A stretch of 55,105 nucleotides of DNA from a virus. The notes under the pieces are model-generated. The model had not been told where the DNA came from. It saw nothing but the letters and a program-made list of their open reading frames with translations, and searched no databases. The position numbers and the translations under genes are program-made. Each line of letters opens with the position of its first letter. The first letter of the stretch is position 1. Shown one piece after another: positions 1 through 55,105 of this stretch. Where the stretch lies: positions 1-55,105 of IMG/VR virus record IMGVR_UViG_3300036770_004953; one strand, given 5' to 3'.

Positions 1-10
1 CCCCCCCCCC

Positions 11-39
11 TTGACAAAATAAAAGACCTGTGCTATAAT
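11..39 (+). promoter_or_regulatory. early promoter, TTGACA-17-TATAAT
   Basis: A perfect sigma-70 promoter: TTGACA at 11-16 and TATAAT at 34-39 with a 17-base spacer, and TGC just before the -10 (extended -10). The same cassette, with almost the same spacer, recurs at 3642-3670. It would drive the gp45 replication block and should be read by the unmodified host polymerase early in infection. Confidence 0.9.
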
Positions 40-41
40 GT

Positions 42-71
42 CCGTGATGCCCTAAATACGGGGCCTCACGG
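42..71 (+). promoter_or_regulatory. leader hairpin of the early transcript
   Basis: Immediately after the promoter, CCGTGA (42-47) pairs with TCACGG (66-71), and inside it GCCC (49-52) pairs with GGGC (61-64). This GC-rich hairpin would sit at the 5' end of the early mRNA and could stabilise it. Its loop contains TAAATAC, so a weak overlapping late promoter (CTAAATA, 52-58) is also possible. Confidence 0.55.
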
Positions 72-96
72 GCAACTTTTTATTTTGAAGTAAATT

Positions 97-393
97 ATGT
101 CACAACACAATCATTGGAGATTCAACGAGGATAAGATCCTCAAAGAATTTGAAGAATACCTCATTACGACGTATGGACAACATTATGTCGATGATGAAAA
201 CGAGGGTCTGCAGACCATCGAGCGTATTTTGCATAGTAGACGAGAAGGATTCCTTGCTGGTAACATAACCAAATACGTTGATCGTTACGATGCAAAAGGA
301 ACCCCCAAACGGGATCTGTTCAAGATTCTGCATTATACGATTCTTCTTATCAACCACCTTGAACTTTGTAATACCACTAATGAAACTAACTAA
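97..393 (+). CDS. DUF3310 (SaV-like) small protein
   Basis: A 98-residue protein. The central stretch 'FLAGNITKYVDRYDAKG' followed by a helix 'RDLFKILHYTILLINH' matches the DUF3310 family, whose typical core is 'GNxIKYxxRY'. DUF3310 proteins are common in phages; a nucleotide-kinase annotation circulates, but the function is not established. It is the first gene after the early promoter and overlaps the gp45 start by 14 bases, so translation is probably coupled to the DNA clamp gene. A replication-linked role is inferred from position only. Confidence 0.75.
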   Translation: MSQHNHWRFNEDKILKEFEEYLITTYGQHYVDDENEGLQTIERILHSRREGFLAGNITKYVDRYDAKGTPKRDLFKILHYTILLINHLELCNTTNETN

Positions 394-1066
394 AGAAACA
401 CTGGAGATTCTTAGTAGCTTCAAGGACATTAACCAATCTATCGTCGTCTATCCGGGTCAGATGATCAGGACCAGAAGCGAAGATAATAGGATTGTCGCTG
501 AGGCTATTGTAGAAGAGACGTTTGAACGAGAATTTGCCTTTTATTCCATCAAAGGTTTTCTGGATGCTCATAACATTATTGGTTCTCCTGATCTTGTATT
601 TTCTGAAGAAGATTATGTTCTCCTAAAAGATGGTCGCAGTGAAATCAGGTACTATTATGCCAACCCTGATCTTATCACTGCCCCAGAGCAGAGCAAAGTT
701 TATAAGATCAAGTCTACTGCCATCTCGTTTGAGTTGAGCCAAATTCAACTGAATAAGATGATGAGAATGACTACTTTCGATAGTGATCGTACTCATTGGC
801 TTGTTAACTTTGTTGGTGATGGCTCGGAGATTCATCTTGTTATTCAACACAAGGATGATCCAACAATGCCGTCTTACAACACTGTAGTTGGCGAAACTCC
901 TCATACCTTTTGCATTAAGACCCTACTCGATTGCTTCTCATTTATTAATGGGAGTTATGAGATCCACATTTCTGTCGATAAGGGATTTGCACTTGAGGCA
1001 AAGAACACAGCTCGAAATCTACGTTATCTGATGGCCCTATCGCCTGATTCCACTTTTGAAACTTAA
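380..1066 (+). CDS. gp45: gp45 sliding clamp (DNA polymerase processivity factor)
   Basis: A 228-residue protein, the usual length for T4 gp45. In T4 the trimeric ring gp45 tethers gp43 polymerase to DNA and is also the mobile enhancer for late transcription through gp33/gp55. Identity rests on the overall sequence (N-terminal 'KETLEILSSFKDINQSIVV', C-terminal 'RNLRYLMALSPDS') and on position directly before the clamp-loader genes gp44 and gp62. The frame is open from 278, but the ATG at 380 was chosen because it overlaps the end of the DUF3310 gene in the usual coupled way and starts at the conserved N-terminus. The late promoters in this window fit a gp45-dependent late programme. Confidence 0.95.
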   Translation: MKLTKETLEILSSFKDINQSIVVYPGQMIRTRSEDNRIVAEAIVEETFEREFAFYSIKGFLDAHNIIGSPDLVFSEEDYVLLKDGRSEIRYYYANPDLITAPEQSKVYKIKSTAISFELSQIQLNKMMRMTTFDSDRTHWLVNFVGDGSEIHLVIQHKDDPTMPSYNTVVGETPHTFCIKTLLDCFSFINGSYEIHISVDKGFALEAKNTARNLRYLMALSPDSTFET

Positions 1067-1068
1067 TT

Positions 1069-2001
1069 ATGGCCTATGAATACCTTTGGGTAGAAAAGTA
1101 TTCACCCAAGACTATTGACGATTGTATTTTACCTGCTTCAATTAAGAAGCAGTTTGTTGACATTCGGGATTCTGAAAAGATCCCAAATATGATTCTTGCA
1201 GGACCCAAAGGAATTGGCAAAACCTCTTGTCTACAAGCTCTTTCTAAAGAGTTAGAACGTGATATGATGATTATCAATGGTTCAGACGAGAGGACAATTG
1301 ATGTGATTCGTAACAAGGTTAAGAATTATGCCTCAACTGTGTCACTAAATCCGGGGAAGAAGATTCTCCTTATTGATGAGGGCGATAATCTAACCCACGA
1401 TGCACAACTTGCCTTAAGAGGATGTATCGAGGAATTCCAAAAAAATTGCACGTTTATCTTTACCTGCAATAATCTCAATGGAATCCACGAGGCAATTCAG
1501 TCTCGCTGTCCTCCAGTAATCTTTAAGATCCCCTCTGCTGAAAAGTCCACTCTTATGGCAGAGTTTTATCAGAGGATCTTAGGTATTCTAGAGACAGAAA
1601 ATGTAACTTGTGAGGATAATCGAATCCTTATCAAGTTCGTTGCAAAGCACTTCCCAGATTTCAGACGATCAATCCATCTCCTAGAAACCCATTCTAGAAG
1701 TGGGACTATTGGTACTAACCTATTGGCACAATCGTCTGACATTAATGTCTCGGCATTATTCAAGTGTCTCAAAGAAAAACGTTTTAATGATGTGAGAAAA
1801 TGGGTTGTTGAAAACCTTGACAATGATCCAATCTCGATCTTAAGACGTGTTTATGATGGGCTGGACAATGTTATGGACAAACCATCTATCCCAGCCGCTA
1901 TCTTGATTATCCACGAACATATGAATTCATCGGTCGCGGATAATGAGATCAATCTGGTTGCTTGTTTCACTAAGTTAATGGTGGATTGCGAATGGCTCTA
2001 G
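1069..2001 (+). CDS. gp44: gp44 clamp-loader ATPase subunit
   Basis: A 310-residue AAA+ ATPase. It carries a Walker A motif GPKGIGKTS (residues 45-53), a Walker B motif ILLIDEGD (99-106), a sensor-1 strand ending 'FTCNN' (131-135) and the SRC arginine-finger motif (145-147) of the RFC/gp44 family. In T4, four gp44 and one gp62 load the gp45 ring at primer ends. It starts 2 bases after gp45 and overlaps gp62 by 10 bases, so the three genes form one translational unit. Walker B has GD rather than the FD of T4; the catalytic DE pair is intact. Confidence 0.96.
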   Translation: MAYEYLWVEKYSPKTIDDCILPASIKKQFVDIRDSEKIPNMILAGPKGIGKTSCLQALSKELERDMMIINGSDERTIDVIRNKVKNYASTVSLNPGKKILLIDEGDNLTHDAQLALRGCIEEFQKNCTFIFTCNNLNGIHEAIQSRCPPVIFKIPSAEKSTLMAEFYQRILGILETENVTCEDNRILIKFVAKHFPDFRRSIHLLETHSRSGTIGTNLLAQSSDINVSALFKCLKEKRFNDVRKWVVENLDNDPISILRRVYDGLDNVMDKPSIPAAILIIHEHMNSSVADNEINLVACFTKLMVDCEWL

Positions 2002-2369
2002 AACTTAAGGATTGGTTGAATTCTATCAACTTTACCAAAGAGGATCTGTCGGAACACATCAAAAGTTATCCATCTTTTGTTATCAATAAGATTCTCGCAG
2101 GGGACATTGGATGTGTTATGCTTGTCAATGAACTGAACAAGCGATACACGATGTCTCCTGAAATGCAGTATAAGTTCTTATTGTATTCTGTTCCTAAGAA
2201 AAAGCGTTATAATCCTTATCATAAAAAGACTAAGGATGAAACCCTTGACCTAGTAAAGGAATACTTTAAGGTCAGCACAGAAAAGGCGAGGGAGTATCTT
2301 GATGCCTTGACTGCAGAACAACTGCAGAACATTAAACGCGACCTGTTCAAAGGTGGCGTTTCTAAATAA
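1992..2369 (+). CDS. gp62: gp62 clamp-loader small subunit
   Basis: A 125-residue protein with no nucleotide-binding motif. Assignment as gp62 depends on its place between gp44 and regA, its short length (cyanophage gp62 is shorter than T4's 187 residues), and the C-terminal helical part 'EKAREYLDALTAEQLQNIKRDLFKGG'. It joins four gp44 subunits as the clamp-loader collar. The frame is open from a TTG at 1986, but the ATG at 1992, which overlaps the gp44 stop, is preferred. A CTAAATAA late promoter overlaps its stop codon. Confidence 0.85.
   Translation: MALELKDWLNSINFTKEDLSEHIKSYPSFVINKILAGDIGCVMLVNELNKRYTMSPEMQYKFLLYSVPKKKRYNPYHKKTKDETLDLVKEYFKVSTEKAREYLDALTAEQLQNIKRDLFKGGVSK
2362..2369 (+). 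promoter_or_regulatory. late promoter CTAAATAA
   Basis: CTAAATAA at the gp62 stop codon matches the cyanophage late promoter (relative of T4 TATAAATA, read by gp55-type sigma). It would give a regA message starting about 30 bases before its ATG. Confidence 0.5.
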
Positions 2370-2403
2370 ATTATGTTTGTATCATTTTTAGGATTATCAA
2401 ATT

Positions 2404-2874
2404 ATGACAAGCCTTGATCGAAACTACATCCCATTCGAAGATGTAGAACCAATTTATGTTGAATTGAAAGAACCCGACGATTTTCTAAAGATTAGGGAAA
2501 CGATCTCACGAATTGGCCTTTTGTCCCGTCATTCTAACGTTCTTTATCAATCCTGCCACATCCTCCACTCACGTCGAGGAACACTGTCGCCTTATCGCAT
2601 CTGCCATTTCAAAGAACTGTTTGGACTTGATGGTAAACAAACCACTATCACCTTAGACGATCTTGCCCGTAGATCAACTACCGCAAGACTATTAGAGCAA
2701 TGGGGTCTGTTGACTATTCTCAATCCTGAGGTTCTCGATAAGTATGGTTATTGCCCTTTGAATAAAATCAAGGTGGTTAGCTATAAAGAAAAGGTCGAAG
2801 GTGTTTATAAGCTAGAGCCGAAGTACACCATCGGCAACAAAGGACCAAGAAAGCAAGAAGAACCGGGCGGTTAA
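2404..2874 (+). CDS. regA: RegA translational repressor
   Basis: A 156-residue RegA. T4 RegA-like landmarks are visible: 'VELKEPDDFLKIRETISRIG' near the N-terminus, then 'VLYQSCHILH' and 'HFKELFGLDGKQ', and the C-terminal 'EPKYTIGN'. RegA binds early mRNAs at their start regions and blocks translation, including those for gp44, gp62 and gp45 in T4. Unlike T4 RegA, which ends at the TIGN motif, this one runs on for about 11 residues (KGPRKQEEPGG). In another frame the same DNA encodes the start of the coiled-coil reading frame that follows, so the tail may come from a frameshift or a shifted stop. Confidence 0.93.
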   Translation: MTSLDRNYIPFEDVEPIYVELKEPDDFLKIRETISRIGLLSRHSNVLYQSCHILHSRRGTLSPYRICHFKELFGLDGKQTTITLDDLARRSTTARLLEQWGLLTILNPEVLDKYGYCPLNKIKVVSYKEKVEGVYKLEPKYTIGNKGPRKQEEPGG

Positions 2875-3067
2875 GCGTAATGTTCAACAACGTACCAACA
2901 GATATAGAGAACTTACAGTTGCTGAGGTCCGAAGCATCTCAGCTGAGATCCGAAGCATCTCAGCTGGAGTCCGCAGCATCTCAGCTGGAGTTAGCAGGTA
3001 GGAAGACCGACTTAGCATTATCGCGGATGCAATCGCGTCTCAACAACAAGAAGAACAGGTCGGTTAG
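2870..3067 (+). pseudogene. coiled-coil small protein with an internal TAG stop
   Basis: The frame beginning at GTT 2870 reads KRNVQQRTNRYRELTVAE, then three 7-residue repeats of the type 'VRSISAE', then a TAG at 2999-3001, and goes on in the same frame as 'EDRLSIIADAIASQQQEEQVG' to a TAG at 3065. The register (I/V every three or four residues) is that of a coiled coil, and it continues smoothly across the stop. No ATG opens this frame; it is open from 2816, inside regA. A competing frame has an ATG at 2880 and is open to 3080 (66 residues, LRSEASQ repeats), but its sequence looks less natural. Broken gene, stop read-through, or sequencing error cannot be told apart here. Confidence 0.55.
2923..2985 (+). 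repeat. three tandem 21-bp repeats
   Basis: Three 21-bp units (2923-2943, 2944-2964, 2965-2985) share the core CCGAAGCATCTCAGC or CCGCAGCATCTCAGC. They encode heptads of the coiled coil, so the unit length of 21 adds one heptad each time and keeps any coiled coil in register. Confidence 0.85.
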
Positions 3068-3095
3068 CCCTACTTGCTAATTTCTCGGATCCGTG

Positions 3096-3103
3096 CTAAA
3101 TAT
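3096..3103 (+). promoter_or_regulatory. late promoter CTAAATAT
   Basis: CTAAATAT lies about 60 bases before the hsp20 ATG. The -10-type late element has no -35 box near it, as expected for a gp55-type late promoter. Confidence 0.5.
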
Positions 3104-3164
3104 TTGCCAGGGATGCTCAATTGAGGTCTCTGGCACTTTCACTCGCTTTTATAGGAGTTCGATT

Positions 3165-3575
3165 ATGTTCACTACTTACACCAGTCAAATTCTTAGCAAT
3201 CTTGCTAAACAAAGCATTGGTTATGATTATGTTGTAGAAAAAATCTACAATGATGCAACTTTTACGTCTTTTCCCCCTTTTAACTCTTACACTAAAGACA
3301 ATTTCTATTTTATTGAATTTGCCTTATCTGGCTATTCTAGAGATTGTCTGAAAGTCTACACCTCTGACGGTAACCTTGTGGTGGAAGCATCTAAACCTGA
3401 TGCGGAAAAGGACATTGCTTATGTCCATAATGGGATCGCCCGTAGAGCCTTTAAATGGGTTCGAGCCCTTGCTGACAACGTTAACGTGAAATCGGTTAAC
3501 TTTAACGATGGCCTTCTTAAGATCGAATTGGAGCGCATCGAACCAGAGTCACACCGCCGCCGTGATTATCTCTAA
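3165..3575 (+). CDS. hsp20: small heat-shock protein, Hsp20 family
   Basis: A 136-residue protein with an alpha-crystallin fold: 'YFIEFALSGYSRDCLKVYTSDGNLVVEAS', then 'GIARRAFKWVRALADNVNVKSVNFNDGLLKIELER'. The last part contains the family's G-x-L motif (GLLKIEL). Hsp20 is a core gene of T4-like cyanophages and probably holds unfolded virion or replication proteins. The frame is open from 3093, but the ATG at 3165 follows a good ribosome site (TAGGAG, 3152-3157) and begins the conserved part. The C-terminal tail is short, with no clear I-x-I motif. Confidence 0.92.
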   Translation: MFTTYTSQILSNLAKQSIGYDYVVEKIYNDATFTSFPPFNSYTKDNFYFIEFALSGYSRDCLKVYTSDGNLVVEASKPDAEKDIAYVHNGIARRAFKWVRALADNVNVKSVNFNDGLLKIELERIEPESHRRRDYL

Positions 3576-3579
3576 ATAA
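3572..3579 (+). promoter_or_regulatory. late promoter-like CTAAATAA
   Basis: CTAAATAA overlaps the hsp20 stop codon. The nearest downstream gene starts at 3701, beyond a strong hairpin, so its use is uncertain. Confidence 0.35.
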
Positions 3580-3614
3580 TCACAGGCTACCCCCTTTCTA
3601 TCGTTGTCGCAACA

Positions 3615-3641
3615 GGGGGCCTGGCAAAATCCAGGACCCCC
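3615..3641 (+). terminator. GC-rich hairpin between hsp20 and the next promoter
   Basis: GGGGGCCTGG (3615-3624) pairs with CCAGGACCCCC (3631-3641) around the loop CAAAAT, with one bulged A. It has no T-run because TTGACA of the next early promoter follows at once. It most likely insulates the replication promoter from read-through, or serves as a factor-dependent terminator. CCCCC at 3590-3594 could compete for the same G-run. Confidence 0.6.
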
Positions 3642-3670
3642 TTGACAAAATCAAAAACCTGTGCTATGAT
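3642..3670 (+). promoter_or_regulatory. early promoter, TTGACA-17-TATGAT
   Basis: TTGACA (3642-3647), 17-base spacer, TATGAT (3665-3670), with TGC before the -10. The run from CCCCCTTGACAAAAT through ACCTGTGCTAT is nearly the same as the promoter at 11-39, so the two are duplicated cassettes. It drives the polymerase-uvsX-helicase group. Confidence 0.88.
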
Positions 3671-3700
3671 AGGACGAGTTCCACAACCCGTCCTATTTTT

Positions 3701-3997
3701 ATGTTACTGACTAAACTTTTTATCCTCAAAACCGGGGAGTATGTTATTGCTCAAATCAATGACGAAAGCCTGATTGAACTTTATGGTCCATACAAACTGC
3801 ATCATCCAAAAGTTGTCATTGCAACAAACACGCAACAAAATTCAGACGATCAAAACAAGCTTCAGACCAGTGTAGTCTTATTGACCTGGCCCCAGTTTAC
3901 ATTAGATACAGAAGTTGAAATCAATTTTTCGGCCATAACCAGTATTGTCAATCCAATCAAAGAACTCTGTGAACTTTATGAGAATAGTTTAAAATGA
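3701..3997 (+). CDS. small Sm-fold-like protein, first copy
   Basis: A 98-residue protein of beta-strand character: 'LFILKTGEYVIAQI', 'KVVIAT', 'SVVLLTWPQFT', 'EVEINFSAITSIVNP'. The strand pattern and the closing motif with conserved N-x-x-I resemble the Sm/LSm-like family described from cyanophages. It overlaps the next gene by 4 bases (ATGA), and that gene has a similar pattern, so the pair look like diverged duplicates. Position directly before DNA polymerase suggests a replication or RNA-related role. Function unknown. Confidence 0.6.
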   Translation: MLLTKLFILKTGEYVIAQINDESLIELYGPYKLHHPKVVIATNTQQNSDDQNKLQTSVVLLTWPQFTLDTEVEINFSAITSIVNPIKELCELYENSLK

Positions 3998-4257
3998 AAG
4001 ACGCAAAACTTTTAATTCTCCCAACTGAGAAAATCATTGCAACAATTAAGGCGCTCGCACCAATGGAAATCGGTGGTGCTGACATTGCATTGTACGATCC
4101 TTTTGTTGTCACGGAAACCGATGGTGAATTTTACTTATCACCTTGGCTAATTGCCTTTACGTCCCAAAATAGGTTCGAAATGCATAGTGATAAATTTCTG
4201 ACAACAGTTGAACCAAACTTCAAGCTACTTGCAAAATACGAAGAACAGTTTCAATGA
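3994..4257 (+). CDS. small Sm-fold-like protein, second copy
   Basis: An 87-residue protein with the same plan as its neighbour: a first strand 'KLLILPTEKIIATI', a middle part 'VTETDGEFYLSPWLIAF', and a closing 'FLTTVEPNFKLLAKYEEQF', comparable to 'ITSIVNPIKELCELYENSL' of the first copy. It overlaps the genes on both sides by 4 bases (ATGA), so all three are translationally coupled to gp43. The Sm-fold proposal is an inference from strand pattern and from knowledge of such genes in cyanophages. Confidence 0.6.
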   Translation: MKDAKLLILPTEKIIATIKALAPMEIGGADIALYDPFVVTETDGEFYLSPWLIAFTSQNRFEMHSDKFLTTVEPNFKLLAKYEEQFQ

Positions 4258-6755
4258 ATAAATGGCATACAAGTGTAAAATGCGTAGGAGATAAGATTCT
4301 AGTAAGAGGTTATTATGATGGTCTGCCTTATCAAGATGTTGTTGAATACCAACCAACTCTTTATCTTAAGTCAAAAGAACCGACTGATTATAAGAGCCTT
4401 GAGGATGAGTTTCTAAAGCCAATTAAGCCCGGTACGATCAGAGACACCAGAAAGTTTCTTGAGAAGTACAAAGAGGTTGATGGATTTAAAATCTATGGAA
4501 ACGAGAGTCCGGTTTATCAGTTCATTGCTGATGAATTCCCCGAACGCATAGAATTCCAGATGGATAAGCATAAGATTTATTATCTGGACATTGAGACCAC
4601 ATCAGAACACGGTGGGGTTGATGTTGAGGCAGCAAGAGAGCAGATTCTTCTTGTGACGGTTATGGATTATACTTCCAAAAAATCCATAACCTTTGGTTCT
4701 CGCCCTTATTCAAAGATTATTGAGAATAATACTTACATTGAATGTAAGAATGAGACAGAATTGCTTGAGCGATTCTTAAAGTTCTGGGAAAAAGCCTATC
4801 CTGATGCTGTTTCTGGTTGGAACATCGAAACCTTCGACATTCCTTATCTTGTTAAAAGGATTGAAAAGACCCTTGGTAATAATCAATCTAAAAGACTTTC
4901 ACCTTGGAAAATCGTAAGGCTCAAGAATGTTATGGATCGTAGAACCGAAAAGACCTACGAAACCTTTGAAATTTATGGAGTCAATGTTCTCGACTATCTG
5001 CCTTATTTCAAAAAGTATGCAGGTATTGGTGTTGAGAACAATAAACTTGATACCGTGGCACAAGAGGTTCTTAAAGAAACCAAGTTAGATCACACAGAAT
5101 ACGAAACCTTTGCCGAGTTTTATACCAAGGATTGGGATCTGTTTGTCGAGTATAACATTGTTGACACTCAGCTTATTGATAAACTGGAGAAAAAACTTAG
5201 ACTTCTACAGCTAGCCTTTACTCTTGCGATGGATTCAAAGGTTAATCCTGAGGATACTCTTTCTCAAGGTAGAATGTGGGATGCGATCATTTATAACCAT
5301 CTCCTGGCAAAAAATGTTATCATCCCCACAAAATCTCCATCAGAGGAAAAAACCGAAAAGTACAAAGGGGCCTTCGTAAAACCACCCCAGATCGGCAAAT
5401 TTAAATGGGTTAGCTCATTCGACGTTTCCTCACTGTATCCATCTCTTATCAGAACATTTAACATCAGTCCAGAAACCTTGGTTCAAGAAAGGAATGATAC
5501 AGTAACAATTGATGCTATTGTCGATAATACCTTTACTCCAAAGCCAGACCATTCTGATTATTGCATTTGTGCCAATGGTTCGATGTATAGGAAGGAGTCT
5601 CAAGGGTTTCTTGCTAGGATTATGGAAGAAATGTTTGAAGAGCGTAAAGGTTATAAAAAGAAGATGCTCGATTATCAAAAGGAATACGAGCTTAATCCTA
5701 CAAACGAATTAGAAGAGTTGGTGGCAACTTATCGGATCTTACAAGAATCCAAAAAGCAATGTCTCAACTCGGCTTATGGAAGTTTGGGTTCGTCTTACTT
5801 TAGGTTTTATGACATTCGCAATGCTGAGGCCATCACTTATATGGGCCAGGCTGTTATCAAGACAGTTGAAAAACATCTAAACTCTTATCTGCAAAAGGTC
5901 ACGGGTGAAAAAATTGACTTCATTCTAGCAGAGGACACCGACTCTTGTTTTTTGAATTTGGAACCAGTCGTAGACAAGGTTTTCAAGGACAATCTTCCCT
6001 CAGAGCAGGAAATTATCGACTTCCTCTGTTCCATCTGTGATAATCAGATCCAAAAGGTTATTGATCGAATTTTCGAACAGTTTTCTAAAACTACCAATGC
6101 CTTCCAAAACTGTCTTCATATGAAACGAGAGAAGATTTGTTCTTCTGCCTTATGGAAAGCCAAAAAGAATTACATCCTTTACGTCTGGGATAATGAGGGT
6201 GTTCGCTACTCTGAACCAAAGATTAAAGTCAGTGGAATCGAAGCGGTTAAAACCTCAACACCCGCTGTCTGTAGAGGAAAGATTAAAAAGGCCATTGAAT
6301 ACATTATGAGTTCAACGGAAGATGAGCTTATTGATTTTATTCAAGAGTTCAAAGCCGAGTTTTTTGCCCTTCCACCTGAGGATGTATCATTCCCAAGAAA
6401 GGTTTCTGACATTGATAAATGGTTCAGTAAGTCAACTACATACATCAAGGGAACACCTATTCAAGCAAGAGCAGCAATCCTTTACAATAAGTACATAAAC
6501 GAAAAGAATCTTGTCAATAAGTACCCCTTGATCAAGAATGGCGAAAATCTTAAGTTTTGTTATCTAAGAATCCCCAATCCAATCAAAGAAGATGTTATTG
6601 GATACGTCCAAAGATTCCCGAAAGAACTTAACCTTGAAAGCTACGTTGATTATCAGAAACAGTTTGAATTAACATTTCTTCAACCATTAACCAAAATTCT
6701 TGATGTTATTGGCTGGAGAACAGAAAAACACGCAACATTAGACGATTTATTCTAA
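4254..6755 (+). CDS. gp43: gp43 DNA polymerase (family B, with proofreading)
   Basis: An 833-residue family B polymerase, full length for cyanophages (T4: 898). Exonuclease motifs: ExoI YLDIETT (110-116), ExoII GWNIETFDIPYL (188-199), ExoIII 'EYNIVDTQLIDKL'. Polymerase motifs: A FDVSSLYPSLI (from residue 389, metal ligand D390), B 'KKQCLNSAYGSLG', and C EDTDSC with D561 and D563. All catalytic residues are present and no intein or intron interrupts the gene, unlike the reductase genes downstream. It overlaps the preceding small gene by 4 bases and is followed after 1 base by uvsX. Confidence 0.98.
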   Translation: MNKWHTSVKCVGDKILVRGYYDGLPYQDVVEYQPTLYLKSKEPTDYKSLEDEFLKPIKPGTIRDTRKFLEKYKEVDGFKIYGNESPVYQFIADEFPERIEFQMDKHKIYYLDIETTSEHGGVDVEAAREQILLVTVMDYTSKKSITFGSRPYSKIIENNTYIECKNETELLERFLKFWEKAYPDAVSGWNIETFDIPYLVKRIEKTLGNNQSKRLSPWKIVRLKNVMDRRTEKTYETFEIYGVNVLDYLPYFKKYAGIGVENNKLDTVAQEVLKETKLDHTEYETFAEFYTKDWDLFVEYNIVDTQLIDKLEKKLRLLQLAFTLAMDSKVNPEDTLSQGRMWDAIIYNHLLAKNVIIPTKSPSEEKTEKYKGAFVKPPQIGKFKWVSSFDVSSLYPSLIRTFNISPETLVQERNDTVTIDAIVDNTFTPKPDHSDYCICANGSMYRKESQGFLARIMEEMFEERKGYKKKMLDYQKEYELNPTNELEELVATYRILQESKKQCLNSAYGSLGSSYFRFYDIRNAEAITYMGQAVIKTVEKHLNSYLQKVTGEKIDFILAEDTDSCFLNLEPVVDKVFKDNLPSEQEIIDFLCSICDNQIQKVIDRIFEQFSKTTNAFQNCLHMKREKICSSALWKAKKNYILYVWDNEGVRYSEPKIKVSGIEAVKTSTPAVCRGKIKKAIEYIMSSTEDELIDFIQEFKAEFFALPPEDVSFPRKVSDIDKWFSKSTTYIKGTPIQARAAILYNKYINEKNLVNKYPLIKNGENLKFCYLRIPNPIKEDVIGYVQRFPKELNLESYVDYQKQFELTFLQPLTKILDVIGWRTEKHATLDDLF

Positions 6756-6756
6756 A

Positions 6757-7818
6757 ATGGATTTTTTAAAAAGTATTGTTAAAGAGATCGGCAAAGAATA
6801 CGCTGCCGTTGCCTCGGACATTGTTGAGAATCAGACCTTTGTTGATACAGGCTCATACATCCTTAATGCCTTGGTATCTGGAAGTATCTTTGGTGGTATC
6901 TCTCAAAATAAGATCACTGCTCTTGCTGCACCAGAAGCCTGTGGTAAAACCTTTATTGCCCTTTCTGTAGTCAGAAACTTTCTACAGCAAAACCCTGAGG
7001 CATTTTGCCTTTATTTTGATACAGAGTCTGCTATTACCAAAAAGCTACTAGAGGATAAAGGGATCGACATTAATCGAGTTGTTGTCATTAATGTGGTCAC
7101 TGTCGAAGAGTTTCGCCGCAAGGCGCTTAAGGCGGTGGATATGTATTTAAATACACCGAAAAAAGAGCGAAAGCCTTGTATGTTTGTTTTAGACTCTTTG
7201 GGTATGTTATCAACCAATAAAGAGATTGGTGATACCCTAGCAGAAAAAGACACAAGGGATATGACAAAGGCTGCCCTACTCAAAGGTGCGTTCCGTATGC
7301 TAACCTTAAAACTGGGCCAGGCTGACATCCCAATGATCGTAAATAACCACCTTTATGATACAATGGAAGCCTATGCAACTAAGAAAATGAGCGGAGGTTC
7401 TTCGATCGCTTATTCAGCATCATCTATCCTTTACATCTCCAAGACTAAAGAAAAAGAAGGAACCGAAATTGCAGGAGTTATTCTCAGATTCAAAACGATC
7501 AAGTCTCGATTAAGTAAAGAAAACCAAGATGTAGAGGTTCGACTATTTTATGATGAACGAGGATTAGATCGCTACTACGGTCTTATTGAACTGGGAGAGG
7601 AAGCGGGTATTATCCCTAGGGTTGGTGCTCGTTATGAGATTGATGGTAAAAAACTAGGAAGAAAAACAATCCTAGAGGATCCAGAGAAGTATTTCACTCC
7701 AGAATTACTTGAGCGTCTGGATGCTTATGCAAAAACAAAATTTATGTATGGTCAATCAACCAAAGGTGAAGAACACGATGACAATGACGACGACGAAGAC
7801 GACGATCCAGCTGAATGA
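6757..7818 (+). CDS. uvsX: UvsX, RecA-like recombinase
   Basis: A 353-residue strand-exchange protein. The Walker A motif is APEACGKT (residues 58-65); a Walker B-like strand is 'CMFVLDSLG'; 'IVNNHLYDT' and 'MSGGSSIAYSASSILYI' correspond to the DNA-binding loop region of UvsX. The C-terminus is very acidic (EEHDDNDDDEDDDPAE), as in RecA, where such a tail restrains DNA binding. In T4-like phages UvsX drives recombination-dependent replication. The gene starts 1 base after gp43, and its last 41 bases overlap the next gene in another frame; the acidic GAY codons there encode 'MTMTTTK' in that frame. Confidence 0.96.
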   Translation: MDFLKSIVKEIGKEYAAVASDIVENQTFVDTGSYILNALVSGSIFGGISQNKITALAAPEACGKTFIALSVVRNFLQQNPEAFCLYFDTESAITKKLLEDKGIDINRVVVINVVTVEEFRRKALKAVDMYLNTPKKERKPCMFVLDSLGMLSTNKEIGDTLAEKDTRDMTKAALLKGAFRMLTLKLGQADIPMIVNNHLYDTMEAYATKKMSGGSSIAYSASSILYISKTKEKEGTEIAGVILRFKTIKSRLSKENQDVEVRLFYDERGLDRYYGLIELGEEAGIIPRVGARYEIDGKKLGRKTILEDPEKYFTPELLERLDAYAKTKFMYGQSTKGEEHDDNDDDEDDDPAE

Positions 7819-8359
7819 TCTTATTCAGATTTATGATGATGCACTTGAGCCTGAATTATGTCAATTATTGATTCAGGCCTTTAATGATAATCCCAATAGC
7901 CAAGAGGTTATTGATAACGATAAAAAACCATCGTTTACACAACTGAATCTAACGGAGTTAACCAACTCAAATGAACGTCTGAAGCTCATTCAAAATCTGG
8001 TCTTAAAGAAGCTCTTTGATTATAAAAAAGAGTATTATGAGTTTGTATCAGACAGAGTATTTCCCCAAGAGAATAGTTTCGAATACTTCAGGATCAAGAA
8101 GTACAATAATGACGGGAATGACTTGTTTGATACTCACGTTGATGTTATGGATGCTGGATCAGCCAAAAGGTTCCTATCTTTCTTGTTTTACCTGAACGAT
8201 GTTGAGCAAGGTGGGGAGACGGTTTTCGAGGGCTTGACAATTCAGCCAAAGTGTGGTAGACTGATTGTGTTCCCGCCGCTATGGATGTTCCCCCACAAGG
8301 GCTGCATCCCGGTCAGTAACGAAAAGTATATTTTGACAACCTATTTGCATTATAAGTGA
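7778..8359 (+). CDS. 2-oxoglutarate/Fe(II) dioxygenase (prolyl-4-hydroxylase type)
   Basis: A 193-residue protein with the iron-binding triad of this superfamily: HVD (H120, D122) and the distal H173 in 'FPHKG'. 'RFLSFLFYLNDVEQGGETVF' and 'PKCGRLIVFPP' are typical of P4H-like enzymes. Such enzymes hydroxylate protein or nucleic-acid substrates; the substrate here is unknown. The start at 7778 (or ATG 7784) lies inside the end of uvsX after AAGGTGAAG, so it is co-translated. The insertion between recombinase and helicase is characteristic of cyanophages and suggests action on DNA or on a replication protein, which is inference. Confidence 0.88.
   Translation: MTMTTTKTTIQLNDLIQIYDDALEPELCQLLIQAFNDNPNSQEVIDNDKKPSFTQLNLTELTNSNERLKLIQNLVLKKLFDYKKEYYEFVSDRVFPQENSFEYFRIKKYNNDGNDLFDTHVDVMDAGSAKRFLSFLFYLNDVEQGGETVFEGLTIQPKCGRLIVFPPLWMFPHKGCIPVSNEKYILTTYLHYK
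8234..8262 (+). promoter_or_regulatory. internal promoter, TTGACA-17-TAGACT
   Basis: TTGACA (8234-8239), 17-base spacer, TAGACT (8257-8262) preceded by TGG (extended -10). It lies inside the dioxygenase gene, about 90 bases before the helicase start. The same arrangement with the same TAGACT hexamer is found at 16082-16110 before the primase gene, so helicase and primase may be switched on together. Confidence 0.65.
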
Positions 8360-9726
8360 ATGTGGATAAAACTGAAATTTTAATTCTGAAGAACCTGATT
8401 TACAATGATGAATACACAAGGAAAGTATTACCGTTCTTAAGGCTTGATTATTTTCAAGACTATTCCCAAAGAGTCTTATTTGAAGAAATTGGTGAATTTA
8501 TCAATGACTACAATAAGCTACCAACCAAGGATGCTCTTGAAATTGAACTAGAGAGAAGAACAGACCTAAATGAGCAAACCTTTGCAGAAATCAACACCAT
8601 ACTGGCATCACTTGATCCAGAACAAGTCTCGCAGGATTGGCTTATTGATACAACAGAACGATGGTGTAAGGATAGAGCAATTTATCTGGCTCTTATGGAG
8701 TCATTGCAAATTGCCAATGGTAGCAATGAACAGAAAGGACGGGATGCTATTCCATCTATTCTACAGGATGCTCTTGCTGTTTCTTTTGATAACCACATCG
8801 GCCACGATTATTTCGAAAACAGTGATGAACGATTTGAGTATTATCACGATGTAGAAAACAAGATTCCGTTTGACATTGAAAGACTTAATACGATCACAAA
8901 AGGAGGAATTAAGAAAAAGACCCTTAACATTATTATGGGTACGACCAATGCTGGTAAGTCAATTTGTCTTTGCTCTTTCGCTTCTGGATACCTTAAACAA
9001 GGAAAAAATGTTCTCTACATAACACTTGAAATGTCCGAGGAAGAGATCGCAAAACGTATTGATGCTAATGTTCTTGATCTCAACATTGATACCATAGCAA
9101 CTGTTCAAAAGAAAGTGTTTGATGATAAGATTCAACTATTAAGGAACAGAACCAATGGACAATTAATTATTAAGGAGTACCCAACAGGCGGTGCATCAGT
9201 TAATAATTTCAGGGCCTTATTAAATGAACTTGAATTAAAGAAAAAGTTTGTTCCTGACATTATTATGGTTGATTATCTTTCAATCTGCGCCTCATCTAGA
9301 TTCAAAAAAGGATTTTCTAATTCTTATGAATACGTTGGTTCTGTTGCAGAAGAACTGAGAGGTCTTGCCAAGGAGTTTGATGTTCCCTTATGGTCTGCAA
9401 TTCAATCCAACAGGGACCAACAAGCCAACACTGATCCAACATTAGCTGGTATCAGTGAATCTGCTAAAATCGGCCACGTTTCTGATTTCTTATGTGCGAT
9501 TATCTCAAACGAGGAATTGGAGCAACTTGGCCAGTATATGTTCAAGCAAATCAAAAATAGATACAATCAAAAGAGTAAGCTCACCCGGTTTGTGGTTGGT
9601 ATTGATTATACCAAAATGAGACTCTACGATGTTGAAAATGATGATTCGCAACTACAGGAGTATTCGGAAGAAGAAACTGAAATGCCTGATCTAAAGGCGA
9701 AATTCAAAACTTTTAATTTTAATTGA
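8356..9726 (+). CDS. gp41: gp41 replicative DNA helicase (DnaB type)
   Basis: A 456-residue hexameric helicase. The N-terminal helical domain is followed by a RecA-fold motor with Walker A GTTNAGKS (195-202), 'VLYITLEMSEEEIAKR', Walker B 'PDIIMVDYLSIC', and 'LWSAIQSNRDQ' of the DnaB H3 motif. It unwinds the fork ahead of gp43 and works with the primase at 16133. The start is GTG at 8356 (GTGA overlap with the dioxygenase stop); a second GTG at 8362 is possible. The acidic C-terminal tail is usual for gp41. Confidence 0.95.
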   Translation: MNVDKTEILILKNLIYNDEYTRKVLPFLRLDYFQDYSQRVLFEEIGEFINDYNKLPTKDALEIELERRTDLNEQTFAEINTILASLDPEQVSQDWLIDTTERWCKDRAIYLALMESLQIANGSNEQKGRDAIPSILQDALAVSFDNHIGHDYFENSDERFEYYHDVENKIPFDIERLNTITKGGIKKKTLNIIMGTTNAGKSICLCSFASGYLKQGKNVLYITLEMSEEEIAKRIDANVLDLNIDTIATVQKKVFDDKIQLLRNRTNGQLIIKEYPTGGASVNNFRALLNELELKKKFVPDIIMVDYLSICASSRFKKGFSNSYEYVGSVAEELRGLAKEFDVPLWSAIQSNRDQQANTDPTLAGISESAKIGHVSDFLCAIISNEELEQLGQYMFKQIKNRYNQKSKLTRFVVGIDYTKMRLYDVENDDSQLQEYSEEETEMPDLKAKFKTFNFN

Positions 9727-9730
9727 TTTT

Positions 9731-10036
9731 ATGACTAACCCACAATTTGACAACATCCGTGAATGGGCAGAAGCCCGCAATCTTATTGAAGGTAGCAGGC
9801 CAGTTAATCAAGTTTCTAAGCTAGTTGAAGAACTAGGTGAACTTGCAACTGGAGTAAATAAGGGTAAGAATGATCTTATTGCCGATGGTATTGGCGATTC
9901 TGTTGTTGTTCTTACTATCCTAGCAAAGCAATGCGGTCTGAACATCGAAGATTGTATTGATCTAGCCTGGAATGAAATCAAAGACCGCAAAGGTCGTATG
10001 GTTGATGGTATCTTTATTAAGGAGCAGGACTTATGA
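9731..10036 (+). CDS. mazG: MazG-like nucleotide pyrophosphohydrolase
   Basis: A 101-residue single-domain MazG. The metal-binding motif is 'KLVEELGEL' (EExxE), followed by a short insertion 'ATGVNKGKND' and 'DGIGDSVVVLTILA' (second metal site). These all-alpha NTP pyrophosphatases hydrolyse dNTPs; in cyanophages MazG is a common auxiliary gene. Earlier proposals that it lowers host ppGpp are not settled; preference for dGTP/dCTP has been reported for a cyanophage enzyme. It overlaps the next small gene by 4 bases and lies directly after the helicase. Confidence 0.92.
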   Translation: MTNPQFDNIREWAEARNLIEGSRPVNQVSKLVEELGELATGVNKGKNDLIADGIGDSVVVLTILAKQCGLNIEDCIDLAWNEIKDRKGRMVDGIFIKEQDL

Positions 10037-10203
10037 GTAAAAAATCAAAATGCGTGTGTAATCCAGAAAAGGATCAGATGATTCAAGATGTGATCGAAGT
10101 TCTAGAGCGAGAAGTCTCGAATTATTCTTCTGAATTCGTCCCAGAAAGAATCACAAGAATCCGGGCCTACATCGAAAAACTTAATAATTCCTCTTGCCCG
10201 TAA
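10033..10203 (+). CDS. small protein of unknown function (56 aa)
   Basis: The reading frame from ATG 10033 (ATGA overlap with mazG, GGAGCAGGA just before it) gives MSKKSKCVCNPEKDQM and then a helix 'VIEVLEREVSNYSSEFVPERITRIRAYIEKL'. Two cysteines (C7, C9) near the N-terminus and one near the end could bind metal. It is closed by a clear terminator that overlaps its stop codon, supporting a real last gene of the operon. Confidence 0.7.
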   Translation: MSKKSKCVCNPEKDQMIQDVIEVLEREVSNYSSEFVPERITRIRAYIEKLNNSSCP

Positions 10204-10214
10204 TGGGCTTTTTT
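10196..10214 (+). terminator. rho-independent terminator
   Basis: GCCC (10196-10199), loop GTAAT, GGGC (10205-10208), then six T. It ends the 43-uvsX-41-mazG transcript just before the late virion block. Confidence 0.8.
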
Positions 10215-10220
10215 AATGCT

Positions 10221-10234
10221 CTAAATAATTAGAG
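10221..10234 (+). promoter_or_regulatory. late promoter CTAAATAA with small palindrome
   Basis: CTAAATAA (10221-10228) lies 25 bases before the next start codon. With the flanking bases it forms the palindrome CTCTAAATAATTAGAG (10219-10234), one of several late promoters here that are followed by or contain a short inverted repeat. Confidence 0.7.
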
Positions 10235-10252
10235 TATTCGTTTTTACGATAA

Positions 10253-11236
10253 ATGCACGACGATAGAATTTATCAGGATCTTGTCAATAGCTATTATAAT
10301 CTTTACACCTTAAATGAGGATGTGGATCCTATTGAGGAAGCAAAAGAAGATGAAGGTCTAACCCCAGGTCAAAAACAAACTGCTCGTCAAAAAAGACAAG
10401 GCGCTGGTGAACTCGAACGTCAATCCAAACATCTTTTTGGTCGCTACCAAAAACAGAAGCCCGTTAAAGAGGAAACTGTAATTGAGTATCTTCTAGATGA
10501 AGGAATTGCTACTACTGTAGATGGTGCAATCGCCATTTATGAACGTATGAGCGATGAGTGGTATGCTGTTATTATGGAAGCCTTGAAAAAAACTGATACG
10601 ATGAATAAATCTGAAATGGCGGATCAGGTATCAACCCTGAGAAAGAAGATGGCGGATCTAACGAAACAACTTGATCCTAAAAATCCAAACCCCAAAATTG
10701 TAGAACAGATTAAAAGTACAAGAGAACAAATCGCTAAGTTTACACAAGGTCTAAGTTCATTAAGAGATGTTTCAGGACCATCTCAACCAAAAAGAATTGC
10801 GGATAAGAAAAAAGAAGAAGATGAAATGACACCAGAGGAGCGCAAGGAATTTAGACAGGAAATGGCAAAAACTCGTACAGAAAGATCAAAAGAAAAAACG
10901 CCAGAGGAAAGAGCAAAAACTAGAGAAAACATTGCAAAGCGTAAGCCTTCAACGGCAGGCAGAACTCCTCAAAGTACGGGTATGAATCTACCTGATCCAT
11001 CTGGGCGTAAAACTGCAAGACAACAAGGTCTCGAAAGACTTGCGAATGCCCCAACCCGCGATACTCCCAGTTACTATACCCCTAGTGGTGAAAGGAGATC
11101 CTTAAATGTTGTAGGAGATACCGAACAAATTCGAACCGATGCTACTCGCAGCGAACGGCGTTCTGGGGCTTCTCAGTCAATCAGTCGCCCAAATACAAGG
11201 GGTGCAGCTGTTCGTGGTTCAACTAGAAACAGATAA
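10253..11236 (+). CDS. virion-associated protein, disordered basic C-terminal half
   Basis: A 327-residue protein. The N-terminus (MHDDRIYQDLVNSYYNLY, then 'PIEEAKEDEG') and a short helical module 'VIEYLLDEGIATTVDGAIAIYERMSDEWYAVIME' (about residues 74-107) are followed by a long charged stretch rich in K, R, E and Q with no fold signal. The same plan is found in the proteins at 12495 and 22594, so the three are distant paralogues. A late promoter lies directly upstream. The composition suggests an internal-head or scaffold-like protein. Sites of the form IxE|A or LxE, used by the T4 gp21 protease, are present (for example PIEE|A). Function inferred only from these traits. Confidence 0.6.
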   Translation: MHDDRIYQDLVNSYYNLYTLNEDVDPIEEAKEDEGLTPGQKQTARQKRQGAGELERQSKHLFGRYQKQKPVKEETVIEYLLDEGIATTVDGAIAIYERMSDEWYAVIMEALKKTDTMNKSEMADQVSTLRKKMADLTKQLDPKNPNPKIVEQIKSTREQIAKFTQGLSSLRDVSGPSQPKRIADKKKEEDEMTPEERKEFRQEMAKTRTERSKEKTPEERAKTRENIAKRKPSTAGRTPQSTGMNLPDPSGRKTARQQGLERLANAPTRDTPSYYTPSGERRSLNVVGDTEQIRTDATRSERRSGASQSISRPNTRGAAVRGSTRNR

Positions 11237-11240
11237 ATAA
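11232..11240 (+). promoter_or_regulatory. late promoter GATAAATAA
   Basis: GATAAATAA overlaps the stop codon of the preceding gene, 21 bases before the next ATG; it is closer to the T4 form TATAAATA. Confidence 0.6.
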
Positions 11241-11261
11241 CCCCAATAAAGTAGTCAAAGA

Positions 11262-12470
11262 ATGAAGTCTTTTAGAGAATTTATAACCGAGGCCAGAGGT
11301 GGTAAGGCAGCAGAACAAGCCCAAAGAAGCGGTCTTGTATCCGATGGTCACGGTGGTTGGTTAAATCGTCAAGGATTACTTGTTGCCCAGACACAAAAAG
11401 ATAGACTGGTATTCATTAAGCCGGAAACACCAGATAAAACACCACCAGAAGCCGGTGTAGCACCAGCAAGAAGGGATCAACAAACAGTAGCAGTAAAACC
11501 ACCAAAGGCCCAACCAACACCTAAACCGAAGAAACAAAAAGAAGAAGAACCCGTACCTGAGATTGAAAAATCAAAAGGAATTACAGTCGTCTTTGGTAAG
11601 TTTAATCCTCCTACCGCTGGTCACTTAAAACTCCTTAAGAAAGCCAGACAGGTATCAGGTGATACAGAATTAAGAATCTATCCATCAAGAACTCAAAACG
11701 ATCAGAATCCATTAGAACCAAAGAATAAGATTCGTTATATGCGAATTGCATTTCCAGAGTTTGCTGATGAGATTATGAATGATCAGTCAATGACAACCAT
11801 TTTTGATGTACTCCAGCTACTTAATCAAGAGGGTTATAGGAGTGTTAAAATTGTTGTTGGGGCTCAAAGGGAATCTGAGTTTGATAGACTCTCTAATCAA
11901 TACAATGGTGAGCTTTATGAGTATGATGAAATCGAAATCGTCCCTGCAGCCATTAAGGATCCTGATAGTGATGCCTCTGATGCACAATCATCTGGTGCCT
12001 TAAGAAAAGCAGCAGCCGCTAACGATTATTTCAAGTTTAAATCTGGCCTTCCACCTAAAATGCCAGAGAAAGAAAAGCGTAATTTATTCAATGCTGTCCA
12101 AAATTATTATAACAAAGGTTCTGTTCAAGAAACCTGGAAACTGGCACCTGAACTGGATTATAAAAATCTTAGAGAGTCTTATTACAAAGGCGAAATCTTT
12201 AATGTTGGTGACTTAGTTGAAAGTCAAACTACTGGGGTTGTTGGAGTTATTAAACGCCGTGGACCTAATTATGTGATTTGTGTAAATGAAGAACTCAATT
12301 TTATGTTTAAGCCTTGGATTCAAGACATTACAGAATGGACTGATGATTGCGGAACGACTGAAAAGGAAAAAGAAGTAGGTCGTCCAGAACGAGTGAAATA
12401 TTTAATGCGTCTTATGGGTCTTAAAAAGATCGACAATTATCCTGTAAACCTATCTAAAAAATCTAAATAA
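11262..12470 (+). CDS. virion protein with capsid-targeting-like leader and nucleotidyltransferase fold
   Basis: A 402-residue protein with three parts. (1) The first 11 residues, MKSFREFITEA, closely match the T4 capsid-targeting peptide of internal proteins II/III (MKTYQEFIAEA), including the I-x-E|A site cut by gp21 protease. (2) After a proline/lysine-rich linker, residues 106-125 read GITVVFGKFNPPTAGHLKLL, the T/HxGH nucleotide-binding signature of cytidylyltransferase-type enzymes, followed by 'DTELRIYPSRTQN' and 'IVVGAQRESEF'. (3) A C-terminal beta-rich part 'GDLVESQTTGVVGVIKRRGPNYVICV' looks like a small barrel. I infer that it is packaged into the head and released with the DNA. Substrate unknown. 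Confidence 0.75.
   Translation: MKSFREFITEARGGKAAEQAQRSGLVSDGHGGWLNRQGLLVAQTQKDRLVFIKPETPDKTPPEAGVAPARRDQQTVAVKPPKAQPTPKPKKQKEEEPVPEIEKSKGITVVFGKFNPPTAGHLKLLKKARQVSGDTELRIYPSRTQNDQNPLEPKNKIRYMRIAFPEFADEIMNDQSMTTIFDVLQLLNQEGYRSVKIVVGAQRESEFDRLSNQYNGELYEYDEIEIVPAAIKDPDSDASDAQSSGALRKAAAANDYFKFKSGLPPKMPEKEKRNLFNAVQNYYNKGSVQETWKLAPELDYKNLRESYYKGEIFNVGDLVESQTTGVVGVIKRRGPNYVICVNEELNFMFKPWIQDITEWTDDCGTTEKEKEVGRPERVKYLMRLMGLKKIDNYPVNLSKKSK
12463..12470 (+). promoter_or_regulatory. late promoter CTAAATAA
   Basis: CTAAATAA ends in the stop codon of the preceding gene, 25 bases before the next ATG. Confidence 0.65.
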
Positions 12471-12494
12471 TCAAATAAAGAACGTCTATCTATT

Positions 12495-13940
12495 ATGAGC
12501 ACTGAATACACGGTCGGTTTTCAACAAATGCGAGAGATTTATGTTGAGTCTATCGCACCTCAGAATTTGTTAGAGAAAAAGAAGGACAAAGAAGAAACTA
12601 AGAAAACTACTACAGATGATGAAAATGAATTAGATCCTGTCGGACAGGAAGACGAAGACATTAATAATAATGGTAAGAAAAATGATAAAAATGATAAATA
12701 TCTTTTAAATCGTAGACGTGTTCGCTCTAGAATTATCAATTCTGAAAAGAAAATCGACGAAGACACAGACTTCGCCCCAGAACGTCTAGAGTATTATGAT
12801 TGGCGTTCAACTATTTCTGAGGACATTCAGGCTGCAATTGATGAGCTAGACGGTGACCAAATCCAAGAAAAACCAGTCAATAATTATGCAAAAGGTAAAA
12901 ATGGAAAATCAGTTGTAACGATCAATCCTACGATTAACATTGGTGAGGCTGCTGCATCCCTTGGAGGTGAGCTACTAATGGAAAGTGAGCTTGAGATTGA
13001 TGATGTTATTGAAATCGCTGCTGGTTATTTTTATGATCAAGGCCTAACTCCTGAGGGTGTTGAAATTGTTATTGAAGAACTGGGTGAAGAGGCTTTTTAT
13101 CAATTTGCCATTGAACTTACTGAAAATTACATTCTCACAGAGGCCCGCCGCAGTGGTCGTATTGAGCCTGTTACTAAAACGGGTAAATCGGTCGCTGAAC
13201 TTAAAGGTGGTGCAAAGACATCCGCTATTAATCGTCTAAGAAAAGAGAAGCAATCACGTAGAGAAGCAGAATCACAGGCAGCTCAAAAACCTTCTGGTAT
13301 GACTGGTGCTTTAAGAGCCCAATCAGAACTCGCAAGAAAGAGTGCTATTAAAACCGCCAGACAACAGCAACCGCAAACTAATGCTTCTCCAACTAGAAAG
13401 AAGAGAGGTATTCTTGATGTTGTTGCCGCTGAGATTCTTAAAGGTATGGAGAGAGATAAGGCAGCCCGCGAAAAGTTTGCTCAATCCAAAACAGGTCAGG
13501 CACTAAGAACTGCTGGTGGTATCGTATCTGGTGCAGCTGGAGCAGCATCCCGTGCTATGGAATCTCCTATCGTTCAAAAGGCAGAGCGTAACGTCACTGC
13601 AGCAGCACTAAAAGGCACTCGTAAAGTTGCTAGAGGCGCCCGTGATCTTGCTGCCAAAGAGGTAGGCCGCCGCAGGGCCTATGCCGAAGAAGTGGAACAA
13701 CTAGATGAAAAATCTGTTTCTACTCAACAACAAAAACTGTTTGGTTCTGCCTTATCTGTTAAGAGAGGTGAAACCCCAAGAAGTGAAGTAAGTAAGGATG
13801 TTCTAGAAATTGTTGATTCAATGTCTGAAACTGAAATTCGCAAGTTTGCAAAGACTAAGCACAAAGGTCTGCCTAAAGTTAAAGAGCCAATGAATGAAAG
13901 TTTATCTTATGAAGACATTCTTCGCTTTATGAAGAAGTGA
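12495..13940 (+). CDS. virion-associated protein, acidic N-terminus and basic repeats
   Basis: A 481-residue protein. Residues 28-63 are lysine/aspartate/asparagine-rich (KKDKEETKKTTTDDENE and after). A helical module 'DVIEIAAGYFYDQGLTPEGVEIVIEELGEEAFYQFAIELTE' corresponds to the module of the 10253 and 22594 proteins. It is followed by long basic, alanine-rich sequence and a C-terminal helix 'MSETEIRKFAKTKHKGLP...EDILRFMKK'. The mixture suggests a head-interior or scaffold-associated protein that contacts DNA. Expression from the late promoter at 12463 fits. No catalytic motif is visible. Confidence 0.55.
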   Translation: MSTEYTVGFQQMREIYVESIAPQNLLEKKKDKEETKKTTTDDENELDPVGQEDEDINNNGKKNDKNDKYLLNRRRVRSRIINSEKKIDEDTDFAPERLEYYDWRSTISEDIQAAIDELDGDQIQEKPVNNYAKGKNGKSVVTINPTINIGEAAASLGGELLMESELEIDDVIEIAAGYFYDQGLTPEGVEIVIEELGEEAFYQFAIELTENYILTEARRSGRIEPVTKTGKSVAELKGGAKTSAINRLRKEKQSRREAESQAAQKPSGMTGALRAQSELARKSAIKTARQQQPQTNASPTRKKRGILDVVAAEILKGMERDKAAREKFAQSKTGQALRTAGGIVSGAAGAASRAMESPIVQKAERNVTAAALKGTRKVARGARDLAAKEVGRRRAYAEEVEQLDEKSVSTQQQKLFGSALSVKRGETPRSEVSKDVLEIVDSMSETEIRKFAKTKHKGLPKVKEPMNESLSYEDILRFMKK

Positions 13941-13952
13941 ACAAATAATTGA

Positions 13953-13960
13953 CTAAATAA
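13953..13960 (+). promoter_or_regulatory. late promoter CTAAATAA
   Basis: CTAAATAA, 25 bases before the small gene at 13985, with TCTGGAGTAA as the ribosome site in between. Confidence 0.7.
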
Positions 13961-13984
13961 TTATACCCAATCTGGAGTAAACCA

Positions 13985-14155
13985 ATGAACTTTAATCTAG
14001 TTCTACCCCTAGCAGAGAAGGTCGTACAGTATTTTTGGAACACCCCTGAAGTGAAAGAGTTTGTGGTAACTCTACTCGAACGTTATTCAAAGAGCACCGA
14101 TAATGATGTTGACGACCTACTCGTTAATCTAGTTCGCAGCAAACTACTCGGCTGA
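13985..14155 (+). CDS. small late protein of unknown function (56 aa)
   Basis: ATG 13985 follows CTGGAGTAAACC and opens a 56-residue frame: MNFNLVLPLAEKVVQYFW, then 'NTPEVKEFVVTLLERYSKSTDNDVDDLLVNLVRSKLLG'. It is all-helical, with hydrophobic spacing suited to a short helical bundle. It has its own late promoter and terminator, so it is a single-gene transcript, unusual for so small a gene and a sign of high expression. Confidence 0.75.
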   Translation: MNFNLVLPLAEKVVQYFWNTPEVKEFVVTLLERYSKSTDNDVDDLLVNLVRSKLLG

Positions 14156-14178
14156 GAGTAGTTTAACATAAATTAAAA

Positions 14179-14203
14179 GAGGGAGCCTTCTCCCTCTTTT
14201 TTT
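14179..14203 (+). terminator. rho-independent terminator
   Basis: GAGGGAG (14179-14185), loop CCTT, CTCCCTC (14190-14196), then seven T; preceding AAA extends the stem. Confidence 0.9.
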
Positions 14204-14217
14204 GTAATCCGGTTCTT

Positions 14218-14226
14218 CATAAATAA
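14218..14226 (+). promoter_or_regulatory. late promoter CATAAATAA
   Basis: CATAAATAA, 28 bases before the ATG at 14255. Confidence 0.65.
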
Positions 14227-14254
14227 CTAATAGCAAAATCTTAAAGAGAATAAA

Positions 14255-15025
14255 ATGGCACTTTGGGGTATCTCAACAACTACTGAAACCGCTGCTAATA
14301 ATTATAATGTACCCAAGTTTCTAAAAGAAACTGATCGGGTGCATAGTCCTCACGATGCCTTTGCAGATGAGCGCGGCTGGATTTTCCGTAATTACAAATC
14401 AGTCGAGCGTTCTGGACTTTCAACCTCTTTCTATGATGAGGTTCTAGTTCCTGTTGCTGGACTCAATACTATTGGTATTTCTTCTAACAGCACGGGCCTA
14501 GGTAATGCTACCCCTGTTGCTCTTTTCTTTGAAGATCCTAACCAGGCCAATCCAATCTCAATCGGTGCCGGCGGCACTACTGGTATTGGTACTGGCCGAA
14601 CTGGTTATGTCCATCTTGTCTTCAATGAAAATGTTTATGTGTCTGCTGGTGCAACAATCCTGATCAGTCAGGCTAATACTTCCGGTACGACTGTTACTAC
14701 CATTGTGGCAACCGCTACCTCAATTACACCTAATGCCCCGGTGTATAACTATGTCAACGGTACTGGTTTTGTAACCTTCCAGAATTATAACGGTCAGATT
14801 ACTAACCGTGTTGCCTTTGCCTTTACTGCCCCAACTGCCTTAAGCGGAATCGGTAGTGTTCTTCGCATTGATACCAGCAAGGCCTTTACAGGGATTATTA
14901 CCGATTTCTATAATGGTGTCGGTGTAACCAGTACCTTCACTGAGGGTCTAATCCGCAATGTGGGCGGCGCCGGAACTACTGCTGGCGTGGGTCTAGGTAC
15001 TACTACTCTTACTGTCGTTGCCTGA
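14255..15025 (+). CDS. virion structural protein, beta-rich
   Basis: A 256-residue protein rich in T, G, S and V with almost no charged residues after position 80, typical of a beta-sandwich capsid or tail surface protein. The opening MALWG is shared by a family of cyanophage virion proteins. The repeated 'GIGTG', 'GVGLGTTTLTV' elements also occur in the tail-fibre genes of this window. It is preceded by its own late promoter. No known domain recognised; decoration or neck-associated protein is possible. Confidence 0.6.
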   Translation: MALWGISTTTETAANNYNVPKFLKETDRVHSPHDAFADERGWIFRNYKSVERSGLSTSFYDEVLVPVAGLNTIGISSNSTGLGNATPVALFFEDPNQANPISIGAGGTTGIGTGRTGYVHLVFNENVYVSAGATILISQANTSGTTVTTIVATATSITPNAPVYNYVNGTGFVTFQNYNGQITNRVAFAFTAPTALSGIGSVLRIDTSKAFTGIITDFYNGVGVTSTFTEGLIRNVGGAGTTAGVGLGTTTLTVVA

Positions 15026-15031
15026 TAATTA

Positions 15032-15418
15032 ATGATTTTTAATGAACTAACAGAAGATAATTTTCTTCTCTTTGCAATAAAAAATTATCAAAATCCTCAG
15101 GGTGTAACCAGAGACGACTTTGAAAGGGACCTAAACCATTTCAAATACGTCAAAAGACTCCTAAAAAAATACGATAAATCGGGTGTTTTAAGGTTACCCC
15201 TGATTATTAATCATCTTATCATCCTTTATAATGTATTCGGTGAGGCCACCACACCTATGTTATTTTTTAAGGTAGATTCTGAACTGTGGCCCGTTTTGAA
15301 AACTATTGTTGTTTTCTTAAACAAACTACCTGATTATCCTCGTGGTCACGTTCACGAAATTAAGTCTGACGAGTATTGTTTAAAAGAGTTGGAAAAGTTA
15401 ACCAATGCAAAAGATTGA
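15032..15418 (+). CDS. conserved cyanophage protein of unknown function
   Basis: A 128-residue helical protein: 'NFLLFAIKNYQNPQGVTRDDFERDLNHFKYVKRLLKKY' and 'LRLPLIINHLIILYNVFGEATTPMLFFKV'. This pattern is widespread in T4-like cyanophages next to small structural-block genes, with no assigned role. It overlaps the following gene by 14 bases, so translation is coupled. Confidence 0.65.
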   Translation: MIFNELTEDNFLLFAIKNYQNPQGVTRDDFERDLNHFKYVKRLLKKYDKSGVLRLPLIINHLIILYNVFGEATTPMLFFKVDSELWPVLKTIVVFLNKLPDYPRGHVHEIKSDEYCLKELEKLTNAKD

Positions 15419-15626
15419 TCGAATTGTTAATAATCTTAAAGAAATGATGGTTGCTAATCAACCCGGTGAAAGTGGTGGGTTTACATCAAGTTCAAACTCA
15501 TCTGGTCCTACTGCTGGGTTTGATCAAGTATTATCCAGTTTTCGCCGCCGCAGGAATGATCTTATTGATTATAGGTCAGTAAAGAAAGATCATAAGCGAT
15601 GGTTAAAGAGCATCGAAAACCTCTAA
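15405..15626 (+). CDS. small basic protein, unknown
   Basis: A 73-residue protein: N-terminal helix 'MQKIDRIVNNLKEMMVAN', a Ser/Gly-rich linker, then a strongly basic end 'SSFRRRRNDLIDYRSVKKDHKRWLKSIENL'. It shares the bicistronic place after the 15032 gene found in other cyanophages. Its stop codon overlaps a late promoter. Confidence 0.6.
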   Translation: MQKIDRIVNNLKEMMVANQPGESGGFTSSSNSSGPTAGFDQVLSSFRRRRNDLIDYRSVKKDHKRWLKSIENL

Positions 15627-15663
15627 ATAATTCCGTAACGAATTGATGCAGAAGTGAGGTTTT
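15616..15663 (+). terminator. likely terminator enclosing a late promoter
   Basis: AAAACCTC (15616-15623) can pair with GAGGTTTT (15656-15663), followed by two more T, giving a terminator-like stem with a 32-base loop. A smaller hairpin AATTC/GAATT (15629-15633 with 15640-15644) lies within. Confidence 0.45.
15623..15630 (+). promoter_or_regulatory. late promoter CTAAATAA
   Basis: CTAAATAA, followed directly by the short hairpin AATTC-CGTAAC-GAATT at the expected RNA start. It serves the gene at 15692. Confidence 0.65.
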
Positions 15664-15691
15664 TTAAAAATTAAACTTTGCTTCGAGGAAA

Positions 15692-16117
15692 ATGTCCGAA
15701 GATTCCACCGTAAAGGTTGCTGTTTTAGAGCAAAAGGTCATTGACCTAAAAGAGATCGTTCTTAAATTAGAAGAGGCGATCGAACGTATTAATGACGTAA
15801 ACTCCAACATCACCAAGATGCTAGCAGTTCACGAACAAAGAATCAATACGAACGAAGAAAACAGTCATAATATTTACCAAAAGGTCTGGGAAATTTCAGA
15901 AAAGCAAGACACAGATAAAATTGAGCTACTGACTAAGATCAATACACTCGATTCTCAAATTAAAGGTACAAGAAATAAATTCCTGATCGCATCCGCCTTT
16001 GTCCTGTTCCTGGGCTTCGTGATCCAGAACGCCGCCTTCTTCGAGAAAGTGTTGGAACTCGGACAAACCAAGAAGACCCTCTTGACAAATCCGGCAGAGT
16101 ATGGTAGACTGTTATGA
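15692..16117 (+). CDS. coiled-coil protein with C-terminal membrane anchor
   Basis: A 141-residue protein: a long heptad-rich coiled coil (residues about 8-100: 'KVAVLEQKVIDLKEIVLKLEEAIERINDVNSNITKMLAVHEQRI') followed by one hydrophobic segment 'KFLIASAFVLFLGFVIQNAAFF' and a short basic tail. The plan resembles XhlA-type haemolysin/holin-associated proteins, but no lysis role can be shown. It is a late gene with a GAGGAAA ribosome site. Confidence 0.65.
   Translation: MSEDSTVKVAVLEQKVIDLKEIVLKLEEAIERINDVNSNITKMLAVHEQRINTNEENSHNIYQKVWEISEKQDTDKIELLTKINTLDSQIKGTRNKFLIASAFVLFLGFVIQNAAFFEKVLELGQTKKTLLTNPAEYGRLL
16082..16110 (+). promoter_or_regulatory. promoter TTGACA-17-TAGACT before primase
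   Basis: TTGACA (16082-16087), 17 bases, TAGACT (16105-16110) with TGG before it. It has the same boxes as the helicase promoter at 8234 and lies 23 bases before the primase ATG. Confidence 0.7.
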
Positions 16118-16132
16118 CCTTGACACGACGGG

Positions 16133-17113
16133 ATGGATCACATTGATGAAAAGTACATAACTCTCTTATCTGGACGGCTAAATAAACTCAAGAAAGTTAA
16201 AAACGGGCTTTATAATTGCAGATGCCCCCTTTGCGGGGATTCTCAAAGAAATAAATCAAAGGCACGGGGATACTTTTATCAGGTAAACAACAATACGAAT
16301 TATAAATGCCATAACTGCGGCGCCAGTATGTCATTTAATAATTTCCTAAAGATTACCGATTCAGTTTTACACGCGCAGTTTTGTCTCGATAAATACACCG
16401 CAGGATTCACGGGTAAGAATTTTCCAGCAGAAGAACCAGAATTCTATACCAGTCAACCAGTATTTAAAGAAAAGCTTGATTTACCTAGGGCATCTGAAAA
16501 CCCAAACGTAAAAAGTTATCTTGAGTCAAGAAAGCTAGATCCAGATAAGTTTTATTATGCAAAAGAGTTTAAGAAATGGGTAAATTCTTTTAAACCCACG
16601 TTTAATGAAAAGGCGCTTTATTATGAGGAGGAACGAATTGTTATACCACTCCATTTAAACAAAAAAATTATTGGGATCCAAGGAAGAGCAATCGGCCCAT
16701 CTGATGTAAAGTATCTCACCATAATGCTTGATGAATCAACACCTAAAGTTTATGGTTATGATCGAGTAGATTTATCTAAATTTGTTTATGTTTTAGAAGG
16801 TCCATTTGACTCTGAATTTGTTGATAATTCTATCGCAATGTGTGGGGCGGATGTTAACATCTCGGATCTAAATATCTCTTACCCGGTCTATGTTTATGAC
16901 AATGAACCACGAAACATCGACATTCTTAAAAGGATGTTAAAGGTTATAGAACGTGGAGATTCAATTGTCATCTGGCCCGAAGCGAATCATTTAAAAGACA
17001 TCAATGAGATGGTTATCTCAGACATTGATGTTATGAGTCTTATTGAAAAAAATACATTCAATGGACTAGAAGCAAGTTTAAAGTTTAATTTTTGGAAAAA
17101 ACGAGACCTATGA
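16133..17113 (+). CDS. gp61: gp61 DNA primase
   Basis: A 326-residue primase. The N-terminal zinc finger is 'CRCPLCGD...YKCHNCGAS' (CxxC and CxxC pairs, about residues 27-66), which recognises the priming site. The TOPRIM core is 'VYVLEGPFDSEFV' (catalytic E) with 'PVYVYDNEPRN' downstream (the D-x-D-like motif). It makes the lagging-strand pentamer primers together with the gp41 helicase. The stop overlaps the nrdA start by ATGA, coupling primer synthesis and dNTP supply genes. Confidence 0.93.
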   Translation: MDHIDEKYITLLSGRLNKLKKVKNGLYNCRCPLCGDSQRNKSKARGYFYQVNNNTNYKCHNCGASMSFNNFLKITDSVLHAQFCLDKYTAGFTGKNFPAEEPEFYTSQPVFKEKLDLPRASENPNVKSYLESRKLDPDKFYYAKEFKKWVNSFKPTFNEKALYYEEERIVIPLHLNKKIIGIQGRAIGPSDVKYLTIMLDESTPKVYGYDRVDLSKFVYVLEGPFDSEFVDNSIAMCGADVNISDLNISYPVYVYDNEPRNIDILKRMLKVIERGDSIVIWPEANHLKDINEMVISDIDVMSLIEKNTFNGLEASLKFNFWKKRDL

Positions 17114-19842
17114 TTTCACAAGATATTAAAGTACAAAAGCGTAATGGCGCAATTGAACCCCTGATGCTGGATAAGCTGCATCTGATGGTTGAAGAGGCTT
17201 GCAAGGGTCTCTCAGGGGTCTCTGCATCGCAAGTAGAGATGAGTTCGGGCATCCAGTTTTATGACGGGATTTCCACCGAAGACATTCAAAAGGTTCTGAT
17301 CAAATCTGCATCGGATCTTATTAGTCTGGAAAGTCCTAACTATCAATTCGTTGCTGCTCGCCTTTTGCTTTTCTCTATCCGTAAGCAGATTTATGGTGGC
17401 CGAATTGATTTACCCCATCTATCGGAACACATCCGCCGTTGTGTGGATGTAGGTGTTTATGATGATCAAGTTTATAGTAATTACACCGAGGAAGAGATTG
17501 ATCGAATCAATTCTTTCATTGATCACGATCGAGATTTTATCTTTACCTTTGCAGGATTATCTCAGGTTGTTGATAAGTATCTTGTTCAAGATAGGTCCAC
17601 AGGACAGCTTTTTGAGACACCACAATTTATGTACGTGATGATCTCTTTGACTCTTTTTGCCAATTATCCCAAAGAGACAAGGCTGAATTATGTCAAGCGT
17701 TATTACGATGCTATCAGCAAGCACAAGATCAACATCCCAACACCTATTATGGCGGGGGTTAGAACCAAACTGAAGCAGTTTGCATCTTGTTGCCTTATTG
17801 ATGTGGATGATAGCCTTAAGAGCATCTATTCATCTGATAGTGCAATGATGGAGTACGTTTCTGGTCGGGCGGGTATTGGCCTGAACCTAGGTAGAATTCG
17901 GGGTATTGGTTCCAAAATCCGCAACGGTGAGGTTATTTCAACGGGTGTTATTCCCTTTGTTAAAAAGTTTGAGTCATCCCTTAACTCTTGTCACCAGGGA
18001 GGTGTAAGAAAGGGTAGTATGACCATTTACTTCCCAATCTGGCACCAAGAAATTGAGGACATTATCGTACTCAAGAATAATAAAGGAACAGAAGAAAACC
18101 GTGCTCGTAAGGTTGATTATGGTATTCAGCTATCCAAGATTTTTTATGAGAGGTTTATCAATAATCAAGAGATCACTCTATTCTCACCTCATAATGTTCC
18201 AGGACTTTATGAATCCTTTGGTATGCCAGGGTTTGATGAACTATACGTCAAGTATGAGAACGATCCATCTATTCCAAAGAAAAAAATCAGTGCCCAGACA
18301 CTTATTTTAGACTTGCTTAAAGAACGGGCAGAAACGGGTCGAATTTATCTGATGAACATCGACCACGCTAATTCTCATAGCCCATTCAAAGAACAGATTA
18401 CAATGAGTAATCTTTGTGTAGCAGGGGATACCAAAATTATTATTACTTATCCTGAACCAAAATACAATGATGTTGGTGAGATTTTTGATTGGGATGAAAC
18501 GATCGCCCAGATTGAAATTAGAGATTTAGAAAGTTACTTGGATGACCGAGAGAACTACGTTAGGTCTTCTGATTTAGACTCATCTAAGTTTCCTTTTGTA
18601 GAAGTCTTATGTTATAATTTTGATGAGGAATTTCGTGTATTTTCGGAAGTTACCAACTTTGCCCAGACTTCAGAGAAGGCCAAGGTTATAAAGATTACCG
18701 ACACCACTAGAGGAAACACCCTTACGGTAACCCCTGATCACGAGATTTATACTACCAATCGAGGTTATGTCAAGGCCGGTGAACTGGAGCCAACGGATAA
18801 ACTATTTTATGCAACAAGTCACATTAAGTATGAGTATGAGTGTTTTGAGTTAGACATTCAACATCTAGAGGAAGAGATTCCTGTTTATGACATTACAGTA
18901 AAGGATAGGCATAACTTCTTTGCCAATGACATTCTCGTTCATAACTGCACAGAGATTCTTATTCCTACTGATCCTATTCAAAAGCTAGAGGGTGAAGGAC
19001 AAATTGCTCTTTGTATCCTTTCTGCAATGAATGTTGGTAAAATCAAGTCTGATGAAGAACTTGAGGAAATGTGTGATCTGTCTGTAAGAGCCCTTGATGA
19101 GTTGATTGATTATCAGGATTATCCTGTTAATGCTGCAGAGTATTCAGCAAAGGCCAGAAGAACCTTAGGTGTTGGTATTATTGGACTTGCTCATTATTTC
19201 GCAAAACTTGGATTTAAGTATGAGGATCAAGCCGCAACTGATGCAGCCCACGGATTAGCCGAGAGTATTCAGTATTATCTTCTTAAGGCATCTAACCAGT
19301 TAGCCAAAGAAAAAGGTGTTTGTGAGTTTTATGATAAGACAACTTATTCTGAGGGTATCCTTCCGATTGATACTTATAAGAAAGAAGTTGATGAAATCTG
19401 TTCACAACCTCTTCAGCACGATTGGGAAGAGTTACGCCAAAGCATTCTTACTTATGGTCTGAGACACTCAACCCTCTCCTGCGCAATGCCAAGTGAAAGT
19501 TGCCTTTTCTGGGAACACAAAATCAAAACAACCGCTGGCTTTATGGATTTCCATCAAATTGCTGAGCACGGTGGTTTAGATTGGAGAGAGATTGAGATGA
19601 ATGATCAGATTGGATGGTATGATTTGAATACCCCAATTGAAGTGGAAACTCAAGACGGCAATAAAACCGTTGACAAGCTCTATTTCAATGGTCATAAGGA
19701 GGTTGCAACCATCACCTTTGAGGATGGCAGGGTTATCAATTGCACCCCAAATCACAAGTTTCTTGTCAAACTGGAGGATGGTTCAACAATCTGGAAACGG
19801 GTTTATGAACTGAACGAGAATGATGACGTAGTTGAATTTTAA
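17110..19842 (+). CDS. nrdA: NrdA N-terminal part, with a mini-intein and an N-terminal split intein
   Basis: A 910-codon gene for class Ia ribonucleotide reductase large subunit. The extein starts with an ATP-cone-type region ('VQKRNGAIEPLMLDKLH') and carries 'ASCCLIDVDDSLKSIY' (first active-site cysteine, E. coli C225) and 'ALCILSAMNVG' (C462). A mini-intein (18415-18945) sits just before the catalytic thiyl-radical cysteine of 'SNLCTEI' (E. coli C439). After 'CAMPSES' the frame runs into a second intein and stops 113 residues later. Without inteins this part gives 620 residues and the next gene 145: together 765, the size of E. coli NrdA (761). Start ATG 17110 overlaps the primase stop; activity requires protein splicing in cis and in trans. 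Confidence 0.95.
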   Translation: MISQDIKVQKRNGAIEPLMLDKLHLMVEEACKGLSGVSASQVEMSSGIQFYDGISTEDIQKVLIKSASDLISLESPNYQFVAARLLLFSIRKQIYGGRIDLPHLSEHIRRCVDVGVYDDQVYSNYTEEEIDRINSFIDHDRDFIFTFAGLSQVVDKYLVQDRSTGQLFETPQFMYVMISLTLFANYPKETRLNYVKRYYDAISKHKINIPTPIMAGVRTKLKQFASCCLIDVDDSLKSIYSSDSAMMEYVSGRAGIGLNLGRIRGIGSKIRNGEVISTGVIPFVKKFESSLNSCHQGGVRKGSMTIYFPIWHQEIEDIIVLKNNKGTEENRARKVDYGIQLSKIFYERFINNQEITLFSPHNVPGLYESFGMPGFDELYVKYENDPSIPKKKISAQTLILDLLKERAETGRIYLMNIDHANSHSPFKEQITMSNLCVAGDTKIIITYPEPKYNDVGEIFDWDETIAQIEIRDLESYLDDRENYVRSSDLDSSKFPFVEVLCYNFDEEFRVFSEVTNFAQTSEKAKVIKITDTTRGNTLTVTPDHEIYTTNRGYVKAGELEPTDKLFYATSHIKYEYECFELDIQHLEEEIPVYDITVKDRHNFFANDILVHNCTEILIPTDPIQKLEGEGQIALCILSAMNVGKIKSDEELEEMCDLSVRALDELIDYQDYPVNAAEYSAKARRTLGVGIIGLAHYFAKLGFKYEDQAATDAAHGLAESIQYYLLKASNQLAKEKGVCEFYDKTTYSEGILPIDTYKKEVDEICSQPLQHDWEELRQSILTYGLRHSTLSCAMPSESCLFWEHKIKTTAGFMDFHQIAEHGGLDWREIEMNDQIGWYDLNTPIEVETQDGNKTVDKLYFNGHKEVATITFEDGRVINCTPNHKFLVKLEDGSTIWKRVYELNENDDVVEF
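18415..18945 (+). other. mini-intein in NrdA (177 aa), inserted before the radical cysteine
   Basis: Protein-splicing element: it begins with Cys in 'CVAGDTKIIIT' (block A), has block B 'TLTVTPDHEIYTTN' (TxxH), and ends in 'VYDITVKDRHNFFANDILVHN' (blocks F and G, H-N), with Cys as the +1 residue of the C-extein. At 177 residues, with no LAGLIDADG or HNH motif, it is a mini-intein that has lost any homing endonuclease. All residues needed for splicing are visible. Confidence 0.95.
19501..19839 (+). other. N-half of a naturally split intein (113 aa)
   Basis: It begins at Cys 19501 ('CLFWEHKIKTTAG') straight after the NrdA sequence 'CAMPSES'. Block B is 'VINCTPNHKFLVK' (TxxH), and the half ends '...WKRVYELNENDDVVEF' at a TAA. 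The first block differs from the usual C-L-x-G-D-T start. The other half is encoded by the next gene. Confidence 0.93.
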
Positions 19843-19875
19843 TTAACAATCCTTAACCATAACCTAAAGAGAAAA

Positions 19876-20418
19876 ATGAAAGTAAAATCAATCCAGTTTA
19901 ACGGCGACATTCTCCCCACCTATGACATTGAGGTACCAGAGGTCCATCATTACAATTGTGAGGGATTAGTTTCCCACAATAGTTCAGTTTGCTCTAACAG
20001 CACCAACGGAATCGAACCTCCTAGAGGATTCTTATCAATCAAAAAGTCTAAGAAAGGTCCCATCAAGCAGATCGTTCCTCAGTATTCAACACTCAAGAAT
20101 AATTACACCCTGCTATGGGATATGAAGAGCAATGAGGGTTACTTCAACATTGTTGCAGTATTCCAAAAGTTCTTTGATCAAACAATCAGTGCTAACTGGA
20201 ATTATAATCCAGAGATGTATCCTAATAATGAAGTGCCAATGAGTGTTATTGTAAGAGACTTCCTTTCTCATTACAAGAAAGGCCATAAAACGGCTTATTA
20301 TCATAACACTTATGATGGAAAATCTGACGAACCCAAGGAAGATTCGACAGAATTAAATAATCTTGTAGAAGAGTTATTACAAGCCGATGACGAAGTATGT
20401 GACAGTTGCGCAATTTGA
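19876..20418 (+). CDS. nrdA: C-half of split intein fused to NrdA C-terminal part
   Basis: A 180-residue gene starting 33 bases after the stop of the N-part, with its own ribosome site (AAAGAG, 8 bases before ATG). Residues 1-35 are the intein C-half, MKVKSIQFNGDILPTYDIEV then 'HHYNCEGLVSHN', ending in H-N before Ser. Residues 36-180 continue NrdA: 'SSVCSNSTNGIEPPRGF' (E. coli '...SSQISNATNGIEPPRGY'), the 'YTLLWDM' segment, and the C-terminal redox pair in 'EVCDSCAI'. Trans-splicing with the preceding protein restores NrdA across the phosphate-binding loop 'MPSE|SS'. No endonuclease gene lies between the halves. Confidence 0.94.
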   Translation: MKVKSIQFNGDILPTYDIEVPEVHHYNCEGLVSHNSSVCSNSTNGIEPPRGFLSIKKSKKGPIKQIVPQYSTLKNNYTLLWDMKSNEGYFNIVAVFQKFFDQTISANWNYNPEMYPNNEVPMSVIVRDFLSHYKKGHKTAYYHNTYDGKSDEPKEDSTELNNLVEELLQADDEVCDSCAI

Positions 20419-20429
20419 GGAGATTAAAA

Positions 20430-22544
20430 ATGATTAAGGGAATGACCGTTTTCAATACTGATGATGTTAATACAACAAGATCCCCAATGTTCTTCGGACC
20501 TCCTCTGGGGGTCCAAAGATACGATGTTTATAAGTACCCTGAGTTTGATAAGCTAACCCAACAACAGCTAAGTTTTTTTTGGAGACCTGAAGAAGTATCC
20601 CTTCAGAAGGATCGCTCTGATTATCTGACTCTAAGACCAGAGCAAAAGCACATCTTTACCTCTAATTTAAAGTACCAGATTCTTCTTGATAGTGTTCAAG
20701 GCAGAGGCCCTGGAATGGCCTTTATTCCTTATTGCTCGCTACCTGAACTGGAGTCTTGTATGACAGTGTGGGAATTTATGGAGATGATTCATTCCCGCTC
20801 TTATACCCACATTATTAAGAATGTTTATGCAAATCCATCAGAAGTATTCGATACGATTATCAATGATGAGATGATTCTAGAAAGAGCATCATCTGTCACT
20901 GAATCTTATGATGATTTTATTAATTCTGCCCAGCAGTATGGTAGCACTGAATTATGGAAATTTGCTAATGAAGGGGTCGATCTGGGCAAAGACGAACGCC
21001 ACGAACTCAAGAGAAAACTCTATCGGGCTGTTATGAATGTTAACATCCTAGAGGGTATTCGTTTCTATGTAAGTTTCGCTTGCTCATTTGCCTTTGGTGA
21101 GCTAAAACTTATGGAAGGATCTGCAAAGATTATTTCCTTGATTTCAAGAGACGAGTCTTGTTTTGTTAAAGGGACCGAGATCCTAACCACAACTGGTTGG
21201 AAAAAGTTCGAAGACCTTAATAAGACAGAACTTGTGGCCCAGTATAAGGCTGATGGCAGTATTGAGTTCGTAAGACCATCTCATTACACCAGAAAGCATC
21301 ATAAGGGTCTGATCTACCAATTTTCAGATAAAAACCATCAATTTAATCAGGCAGTAACCCCTGACCATAGAATCATCTGGAGAGATGCAGTCTCTGGTGA
21401 AATTATGGAAAATACTGCAGAGAAGTATAAACCTACTTCGCTAAAAGAGTTTATTTCAACTGGATTTAAGAATGAAGGTAGAGATTCACTAACTTATGAT
21501 GAAAGACTGAAGATCGCAATTCAGGCCGTGGGTCGTCATAACATTTATGATGATGCCATTAGACTTAACTCTTTAGATCATGAACAAATTGATAGATTGG
21601 AGCACATTTTAATTAGTCTTGATTATGATTATGTTATTGAAGGATCGCAGAGTGATAGTGATCAAGAAATTGATTTTTCATTAGGAAATAGGTTTGATTG
21701 TAGCATAGAAACTGTTGTTGATACTAATGGTCTAGAAGATTTTTCTTGGGTTGATCTTAATAGTGTAAGCGGTCATTGGTGCCGCGAGTTTATTGAGGAA
21801 GTTTCCAAGTGGGATCGAAATCACGTTATGAAAATGGATTATGGCATCAATTTTCATTTAACAGTTAAAGGGACACAAGCTGCAGATACTCTACAAGCTG
21901 CAGATACTCTACAAGCTATTGCATCACTATCCGGTTGGACGTGTTATAGAGATAATCCATTTGATGATTGTTATTATTTCAGCATTAGAACTCAAAAAGA
22001 AACTTATAGTTCTGAAACATCTGATAATGTTGTTAAAACTTATGATTATGATGATGAGGTATTCTGTGTTACCGTTCCTAGCGGAATGATTGTTGTTCGT
22101 TATGATGATAAGGTTGTTGTCTCTGGTAACTGTCATCTTAACATCACTCAAAAAATTCTTAATAAGTGGAGTAAGGGTGATGATCCTGAAATGATTCAGA
22201 TTATCAAGGAAGAAGAGCCTCGTGTTTATAAGATGTTTGAGACCGCCGTTAATGAAGAAAAGCGGTGGGCGACTTATCTCTTTAAGGGTGGTTCTATGAT
22301 CGGTCTAAATGATAAATTACTCTGTAATTATGTTGAATGGATTGCTAATCGTAGAATGAAGGCAATCGGCCTAAGACCTGTTTATGAAATTCCCGCCAAG
22401 AATAACCCACTTCCTTGGACTGAACACTGGCTCAATAGCCGAAATGTTCAAGAAGCCCCAATGGAAACGGAAAAAGAAAGTTATCTTGTTGGTGCCATTA
22501 AACAGGACATTGAGGTTAATGCATTTGCGGACTTTAAGCTCTAA
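20430..22544 (+). CDS. nrdB: NrdB radical-generating subunit with an intein
   Basis: A 704-codon gene, which gives 380 residues after removal of the 324-residue intein (E. coli NrdB: 376). The extein has 'VWEFMEMIHSRSYTHII', which holds the E115, H118 and radical Y122 equivalents; 'EGIRFYVSFACSFAFGE' (E204 region); and 'SRDES|CHLN', where E238 and H241 equivalents are separated by the intein. The C-terminus 'IEVNAFADFKL' is the peptide that docks into NrdA. The frame opens at 20406, but ATG 20430 after TTGAGGAGAT is the likely start. The gene follows the NrdA C-part by 11 bases. Confidence 0.95.
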   Translation: MIKGMTVFNTDDVNTTRSPMFFGPPLGVQRYDVYKYPEFDKLTQQQLSFFWRPEEVSLQKDRSDYLTLRPEQKHIFTSNLKYQILLDSVQGRGPGMAFIPYCSLPELESCMTVWEFMEMIHSRSYTHIIKNVYANPSEVFDTIINDEMILERASSVTESYDDFINSAQQYGSTELWKFANEGVDLGKDERHELKRKLYRAVMNVNILEGIRFYVSFACSFAFGELKLMEGSAKIISLISRDESCFVKGTEILTTTGWKKFEDLNKTELVAQYKADGSIEFVRPSHYTRKHHKGLIYQFSDKNHQFNQAVTPDHRIIWRDAVSGEIMENTAEKYKPTSLKEFISTGFKNEGRDSLTYDERLKIAIQAVGRHNIYDDAIRLNSLDHEQIDRLEHILISLDYDYVIEGSQSDSDQEIDFSLGNRFDCSIETVVDTNGLEDFSWVDLNSVSGHWCREFIEEVSKWDRNHVMKMDYGINFHLTVKGTQAADTLQAADTLQAIASLSGWTCYRDNPFDDCYYFSIRTQKETYSSETSDNVVKTYDYDDEVFCVTVPSGMIVVRYDDKVVVSGNCHLNITQKILNKWSKGDDPEMIQIIKEEEPRVYKMFETAVNEEKRWATYLFKGGSMIGLNDKLLCNYVEWIANRRMKAIGLRPVYEIPAKNNPLPWTEHWLNSRNVQEAPMETEKESYLVGAIKQDIEVNAFADFKL
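21159..22130 (+). other. intein in NrdB with degenerate LAGLIDADG domain (324 aa)
   Basis: It starts at Cys 'CFVKGTEILTTTGWKKFEDL', has block B 'AVTPDHRIIW', and ends 'VVVSGN' before Cys. Block G is therefore G-N instead of H-N, a known variation. In the middle 'LKIAIQAVGRHN' and 'WCREFIEEVSKWDRN' correspond to the two LAGLIDADG motifs. The first lacks the acidic residue (AVG for ADG), so homing cleavage is probably lost. The domain also holds a tandem 18-bp duplication at 21875-21910. Confidence 0.9.
21875..21910 (+). repeat. tandem 18-bp repeat inside the NrdB intein
   Basis: ACAAGCTGCAGATACTCT occurs twice (21875-21892, 21893-21910), adding six residues (QAADTL) in frame. Such slippage is tolerated in a decaying endonuclease domain. 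Confidence 0.95.
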
Positions 22545-22559
22545 TAAGACTCTCTTTTT

Positions 22560-22567
22560 CTAAATAA
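22560..22567 (+). promoter_or_regulatory. late promoter CTAAATAA
   Basis: CTAAATAA, 27 bases before the ATG at 22594; it separates the early reductase operon from the late gene. Confidence 0.7.
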
Positions 22568-22593
22568 TACAGACGATAGAAAGCCTTATTACA

Positions 22594-23853
22594 ATGTCTT
22601 ATTACCTTTCAGAAGCCTACGAAAACCTCTATAATCCTAGGATAGATTCGGTTGTTGATGATAATCTTCAGTTCATTGATTTTATGAGCGATGAGGACAT
22701 TCAAGAAGTTGTTGAATCTGTATTCTGGGAACTCCGTGATTATGGTAATACTTTAGAGGAATCTCTTGATACTCTTTCCCTTATCACTACGGATGAGGTT
22801 ATTACAGAGGCTTATGATGACATTCTTCTTGAGTTTAAAATGAGTGAGGCGGAACGCACCAAATTAGCCGGAAAAGTTGCTAGAGGTAGAGGACTTAAAT
22901 ACGCGCAGAAACTTGCTGATAAGGGTCGCCGCGAACAACGCACTGCCCGAATTCAAGGAGCGGTGAGTTCAGTCCGTAAGCGTGTTGATGGCCCTATTTC
23001 AAGAGCCAAGGCAGCTTTTAAAGGTGCTCAGGGTGGTCTAGGTAAAGCAGCTCAAGAGGGTAAGGCTAAACTAGGTAAACTACTTCGCCGGGGTATTAAG
23101 GCTGTTGCAGGTGAGGTGAGGGCAACTGGTAGGGGCATTGGTCGTGTTGGTAAATCTATCGAAAAGCGTGGTGCCACAGCCTCTCAGGCCGGCCTAAAAT
23201 CACGCCAGGCTGGTAGAGTGGGTTCAGGTGGTCAAATGCAGTTAGTGTTTGAGCCAACTGCCCAAGAAAAAACTGGTGGAACTGTATCAAAAGTCGGAAG
23301 AGCTATTCGTAAGGTTGGGGCTGCAATCGCACGCACACCATCTAAAGTAAAATCCGAGTTATCCGGCGGCAAGAATAAGGCTAAACTTGCTCAAATGCGT
23401 GCAGCAAGAGCATCTAGAGCCTCTGCAACTCCTGATACATCTGCCTTTGAGCGCAAGGGATTTGATGTAACTAAAAAGAGTAGCACCGCAGTTCGCCCCA
23501 AAGGTAAGCAAACTACTGCAAAAGGAGTTCCTTATTCTAGCTTATCCCCTCAGAAAGCGAAAGAATCTGGTAGAATGCAATCTGTTTCTCGTCAACGTAG
23601 AGAAGCTGGCCCTTCAAGTGCTAGAGTTGCACCTGGAACCACGGGTGAAAGAAGTAAAAAGAAAGAAAAAGGTGGCGCAACTTATGATGAAAGAGGCCGT
23701 CGTCTAAGAGAAGATTATGATCTTATTCTTGATAAGATTCTTAGTGATCTAATCAGCGAAGGTTATGCTGAAAACGAGGAATCAGCACTAAACATTCTTA
23801 ATAATCTCAATGAAGAGACTATTAATGAGCTGGTTCAAGAATATCTCGACTGA
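22594..23853 (+). CDS. virion-associated protein, paralogue of the 10253/12495 proteins
   Basis: A 419-residue protein. The N-terminus MSYYLSEAYENLYNP and the module 'SDEDIQEVVESVFWELRDYGNTLEESLDTLSLITTDEVITEAYDDILLEF' (about residues 31-81) match the plan of the proteins at 10253 and 12495. It is followed by about 280 residues rich in K, R, G, A and S, and an acidic helical end 'DLILDKILSDLISEGYAENEESALNILNNLNEETINELVQEYLD', which repeats the module motif. A DNA-contacting internal head protein is a reasonable guess. Late promoter before, terminator after. Confidence 0.55.
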   Translation: MSYYLSEAYENLYNPRIDSVVDDNLQFIDFMSDEDIQEVVESVFWELRDYGNTLEESLDTLSLITTDEVITEAYDDILLEFKMSEAERTKLAGKVARGRGLKYAQKLADKGRREQRTARIQGAVSSVRKRVDGPISRAKAAFKGAQGGLGKAAQEGKAKLGKLLRRGIKAVAGEVRATGRGIGRVGKSIEKRGATASQAGLKSRQAGRVGSGGQMQLVFEPTAQEKTGGTVSKVGRAIRKVGAAIARTPSKVKSELSGGKNKAKLAQMRAARASRASATPDTSAFERKGFDVTKKSSTAVRPKGKQTTAKGVPYSSLSPQKAKESGRMQSVSRQRREAGPSSARVAPGTTGERSKKKEKGGATYDERGRRLREDYDLILDKILSDLISEGYAENEESALNILNNLNEETINELVQEYLD

Positions 23854-23880
23854 TAACCGCCACAAAACCTAATAAATAAA

Positions 23881-23904
23881 AGAGCCAACCACAGGCTCTT
23901 TTTT
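23881..23904 (+). terminator. rho-independent terminator
   Basis: AGAGCC (23881-23886), loop AACCACA, GGCTCT (23894-23899), then T-run. Confidence 0.9.
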
Positions 23905-23910
23905 AATGCT

Positions 23911-24063
23911 ATGATTCATCCCACTGATGTTTACACCTTAAAGGCAAAGGTCCATAAGTTGAAACATAAACTTTATGCCGAGCCATCAAACATTCACGAA
24001 AAGCAGCTAGCAGAGCGTTATCTTAACGAAGTCTTGTTTCTTCTAGAAGAACTGAGGCCCTAA
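23911..24063 (+). CDS. small helical protein (50 aa), unknown
   Basis: The frame from ATG 23911 gives MIHPTDVYTLKAKVHKLKHK, then 'LYAEPSNIHEKQLAERYLNEVLFLLEELRP'. The amphipathic helices look like a real protein. However, it starts right after a terminator with no obvious ribosome site or promoter, and its last 41 bases overlap the antisense nuclease gene tail to tail. Moderate support only. Confidence 0.45.
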   Translation: MIHPTDVYTLKAKVHKLKHKLYAEPSNIHEKQLAERYLNEVLFLLEELRP

Positions 24064-24463
24064 CCAGACCATAAATGTTGGTCTTTTCGCTGCTAAAAAA
24101 TTTACCCTCTACGTTGGTATTATAATAATCCTCACGCATTATAACATCCCTTTTAAATTGTTCTAGGGTCTCAAAGTAACTCATACTTTTCTTATGAGGA
24201 CAAAGATAAAGTATTTCTCTCTTAAATCTAACCTCACCTAATACCTCTACATCAGAGATTAATTCATCACAAGAACCGTAATAATCTTTCCAGTTACTCT
24301 CTTTTTTCTTTCGTCTACCAGTCTTTCGATCTTTTCGTCTTTCCCAAAAGGTCTTTTTACCAACGTATTTTTTACCATTGATCGTATTTTCGATTAAATA
24401 AACAAACCCTTCCATTTCAGGAATAACCTCTGTGAATTCTTTCCCTTCGAAAGTCCAAGCCAC
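24023..24463 (-). CDS. GIY-YIG nuclease, homing-endonuclease type
   Basis: A 146-residue minus-strand gene starting with GTG at 24463. The N-terminal part 'GFVYLIENTINGKKYVGKK' (residues 19-37) carries the GIY and YIG motifs as VYL and YVG. It is followed by a basic 'FWERRKDRKTGRRKKKES' stretch and 'YYGSCDELISDVEVLGEVRFKREILYLC'. It resembles Seg-type free-standing homing endonucleases of T4-like phages. It opposes all neighbouring genes and lies between a terminator and a late lysin gene, typical of a mobile insertion. No promoter for it is obvious; the + strand promoter at 24480 faces away. Confidence 0.78.
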   Translation of the reverse strand: MAWTFEGKEFTEVIPEMEGFVYLIENTINGKKYVGKKTFWERRKDRKTGRRKKKESNWKDYYGSCDELISDVEVLGEVRFKREILYLCPHKKSMSYFETLEQFKRDVIMREDYYNTNVEGKFFSSEKTNIYGLVRASVLLEETRLR

Positions 24464-24479
24464 TTTTAAAACCGTCCTA

Positions 24480-24508
24480 TTGACAATTAAACGTATTTAT
24501 GCTAAACT
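24480..24508 (+). promoter_or_regulatory. promoter TTGACA-17-TAAACT
   Basis: TTGACA (24480-24485), 17 bases, TAAACT (24503-24508), with TGC before the -10, as in the other early promoters of this window. It starts 23 bases before the ATG of the interrupted reading frame at 24531. Confidence 0.65.
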
Positions 24509-24530
24509 GTGTCAGAGTTTAAATTTCAAA

Positions 24531-24710
24531 ATGAAAAACCATTATGAGACTATTCAACCAATTGTTAATTGATGTCTTGATCAATCCGAAAAACTTAATG
24601 AAGAGGATTCTCTTGCCTTGCTAAGAGAATTCGATGAATGGGTCCAATTTGAGGCCGAGGAAATTGATAATTTAGAAGTTTTTACTGTTGATAACAACCA
24701 GCCTAAATAA
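24531..24710 (+). pseudogene. small gene with an in-frame TGA at codon 14
   Basis: After a good early promoter, ATG 24531 opens MKNHYETIQPIVN, then TGA at 24570-24572. The same frame continues for 45 further codons as 'CLDQSEKLNEEDSLALLREFDEWVQFEAEEIDN...' to TAA at 24708. The continuation is an acidic amphipathic helix with good codon use and looks coding. The stop replaces what may have been TGG (Trp). Either a recent nonsense mutation, recoding, or a sequence error. Confidence 0.55.
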
Positions 24711-24729
24711 TTCCACGAGTAGTGGAATT
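24703..24729 (+). promoter_or_regulatory. late promoter CTAAATAA plus 5' hairpin
   Basis: CTAAATAA (24703-24710) is followed by the perfect inverted repeat AATTCCAC-GAGTA-GTGGAATT (24709-24729). The hairpin would form the extreme 5' end of the lysin mRNA. Confidence 0.75.
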
Positions 24730-24733
24730 AGAG

Positions 24734-26005
24734 ATGTTAATTGACCTACATAATTTTTTTAAATTTTATGATGAGAAAAACCCTAAGCACGTTAATGCTG
24801 TAGAGGAACTAGAAAAGCGTCTAACTGAAAAGGCCCCAGAGGAATTGACTGATGAGGCCAACTGGGTTAGAATTTTTAGAACACCATTAGAAAAGCCTTC
24901 TGTAAAAAGAGAGGTTCCTTGGTATCCACAAACAGATAATTTCACCCAACCAGACCGCACTTGTAATTCATCTTCTTGTGCGATGTGTCTAGAGTATTAT
25001 CTGATTGGTTCATTACCTAAGGGCGTTAAGGGTGATGATTCTTATCTAAAGAAAGTATTATCCTTAGGAGATAGCACCAATCACAATGTCCAGACTCAGG
25101 CTCTTAAATCTTATGGTTTAGATTCTGCCTGGATGACGACCCTAAACTTTAGTCTTTTAGATGAACATCTGGCTAAGGTTGGACCTATTGTTGCTGGTAT
25201 TTTACATCGAGGTCCCCATAGCAATCCCACTAGAAACAGTGGACATATGATTGTGATTCACACCAAATTGACCAATGGTAATTATGTGTGCCACGATCCT
25301 TATGGTGATCTTTATGACGGTTATACTGGTTCGGTTCAAAAGGGTAAGAATGTTATCTACGAACGCAAAGTATTAGAAAAGCGTTGGACTGCTGATGGTC
25401 CTAATACGGGTTGGGGTAGAGTTTTTTTTCCTAAAGAGAAAGAACCTGAAAAAATGCAACTAGCACCAGCGGCTAAGGTGTATGTCACAAAGGAACAACT
25501 GGCTCTTATCTGGAAATGCCACGTCTCTCTGATTAAAGATACAGAAATTGCAGAGCTTAATCAATGCCTGAGACAGTTTGAGATTACAACTCCTAGCAGA
25601 ATTCGTCATTTTCTTTCCCAGATTTCTCACGAGTCTGGTGGTGGCAGGTATCTTAAGGAAATTGCCTCAGGTGATGCTTATGAGGGACGTAAAGACCTAG
25701 GAAATACTCAGCCAGGTGATGGTAGAAGGTTTAAGGGTGCTGGTTATCTTCAGATGACTGGCAGAGCCAATTATCAGGCCTTTGCTAATTTTATTGGTGA
25801 TCCAAAGGTTATGGAAGGTGTTGATTATGTTGCAGAGAAGTATCCATTTACTTGCTCTGGGTTCTGGTGGATGAACAATAAGATGAACATCCTTTGTGAT
25901 CGTAATGCATCTGTTGAGGAAATTACTAGAAAGGTCAATGGGGGTCTTAATGGTATTTCTGATCGTAAAATGTATTATGCCCGCACTTTAGAAGTTATCA
26001 AATGA
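24734..26005 (+). CDS. C39-like peptidase / GH19 lysozyme-like fusion
   Basis: A 423-residue, two-domain protein. Residues about 65-235 have the papain-like C39 layout: '[18 protein letters not shown]' (candidate nucleophile among C77, C82, C85), 'SGHMIVIHT' (H171) and 'CHDPYGD' (D188). Residues about 285-423 form a GH19 chitinase/lysozyme domain: '[11 protein letters not shown]' with acid E300, '[30 protein letters not shown]' with a second acidic residue E317. Together they could cut both peptide and glycan bonds of cell-wall peptidoglycan. Expected role: endolysin or baseplate-linked lysozyme. Late promoter and no signal peptide. The frame also has an upstream GTG at 24722, but that lies in the hairpin, so ATG 24734 is chosen. 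The overlap with the next gene is 4 bases. Confidence 0.82.
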
Positions 26006-26565
26006 GCGTCGTATTAGAAGTCAATCATCTAACCATCTACAAAGGCGCGGACTTTGAACAGGATTTTCAGCTGACTGATGAGAATAGTCAGCTGATTGAT
26101 CTAACAGGGTGTCAGGTTATTGCAAAGATTAAAAAGTATCCGGGTTCTAAAACCTTTAATACTTTTGATGTTGCGGTTCTTAATGCTGCGACAGGTTCAA
26201 TTAGGCTTTTGATGAGCAATACGACCACGATCTTTCTTACTGATGGTCGTAACTACTTTGATGTTTTTGTAATCTATCCTAATAACAAAATCAAACCTGT
26301 TATGAGAGGAACAATCCTCGTAGAACCAACAGCAACATCTCTAACTGTTCCTGGCCAAAGAATTGGTGATCTTGGAACAGTTGATACAGAAAACATCAGT
26401 GACGGGGAGGTTCTAATGTATAACCAAGAAGAACAATCCCTTGAGTTTGTTAATCCTGATAAGGTTCTTGAAAAAGCATCTGAAGATGGCTTGCCCGATG
26501 AGTTCTTAGATAATGTTTCAGATGCTGTTGATGATCGTATTGACATTGACTTTGGAGAGTATTGA
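26002..26565 (+). CDS. virion protein, baseplate/fibre-adaptor like
   Basis: A 187-residue protein. The first part '[34 protein letters not shown]' and '[28 protein letters not shown]' is the beta-sandwich plan of N-terminal baseplate-upper-protein (BppU-like) domains that anchor fibres. The rest ('[29 protein letters not shown]') is repetitive, and the last residues '[10 protein letters not shown]' recur in the next protein, probably as a docking tag. It overlaps both neighbours by 1-4 bases. Confidence 0.6.
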
Positions 26566-26858
26566 TGAGACTTTTTAAAGTAAGAACGATTGGTAATAAT
26601 AGTAAAAAAGTAAAATCAGAAATTCCTTCTGATTCTCCAACAACTGTTGGACTTTCTTCTGAGAGGTTTATTGATTATACGAATTTTCAAGAGGGGTTTA
26701 TTATGGCTTATGATGAGGAAAGAAATCGTTATCATTTTGTAGCACCAGATACTGTTATTGAGGATACATTTAAACAAGAAGAAAAGCCTGAACCATTCAC
26801 TACAATTGTTACAGATAAGGTAGAAGAAACACTTAACATTGACTTTGGTGAATACTAA
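26565..26858 (+). CDS. small virion protein sharing the IDFGEY tail
   Basis: A 97-residue protein (ATG 26565 overlaps the preceding stop). Its middle 'DYTNFQEGFIMAYDEERNRYHFVAPDTVIEDTF' parallels '[29 protein letters not shown]' of the previous protein, and its end 'ETLNIDFGEY' parallels '[10 protein letters not shown]'. It looks like a truncated duplicate keeping only the C-terminal half. Co-transcribed with the lysin gene. Confidence 0.6.
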   Translation: MRLFKVRTIGNNSKKVKSEIPSDSPTTVGLSSERFIDYTNFQEGFIMAYDEERNRYHFVAPDTVIEDTFKQEEKPEPFTTIVTDKVEETLNIDFGEY

Positions 26859-26890
26859 ATAATAATAGCCAATACATATTGGTGATTATT
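26855..26890 (+). promoter_or_regulatory. late promoter CTAAATAA plus 5' hairpin
   Basis: CTAAATAA (26855-26862) followed by a two-part hairpin: AATAAT (26861-26866) with ATTATT (26885-26890), and CCAAT (26869-26873) with ATTGG (26878-26882). It lies just before the giant tail protein gene. Confidence 0.7.
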
Positions 26891-26909
26891 CACGGTACAT
26901 ACCACCTAG

Positions 26910-29900
26910 ATGAATACTCTCCCCTCAATTGCCTATTTACGGTCAGCTGTTCCTGGAAAAGTACCTTCCATTGATAAGCTTCCCTTTGGGCAATTTGCAA
27001 TTAACACCTTTGACGGGGATGTATTCGTTAAGCGTTTTAGAACTGGAATCGGCACTGATGTAGTAAGAGTAGGTGCCGGCGCCACTACAACAAACCTTAT
27101 CTGGGTAACAAAGGATGGTAAGGATACCAACTCAGGTAAAAAGCAAGGTGATGCAAAGGCAACCATTAAGGCGGCTGTTGCTGATTCAAAAGAAGGGACT
27201 GTTATTCGTGTAACAGCAGGTATTTACGAAGAAGATAATCCGATTAAAGTACCACCTCAAGTAAGTATTGTTGGTGATAGTCTTAGGGAAGTTGATGTAA
27301 TTCCTAAGAATGATGCCGACTTATTCTATGTGGGTCGTGGTAACTACATTACTGGTATGTCCTTTAGGAAAGAGGGCAATACCTATCCTCTTGCTATTGC
27401 AGCATTTGATCCAGACGATAAGCAATACATTAACCAGTCAACTTACGTTCAGAACTGCACTAACTTTATTCCAAATAGCATTGGTCTAAAGATTGATGGC
27501 AATAATGCCTTAGGACCATTGAAGTCAATGGTTCTTGATAGCTTTACCCAATACAATGCAAACGGAATTGGTATTTCGATTACCAATGAAGGTTATGCTC
27601 AGTTGGTGTCACTGTTCACAATTTGCTCTGATACCTCAGTTTATTGTGGCACTGGTGGGGCCTGTGACCTTACCAACTCCAACTCATCTTTTGGCAATAA
27701 GGCTCTTGTTGCTAATGGTGTTGGTCCTTTAAAGTACACTGGAATCCTAACAACTGCAATCCAACCAAGTGACTTTATTATTGAGGTTGATGTTTCCACT
27801 CCAACTTTCAATGTAACAGACGCTGATTATAATAACGAAACGGGTGTAGTCCAGATTTATACTGATGCGCCTCACCTATTCCAAAAAGGAATGAGCATCA
27901 ACATTACAGGTCTTGCTTTTACCTGTAATTCATCTCAACCTTTCCCCAATTCTGGGCGTTATCAAGATGCCTCTAATCTAATTATTGCCAACAAACAAGA
28001 GATTGTTGATAAGTCCCTTGCATCTATTGCCTTAGATTATCCTGATTTCTACTTCCCTGGTGATGCTCAAACCACAATCTATTCTCGCTATAAAGATTCT
28101 TATCGACTCATTCAAAAGAATCGTAGTGAGATTACCGAAAAGGCTCTTGCATCCATTGCGATTGGATTCCCTGACTTTTATTTCCCTGGAGATAGTCAAA
28201 CCAATACCCGTTCACAATTCTTTGATTCTTATCGCCTTATCCAACAAAATAAAGATGAAATCGTAGGACTAGCCTGGACTGCTATTATTAATCAGTATCC
28301 TGCTCTTTCTGCAACTGAATCAAAATGCAGAAGAGACCTTGGTTATTTTGTTGATGCTATTTCAACCGACATCTTTACTGGTGGTAATAGGTATTCAAGA
28401 GATTATACAAAATTCTACTTTAATCCTGATGGAACCCCAATCAGCAATGGGATTAATGATGTAGAAGAAATCAATGGTGCATTGGTTGGCTTTACTTCAG
28501 CCAGAGAGCTGATGAAGTCTGCTATTACGAACCAACTGACGATTAAGGATTTAACCATCACCCCTGATCCGAATCCATTAAACGGCCCTGTTTCTAATAC
28601 AAACCCAACAGCCTGTGATGGGGTTCAGCATCAGATCAATACTCTTGTTGGTATTGTTACGACTGTTATTGGAACATCTAACATTGGTTTCCTGACAACT
28701 TTTAGCGAGAATACCGGGACCTTTACTCCTGGTTCATCCAAGTGTTTAAGAGACCTTGGTTATTTTGTTGATGCTGTTTCAACTGACATTTTCCTAGGTG
28801 GTAATAAGTATTCAAGAGATTTCACAAAACAATACTTCAATAATGCTGGCATCGCAATCACCAATGGTCTAGTTGGCGAAGAATCACAATCTGTTTATGC
28901 CTTTAATTCAGCCAAAGATTTAATGAAGGCTGCAATTACAAACCAGCTGAATTTCCAAGACCGCACAATCACTGCTGATCCTTCGCCTTCATCAGGTATT
29001 GTAACCAACACCAATCCTAATTCTTGTGCAAACGTACAATCAACTCTTGATACTCTTGTTGGTATTGTAACCACGGTTATTGGAACCAACAACATCGGAT
29101 TTTTAACGACTTTCAGTGAAAATTCCGGCACGTTTATCCCTGCTGGTGAAAACAAGTGCCGTAGAGACATTGGTTACATCGTTGATGCCTTAGCAGTCGA
29201 TCTTAAGTTTAGTTCCAATGCTAACATTATCAATGCTGCTAATTCTTATTTTGATGCCAATGGCAATCCTATTTCCAATGGTCTTGTTGGTGAAGAAGCT
29301 GAATCCGTAAGAGCTTTTATCGGAGTCAGAGAATACTCAAAATTAGCAATCAATAATCAACTCAATGTTAAGGACTTTACCCTGATTGCCGATCCTGTTA
29401 CGGGTTCTAATAACAGCGAAGATTCCTGCTCAAACGTTAAAACAACGATTGATAATCTTATTGGCATCCTTACAACTTCTGTTGGTCTAGGTTCCACACC
29501 ATCATCTTCTATTTTCCTACCTCCAAGTGTTCTTTTCTATCCAAGTGGTCAAAAAGGATACATTTTTGAGGTTATTGATACTGCTCCTGGTCGTTATCTA
29601 GATGCTGCGGATCTCATCAATGCAAACAGAAAAGAAATCCTTGATAAGTCTCTTGTTGGCATTGCTTTATCCTATTCTGATTTTGTTTATCCTAATGACC
29701 CAGCGGATGATTTAAGCTATCGCTTCAAAGATGCCACAAGATTGATCCTTAAGAACAAATCTGAAATCGTGGGTATTGCCTGGACGAATACTTACAATAA
29801 TTATCCTTGTAACCTTCAGACTATTCCTAATGTAGAATCAAAATGTAAGCGAGACCTTGGTTACTTTGTTGATGCAGTAACAACTGATCTTTATACTGGT

Positions 29901-31394
29901 GGTAATTATTATAGCATCGAGTTTGTTAAGCAATACTTTGAGGGTTCAACCCCTATTTCTAATGGTCTTGTTGGTGAGGAAGTGGAATCCATTTATGCTT
30001 TCCATCAGGCAAGAGACTTGATGAAGCAGGCCTTGACTAATCAACTAACTTATCAAGAACTAGGCATCAGCAGCGGCCCCTCTGTTTATAATGGTGTCGG
30101 CGGAAATGTTGGTGTAACAAGCTCTCTTGCTTGCACCGATGTTCAAAATGCTGTTGATACCCTTGTCGGAATTATCACAACTGTTATTGGAGCAGGAAGC
30201 ACAAGCACTCTCAATAACATCACCGTCAATCCTGGTATTTTCCTGACTGGTGAAAATGTTTGCCGTAGAGACCTAGGTTATGTCTTAGATGCTATTATTA
30301 GTGATCTACGGTCTTATACAAATGAAAAAACCCTAGAGGCAAGAGATGCATACTTCGATCAAAGCGGTATCGTTGGTATTGCCTCAGAAAGAGTTCAATC
30401 TATTGTTGGATTTACTTCTTTAAGAGAGTATGCAAAACTAGCAATCAATAATCAACTCAATGTTAAGGACTTTACCCTGATTGCTGACCCTCTAACCAAT
30501 TCAAACAATGATCCTGCATCTTGTGCGAATGTTAAGACCTTTATTGATAACCTAGTTTCTTATCTGATTACGGATTTAACCAATCAAACCAAGGGTAATT
30601 ATCCAACCACCTATCCCAGCCAATCATTCACTGTTAATGTGGGTGTTTCAACGATTCAACATTATTATGCCTTTGGTGGTAAGGTTACAAACTACATCAG
30701 CAGACCTTATGATGGCCAGGCCTTATACTTTGGTGAACTGTATTCTGATGTTGCTAGTGTACGGGTTATTGATGGTGGATCTGGTTATCAAGAATCACCC
30801 GAATTCTTCTTCTCCGAACCATCAACTGAATGGGGTATTCCTGCTCAGGCCGTTGCAACAATCCGCAATGGTTCTATTACTGAGGTCAACCTAGTTTCCA
30901 GTGGCCGGGGTTATCTGACACCACCAACAGTAACCTTAAGTACACCTAATGCCGGAATTACGACTGCGGTTCTTGAGATTGAAATGAAGCCCACCTACTT
31001 CACTGTAGCAAGCTCAACTCCAATCAGTGCATCTGGTATTACGACAATCACTCTAAACGAAAACATTCCTTATGCTATTGGTGTCGGGACGATCTTAAAA
31101 TTCTATAAGCAAAGTCGAATCCTTGCATCCAGCCATTGTATGGAATACATCGGAACTGGTGTAGACATTGAAAAGGCTATTCCCGTTCTTGGCGGTGTTC
31201 CGATTCAAGAAAATGAGACGATCTCATCAAATGGTGGTCTGGTTGTTTATACGACAACCGATCAGGCAGGTAACTTTAGAATTGGTGATGGTGTTGTTAT
31301 TAATCAGAATACTGGTAGAATCGGTGGAACTGATTATACAAAGAGTCTTTTTGCGACAATGACTCCATTCATTCTATCCCTAGGAGGAGACTAA
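26910..31394 (+). CDS. giant tail/baseplate structural protein with internal repeats
   Basis: A 1494-residue virion protein. Residues about 60-260 look like a right-handed beta-helix ('DGKDTNSGKKQGDAKATIKAAVADSKEGTVIRVTAGIY', 'VSIVGDSLREVDVIP', 'GLKIDGNNALGPLKSMVLDSF'). The middle holds five repeats of about 138 residues starting with 'CRRDLGYFVDAISTD' or a near copy (at 28327, 28741, 29155, 29848, 30259), each with 'NQL...D', 'SC..V...ID.LVGI' elements. They are joined by shorter 'RYxDAxxLIxANKxEI' units. The C-terminal part is beta-rich ('TTDQAGNFRIGDGVVINQNTGRIGGTDYTKSLF'). It belongs to a cyanophage family of baseplate-attached fibres. Late promoter 50 bases upstream. Confidence 0.75.
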   Translation: MNTLPSIAYLRSAVPGKVPSIDKLPFGQFAINTFDGDVFVKRFRTGIGTDVVRVGAGATTTNLIWVTKDGKDTNSGKKQGDAKATIKAAVADSKEGTVIRVTAGIYEEDNPIKVPPQVSIVGDSLREVDVIPKNDADLFYVGRGNYITGMSFRKEGNTYPLAIAAFDPDDKQYINQSTYVQNCTNFIPNSIGLKIDGNNALGPLKSMVLDSFTQYNANGIGISITNEGYAQLVSLFTICSDTSVYCGTGGACDLTNSNSSFGNKALVANGVGPLKYTGILTTAIQPSDFIIEVDVSTPTFNVTDADYNNETGVVQIYTDAPHLFQKGMSINITGLAFTCNSSQPFPNSGRYQDASNLIIANKQEIVDKSLASIALDYPDFYFPGDAQTTIYSRYKDSYRLIQKNRSEITEKALASIAIGFPDFYFPGDSQTNTRSQFFDSYRLIQQNKDEIVGLAWTAIINQYPALSATESKCRRDLGYFVDAISTDIFTGGNRYSRDYTKFYFNPDGTPISNGINDVEEINGALVGFTSARELMKSAITNQLTIKDLTITPDPNPLNGPVSNTNPTACDGVQHQINTLVGIVTTVIGTSNIGFLTTFSENTGTFTPGSSKCLRDLGYFVDAVSTDIFLGGNKYSRDFTKQYFNNAGIAITNGLVGEESQSVYAFNSAKDLMKAAITNQLNFQDRTITADPSPSSGIVTNTNPNSCANVQSTLDTLVGIVTTVIGTNNIGFLTTFSENSGTFIPAGENKCRRDIGYIVDALAVDLKFSSNANIINAANSYFDANGNPISNGLVGEEAESVRAFIGVREYSKLAINNQLNVKDFTLIADPVTGSNNSEDSCSNVKTTIDNLIGILTTSVGLGSTPSSSIFLPPSVLFYPSGQKGYIFEVIDTAPGRYLDAADLINANRKEILDKSLVGIALSYSDFVYPNDPADDLSYRFKDATRLILKNKSEIVGIAWTNTYNNYPCNLQTIPNVESKCKRDLGYFVDAVTTDLYTGGNYYSIEFVKQYFEGSTPISNGLVGEEVESIYAFHQARDLMKQALTNQLTYQELGISSGPSVYNGVGGNVGVTSSLACTDVQNAVDTLVGIITTVIGAGSTSTLNNITVNPGIFLTGENVCRRDLGYVLDAIISDLRSYTNEKTLEARDAYFDQSGIVGIASERVQSIVGFTSLREYAKLAINNQLNVKDFTLIADPLTNSNNDPASCANVKTFIDNLVSYLITDLTNQTKGNYPTTYPSQSFTVNVGVSTIQHYYAFGGKVTNYISRPYDGQALYFGELYSDVASVRVIDGGSGYQESPEFFFSEPSTEWGIPAQAVATIRNGSITEVNLVSSGRGYLTPPTVTLSTPNAGITTAVLEIEMKPTYFTVASSTPISASGITTITLNENIPYAIGVGTILKFYKQSRILASSHCMEYIGTGVDIEKAIPVLGGVPIQENETISSNGGLVVYTTTDQAGNFRIGDGVVINQNTGRIGGTDYTKSLFATMTPFILSLGGD

Positions 31395-31397
31395 TCA

Positions 31398-31751
31398 ATG
31401 GCACTAGCCCTTAACATTTACAAAACCAAAGTAGGTATTGCAAGCACAGAGATAAAAGAACTTTATAAGGCCCCTGTGGGTTATACTGGTGTAGTCTTAT
31501 GTGCAAACATTACTAACATTGCCGATACAACTCGTACTGTAACTCTTACCCATAATAGGGCAATAAATAATGCAGGAACTATAAGTACAACTGTTACTGA
31601 ATTCTTTGAAGATTTTCCGCTTGAGCCTAATGATTCAATTGATGCGATTAAAGGCAAGTTATTCCTAGAACCAGGGGATAATCTAAAGATTTATGCTAAC
31701 AGTAATAATGAAGTTAAGTATATCTTTAGTATTCTAGAAACCCTAAACTAA
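31398..31751 (+). CDS. small beta-rich virion protein
   Basis: A 117-residue protein: 'TKVGIASTEIKELYKAPVGYTGVVLCANITNIADTTRTVTLTHN', 'NDSIDAIKGKLFLEPGDNLKIYANSNNEVKYIFSILETLN'. The order of strands is that of a small jelly-roll or Ig-like domain, and the pattern is common beside tail-fibre genes of cyanophages. It starts 3 bases after the giant protein stop. A connector or decoration of the fibre is likely. Confidence 0.6.
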   Translation: MALALNIYKTKVGIASTEIKELYKAPVGYTGVVLCANITNIADTTRTVTLTHNRAINNAGTISTTVTEFFEDFPLEPNDSIDAIKGKLFLEPGDNLKIYANSNNEVKYIFSILETLN

Positions 31752-31760
31752 TAACTAAAA

Positions 31761-34700
31761 ATGCCAGAGTATCTTAGCGGTAAAAAAAGAAAACAAAGTT
31801 TAGGGGTTAGCAGTTATTCCGAGAACAAGGATACCGCTAGTATTATTGGTAATGTCTTAGTATCCTCTGGCAAAATTGGTGTTGGTACCACCTTACCAAC
31901 TCAAGATGTTGACGTACAAACAATTCGAATCAGGGACACTGTTTATGATTATACCAATTCGGGTGGTGTCTTTGGTTATTATCTAGTAAAAGATACAGAT
32001 GGTATTAAGTGGGTTGCAGTCCCGCCGATTGATTCTAATGCTATCTTTGTCGCAGAGAACAATAACATCCTTGGTGTAAGCTCTTTCACGGGTCTTAACA
32101 TCATTTCTGATGATTACATTGGGGTCTCTACGAACCCTGTTAATACTAATTTTGCTGACATTCGATACATCCCTTCTTGGGTTAAAAACGGTGAACTTGG
32201 CATTTACACCTCAAAGAATGTTGGTATTGGTACATCTATTCCGACTGCCGATTTTCAAGTTGGTGTAGGAACTACTGGTGTAACGATTGATGGTGCCGCT
32301 GGTGTCGTTAGTGCCTTAGCCTATTATGGTGATGATGCCTTTATTAAGAGACTTATTGCGGGTGTAACCACTGTTAGCGATGAGTTTACTGTTGTTGGCC
32401 TTGGTACGACTCTTGTTGCTGTTAATTTAGCATCAGCTGGAGGTATTACGACAACTGGTGGGGATCTCTACATCGGAGGATCTTTATTTGCAGAAACGAT
32501 AAACATTATTGATTTAGAAGTTGTTAACATCAATTCAACTGGTGTCTCAACATTTAATCAATCATTCACTAATGTTGGTGTTGCAACTACTTTTATTGTT
32601 ACTGGAATCGCATCAATCAATGATCTTCTTGTAACGGGCGTCACAACTGTCCAGGACCTATTCGCGCAGAACATTGATGTTGTTGGTGTTACCACAACCA
32701 ACACAATTAATGCAACAACTGGTATTATTACCAACTTAACAACTGAGGTTGGTTTTATCACCAATCTGGTTTCTGTTGCTGCTACGATTACTAATTTAAC
32801 AGCAGAAATTATTACGGGTATTGGTAGTGCTTATCTACCTGTAGCATCTATTGATAGCCTTGTAGGTCTTGCTGCAACGTTCAGTAATCTTGATAGCGAT
32901 AATGCTACAATTGATTATCAAGTCGGCATCGGGGCTACATTTACTGATGTTAATGTTACATCTGGTATTGTATCTAATCTTATTAGTGCTGCATCAACTA
33001 TTTCTACGCTTGATGTTGATAATGCCACTATTGATTATCAGACTGGAATCGGTGCTACCTTTACTAATCTTAATGCAACAACTGGTATTGTCACTAATTT
33101 CACCTCTGTCAATGCTACCAGCAATAATCTTGTTGTTACAGGAATTACAACTTTAGGTAATTCATCCAGCGGTATTGTTACTGTTATTGGCGATCTTTAT
33201 GTTGGCGATAAGTTATACACCACGGGCCTACAGCAGTTCGATTCTCTTCAATCTGGTGATCTTAATGTAACAGGTATTGCAACAATTAATGATGCATTTT
33301 TAACTGATCTGGTTGCGGATACGGCTACCTTTACAACTCTAACCTCAACAAATAATGATTTAGCCAACATCATAGGTGTTGCAGCAACTATCACTAGAAT
33401 CGAGACTGATCTTATTGATGCAGAAGATGCTGTATTAGAAAATCTGTTTGTTTCTGGCATCTCCACGTTTAACTCTATTACTGTAGTTAATGAAGTTACA
33501 ACTGGTATTCTAACTGTTTCCCAGCTGGACGTACAAGATGAATTTGATGTTTATGCTAATACTTCTGTATTCCATAATAATCTGATTATTCAAGGTAATC
33601 TTACGGTCAATGGTACCGAAACGATTATCAACACCGAAGAAAAGTACATTAAGGATAAACAGATTGTTCTTGGTTATTCGACAACAAACGGAACCAATGA
33701 AATAACAGCAAATGGTGGTGGTATTGCGATTGCATCTACCATCGGAACTCCGCTTGTTTCACTTTATGTAATTGGTGTTAATACCCTACCCGATACTTAT
33801 AAGCAATTCCTTTGGACCAAGGCCGGCACTTATGGTGTTGGTACTACGGATGCTTTCCTATCCAATTATGCAATCGGTATCGGCTCAACATTAGTACCTA
33901 CTGGGGTAAGACTTGCTGTTGGCGGAATTCAGCTAACGGATAATGGGATTGCTGTTCCTAACATTGTATCAACTGGTATTGCAACCTTTAACCTTGTAAA
34001 CTTAAATTCTGTTGAATTTATTAATCTAATCGGTGCGGCAATTTCTGCTAATAGTCTTAAAGTATCTGGTATAACAACCCTAGGTGCTCCTGGTCCATCG
34101 GGCTTCACCACAACTTTAGGCGACCTTTATGTTGGCGGTGATCTTTATACCAAAGGTATCCAGTTCTTCGATAACATTGGGGCCACTCTTCTTAATGTAA
34201 CTGGTGTTGGTACGATTAATACTATTGATGTTAATAATGGTACTTTTGATTATCTTGTTGGCATCGCTGCAACAATTCCAACTCTTAATTCAACGAACAT
34301 TGTTTCTACTGCTGCATCTTTTATTAACCTAAGAGTTGCCGGTCTTTCTACATTTACGGATGGTCCTGTTTTAGTAGGTTCTGGCACTTCAACTGGAACC
34401 CTAAATCAACGATTGCAAGTTACTGGTGGTTTTTATGCCTCCGGTAATGCTGGTATTGGTACTACTAATCCAACATCCAAACTTGATGTTATTGGTGATG
34501 GTCGATTCAGTGGAGTTGTTACTGCTGCTACATTTATTGGATCATTTTCAGGAAATGCTACAACTGCTGATTATGCAGACTATGCGGACTTTGCTGGTGT
34601 TTCAACAAGTGTTATTGGTGGTATTGGGTCCTTAACAAGATTAAGTGTCAGTGGTATTTCTACATTTACCTCTGGTCCTGTTCTTATTGGTTCTGGAACT

Positions 34701-35444
34701 TCTACTGGAACTGCTAACCAACTTTTACAAGTTACTGGTGGGGCTTATTATTCAGGAAATGTTGGTATTGGATCCACTTTACCAACCAGAAATCTTGACA
34801 TCAATGGCTCGTTTAGATTAACAGGACAATTTTTTGATCGTTTCGGCCAACCCGGCACTCAAGGTCAAATTATTGCAGCGGATCCTATTAATGGCAGTTG
34901 GTACTGGGCTCCGGCTCCTTTGACTAACCTGGGTATTATTACAACCAATGATGATGTTACTTATTATCCCACTTTAAGAACAACTGGTATTGTTGGTGAT
35001 ACTAACGGTATTGGTTCTGCATCTTATCTGCAGATTGATAATAGTGCTGGTTTATCTTATAAGATCAATCCCCCTAGAATTGGTATTGGTACTACCAACC
35101 CAACGACAAGGGTGCAACTTAGTAATACATTTGGTCTAGAAATAGCAACAACTACGGTTGCAACAACCTCTGCAACCTCAATTGATTCTTTATCCGCGAC
35201 TACTTATAGATCAGCAAGGTTCCAGGTCCAGATTACACAAGGATCATCTTATCAAGTATCAGATGTTCTTGTGATTCATAATGGAACAACCGCAAGTCTT
35301 GTTGAGTATGCATCTATTGCAACTGGTGATTATCTTGGTGAATTTAGTGCCATTGTTTCTGGAGGCTCATTGATTCTTAGAGTATCAATGTTTAGTGCAT
35401 CATCTGCTACTGTTAAGGTAGTTCGTTATGGTATTACAGTCTAA
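31761..35444 (+). CDS. tail-fibre protein with degenerate GIGTT repeats
   Basis: A 1227-residue fibre-like protein with very biased composition (T, I, V, G, N, S) and dozens of degenerate repeats such as 'TGVTTVQDLFAQNIDVVG', 'NATIDYQVGIGATF' and 'GIGTTNPTSKLDVIGDG'. The last type ('NVGIGTTxPTxxLDVxG') is typical of trimeric beta-helix fibre shafts and is followed by 'YADYADFAGVS' turns. The C-terminal 110 residues lack repeats and may be the receptor tip. Start ATG 31761, 9 bases after the previous stop. Confidence 0.75.
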   Translation: MPEYLSGKKRKQSLGVSSYSENKDTASIIGNVLVSSGKIGVGTTLPTQDVDVQTIRIRDTVYDYTNSGGVFGYYLVKDTDGIKWVAVPPIDSNAIFVAENNNILGVSSFTGLNIISDDYIGVSTNPVNTNFADIRYIPSWVKNGELGIYTSKNVGIGTSIPTADFQVGVGTTGVTIDGAAGVVSALAYYGDDAFIKRLIAGVTTVSDEFTVVGLGTTLVAVNLASAGGITTTGGDLYIGGSLFAETINIIDLEVVNINSTGVSTFNQSFTNVGVATTFIVTGIASINDLLVTGVTTVQDLFAQNIDVVGVTTTNTINATTGIITNLTTEVGFITNLVSVAATITNLTAEIITGIGSAYLPVASIDSLVGLAATFSNLDSDNATIDYQVGIGATFTDVNVTSGIVSNLISAASTISTLDVDNATIDYQTGIGATFTNLNATTGIVTNFTSVNATSNNLVVTGITTLGNSSSGIVTVIGDLYVGDKLYTTGLQQFDSLQSGDLNVTGIATINDAFLTDLVADTATFTTLTSTNNDLANIIGVAATITRIETDLIDAEDAVLENLFVSGISTFNSITVVNEVTTGILTVSQLDVQDEFDVYANTSVFHNNLIIQGNLTVNGTETIINTEEKYIKDKQIVLGYSTTNGTNEITANGGGIAIASTIGTPLVSLYVIGVNTLPDTYKQFLWTKAGTYGVGTTDAFLSNYAIGIGSTLVPTGVRLAVGGIQLTDNGIAVPNIVSTGIATFNLVNLNSVEFINLIGAAISANSLKVSGITTLGAPGPSGFTTTLGDLYVGGDLYTKGIQFFDNIGATLLNVTGVGTINTIDVNNGTFDYLVGIAATIPTLNSTNIVSTAASFINLRVAGLSTFTDGPVLVGSGTSTGTLNQRLQVTGGFYASGNAGIGTTNPTSKLDVIGDGRFSGVVTAATFIGSFSGNATTADYADYADFAGVSTSVIGGIGSLTRLSVSGISTFTSGPVLIGSGTSTGTANQLLQVTGGAYYSGNVGIGSTLPTRNLDINGSFRLTGQFFDRFGQPGTQGQIIAADPINGSWYWAPAPLTNLGIITTNDDVTYYPTLRTTGIVGDTNGIGSASYLQIDNSAGLSYKINPPRIGIGTTNPTTRVQLSNTFGLEIATTTVATTSATSIDSLSATTYRSARFQVQITQGSSYQVSDVLVIHNGTTASLVEYASIATGDYLGEFSAIVSGGSLILRVSMFSASSATVKVVRYGITV

Positions 35445-35448
35445 ATAA
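35441..35448 (+). promoter_or_regulatory. late promoter CTAAATAA
   Basis: CTAAATAA overlapping the fibre gene stop, 21 bases before the next ATG. Confidence 0.65.
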
Positions 35449-35469
35449 TCCTATAGTAAATTCAGAGAA

Positions 35470-35979
35470 ATGACAGTTTACGTTGGTCCTACAAACTGGT
35501 GGTGGGTAGCAAGCCCAAATGCGCCTATTTCTTGTAAAGTTAAGGCAGTTGTTAGAACTTGTCCTAATTCTTGTCTAGGGGTGACATTAACCGATGGGTC
35601 TAGGATCATTTGTGTCGGGGATAGTAGTGCTCTTATTGTTGCACCTTGTTGCACTCAAGTTGGATCTGCCTGGGCTGGCGGTCAATACAATGCTACTGTA
35701 GTCGGTGATAAATGTTGTGTATCCGAGTGGCCAGGCTTACAAAGTCAATTAACGAGTTGCGGATTTACCCCATCAGATTGGTGTGTGCCGTCTCAGAGCG
35801 ACTTATTTCTTAGTTACAATTGTAGGTCTTATTGGGATTATACGTCCTGGGTTTACTGGTCTTCTACGGAGAGTAGTTTTAGTTTTGCGTGTCGCGCTAA
35901 TTTATCTGATGGTAGCCAGGGCGGCGGTAGTAAGTCGAATGTGTGCTGTGTCCGGGCTTTCAGACGTGTAACATATTAA
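35470..35979 (+). CDS. C-type-lectin-like (DUF1566 type) variable receptor protein, copy 1
   Basis: A 169-residue protein. The core 'LTDGSRIICVGDSSALIVAP', 'SEWPGLQSQLTSCGFTPSDWCVPSQSDLF' and the C-terminal 'YWSSTE..', 'CVRAFRRVTY' match the DUF1566/lectin-like fold used as receptor or adhesin, often as target of diversity-generating retroelements. It is one of three paralogues here (35470, 38076, 39508). Cysteine-rich and beta-rich, with no signal peptide, it is expected at the tail tip. The last 38 codons contain the variable block 35851-35946. An own late promoter allows separate expression. Confidence 0.78.
   Translation: MTVYVGPTNWWWVASPNAPISCKVKAVVRTCPNSCLGVTLTDGSRIICVGDSSALIVAPCCTQVGSAWAGGQYNATVVGDKCCVSEWPGLQSQLTSCGFTPSDWCVPSQSDLFLSYNCRSYWDYTSWVYWSSTESSFSFACRANLSDGSQGGGSKSNVCCVRAFRRVTY
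35851..35963 (+). repeat. DGR-like variable region 1 (35851-35946) plus conserved tail
   Basis: A 96-bp block of 32 codons before a conserved TGTGTCCGGGCTTTCAG (35947-35963). In alignment with the other two copies, codon third bases are mostly constant while first and second bases differ: GTT/AAT/GGT, AGC/ATC/AAC, GGC/ACC/TTC, GGT/TCT/CTT. That is the pattern of AAY codons mutated at adenines. Confidence 0.7.
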
Positions 35980-36018
35980 AAATCCAACTAAAAAATTAAA
36001 CCCGCAGCAATAATACCA

Positions 36019-38052
36019 ATGTCAAAAAATAGGATTAATTTTACCGATGATTTTGTTCTCAGGGACGGTAAGATTGGCATTGGTACGACTAATCCAACAA
36101 CAAAGCTCCAGGTAACAGGAGATTTAAAGGTAACTTCTGTTGGAGCAACAACTGGGGAAGAAATAACCCTTAAGCATTATAGGGCTAATGGTGGCTCACT
36201 CGCATTTGAATCCGGCGAAAATCATCTTTTTAGTGTAACGAATCAAGTAGGCGATTTAATTTACTCTATTGGTGATGCTAATGGAAATCCATCTTTTAGA
36301 GTCTTTAATAGTGGTATCACAAGTATTACGAATGGATTTATTGGTGTATTAACCGTAGGCACATCTATTTCCGCCGGCACCCTAGTCCAAACCCCAATCG
36401 TAGACTTCCTCTCCCCAGGAGCAGGAACCTCAACCAAAATAACAGCAAAACATTATACAACCAATAACGGCTCTCTTGCTTTTGAATCCGGTGAAAATCA
36501 TCTTTTCTCCATCACAAACGCAGCAGATGGATTGCTTTATAACATCACCGATGAAAATGCAGATAGTGTTGTTGCAATCTCAACCACAGGAATCGTATCA
36601 TTCACCAATAAGTTAATCCTAGGCTCAAGAGTCAATGCCTTCAGCACCGAAAGAATGGAGCTGCAGACTTATGGAATCCGTGATGGTGCCTTATCTATCA
36701 ATAATTCTGGTGGAAACCAACTCTTCAATGTTTCCAACATCCCAGATGCTGATTCTGAATTTAAGATTAATCAATACAATTCTAGTGGTATTGTCTCACA
36801 AAACACGGCAACAAGAAGTGTCTTCTCTGTTAGTGTTGGCGGGACAGTTTCTTCTTTTTATCCAATCAACATTGGTACTGGCCTAACCAATAACTTCCCA
36901 TCAAACCTTACGAGCCGTATTGTCGGTCCTTTGTCTCTTGTTGCACCCCATTCAACGGCAACACAAGTTGTTAAGATGGTGCCAAAGTATTCGGACCTTG
37001 GTGCCATAAGCTTCGAGGCCTCAGTTGGTACTGCCCAGACTGATCGTGGCACCCAAATCTTTAGTATTTCCAATAATCTATCATCAACCATCTTTAGGGT
37101 TAATGATGTTAATAGAAATACAATCCTAGAAGCAACTGCAAGTGGTAATGTTGGTATTGGTACGACCTTACCTCAAACAAAGTTCCAGGTAACAGGCACC
37201 ACAAGAATTACATCTGTTGGCTCAACACCATCCGAGCAGATTGACATTAGGCATTATCGAGACATTTCACCACAACAAGTTGTTGGTCTTAATACCAATA
37301 ATCGAGGTGCTATTAGTTTTGATTCTCCTGCTGGTATTTCTAATGATGGCGTTACCTTTTTCCCTGCCTCATTGTTTGCTATTACGAATGATCCGACTGG
37401 TAACATTTTTAGTGTTGGGGGTTATCGGTATTTTTCAGGTAGTCCTTATCCTGCAATTGATGTAACTCAAAGTGGAAGGGTTGGTATTGGAACAACTGCG
37501 CCTCAGGTTGATTTTCAAATTAACAGTTTTACTTATCTAACCAATGAGTTCCTTGCCCAATCGCCAATTTCTTTTGCCTCTAGCCTAAGTACAACATCTG
37601 CGAATAAGATTTATACGAGAACCGTAGATCCTGGGTTTTATACAACAGCTCCAGCCAGAAGAGCGATGTATTTTGAGGGTGATTATCAAACTAATGAAAG
37701 TGGCGGACAATTATTGACGATCACGAATGATAATAGTTCTTTATTTGCTGTTAATAGATTTGTTGGACTATCATCTGCAAGACTAGCCCCCGCCGGCCAA
37801 AGGAACATTGATGCGGCCTTACAAGTTAACCTAAATGGTAATGTTGGTATTAATACGAATAATCCGACTACCTTATTGGATGTAAGGGGTAATGCATCTA
37901 TTACAGGGATTACAACACTCGGTATTGGATCAACCTCATCACCATCATCTAATTCCAGCTTTAGTTTTGAACTAACCAACAACACAACCCTTACTGTTAG
38001 AGTTCGTGGTACTGATGGTGTTGTAAGAACTGGCATTATCACACTTGCATAA
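36019..38052 (+). CDS. tail-fibre-like structural protein
   Basis: A 677-residue protein. The shaft repeats are 'GIGTTNPTTKLQVTGDL' and 'GIGTTLPQTKFQVTG', plus longer units of the type 'HYRANGGSLAFESGENHLFSVTN' that occur at least five times. The C-terminus 'NTTLTVRVRGTDGVVRTGIITLA' is short and beta-rich. It lies between two variable receptor genes, so the receptor proteins may sit on this fibre. No late promoter with a perfect CTAAATA is seen directly before it; it may be co-transcribed with 35470. Confidence 0.7.
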   Translation: MSKNRINFTDDFVLRDGKIGIGTTNPTTKLQVTGDLKVTSVGATTGEEITLKHYRANGGSLAFESGENHLFSVTNQVGDLIYSIGDANGNPSFRVFNSGITSITNGFIGVLTVGTSISAGTLVQTPIVDFLSPGAGTSTKITAKHYTTNNGSLAFESGENHLFSITNAADGLLYNITDENADSVVAISTTGIVSFTNKLILGSRVNAFSTERMELQTYGIRDGALSINNSGGNQLFNVSNIPDADSEFKINQYNSSGIVSQNTATRSVFSVSVGGTVSSFYPINIGTGLTNNFPSNLTSRIVGPLSLVAPHSTATQVVKMVPKYSDLGAISFEASVGTAQTDRGTQIFSISNNLSSTIFRVNDVNRNTILEATASGNVGIGTTLPQTKFQVTGTTRITSVGSTPSEQIDIRHYRDISPQQVVGLNTNNRGAISFDSPAGISNDGVTFFPASLFAITNDPTGNIFSVGGYRYFSGSPYPAIDVTQSGRVGIGTTAPQVDFQINSFTYLTNEFLAQSPISFASSLSTTSANKIYTRTVDPGFYTTAPARRAMYFEGDYQTNESGGQLLTITNDNSSLFAVNRFVGLSSARLAPAGQRNIDAALQVNLNGNVGINTNNPTTLLDVRGNASITGITTLGIGSTSSPSSNSSFSFELTNNTTLTVRVRGTDGVVRTGIITLA

Positions 38053-38056
38053 ATAG
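38048..38056 (+). promoter_or_regulatory. late promoter CATAAATAG
   Basis: CATAAATAG overlaps the fibre stop, 20 bases before the second receptor gene. Confidence 0.6.
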
Positions 38057-38075
38057 TAAAAACTTTAGAGAAATT

Positions 38076-38546
38076 ATGGGACTTATTATCGGACCTACTC
38101 CTTGGTGGCAGGCTAATCTTGTTGCTGCTTGTCCTGAAGGAACCACTCTGCCTGATGGTAGTAGAATTATTTCAAAGGCAGGCGGAACTGCCTACATTGT
38201 TGCCCCATCTTGCACTCAAGTTGGGTCTCAATGGGCCGGCGGACAATACAATAGCACTGCTGTTGGAGATAAATGTTGCATTTGCGAATGGCCAGGATTA
38301 AACACATTGCTTATTCAGTGTGGCTTCAATCCCTGTGATTGGTGCGTACCATCTCAGAGCGATCTTTTCACTTTTGGCTATGCCTGCAGAACAAATTGGG
38401 ATACTTTTTCATCCACGAATTACTGGTCTTCTACTGAGGCTAGCTCTACTAATGCGTGCGGCGTGTATTTTCTTAATGGTATCCAGACCACCTCTAGTAA
38501 GACGGGTACGCTTTGTGTCCGGGCCTTCAGATCGGTAACCTACTAA
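38076..38546 (+). CDS. C-type-lectin-like variable receptor protein, copy 2
   Basis: A 156-residue paralogue of 35470 and 39508: opening 'GLIIGPTPWWQAN', 'ACPEGTTLPDGSRIISKAGGTAYIVAPSCTQVGSQWAGGQYN', 'NPCDWCVPSQSDLFTFGYACRTNW', and 'NYWSSTEASSTNACGVYF'. The N-terminal two thirds drift like ordinary duplicates, while the last 38 codons show concentrated replacement (see 38418-38513). It lies directly before a glycosyltransferase gene. A sugar- or LPS-binding role at the tail tip fits the fold. Confidence 0.78.
   Translation: MGLIIGPTPWWQANLVAACPEGTTLPDGSRIISKAGGTAYIVAPSCTQVGSQWAGGQYNSTAVGDKCCICEWPGLNTLLIQCGFNPCDWCVPSQSDLFTFGYACRTNWDTFSSTNYWSSTEASSTNACGVYFLNGIQTTSSKTGTLCVRAFRSVTY
38418..38530 (+). 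repeat. DGR-like variable region 2 plus conserved tail
   Basis: Exactly 96 bp (38418-38513) followed by TGTGTCCGGGCCTTCAG (38514-38530). Compared with copy 3 the fixed parts are identical over long runs (TACTGGTCTTCTACTGAG, ACGAAT versus ACGGGT), and the changes are concentrated in AAY-type codons. Confidence 0.72.
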
Positions 38547-38549
38547 CAC

Positions 38550-38557
38550 CTAAATAA
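38550..38557 (+). promoter_or_regulatory. late promoter CTAAATAA
   Basis: CTAAATAA 22 bases before the glycosyltransferase ATG. Confidence 0.65.
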
Positions 38558-38579
38558 ACCAAATTCAACTTTCTAATTT

Positions 38580-39482
38580 ATGAAATCCATCATCACAATA
38601 GACGGCGGAATCGGCCGTGCTATTACTGCCTTGCCTGCCTTGATTTATTATGCCCAACATAATAAAGATTTCAACGTAATGATTCACGGTTGGGATTTTG
38701 TAACCTGGGGTATTCCAGAATTACAATCAAGAACCTTTAATCCAGAAACAAAAGGAATATTTCAAAACTACTTCTGGCAAGCCGATAAGATCATCGCACC
38801 TGAGCCTTATCGTCTACCTCAATACTACCGTAATGAAATCTCTCTAATCCAGGCATTTCATCAAGAGATCAATAATTCAACCGATTATGAGAATCTCCCA
38901 ACTGAATATTTTAGGTTATCAAAGTTCGAAGAACTCAAAGGACAAGAGATCATTCATTATGCAAGGGATACCCATAAGAAGCAAAAAACGATTGTAATCC
39001 AGCCTTATGGTAGCACTGCCAATAAGTGTCCTTTAGGTGTGTTTGATGAGTCTTATCGTTCTATCCCTGAAAACGTCTACATCAGACTTGTTCAGAGGTT
39101 ATCAACCCAGTATAACATTATTTATATGGGTGCTATTGAATTCCAAGATTACTTGTCCTATAAGCCACAACCAGACCCCAATCTTAGGGAATGGGCAGCA
39201 ATTATTAAGGCAGCTGATTACTTTATTGGTTGTGATTCTTGCGGACAACACATGGCGAAGGCTGTAGGTCAAAGAGCATCTGTATTCCTTGGTGGTACGC
39301 ATAAAATCAATGTATCTTATGATGAGTTTCATACCATCGAAAGAGATGTTCCTTATTATCCTTCACCAATGCGTATTTGCTCTTATGATAGTATGCTAGC
39401 AACCAGATTAAACGAAGAAAGAATGAATTATACGGATGAAGAGATTGAAGAGGTTATTGATTCTATTATTGAAAGAATCTAA
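38580..39482 (+). CDS. glycosyltransferase, GT9 (heptosyltransferase) like
   Basis: A 300-residue GT-B-fold protein: 'ITIDGGIGRAITALPALIYYAQHNKDFNVMI' (N-terminal nucleotide-fold with the G-x-G loop of GT9 enzymes), 'TIVIQPYGSTANKCPLG' (start of the C-domain), and 'EWAAIIKAADYFIGCDSCGQHMAKAVGQRASVFLGG' (donor-binding segment 'D-x-x-x-x-x-A-x-A'). Such enzymes add sugars to LPS. It is placed between two lectin-like receptor genes with a late promoter, so it could modify the fibre or the cell surface. This role is inferred from context. Confidence 0.78.
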   Translation: MKSIITIDGGIGRAITALPALIYYAQHNKDFNVMIHGWDFVTWGIPELQSRTFNPETKGIFQNYFWQADKIIAPEPYRLPQYYRNEISLIQAFHQEINNSTDYENLPTEYFRLSKFEELKGQEIIHYARDTHKKQKTIVIQPYGSTANKCPLGVFDESYRSIPENVYIRLVQRLSTQYNIIYMGAIEFQDYLSYKPQPDPNLREWAAIIKAADYFIGCDSCGQHMAKAVGQRASVFLGGTHKINVSYDEFHTIERDVPYYPSPMRICSYDSMLATRLNEERMNYTDEEIEEVIDSIIERI

Positions 39483-39486
39483 ATAG
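39479..39486 (+). promoter_or_regulatory. late promoter CTAAATAG
   Basis: CTAAATAG at the end of the glycosyltransferase gene, 22 bases before the third receptor gene. Confidence 0.6.
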
Positions 39487-39507
39487 TATGAGAGTTATTA
39501 GAGTATT

Positions 39508-39993
39508 ATGGCAATTGTTGTAGGTCCTTCTGATTGGTGGTTGGCAACACCTGATGCGATTAATAGTTTGGTTATTGCTTGCCCTGAAGGAACGATTTTA
39601 CCTGATGGCAGTGGTATTATTTACAAGCAAGGCGGAACTGCCTACATTGCAACTCCCTTTTCGACTCAAGTAGGACAAACCTGGAATAACTCAACCACAA
39701 CCCTAGTTGGCAATAAACCTCTTGCCTGTGATTGGCCTACTCTTTGCACAAAACTTATTGAATGTGGATTTAATCCCAATGATTGGTGTGTATTAACTCA
39801 GTCTGAATTATTTACTTATGGTTATACTTGCAGGAGCAAATGGCCTGGGTCTTTTTCGTCCACGGGTTACTGGTCTTCTACTGAGGCTAGCTCTACTAGT
39901 GCGTGCGGCGTGAATTTCGCTATTGGTAACCAGTTCACCCTTAGTAAGACGAATACGTACTGTGTCCGGGCCTTCAGGCGTGTAACGTATTGA
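39508..39993 (+). CDS. C-type-lectin-like variable receptor protein, copy 3
   Basis: A 161-residue paralogue: 'PSDWWLATPDAINSL', 'ACPEGTILPDGSGIIYKQGGTAYIATPFSTQVGQTW', 'LACDWPTLCTKLIECGFNPNDWCVLTQSELFTYGYTCRSKW', then 'GYWSSTEASSTSACGVNF' and 'CVRAFRRVTY'. Closest to copy 2 at DNA level in the last 120 bp (long identical runs), but less alike before that, which suggests gene conversion or template-driven copying of the end only. A TTTTGAA-rich tandem repeat follows the stop. Confidence 0.78.
   Translation: MAIVVGPSDWWLATPDAINSLVIACPEGTILPDGSGIIYKQGGTAYIATPFSTQVGQTWNNSTTTLVGNKPLACDWPTLCTKLIECGFNPNDWCVLTQSELFTYGYTCRSKWPGSFSSTGYWSSTEASSTSACGVNFAIGNQFTLSKTNTYCVRAFRRVTY
39865..39977 (+). repeat. 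DGR-like variable region 3 plus conserved tail
   Basis: Exactly 96 bp (39865-39960) followed by TGTGTCCGGGCCTTCAG (39961-39977), the same length as in the other two copies. This copy keeps the most AAY codons (AAT, AAC, AAT), so it may be nearest to the template. Confidence 0.72.
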
Positions 39994-40019
39994 ATTTTGA
40001 ACTTTGAATTTTGAACTTT
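39992..40019 (+). repeat. tandem repeat GAATTTTGAACTTT x2
   Basis: Two copies of a 14-bp unit directly at the stop codon of the third receptor gene. No hairpin; AT-rich. Possibly a leftover of duplication. Confidence 0.8.
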
Positions 40020-40027
40020 GTACCAAC

Positions 40028-40036
40028 AATAAATAA
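40028..40036 (+). promoter_or_regulatory. late promoter AATAAATAA
   Basis: AATAAATAA 21 bases before the ATG at 40057; close to the T4-type TATAAATA. Confidence 0.5.
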
Positions 40037-40056
40037 TAATACAACCAACAATAACA

Positions 40057-40716
40057 ATGAAGCTATACAGCCCACCGAATAATGGATTCCCCCAACCTCT
40101 ACCTAATCGGTGGAGGTTTGATAATGGCCAGGTTCTCACCAATCTAGCAGCCTTAACTCAACACGAGCTAGAGCTACTCGATTGGAAAGGTCCTTATGAA
40201 TTTCCTGTTGCTAAACAAGTCGATGAGGAAGGCAACCTTTTAACCGAAAAGTGGGATTATGATCCTGAGACTCATCGCTTTACTTGGTATAAGTATTTCC
40301 GTAAATTCATTATTATTGAATTGGATGTGAATGACCAGCCTTATCTAAGTGGTGAATTAGTCGAACCTCTTATTGTTCCTGATTGGAAGAAGTTCCAAGA
40401 GATTGCAGTTTCTTCTGTATGGCTTAATCAATACATCGCATCCATTATTCCCTTTGCCCCACTTATTGCCATTTCAATTCCAACAACCATTCGTGATGAT
40501 GTGGTAAGAGGATCTTATGGTGAGTTTGCTGCCTTATGGAACGCAATGGAGAAGATTATTGTCCCACCACAAGAACTTCTTGATGAGATTGTAAACCTTT
40601 CTGTGGCCTGTAATCTGCCTCAAGAATTTGTTGACATCTTTAAAGTCGATCATCTAGAAGAACCAGAAACTACTGAAACTACTGAAACCCTAGATCAACC
40701 AGAAACCACCGATTAA
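40057..40716 (+). CDS. tail-fibre-associated protein, possible assembly chaperone
   Basis: A 219-residue protein, not recognised with certainty. The opening 'MKLYSPPNNGFPQPLPNRWRFDNGQVLTNLAALTQHELELLDW' and 'DEEGNLLTEKWDYDPETHRFTWYKYFRKF' resemble proteins encoded after fibre genes (fibre assembly or Tfa-like). A helical C-terminal half follows, then an acidic low-complexity tail with repeated E-T-T-E-T. Late promoter in front and position at the end of the fibre cluster support a fibre function. Confidence 0.5.
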   Translation: MKLYSPPNNGFPQPLPNRWRFDNGQVLTNLAALTQHELELLDWKGPYEFPVAKQVDEEGNLLTEKWDYDPETHRFTWYKYFRKFIIIELDVNDQPYLSGELVEPLIVPDWKKFQEIAVSSVWLNQYIASIIPFAPLIAISIPTTIRDDVVRGSYGEFAALWNAMEKIIVPPQELLDEIVNLSVACNLPQEFVDIFKVDHLEEPETTETTETLDQPETTD

Positions 40717-40739
40717 GTCTTTCCTCTACAACCGAATTA

Positions 40740-41090
40740 ATGGGCGTCGTTCTCAATCTCCCCTCAATTGAGTTCATAGCTGCCAGGAGGGTCAGGTTGA
40801 TAGAGGATTGGCGAATTTCTGAAACAATAATTATCCCAGCTGGGTTTGAATCGGATCTAGGATCAATACCAAAAGTATTCTGGTGGTTTTTAAGACCGGA
40901 AGACGTAAAATACGCCTCAATAATTCACGATTTTGAATGGCTTCTCGGTGATTTCGGGAAGTGTTCTTATTATGAGAGCAATAAGACTTTCTATAAGAAT
41001 TGCATTGAATTAGATCAAATACCAATCTGTAAGGCAAAAATTAGTTTTTTCTGCCTTGAATTAGTTCGCATTTTTACTAAAGACCGATGA
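40740..41090 (+). CDS. DUF1353-family protein
   Basis: A 116-residue protein with the family core 'IPAGFESDLGSIPKVFWWF' and 'YASIIHDFEWLLG'. DUF1353 proteins are common in phages next to tail or lysis genes; function unknown. The D and H residues in 'FESDLGS' and 'IHDFEW' are the conserved ones. It overlaps the next gene by 4 bases. Confidence 0.8.
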   Translation: MGVVLNLPSIEFIAARRVRLIEDWRISETIIIPAGFESDLGSIPKVFWWFLRPEDVKYASIIHDFEWLLGDFGKCSYYESNKTFYKNCIELDQIPICKAKISFFCLELVRIFTKDR

Positions 41091-41440
41091 TTTTAATTCC
41101 TGTTTCTGTTGGTGAATTACTCGATAAGATCACCATCCTCCAGATTAAAAAAGAACACACTGATAATTATTATGTTGAATTGGAGCTAGATTATCTAACC
41201 CAGATTGCTCTTGAGAACGATCTTTATAATGGGTTATTCTTAGATGAATTAAAGGAAGTTAATCAAAGGTTATGGGAAATTGAAGATGAAATCAGATTAA
41301 AAGAAAAGACCAGTTCTTTTGACAATGAGTTTATTGAACTTGCAAGGCAGGTCTACATCACAAACGATAAGAGGGCCAAAATCAAAAAAGACATTAATGA
41401 GTATTATGGATCTGCCTTACAAGAGGTCAAGCTTTATTAA
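41087..41440 (+). CDS. DUF6165-family protein
   Basis: A 117-residue helical protein with the conserved opening 'IPVSVGELLDKITILQIKKEH'. The family is found in phages and bacteria, often near glycan-related genes, with no known activity. It overlaps the DUF1353 gene (ATGA) and ends convergent with the minus-strand gene 41437-41754. Confidence 0.75.
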   Translation: MILIPVSVGELLDKITILQIKKEHTDNYYVELELDYLTQIALENDLYNGLFLDELKEVNQRLWEIEDEIRLKEKTSSFDNEFIELARQVYITNDKRAKIKKDINEYYGSALQEVKLY

Positions 41441-41754
41441 TCGTCCGATTTTGCCTTAAAAGCAAACAATAACCCAGCAGCCCCGAGTAATTGCATAAGG
41501 CCATCGTTTTGGGTCTTTGCACAATCAATCTTGGGCTCATTTTTTAGATCACCATTAACCCATCTTTGATGAAGTGAACCGGGCACGGCAAAGTTACAGG
41601 TAACAAAGTTCATCCCAACAAAGCCGATAACAGAAAGACATAACAAGTAAAGTAGTGAATTAAGATTTAGTTTCTTTACTTCCTTTTTTCCAGTTTCTTT
41701 TGATGGCTCTTGTGACTTCGACTGCTTGTTTTTTTGGTTGATTTCGTCTGACAT
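41437..41754 (-). CDS. small membrane protein, minus strand
   Basis: A 105-residue protein: a charged N-terminus (residues 1-29 rich in K, Q, E), a hydrophobic segment 'LNSLLYLLCLSVIGFVGMNFV', a loop with 'TCNFAVPGSLHQRWVNG', and a second hydrophobic part 'LMQLLGAAGLLFAFKAKSDD'. Two membrane segments with a short charged tail would suit a holin, but nothing proves it. The start ATG at 41754 is preceded by a GGAGTG site. Convergent with the + strand genes before it. Confidence 0.6.
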   Translation of the reverse strand: MSDEINQKNKQSKSQEPSKETGKKEVKKLNLNSLLYLLCLSVIGFVGMNFVTCNFAVPGSLHQRWVNGDLKNEPKIDCAKTQNDGLMQLLGAAGLLFAFKAKSDD

Positions 41755-41771
41755 TGGCGAACACTCCGTCG

Positions 41772-42002
41772 TTAGTGATGAGTCTTGCTAGGATTAGAAC
41801 AATTATTAATCTTCGTCTCATTATTGTGAATCCAAGTTTTTAATTCTTCAACATAACTTCTAAGAAGTCTTGCCTGACGAAGATGAAACACATCACCAGT
41901 TTTTAAGTAAGATTCTGTATGTAAGTCAATCGTTTTAAGAACATTATGAATTTTGGCGTTCCACGGCTCACGAATCGGAGTATTAAAGGTGCGGTCGGCC
42001 AT
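41772..42002 (-). CDS. small protein of unknown function, minus strand
   Basis: A 76-residue protein: MADRTFNTPIREPWNAKIHN, then 'VLKTIDLHTESYLKTGDVFHLRQARLLRSYVEELKTWIHNNE'. Mostly helical, acidic-basic mixed, no known motif. A minus-strand late promoter lies 19 bases before its ATG, so it heads a two-gene minus-strand late operon with the membrane protein at 41437. Confidence 0.6.
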   Translation of the reverse strand: MADRTFNTPIREPWNAKIHNVLKTIDLHTESYLKTGDVFHLRQARLLRSYVEELKTWIHNNETKINNCSNPSKTHH

Positions 42003-42020
42003 CAATCGTCCATCTCAAAC

Positions 42021-42027
42021 TATTTAG
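42021..42027 (-). promoter_or_regulatory. late promoter CTAAATA, minus strand
   Basis: The complement of 42021-42027 reads CTAAATA, followed by G. It serves the two minus-strand genes. Confidence 0.65.
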
Positions 42028-42046
42028 AGTTAGACAGTTCAATAAC

Positions 42047-42088
42047 TGGCACACGATTATCACCATCCGCCCTGATCTGTGGTATTCT
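42047..42088 (+). promoter_or_regulatory. -46-box promoter: TGGCAC and extended -10 TATTCT
   Basis: TGGCAC (42047-42052) starts exactly 36 bases before TATTCT (42083-42088), which is preceded by TGG. There is no -35 hexamer. One of five sites of this type (also 47342, 48014, 51999, 52757). Confidence 0.7.
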
Positions 42089-42102
42089 GTCCACAGTTGC
42101 AA

Positions 42103-42441
42103 ATGATTATGCGATTTTTGCTTGCACTGCCTTTGATCTTATCAACCTTGCCTGCAACAGCCGCTGAGCTACAGGTCCGCAACACTTATTGTAATGGTTA
42201 TTATAATAGTGCGGTCAAACGCTGGGACTCTGTTCCCTGTAAGGCTTGGTTTTCCAATCGACGGCTGGTGGGACTTAAATTCCAACTGGCCCCCAACACA
42301 AAGACCTATAATTGGTGGATCGGCCAGGCCACAATTCAACCCGATAAGCGTTGGTCTGAGTGCCTTCGCTACACATCCACTGAAGGTAATCAGTGGCAAT
42401 TCTGCACCGTAAAAAACCCTCAACAACTCAACATCAACTGA
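42103..42441 (+). CDS. secreted small protein
   Basis: A 112-residue protein with a clear signal peptide, MIMRFLLALPLILSTLPATA, probably cut before A-E-L. The mature part has four or five cysteines ('NTYCNGYYN', 'PCKAWF', 'SECLRY', 'FCTVKN') and many tryptophans. The start at 42103 (or ATG 42109) is preferred because the promoter's -10 ends at 42088, leaving a very short leader. Export to the periplasm or thylakoid lumen is expected. Function unknown. Confidence 0.65.
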   Translation: MIMRFLLALPLILSTLPATAAELQVRNTYCNGYYNSAVKRWDSVPCKAWFSNRRLVGLKFQLAPNTKTYNWWIGQATIQPDKRWSECLRYTSTEGNQWQFCTVKNPQQLNIN

Positions 42442-42448
42442 TTTTATT

Positions 42449-43276
42449 ATGGAACTCGTTACCCTTCAACAACTCAATAATCTTATCGAGCGTCATCCTC
42501 TTCCCTTTTTTAATACGCCATTTTTTAGGAACTATCTGGCTAATACAACCGAACAATACCAACAAGAGGAGAACCCTTTCATCAAGGAAACCATTTATGG
42601 TCGTGTCTACTCTATTATTGTGACTGCGAACCAGATCAATAAGGTATGGTCTGATGTGCCTGTTGATTATTATCGGACCTATCTCTCGATGCTGGAGAGC
42701 TTTGTTCAGGTTAAGTTCTTCAATGAGCCTGAAGTGGTTCAATGGTGCCAAGAAAATATGTCTTATCCGACGTTCTTTAATCTGGTCAGCCAAGGACTCG
42801 ATAAGACCGATCTTTCTGTCACCAATAATCTTCTGCGTGATACTTTTAGTCAAATTCAAAAAGTCCTGCAACGAGGATTCAATGTCGCCCGCCCCGAGCG
42901 TTGGCGCCTGAAGGAATTCCACGATCACGTTTCCACCATTTATCTTGAGAAAACCACTGAGAATGTTCCTTTCCCCGAAAAGAGCATTGAAACGCCTTAT
43001 GTTGAGAGTGATTATAAGGTTTACCAGCCAGATGATACCCTGACTCTTGCTAAATGGGCAGCAAAGGTTCGTAACTGTGTTGCCTCTTATGCTGACAAGG
43101 TATTCCAGAAACAGTCGGAAATCGTCTTTGTGGAGCAGAATGGTGCCCCTAAGTTCACAGTCGAGATTGATTATGGCCCTCTGAAAAAGGTAATGTTCAC
43201 ATCAAACAGATTCAGGAATCCTGCAAGGGAATGGGTTGTACCCAAGAGCAAGAACGGGAACACTGCCGCCGAATGA
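42449..43276 (+). CDS. PcfJ-like protein
   Basis: A 275-residue protein. The C-terminal part 'LTLAKWAAKVRNCVASYADKVFQKQSEIVFVEQNGAPKFTVEI' is the PcfJ-like core (family type 'L..W...L.NCVGSY...v..g...i..v...g....tvEi'). PcfJ-like proteins occur on phages and conjugative plasmids; the function is unknown. The N-terminal 190 residues are helical with no match seen. It starts 7 bases after the secreted protein gene, in the same -46-box transcript. Confidence 0.7.
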   Translation: MELVTLQQLNNLIERHPLPFFNTPFFRNYLANTTEQYQQEENPFIKETIYGRVYSIIVTANQINKVWSDVPVDYYRTYLSMLESFVQVKFFNEPEVVQWCQENMSYPTFFNLVSQGLDKTDLSVTNNLLRDTFSQIQKVLQRGFNVARPERWRLKEFHDHVSTIYLEKTTENVPFPEKSIETPYVESDYKVYQPDDTLTLAKWAAKVRNCVASYADKVFQKQSEIVFVEQNGAPKFTVEIDYGPLKKVMFTSNRFRNPAREWVVPKSKNGNTAAE

Positions 43277-43301
43277 TTGAGCGAGCTGTTGGACTTGCGC
43301 G

Positions 43302-43508
43302 ATGAATTGGAAGTTATTAGCCCAAGTTATTGCGTTTCAAGTGGTGGAATTCAGTGTCTTTTGGCTTATTGCCGGCTGGATTCCACTGGCTCTCCCCCAT
43401 TCAACAAAGTTTCTTATTCTTCTTGCTGCTGATGTGGCTTTTACTGAAATGGTCTTTCCTGGGGCATTTGGTTATCTGATTCGACTGATTCTTAAAAAAG
43501 ATGAATGA
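43302..43508 (+). CDS. small two-helix membrane protein
   Basis: A 68-residue protein with two hydrophobic segments, 'LLAQVIAFQVVEFSVFWLIAGWIPLAL' and 'FLILLAADVAFTEMVFPGAFGYLIRLIL', and a basic-acidic end 'KKDE'. Size and layout would suit a class II holin, but there is no direct evidence. It overlaps the first DWRDW gene by 8 bases. Confidence 0.55.
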   Translation: MNWKLLAQVIAFQVVEFSVFWLIAGWIPLALPHSTKFLILLAADVAFTEMVFPGAFGYLIRLILKKDE

Positions 43509-43677
43509 GGACTGGCGTAATTGGGAAGCAGCTAAAGTGACCACGGATGATCAAAAACACGGTGTTTTGATTTCTGTCAAACACCCAGGTAAGTTTCCTT
43601 GTCCAAATTTTGTTAATGATTATGTTGTAGCTGCTCTTTACGTTTATGGAAACACGGAAACCTACGAACTCAAGTGA
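43501..43677 (+). CDS. DWRDW-family micro-protein, copy 1
   Basis: A 58-residue protein: MNEDWRNWEAAKVTTDDQKH, 'VLISVKHPGKFPCPNFVNDYVVAALYVYGNTETYELK'. First of five tandem paralogues that share an N-terminal 'DWRDW', a central 'P..F..DYV' and a C-terminal 'F(x)5-6 E-Y'. It overlaps the membrane protein before it and the next copy after it. Not recognised as any known family. Confidence 0.65.
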   Translation: MNEDWRNWEAAKVTTDDQKHGVLISVKHPGKFPCPNFVNDYVVAALYVYGNTETYELK

Positions 43678-43840
43678 CTGGCGGGATTGGTCTGTTTTAG
43701 ATTTGGGCGATAATTTTTATGCAATCGGTTGCCCAGAACCAATAGGCGCACCAATTGAAGGACCGCCCGACTTCATCGACAATTACATCAATGTAAGAAG
43801 ATTTGTTTTTCACAATAGAGAGACTTATGGAATCAAGTGA
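43646..43840 (+). CDS. DWRDW-family micro-protein, copy 2
   Basis: A 64-residue protein: METRKPTNSSDWRDWSVLDL, 'GDNFYAIGCPEPIGAP', 'PPDFIDNYINVRRFVFHNRETYGIK'. Starts inside copy 1 (32-base overlap) in another frame. It shares a nearly exact 35-bp stretch with copy 3 (CCCGACTTCATCGACAATTA...), so the duplication is recent. Confidence 0.7.
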   Translation: METRKPTNSSDWRDWSVLDLGDNFYAIGCPEPIGAPIEGPPDFIDNYINVRRFVFHNRETYGIK

Positions 43841-44003
43841 CTGGAGGGATTGGTTTGTTACAAAAGTGGGCGATGATTGTTATGCAGTAGCTCGGTTAGG
43901 ACCAACAGGAGCTACACCCGCCTGTCCACCCGACTTCATCGACAATTACATCAATGTAAGAAGATTCTTGTTTTATAATAGTGAGATTTATGGAATCAAG
44001 TGA
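43827..44003 (+). CDS. DWRDW-family micro-protein, copy 3
   Basis: A 58-residue protein: MESSDWRDWFVTKVGDDCYA, 'VARLGPTGATPACPPDFIDNYINVRRFLFYNSEIYGIK'. ATG 43827 preferred to the earlier 43803 because it aligns with the DWRDW start of the other copies. Overlaps copies 2 and 4 by 14 bases each. Confidence 0.7.
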   Translation: MESSDWRDWFVTKVGDDCYAVARLGPTGATPACPPDFIDNYINVRRFLFYNSEIYGIK

Positions 44004-44202
44004 TTGGAGGGATTGGGAAATTAAATTTTATACATTTTCTAATCCAGAATTTGGAACATTCATTCGTTATTTTGCTCAGAATAGGCTTCAAATTGGAGAA
44101 AGAATTGTTTTGAATCCAGAAAGAAGACCCACTTACGTCAATAATGCCATAATTTTTCGTGAATTTATTGATAAACATCGTGCAGATTATCCATTAACGT
44201 GA
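43990..44202 (+). CDS. DWRDW-family micro-protein, copy 4
   Basis: A 70-residue protein: MESSDWRDWEIKFYTFSNPE, 'FGTFIRYFAQNRLQIGE', 'YVNNAIIFREFIDKHRADYPL'. The N-terminus is nearly the same as in copy 3 at both protein and DNA level (ATGGAATCAAGTGA), but the middle has diverged completely. Overlaps the next copy by 4 bases (GTGA). Confidence 0.65.
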   Translation: MESSDWRDWEIKFYTFSNPEFGTFIRYFAQNRLQIGERIVLNPERRPTYVNNAIIFREFIDKHRADYPLT

Positions 44203-44429
44203 AACACTCATTAATAAAACAACTAATAAAAACAGAAACCTGGAGAGATTGGAAACTTATTGTTCGTGGTGCTTATACTGGCTTTACATACACCATAATT
44301 AGTCCCCACTGGAGAAAACTCATTAATGATTATTCAGTGCCCAATTACATAGAAGATTATGTTGAGGCAAAAGTTTTCTTTATAACAAATAAAAACGAAT
44401 TTAACTTAGACTTTACCAATTATGATTAG
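44199..44429 (+). CDS. DWRDW-family micro-protein, copy 5
   Basis: A 76-residue protein starting with GTG at 44199 (or ATG-less overlap): 'KHSLIKQLIKTETWRDWKLIV', 'FTYTIISPHWRKLINDYSVPNYIEDYVEAKVFFITNKNEFNL'. The most diverged member; the W-R-D-W and the 'P.YI.DYV.A..F' pattern are kept. Overlaps the next gene by 8 bases. Confidence 0.6.
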   Translation: MKHSLIKQLIKTETWRDWKLIVRGAYTGFTYTIISPHWRKLINDYSVPNYIEDYVEAKVFFITNKNEFNLDFTNYD

Positions 44430-44805
44430 CAAACCAATTCTATCAAAAAGTTCAGTAAAAATGAGTTACTTTGAGTATCTGTTTACTCATTGCATCCCAA
44501 CGGGATTTCAATCATTCCGTAGGGCAATTTATTTTTGGATTAAACTCCTTCAAGGCGACATTTCTGATTATGCCTTCTACAAAGAAAAGTTTAATGACAC
44601 AGATGAGGATCTCTTTCAAATGGTAAGAGAATCTTTCTGGGCAGAACTGGAAGATGATGTGCTACCCAAGGAATTCTTAGAAGGTCTTATGCAACAAGTC
44701 GAGGATATTAACAATGGAACGGTCGAACTACATACCTTCAGGAGTTTTGATGAATTTATGAAAGAGCTGGATGAAATTGAAGCTGAAAACGATTATGAAA
44801 TTTGA
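44422..44805 (+). CDS. hypothetical acidic protein
   Basis: A 127-residue protein: 'MISKPILSKSSVKMSYFEYL', then 'FRRAIYFWIKLLQGDISDYAFYKEKFNDTDEDLFQMVRESFWAELEDDVLPKEFLEGLMQQVEDI'. Helical and acidic, no recognised family. A second ATG at 44461 (MSYFEYL) is possible. It overlaps the phosphoesterase gene by 11 bases. Confidence 0.55.
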   Translation: MISKPILSKSSVKMSYFEYLFTHCIPTGFQSFRRAIYFWIKLLQGDISDYAFYKEKFNDTDEDLFQMVRESFWAELEDDVLPKEFLEGLMQQVEDINNGTVELHTFRSFDEFMKELDEIEAENDYEI

Positions 44806-45499
44806 CACTGTATTTGTATCAGATGTTCACTTAGGAACATCCAGATGCAATTCTAAAAAGTTTTTATCTTTCCTTAAACAACTCAAAACCAAAAAACTCG
44901 TTCTTGTTGGTGACATTTTAGATTTTTATTGCTTGGAAAAATATAAAACCAATTGGACAAGAGAACACACGTCCTGCTTCCACGAGCTAATTAAACTTGC
45001 CAATAATGGTACCGAGATTGTTTATGTAACGGGTAATCATGATTCAACTCTTAGGCGTTACACAGACTTTCGTTACTTAAATTTTTCTCTTGTCGATGAG
45101 TACACCCATACGGATGCTAATGGTAAGAAATTTCTGTGTGTCCACGGTGATAAACACTCAGGTTATTCATCAGGATCTTGGAGGCAGCTTATTTTTAATA
45201 AGGGTTATGAATACATTACGCCTCTACATCAATTCCTTAAAAAGGCATTTGGCTTTTCATTAATTCATTACTTGCAGCATCATAAGAGAGCAAGACGTTA
45301 CATCAATCGTTATGCAGAGGATCTTGTTAATTATTGCAAATCAAAGCAAGATAATTATTCTGGCGTAATTTGCGGACACATTCATTTTTCTGAGATTAAG
45401 AATGTTAATAATTACCTTTACATGTGTTGTGGAGATTTTTGTGACACTTGCACTTATCTAACAGAACGCAATGGCATTTATGAATCTCAGCAACATTAA
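44795..45499 (+). CDS. metallophosphoesterase, LpxH/UDP-diacylglucosamine hydrolase-like
   Basis: A 234-residue calcineurin-type phosphoesterase with the whole metal set: 'SDVHLG' (D-x-H), 'LVGDILDFY' (GD), 'VTGNHD', 'CVHGD' and 'ICGHIH'. The plan with the long helical insert 'SSGSWRQLIFNKGYEYITPLHQFLKKAFGF' fits UDP-2,3-diacylglucosamine diphosphatase (LpxH) relatives, but phages use such enzymes also on nucleic acids or cyclic nucleotides. The start ATG 44795 is chosen from the 44771 frame since it precedes the conserved strand. Three cysteines at the end ('MCCGDFCDTC') are unusual. Confidence 0.85.
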   Translation: MKFDTVFVSDVHLGTSRCNSKKFLSFLKQLKTKKLVLVGDILDFYCLEKYKTNWTREHTSCFHELIKLANNGTEIVYVTGNHDSTLRRYTDFRYLNFSLVDEYTHTDANGKKFLCVHGDKHSGYSSGSWRQLIFNKGYEYITPLHQFLKKAFGFSLIHYLQHHKRARRYINRYAEDLVNYCKSKQDNYSGVICGHIHFSEIKNVNNYLYMCCGDFCDTCTYLTERNGIYESQQH

Positions 45500-45588
45500 T
45501 CCATCCGTAAAATCATAACAATAATCCAAGCAGTAGAAATAAGGCCTAGACCAATTAAGCCAATTACAGACCAAACAGGATCAGTCAT
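45496..45588 (-). CDS. 30-residue single-pass membrane peptide, minus strand
   Basis: On the minus strand ATG 45588 opens MTDPVWSVIGLIGLGLISTA, then 'WIIVMILRMD'. One membrane helix with short charged ends. A minus-strand CTAAATA late promoter lies 18 bases before the ATG, which argues for a real gene. The size is that of cyanobacterial small photosystem or cytochrome subunits, but no family is recognised. It overlaps the phosphoesterase stop by 4 bases. Confidence 0.55.
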   Translation of the reverse strand: MTDPVWSVIGLIGLGLISTAWIIVMILRMD

Positions 45589-45605
45589 CTTAGTAAAACA
45601 ATTTT

Positions 45606-45612
45606 TATTTAG
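45606..45612 (-). promoter_or_regulatory. late promoter CTAAATA, minus strand
   Basis: The complement of 45606-45612 reads CTAAATA followed by AAAA. It serves the 30-residue membrane peptide; the divergent + gene begins at 45616. Confidence 0.6.
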
Positions 45613-45615
45613 TAA

Positions 45616-45819
45616 ATGGAAATCTTTATCTTTTGGGTGTTCACACTCATTCTCTCTTTTAATCTTGGTTATAGGTTTAAAAGAAAACGTTTACCTAAGC
45701 CAAAACATCCTCATAGTCCCATTGATGGACCATTCACACCTAAACCGGAAATTACTCCTAAAGGGCTGAAAAAGCCAGAATTTCCTCCACCTAGACTCAT
45801 TAGAGAGGATTTTTTATGA
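45616..45819 (+). CDS. single-pass membrane protein with proline-rich tail
   Basis: A 67-residue protein: hydrophobic N-terminus MEIFIFWVFTLILSFNLGY, a basic stop-transfer 'RFKRKRLPKPK', then a proline-rich tail 'HPHSPIDGPFTPKPEITPKGLKKPEFPPPRLIRE'. Similar to small inner-membrane accessory proteins; spanin-like proteins can have this plan but usually contain a longer periplasmic helix. Overlaps the next gene by 4 bases. Confidence 0.6.
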   Translation: MEIFIFWVFTLILSFNLGYRFKRKRLPKPKHPHSPIDGPFTPKPEITPKGLKKPEFPPPRLIREDFL

Positions 45820-45911
45820 TGGATGATCTAAATTGGTTCAACATCCTAATTGATCTCTACATCATCTACATTGGGTTTAATTATGGCAAAAAGCCACAGG
45901 ACGACGCTTAA
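45816..45911 (+). CDS. 31-residue membrane-associated peptide
   Basis: ATG 45816 (ATGA overlap) opens MMDDLNWFNILIDLYIIYIG, then 'FNYGKKPQDDA'. One hydrophobic helix. Coupling by overlap and an AGAGAGGA ribosome site in front support it. Confidence 0.5.
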   Translation: MMDDLNWFNILIDLYIIYIGFNYGKKPQDDA

Positions 45912-45978
45912 AGAGCAGTTCCACTACATCTACATCACATTAAAAGAGACGATCCGAATCCTAAATAACAAGAGATAA
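45883..45978 (+). CDS. 31-residue basic peptide
   Basis: ATG 45883 opens MAKSHRTTLKEQFHYIYITL, then 'KETIRILNNKR'. It overlaps the preceding peptide by 29 bases and contains a late promoter (CTAAATAA, 45961). Weak support: only length, overlap and composition. Confidence 0.3.
   Translation: MAKSHRTTLKEQFHYIYITLKETIRILNNKR
45961..45968 (+). promoter_or_regulatory. late promoter CTAAATAA
   Basis: CTAAATAA 35 bases before the ATG of the hydrolase gene at 46003. Confidence 0.6.
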
Positions 45979-46002
45979 TAAGCGTTTGAATTGGTTATTC
46001 CG

Positions 46003-46911
46003 ATGATCGACTTTAACTCACCTGTTGAAGCGGGTTCTAAATGGTTTGAAATCAATAATAAACCTCTTGTTCTAGGTGGAGATCACACCTGGAATAATGT
46101 TGTTTCAATGGGCGGACAACTGGCACCATTGGGTTCTGGTAACTTTGAAAGATTATGGACTTATGAGGCCTCAAAGGTTAATACAGACTTTGGCGCAAGA
46201 TGGGATACAGATAAGATTCTTGATGCGTCTCCTATCCCTTGGACAAGAAGAAAAAGAAAGTTTGATTTAGAAGAGGTTAATCCTGCTTATTTAAAGAGAC
46301 TAGAATCTAGAGTCAAACGTGCCCTAAGACAAGGAAAAGTAGCAGCGGTTAATCTTTTTGAAGGTTCTCTTGTTTCTCGTAGCTGGGAATGGCACGCCTT
46401 TAATCCAAGAAACAACAGACAAAAAGCTGGTCCAGACAATCATTATGAGGTCCACACAAAAGGTCCCTGGAATAAGTACCAACTAAGGTATGTAAGAACT
46501 GTTATTGATAGACTTGAGAAATACAATAATGTTATTTACGAGGTAGGAAACGAACCGCAAGGAAGAGCCGCCTCTATTGAATGGTCCAAGATGATTATTA
46601 AAAAGGTAAATTCCTGGACCAAAAAACCAATTGGAGCAACTCACGTTCCACATACAAGTTATACTTGGATGCTTGATTCGGGTGCCGATTGGATTTCACC
46701 TGTTGTTTCACCTTATACTAGACCCAACTTTAGAGGTCCAGTTGTTTTTGATACTGATCATAGTTGGCCTTTAAGAAGCAATGTGACTGGCCTTAGGGCA
46801 GCTATTAACAGTGGTATGATTCCTTGGGTTATGGATAGCCACAATAATTACGTCCTCGTTGGCCCTAGTCAAAAGACGGATAAGGACATTATTACTGGAC
46901 TAATCAGCTGA
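46003..46911 (+). CDS. glycoside-hydrolase-like TIM-barrel protein
   Basis: A 302-residue protein. 'KPLVLGGDHTWNNVVSMGG' near the start and above all 'RYVRTVIDRLEKYNNVIYEVGNEPQG' carry the signature N-E-P, in which E is the acid/base of clan-A glycosidases (GH5 and relatives). 'ATHVPHTSYTWMLDSGADWIS' and 'VVFDTDHSW' continue the barrel. The nucleophile glutamate near the C-terminus is not obvious ('IPWVMDSHNN'), so it may be inactive or belong to a related non-hydrolytic group. No signal peptide. A late promoter in front suggests a virion enzyme acting on capsule or slime. Start: ATG 46003 rather than TTG 45991. Confidence 0.72.
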   Translation: MIDFNSPVEAGSKWFEINNKPLVLGGDHTWNNVVSMGGQLAPLGSGNFERLWTYEASKVNTDFGARWDTDKILDASPIPWTRRKRKFDLEEVNPAYLKRLESRVKRALRQGKVAAVNLFEGSLVSRSWEWHAFNPRNNRQKAGPDNHYEVHTKGPWNKYQLRYVRTVIDRLEKYNNVIYEVGNEPQGRAASIEWSKMIIKKVNSWTKKPIGATHVPHTSYTWMLDSGADWISPVVSPYTRPNFRGPVVFDTDHSWPLRSNVTGLRAAINSGMIPWVMDSHNNYVLVGPSQKTDKDIITGLIS

Positions 46912-47339
46912 TGCAGTTCAACTTTGGTAATAAAAAATCCTTAAAGAAGGTTGTTATCAATACCTTATTGTTCAGTGGCATCATAGCCCTTGTTTCTCAA
47001 TGCACTGGTATTGATGAAAAAGACCTAACCGATCTTGTTGATGAGATCAATCGAGAGTGGGTTAAAAATGATGCTGTTAATGAGCAGATTATTACCAATC
47101 CAGAATTACTTGAAAGGCGCATTGAAAGAGATGTTGATAAGGCAATAGAGACCTATCAACATCAAGTTGTAGAGCCACCTAAGATGACGGATAAGCAGAT
47201 TCTAAAAGAGGCAGAAAAGTTTAATCCAATTCAACAGCAGATTATCAAAGAGGCAATTTATTATGAACTACCCAAAGATGGCAGCAGAGCCCAGGATCTT
47301 CTTGGACCGCCAATGGGAATCAGATTGGACGCTAATTAA
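46911..47339 (+). CDS. membrane- or lipid-anchored protein, helical
   Basis: A 142-residue protein. 'KKVVINTLLFSGIIALVSQC' has the look of a lipoprotein signal with a possible lipobox cysteine, or of a plain membrane helix. The rest is charged and helical ('DLVDEINREWVKNDAVNEQIITNPELLERRIERDVDKAIETYQHQVVEPPKM'). It overlaps the hydrolase stop (1 base), so the two are co-translated. An anchor for the hydrolase or a spanin-like part is possible. Confidence 0.55.
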   Translation: MQFNFGNKKSLKKVVINTLLFSGIIALVSQCTGIDEKDLTDLVDEINREWVKNDAVNEQIITNPELLERRIERDVDKAIETYQHQVVEPPKMTDKQILKEAEKFNPIQQQIIKEAIYYELPKDGSRAQDLLGPPMGIRLDAN

Positions 47340-47341
47340 AC

Positions 47342-47383
47342 TGGCACACAATTCCAACTAAACCCCTTTGTCTGTGTTATTAT
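47342..47383 (+). promoter_or_regulatory. -46-box promoter: TGGCAC and extended -10 TATTAT
   Basis: TGGCAC (47342-47347), TATTAT (47378-47383) preceded by TGT. Distance between the two boxes 36 bases start to start. It precedes the exonuclease gene by 21 bases. Confidence 0.75.
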
Positions 47384-47404
47384 GAGTTCAGTTGAGGAAT
47401 CATT

Positions 47405-48001
47405 ATGCGCGACCAGAATTATCTGGCTCTTGATCTAGAGTACAATTCAGATGGAAAAACTGGCACCCAGGATATTATTCAAGTTGGCCTGTGTGTCGGT
47501 TCGCCTGTCTCTGGAATTCATTATAAGGAACAATTTTTTGTTAAACCATCAAACAAGGAGGTTGTTCTTTATCCTTTTATAACTAAGCTAACGGGAATTA
47601 CCCAAGAAGACTACGATGCTAATTCAATTAGTTGGTCTACTGTTGTAGATGAAATTCGTCGGCTTAACGAGAATTATAAGTTCTTTGTTAATCCTGTCAC
47701 CTGGGGAATCGGAGATTCTTATGATCTCATTAAAACCGTAAAAGAAGAAAATCTTGATTTCCCATTCTTTGGTCGTCGGATTATTGATGTTAAGCATCTT
47801 TTCCTCTTTATTGAATGTGCCAACGGTCGGGTAATGAGCGGGGGTCTTTCATCTGCTATGGGCAAGCACAAGCTACAGTTTCAAGGTAAGTCTCACAGGG
47901 CAGATAACGATGCCTATAACACTCTAATTTTCTACTTCCATCTACTTAAACGGCAGAAGCTGCTCGAAGACACTATCAAGTCTTTCAAAACCCTTCCGTG
48001 A
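47405..48001 (+). CDS. DEDDh 3'-5' exonuclease (exoribonuclease-like)
   Basis: A 198-residue DnaQ/ERI-like nuclease: ExoI 'ALDLEYN' (D-x-E), 'LTGITQEDYD', 'VTWGIGDSYDL' (ExoII D), and 'HRADNDAYNT' (ExoIII H and D). ERI1 and KapD-type members trim RNA ends; DnaQ-type ones proofread DNA. A lone, non-polymerase member beside an RNA ligase favours RNA trimming, which is inference. Good ribosome site TTGAGGAA. The promoter is of the -46-box type. Confidence 0.85.
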   Translation: MRDQNYLALDLEYNSDGKTGTQDIIQVGLCVGSPVSGIHYKEQFFVKPSNKEVVLYPFITKLTGITQEDYDANSISWSTVVDEIRRLNENYKFFVNPVTWGIGDSYDLIKTVKEENLDFPFFGRRIIDVKHLFLFIECANGRVMSGGLSSAMGKHKLQFQGKSHRADNDAYNTLIFYFHLLKRQKLLEDTIKSFKTLP

Positions 48002-48013
48002 CAGTCTAACAAC

Positions 48014-48055
48014 TGGCACACAAAATCATCCAAACCACCATTTTTCTGCTACTAT
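48014..48055 (+). promoter_or_regulatory. -46-box promoter: TGGCAC and extended -10 TACTAT
   Basis: TGGCAC (48014-48019), TACTAT (48050-48055) preceded by TGC. Same 36-base distance. It precedes the RNA ligase by 21 bases. Confidence 0.75.
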
Positions 48056-48076
48056 AACCCCAGTTATTCAATCGTT

Positions 48077-49423
48077 ATGCTTCAAATCTCTGAAAAGGCC
48101 AATGTCAACTACTTGGCAAAAGTCGTAAAACTTGCCAATCTCCGTAAGCACACCAATGCCGATCGGTTGCAAGTCGCTACTATTGATGGTAATAATGTTA
48201 TTACCAGTCTTGATGCTCAAGAGGGTATGCTTTATGTGTACTTCCCTCTTGAGTCTGCTATCAATAAGGAATACTTGTCTTATAGCAATGCCTTCGCTTC
48301 GAAAGAGCTGAACTCTAATCCTGAGGTAAAGGGTTATTTCCCCAATACCGGACGTGTGCGAGCAGCTCGCCTTCGGGGAGAACGATCTGAAGGATACATT
48401 GTTCCTGTCACCGACATTAGCCGTTGGCTGAAGGATGCTTATGGTAAAGAAATGACCTTTACCGAAGAACACGCCAATACCGAGTTTGATCTGGTCTGTG
48501 ACATTAAACTGTGTGAAAAGTACGTTAACCGTGAGCAGCTAATTCGTGAACGTAAGGAAAACAAAAACACCAAGAAGAAGGCCAAAGTATCTCGACTTGT
48601 GGATGATCAATTCCATTTCCACATTGATACACCTCAACTCAAGAAGTTTATTCACGAGGTTAATCCCGATGATTACATCCACATCAGCCGTAAATTGCAC
48701 GGCACTTCTGCAATCATCAGCCGGGTTCTTTGTGTCAAACCTTTGACTTGGTATGAGAAGCTTCTTAAGCGCCTCAAACTTAACATTGTTGATACTCATT
48801 ATGATCTGGTCTACAGCAGCCGTAAGGTTGTTAAGAACGGTTACCTTAATGAGGAAGAAGCTAACCACAACCATTACTACAGCAGCGATGTTTGGGGTGA
48901 TTGTGCCAAGAAGTATGAGCACTGCCTAAAAGATGGTATTTCCCTTTATGGTGAAATTGTAGGCTTTACCACTGATGGTTCTGCCATCCAAAAAGGATAC
49001 GATTATGGTTGTGCTCCTAATACGTTTGACTTCTATGTCTACCGAGTAACTTATACCTCTCCTTCCGGGGATGTTTATGAGTTCACCCCACGGCAGATGG
49101 AGGCTTATTGTGCCAAGTATGGTATTAAGACCGTTCCTCTAATCTATTATGGTAAGGCCCGCGATTTTTATGACATTTCTGTTAATGATCATTGGCACGA
49201 GACTTTCCTTCAAAAACTTTGCGATGATTATCTAGAATTAGACTGCACTCTTTGCTCTAATTCTGTTCCAGATGAAGGTATCTGCCTGAGGGTAGATAAG
49301 CCTCTCGACATTCAAGTCTACAAACTCAAGAGCTTCCGATTCTTTGAGCGAGAGACTAAACTTCTAGATGAAGGAGTTGTTGACTTGGAAACTTTTGAGG
49401 CAGAGTCCCAAGAAGATTCTTAA
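48077..49423 (+). CDS. RNA ligase, Rnl5/DraRnl-like
   Basis: A 448-residue ATP-dependent RNA ligase. The N-terminal OB-type domain ('NYLAKVVKLANLRKHTNADRLQVATIDG', about residues 10-130) precedes the nucleotidyltransferase core: motif I KLHGT with AMP-accepting K206, motif III-type 'GISLYGEIVG', motif IV 'DEGICLRV', motif V 'QVYKLKSFRF'. An N-terminal OB domain is the mark of Deinococcus RNA ligase DraRnl and its phage relatives, in contrast to T4 Rnl1/Rnl2. It seals nicks or broken RNAs, for example tRNAs cut by host defence. Neighbouring exonuclease, NAD and Ro genes support an RNA-repair block. Confidence 0.9.
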   Translation: MLQISEKANVNYLAKVVKLANLRKHTNADRLQVATIDGNNVITSLDAQEGMLYVYFPLESAINKEYLSYSNAFASKELNSNPEVKGYFPNTGRVRAARLRGERSEGYIVPVTDISRWLKDAYGKEMTFTEEHANTEFDLVCDIKLCEKYVNREQLIRERKENKNTKKKAKVSRLVDDQFHFHIDTPQLKKFIHEVNPDDYIHISRKLHGTSAIISRVLCVKPLTWYEKLLKRLKLNIVDTHYDLVYSSRKVVKNGYLNEEEANHNHYYSSDVWGDCAKKYEHCLKDGISLYGEIVGFTTDGSAIQKGYDYGCAPNTFDFYVYRVTYTSPSGDVYEFTPRQMEAYCAKYGIKTVPLIYYGKARDFYDISVNDHWHETFLQKLCDDYLELDCTLCSNSVPDEGICLRVDKPLDIQVYKLKSFRFFERETKLLDEGVVDLETFEAESQEDS

Positions 49424-49425
49424 GT

Positions 49426-49433
49426 CTAAATAA
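49426..49433 (+). promoter_or_regulatory. late promoter CTAAATAA
   Basis: CTAAATAA directly after the ligase stop codon, 53 bases before the NMN adenylyltransferase ATG. A hairpin follows. Confidence 0.65.
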
Positions 49434-49436
49434 ACC

Positions 49437-55105: not shown

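Follow-up and report, generated by a model that had tools for sequence, protein, structure and literature searches.

In the internal protein IPIII of bacteriophage T4, the first 10 residues suffice for packaging, and within the T4 leader targeting depends on residues 4 and 7 and processing on residues 8 and 10, according to the accessible part of a review (PMC9026906). The products of ipII and ipIII begin with MKTYQEFIAEA and that of ipI with MKTFKEFTSTT (T4 sequence NC_000866.4). T4 Alt is made with an N-terminal propeptide of 7 residues and is also processed at its C-terminus, and does not carry this leader as far as the same source describes it (PMC9026906).

In cyanophages, the core gene T4-GC190 encodes a putative citidylyltransferase that was found in virions of S-SM1 and, in an earlier study cited in the same paper, went undetected in virions of S-PM2 (Sullivan 2010, PMC3037559, available part). 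The NMNAT of S-SCSM1 (ORF91, a relative aligned here) was likewise reported in virions, in a paper whose accessible text also cites S-CBWM1 and another phage (PMC9602691). From the tables available, ORF154 of S-CREM2 is on the virion list with three unique peptides (Table 3, PMC10665884), and S-SZBM1_140 was detected by two peptides with an emPAI of 0.26, compared to 27.64 for the major capsid protein (Table 1, PMC9146016). Because of these reports for S-SM1, S-SCSM1, S-CREM2 and S-SZBM1, the virion association of this nucleotidyltransferase (NTase) family is already known. The original prediction for the gene described here, that capsid-targeted enzymes were not known with this fold, was therefore wrong, T4-GC190 having been in print since 2010 (PMC3037559). 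The accessible text of the four virion papers names no targeting leader, and no paper on such a leader in cyanophages was found in the open-access literature, which is no proof of absence.

The DNA analysed here, called the window below, is a 55,105-base IMG/VR virus record. Its ORF at 11262..12470 (+) encodes 402 amino acids, begins MKSFREFITEARGG and belongs to the cyanophage 'cytidyltransferase'/'NMNAT' family, T4-GC190. It is likely to encode an internal head protein, i.e., a cargo enzyme, of a T4-type marine phage, which would be packaged by its leader, cut and injected. The gene's own late promoter would drive synthesis late in infection, and the first 10 residues would dock the enzyme into the prohead core as a T4-type capsid-targeting sequence (CTS). 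A gp21-type prohead protease would cut after E10, and the mature enzyme would stay in the DNA-filled head and enter the next cell with the DNA. In the new host, the nucleotidyltransferase could act on a host metabolite ahead of any phage gene expression; as a first guess, the NAD pool may be topped up or protected in this way. Packaging through the leader is very probable, and cleavage after E10 is probable.

Layout of the gene and its surroundings

The gene and its direct neighbours comprise the following features.

10253..11236 (+): upstream neighbour ORF, 327 aa, weakly similar to S-SCSM1 gp089 (E 2e-4)
11232..11239 (+): late-promoter-like site GATAAATA, ending 22 nt before the ATG (ATAAATA at 11233-11239)
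11262..11291 (+): capsid-targeting leader MKSFREFITE, residues 1-10, from T4 comparison and conservation
11291/11292 (+): predicted prohead-protease cut, E10/A11, from the leader sequence
11301..11414 (+): mini-domain 'GLVSDGHGGW..G..VAQT', residues 14-51, block pLDDT 73-87
11424..11573 (+): variable, low-confidence linker, residues 55-104, entropy 2.81 bits, pLDDT mostly below 50
11574..12119 (+): HIGH-superfamily nucleotidyltransferase domain, residues 105-286, from Pfam PF01467, phrog_395 and fold match
11595..11624 (+): motif GKFNPPTAGH, residues 112-121, from the sequence
11988..12005 (+): second motif SSGALR, residues 243-248, mostly SASKMR in the family
12153..12335 (+): SH3/KOW-like C-terminal domain, residues 298-358, from its own model
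12336..12467 (+): C-terminal tail of lower conservation, residues 359-402
12495..13940 (+): downstream neighbour ORF, 481 aa, with a C-terminal DUF3008

The predicted T4-type leader on this ORF is borne out: MKSFREFITEA is identical to the start of T4 ipII and ipIII at 7 of 11 positions, among them F7, I8, E10 and A11. The leader traits of a T4-type CTS protein are present, with an aromatic or hydrophobic residue at positions 4 and 7 and I/L-x-E at positions 8-10. GKFNPPTAGH, which had also been pointed out, indeed lies downstream of the linker, and phrog_3561 (PHROGs) matches residues 2-64. Within the window, the strict leader pattern M[KR]x[FYLIM]xxF[ILMVF]xE is found at 1 of 160 first ATGs of ORFs compared to none of 318 internal ATGs. 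In the collected loci, many of which were chosen for carrying the NTase gene, it occurs at 105 of 4517 first ATGs compared to 2 of 11,269 internal ones.

The cyanophage late consensus is presumably NATAAATA. An ATAAATA-type site is found 10-60 nt before the start codon in 64 of 115 NTase-family genes and 29 of 91 other leader ORFs, compared to 213 of 1222 control ORFs of the same loci; since the sequences are related, the pooled p (7e-17) overstates this enrichment. The T4 form TATAAATA is present upstream of only 2 of the 115 NTase starts. Over the whole window ATAAATA is not enriched (12 seen vs 16.3 expected), so only its placement before gene starts is telling.

In the window, S-SCSM1 and S-SM2, the NTase gene lies in an island between the MazG-region and the primase/RNR genes. 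The S-SCSM1 record gives virion labels to gp089, gp282, the NTase, gp280, gp279 and gp277, amid unlabelled replication genes, and the downstream ORF of the window is the positional counterpart of gp280, with a 42-aa match (E 7e-12). The scanned ORFs of the window, a 55 kb fragment, include no recognised gene for a capsid protein or prohead protease; a gp21-type prohead protease is annotated in the relatives S-CREM2, S-SCSM1 and S-SZBM1.

Elsewhere in the window, a split intein divides NrdA (17092-20418) over two ORFs. The first has an N-intein at its end (Intein_splicing, residues 857-914) and a further HINT match at residues 525-618; the second opens with a C-intein-like stretch ending in VSHN, followed by the NrdA C-terminus. 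Split NrdA inteins are known in marine phages. NrdB (20406-22544) has an insertion of about 310 residues that looks intein-like by eye (CFVKGTEIL ... VVVSGN/C). The 1494-aa ORF at 26910-31394 is probably structural; its match to Pfam Phycobilisome (residues 433-494, E 2.9e-7) is perhaps a chance or convergent motif.

The leader in relatives, in virions and on other proteins

Relatives were found by tblastn in 521 of 50,697 phage records, mostly from phages of Synechococcus and Prochlorococcus, and 371 of them have at least 80% query coverage, all below 60% identity. In a spread sample of 60 relatives, the match starts at residue 1 in 41, at residue 16 in two and at residue 104 or later in 17, six of the latter being jumbo phages of enterobacteria and Pseudomonas. 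Among 15 hand-picked isolates in which the NTase gene was inspected, the canonical leader is present in S-SCSM1, S-SM2, S-CREM2, S-CRM01, Syn9, P-RSM3, S-B68 and ME01 (MKGFSNFLIEA), and a variant one residue shorter in Melnitz (MKKFSEIIEA) and S-SZBM1 (MRFRQFIIEA); it is absent from the NTase of P-HM1, S-CAM4, CBB and S-8S56. In the 105 sequences compared (104 loci and the window), 86 of 91 NTase ORFs carry the strict leader, a share that is biased upwards because most of these loci are the best 80 of 542 tblastn-confirmed relatives, chosen by an alignment that includes the leader. The five exceptions are in loci L006, L007, L019, L021 and L023. The L006 gene is a 913-aa ORF in which an N-terminus that is P-loop kinase-like by eye is fused to the NTase, with the shortened leader MKFKEFLLQE.

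A 39-row tblastn alignment made with no leader filter shows conservation of 90% or more at M1, K2, F7 and E10. A second set, dereplicated and with five leaderless sequences dropped, comprises 74 leader-bearing sequences, of which 71 have F at position 4, 67 have L or I at position 8 and 66 have A at position 11, with free variation at positions 3, 5, 6 and 9; the invariance of F7 and E10 in this set is imposed by the selection filter. The mean entropy in these 74 sequences is 1.00 bits for the leader, 2.81 for the linker, 1.06 for the NTase domain and 0.96 for the C-terminal domain, so that the linker is the most variable part and the NTase columns are conserved about like the leader. As read from these alignments, the family keeps the positions which T4 genetics found important. 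In S-CREM2, S-SCSM1 and S-SZBM1, the major capsid protein has L-T-E or L-A-E followed by A at residues 50-59. By analogy with T4 gp23, whose propeptide border is placed at 65 residues in the accessible part of the review (PMC9026906), this may be a cut site near a gp23-like border.

In S-CREM2 the strict leader is found on 4 of 219 proteins, and all four are among the 52 virion proteins (p = 0.0029). These are gp6, a SAM lyase (PF23780, E 2.3e-19), the small protein gp13, gp14, which is kinase-like under the Pfam cut-off, and gp154, the NTase. In S-SCSM1 two of 282 proteins have the leader and one of them is in the virion, which alone is non-significant (p = 0.31). Taking both phages together, the virion lists contain 5 of 6 leader proteins and 94 of 495 others (p = 0.0014), and with the NTases set aside 3 of 4 leader proteins (p = 0.025). 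The one leader gene found by DNA pattern in S-SZBM1, S-SZBM1_191, is absent from the virion list. The virion presence of NTase relatives would be explained by the leader, since it offers a packaging mechanism; packing in the head, which had been proposed as a possibility, is now supported as probable by the reports of relatives in virions.

S-SZBM1_191 seems to belong to a family of conserved small leader proteins with a SESVNISGDFNGNLY- or SESVNISGDFNG-type start, which also occurs in S-SCSM1 (44215-44535), in DSL-LC03 (118339) and in locus L160. The L160 relative is phrog_1742 (PHROGs), to which the isolate proteins were matched by eye. The small SESVNISGDFNG-start protein is undetected in the S-SCSM1 and S-SZBM1 virion lists, which counts against packaging through the leader, as do the NTases that lack a leader, the low peptide numbers and the missing detection in S-PM2. 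The gp12 of S-CREM2 (L010:7704-10313, minus strand), annotated as Cas9 and reported in virions, has a leader-like motif about 17 residues in. Its name 'Cas9' was rejected: it has no Pfam match and only a match to phrog_3561, of unknown function.

Besides on the NTase, the leader occurs on many other proteins. A DNA pattern for it gave 16 matches in 12 complete phage records, compared to two with a reversed control pattern. A stricter leader-only pattern, scanned over IMG/VR viral contigs, gave at least 124 matches in 120 loci, from at least 122 distinct proteins. Of the 124 matches listed, none is ended by a stop within 50 codons, and 12 run off the contig. As a reference, 79 of the 120 loci contain 28,455 ATGs, of which 5500 are open for 62 codons. 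With the leader removed, the proteins of at least 40 residues fall into at least 34 sequence families among the matches listed, of which 24 are single.

Of the 48 leader ORFs that have no NTase motif, 20 were scanned in Pfam and nine in PHROGs. Most of the 20 had no Pfam match above cut-off; the families recognised among the matches listed are GNAT (PF13508, above cut-off), DPBB (PF03330), DUF6267 and DUF5661. PHROGs added a deoxyribonucleotidase-like protein (phrog_2643, E 1e-21) and an RNA 2'-phosphotransferase-like protein (phrog_5470, E 7e-4). The isolate S-CRM01 has a leader-bearing GNAT-like gene, under the Pfam cut-offs. Kinases of S-CREM2, S-CRM01 and ME01, and phrog_3561-type proteins of S-CRM01 (128) and ME01, also have the mini-domain (residues 14-51) following a leader, and the composite of leader and 'GHGGW' mini-domain is shared by at least three types of cargo.

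These findings tip the balance slightly towards the leader being a portable packaging code across T4-type phages, cultured and uncultured, joined to dozens of unrelated proteins that would be head-loaded and injected. Its putative cargo would include the NMNAT/PPAT-type transferase, SAM lyase, kinases, GNAT and KptA/ART-like proteins, as well as the deoxyribonucleotidase-like protein, the DPBB protein, DUF6267 and others. If this is true, the injected arsenal of a phage can be read from its genome by the leader alone.

Outside the cyanophages, the 16 matches of the DNA pattern include one gene of T4 and two of Citrobacter phage CkP1. T4 61.1 (NC_000866.4, 18966-19130) starts with MKTFKEFIKE and adjoins the primase, on the side where cyanophages keep the NTase island. 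CkP1 has two small hypothetical proteins (L106:3001-3216 and 3274-3510) with the leaders MKSFQEFITEA and MKSFKEFITES. Their genes stand beside 57A, where T4 has ipI, and these leaders, the closest seen in an enteric T4-like phage, are closer to that of the window than T4's own. At L128:3736-4529, two leader genes lie in tandem, one for an RNA 2'-phosphotransferase/ART-like protein and then one for a GNAT acetyltransferase.

Enzyme domain, substrate class and alternative readings

Residues 110-206 match Pfam CTP_transf_like (PF01467) with 23.5 bits, compared to a cut-off of 21, and the NTase domain matches phrog_395 (E 9e-73). By profile score, HxGH-like and S..R motifs and fold, the domain belongs to the HIGH superfamily. 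F114, N115, P116, P117, H121 and R248 are invariant in alignment A2, and S243 is conserved at 90% or more. Of 79 relatives, 76 retain both catalytic motifs; the second reads SSGALR in four of the 79, including the lineage of the window, and SASKMR in most. The enzyme is very probably catalytically active.

The model of the whole protein has a mean pLDDT of 74.7 and a pTM of 0.47, with NTase blocks mostly at 80-95 with dips. In Foldseek, NadM and NadD are the top matches of this predicted model (best E 1e-6). In VIA-align, PPAT, NadD and NMNAT score about equally with it (Z 12.5-13.8; 143-167 residues aligned at 2.9-4.1 Å and 12-18% identity). NCBIfam NMNAT models match many members, most best matches being NMNAT, and these scores stay far under the equivalog cut-offs (TIGR00482, 18.5 vs 112.45 bits; TIGR01526, 23.1 vs 341.15 bits). 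Sequence searches of the PDB found no convincing match (best E 0.35 and 0.12).

Because of its motifs and fold matches, the protein is called an adenylyltransferase-like enzyme, most likely of the NMN/NaMN or phosphopantetheine type as far as the models indicate. The original prediction spoke of a cytidylyltransferase signature: the HIGH-family nucleotidyltransferase motifs and fold stand, while the cytidylyltransferase label was dropped as a function, the nearest listed models and structures being adenylyltransferases (NMNAT, NadD, PPAT). No cytidylyltransferase chain, glycerol-phosphate cytidylyltransferase included, is among the fold-search rows listed, although a missing row is no exclusion, and nothing was found in support of CTP as a substrate. 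An NMN-type substrate is quite possible, something else rather less so, and a PPAT-type substrate is unlikely.

Folded alone, the C-terminal domain has a mean pLDDT of 78.9 and resembles SH3/KOW/Tudor barrels (Foldseek best E 2.4e-3; VIA Z 7.8 at best). As this barrel arrangement is common, only a fold class is claimed for the domain.

The protein might also be an ordinary late metabolic enzyme, whose N-terminus serves expression or interaction in the cell and whose virion detections reflect carry-over of an abundant protein. Carry-over is raised as possible by the authors of the S-SCSM1 and S-CREM2 proteomes themselves, in the accessible text (PMC9602691, PMC10665884), virion NTases are represented by few peptides, and among the virion proteins of the S-SCSM1 record is also the translational repressor. 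However, the NTase was detected in four isolates, the same leader stands on unrelated virion proteins, and its conservation tracks T4 targeting genetics, the leader being kept while the adjoining linker varies; carry-over is therefore held to be improbable. Packaging could also be real while the enzyme is of secondary importance, the SH3/KOW domain and the leader doing the work of a core protein or a DNA-binding protein of the head. DSL-LC03 fits such a role, as it keeps the leader with the C-terminal SH3/KOW domain (90 aa) and has lost the NTase, and so do P-HM1 and S-CAM4, in which a leader-like start travels with a separate SH3/KOW protein and the NTase is leaderless. This possibility is nevertheless very improbable given that nearly all relatives retain both catalytic motifs and that conservation in the NTase columns is close to that of the leader.

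A third proposal leaves the NTase as the working part and places it in the infected cell, where it would be a genuine NMN adenylyltransferase serving NAD salvage by the phage (NadV/NadM type). The NCBIfam and Foldseek matches favour NMNAT and NadM/NadD, and phage NAD salvage against NADase defences has been described (PMC9503650, available part). On the other hand, NadV (PF04095) is absent in 10 of 10 complete related records, with the control positive in 6 of 14 genomes, so that a complete NAD-salvage pathway was rejected; moreover, the scores lie far under the equivalog cut-offs and PPAT structures score equally. The proposal is thus considered rather unlikely, and the reading as a packaged, injected cargo enzyme is retained.

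Comparison with known systems

The protein resembles T4 IPII and IPIII, and also IPI, in having a leader of 10-11 residues with matching key positions and an E/A cut site, and in the arrangement of a short leader ahead of an unrelated mature part, but it differs in size: the small T4 IPs have 95-193 aa, and the cargo of the window is a 402-aa multi-domain enzyme. Like T4 Alt, a packed and injected ADP-ribosyltransferase, it is predicted to be a head-packed enzyme, but fold and chemistry are different: an Alt-type ART domain was not found in the window protein, for which Pfam gives only PF01467.

Within its family, the window protein is 39-40% identical to the homologs of S-SM2 and S-SCSM1 and thus belongs with the cyanophage virion NMNAT/cytidyltransferase; unlike most relatives, its lineage has SSGALR instead of SASKMR. 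It shares the fold and both HIGH-family motifs with NadM, NadR, NadD and PPAT (CoaD), but is only about 12-19% identical to them and adds the leader, the mini-domain and the SH3/KOW domain. No Nudix or kinase domain was found in the window copy. The nucleotidyltransferases of the jumbo phages CBB, RaK2 and GAP32 have a homologous NTase domain; unlike the window protein, the CBB copy is leaderless and has 179 aa.

The fold itself is therefore not new in virions, and it is the T4-type leader as the cause, on many cargoes, that was not found in the open-access literature. Metabolic enzymes have been listed in several cyanophage virion proteomes whose authors could not rule out the charge of carry-over. 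The T4-type leader gives a mechanism and predicts the exact mature N-terminus, and it ties an NTase, a SAM lyase and a kinase together in one phage, S-CREM2. If this is true, the leader that T4 uses for its internal proteins would be a simple genome-mining handle for the first-moment, host-acting proteins of abundant marine phages.
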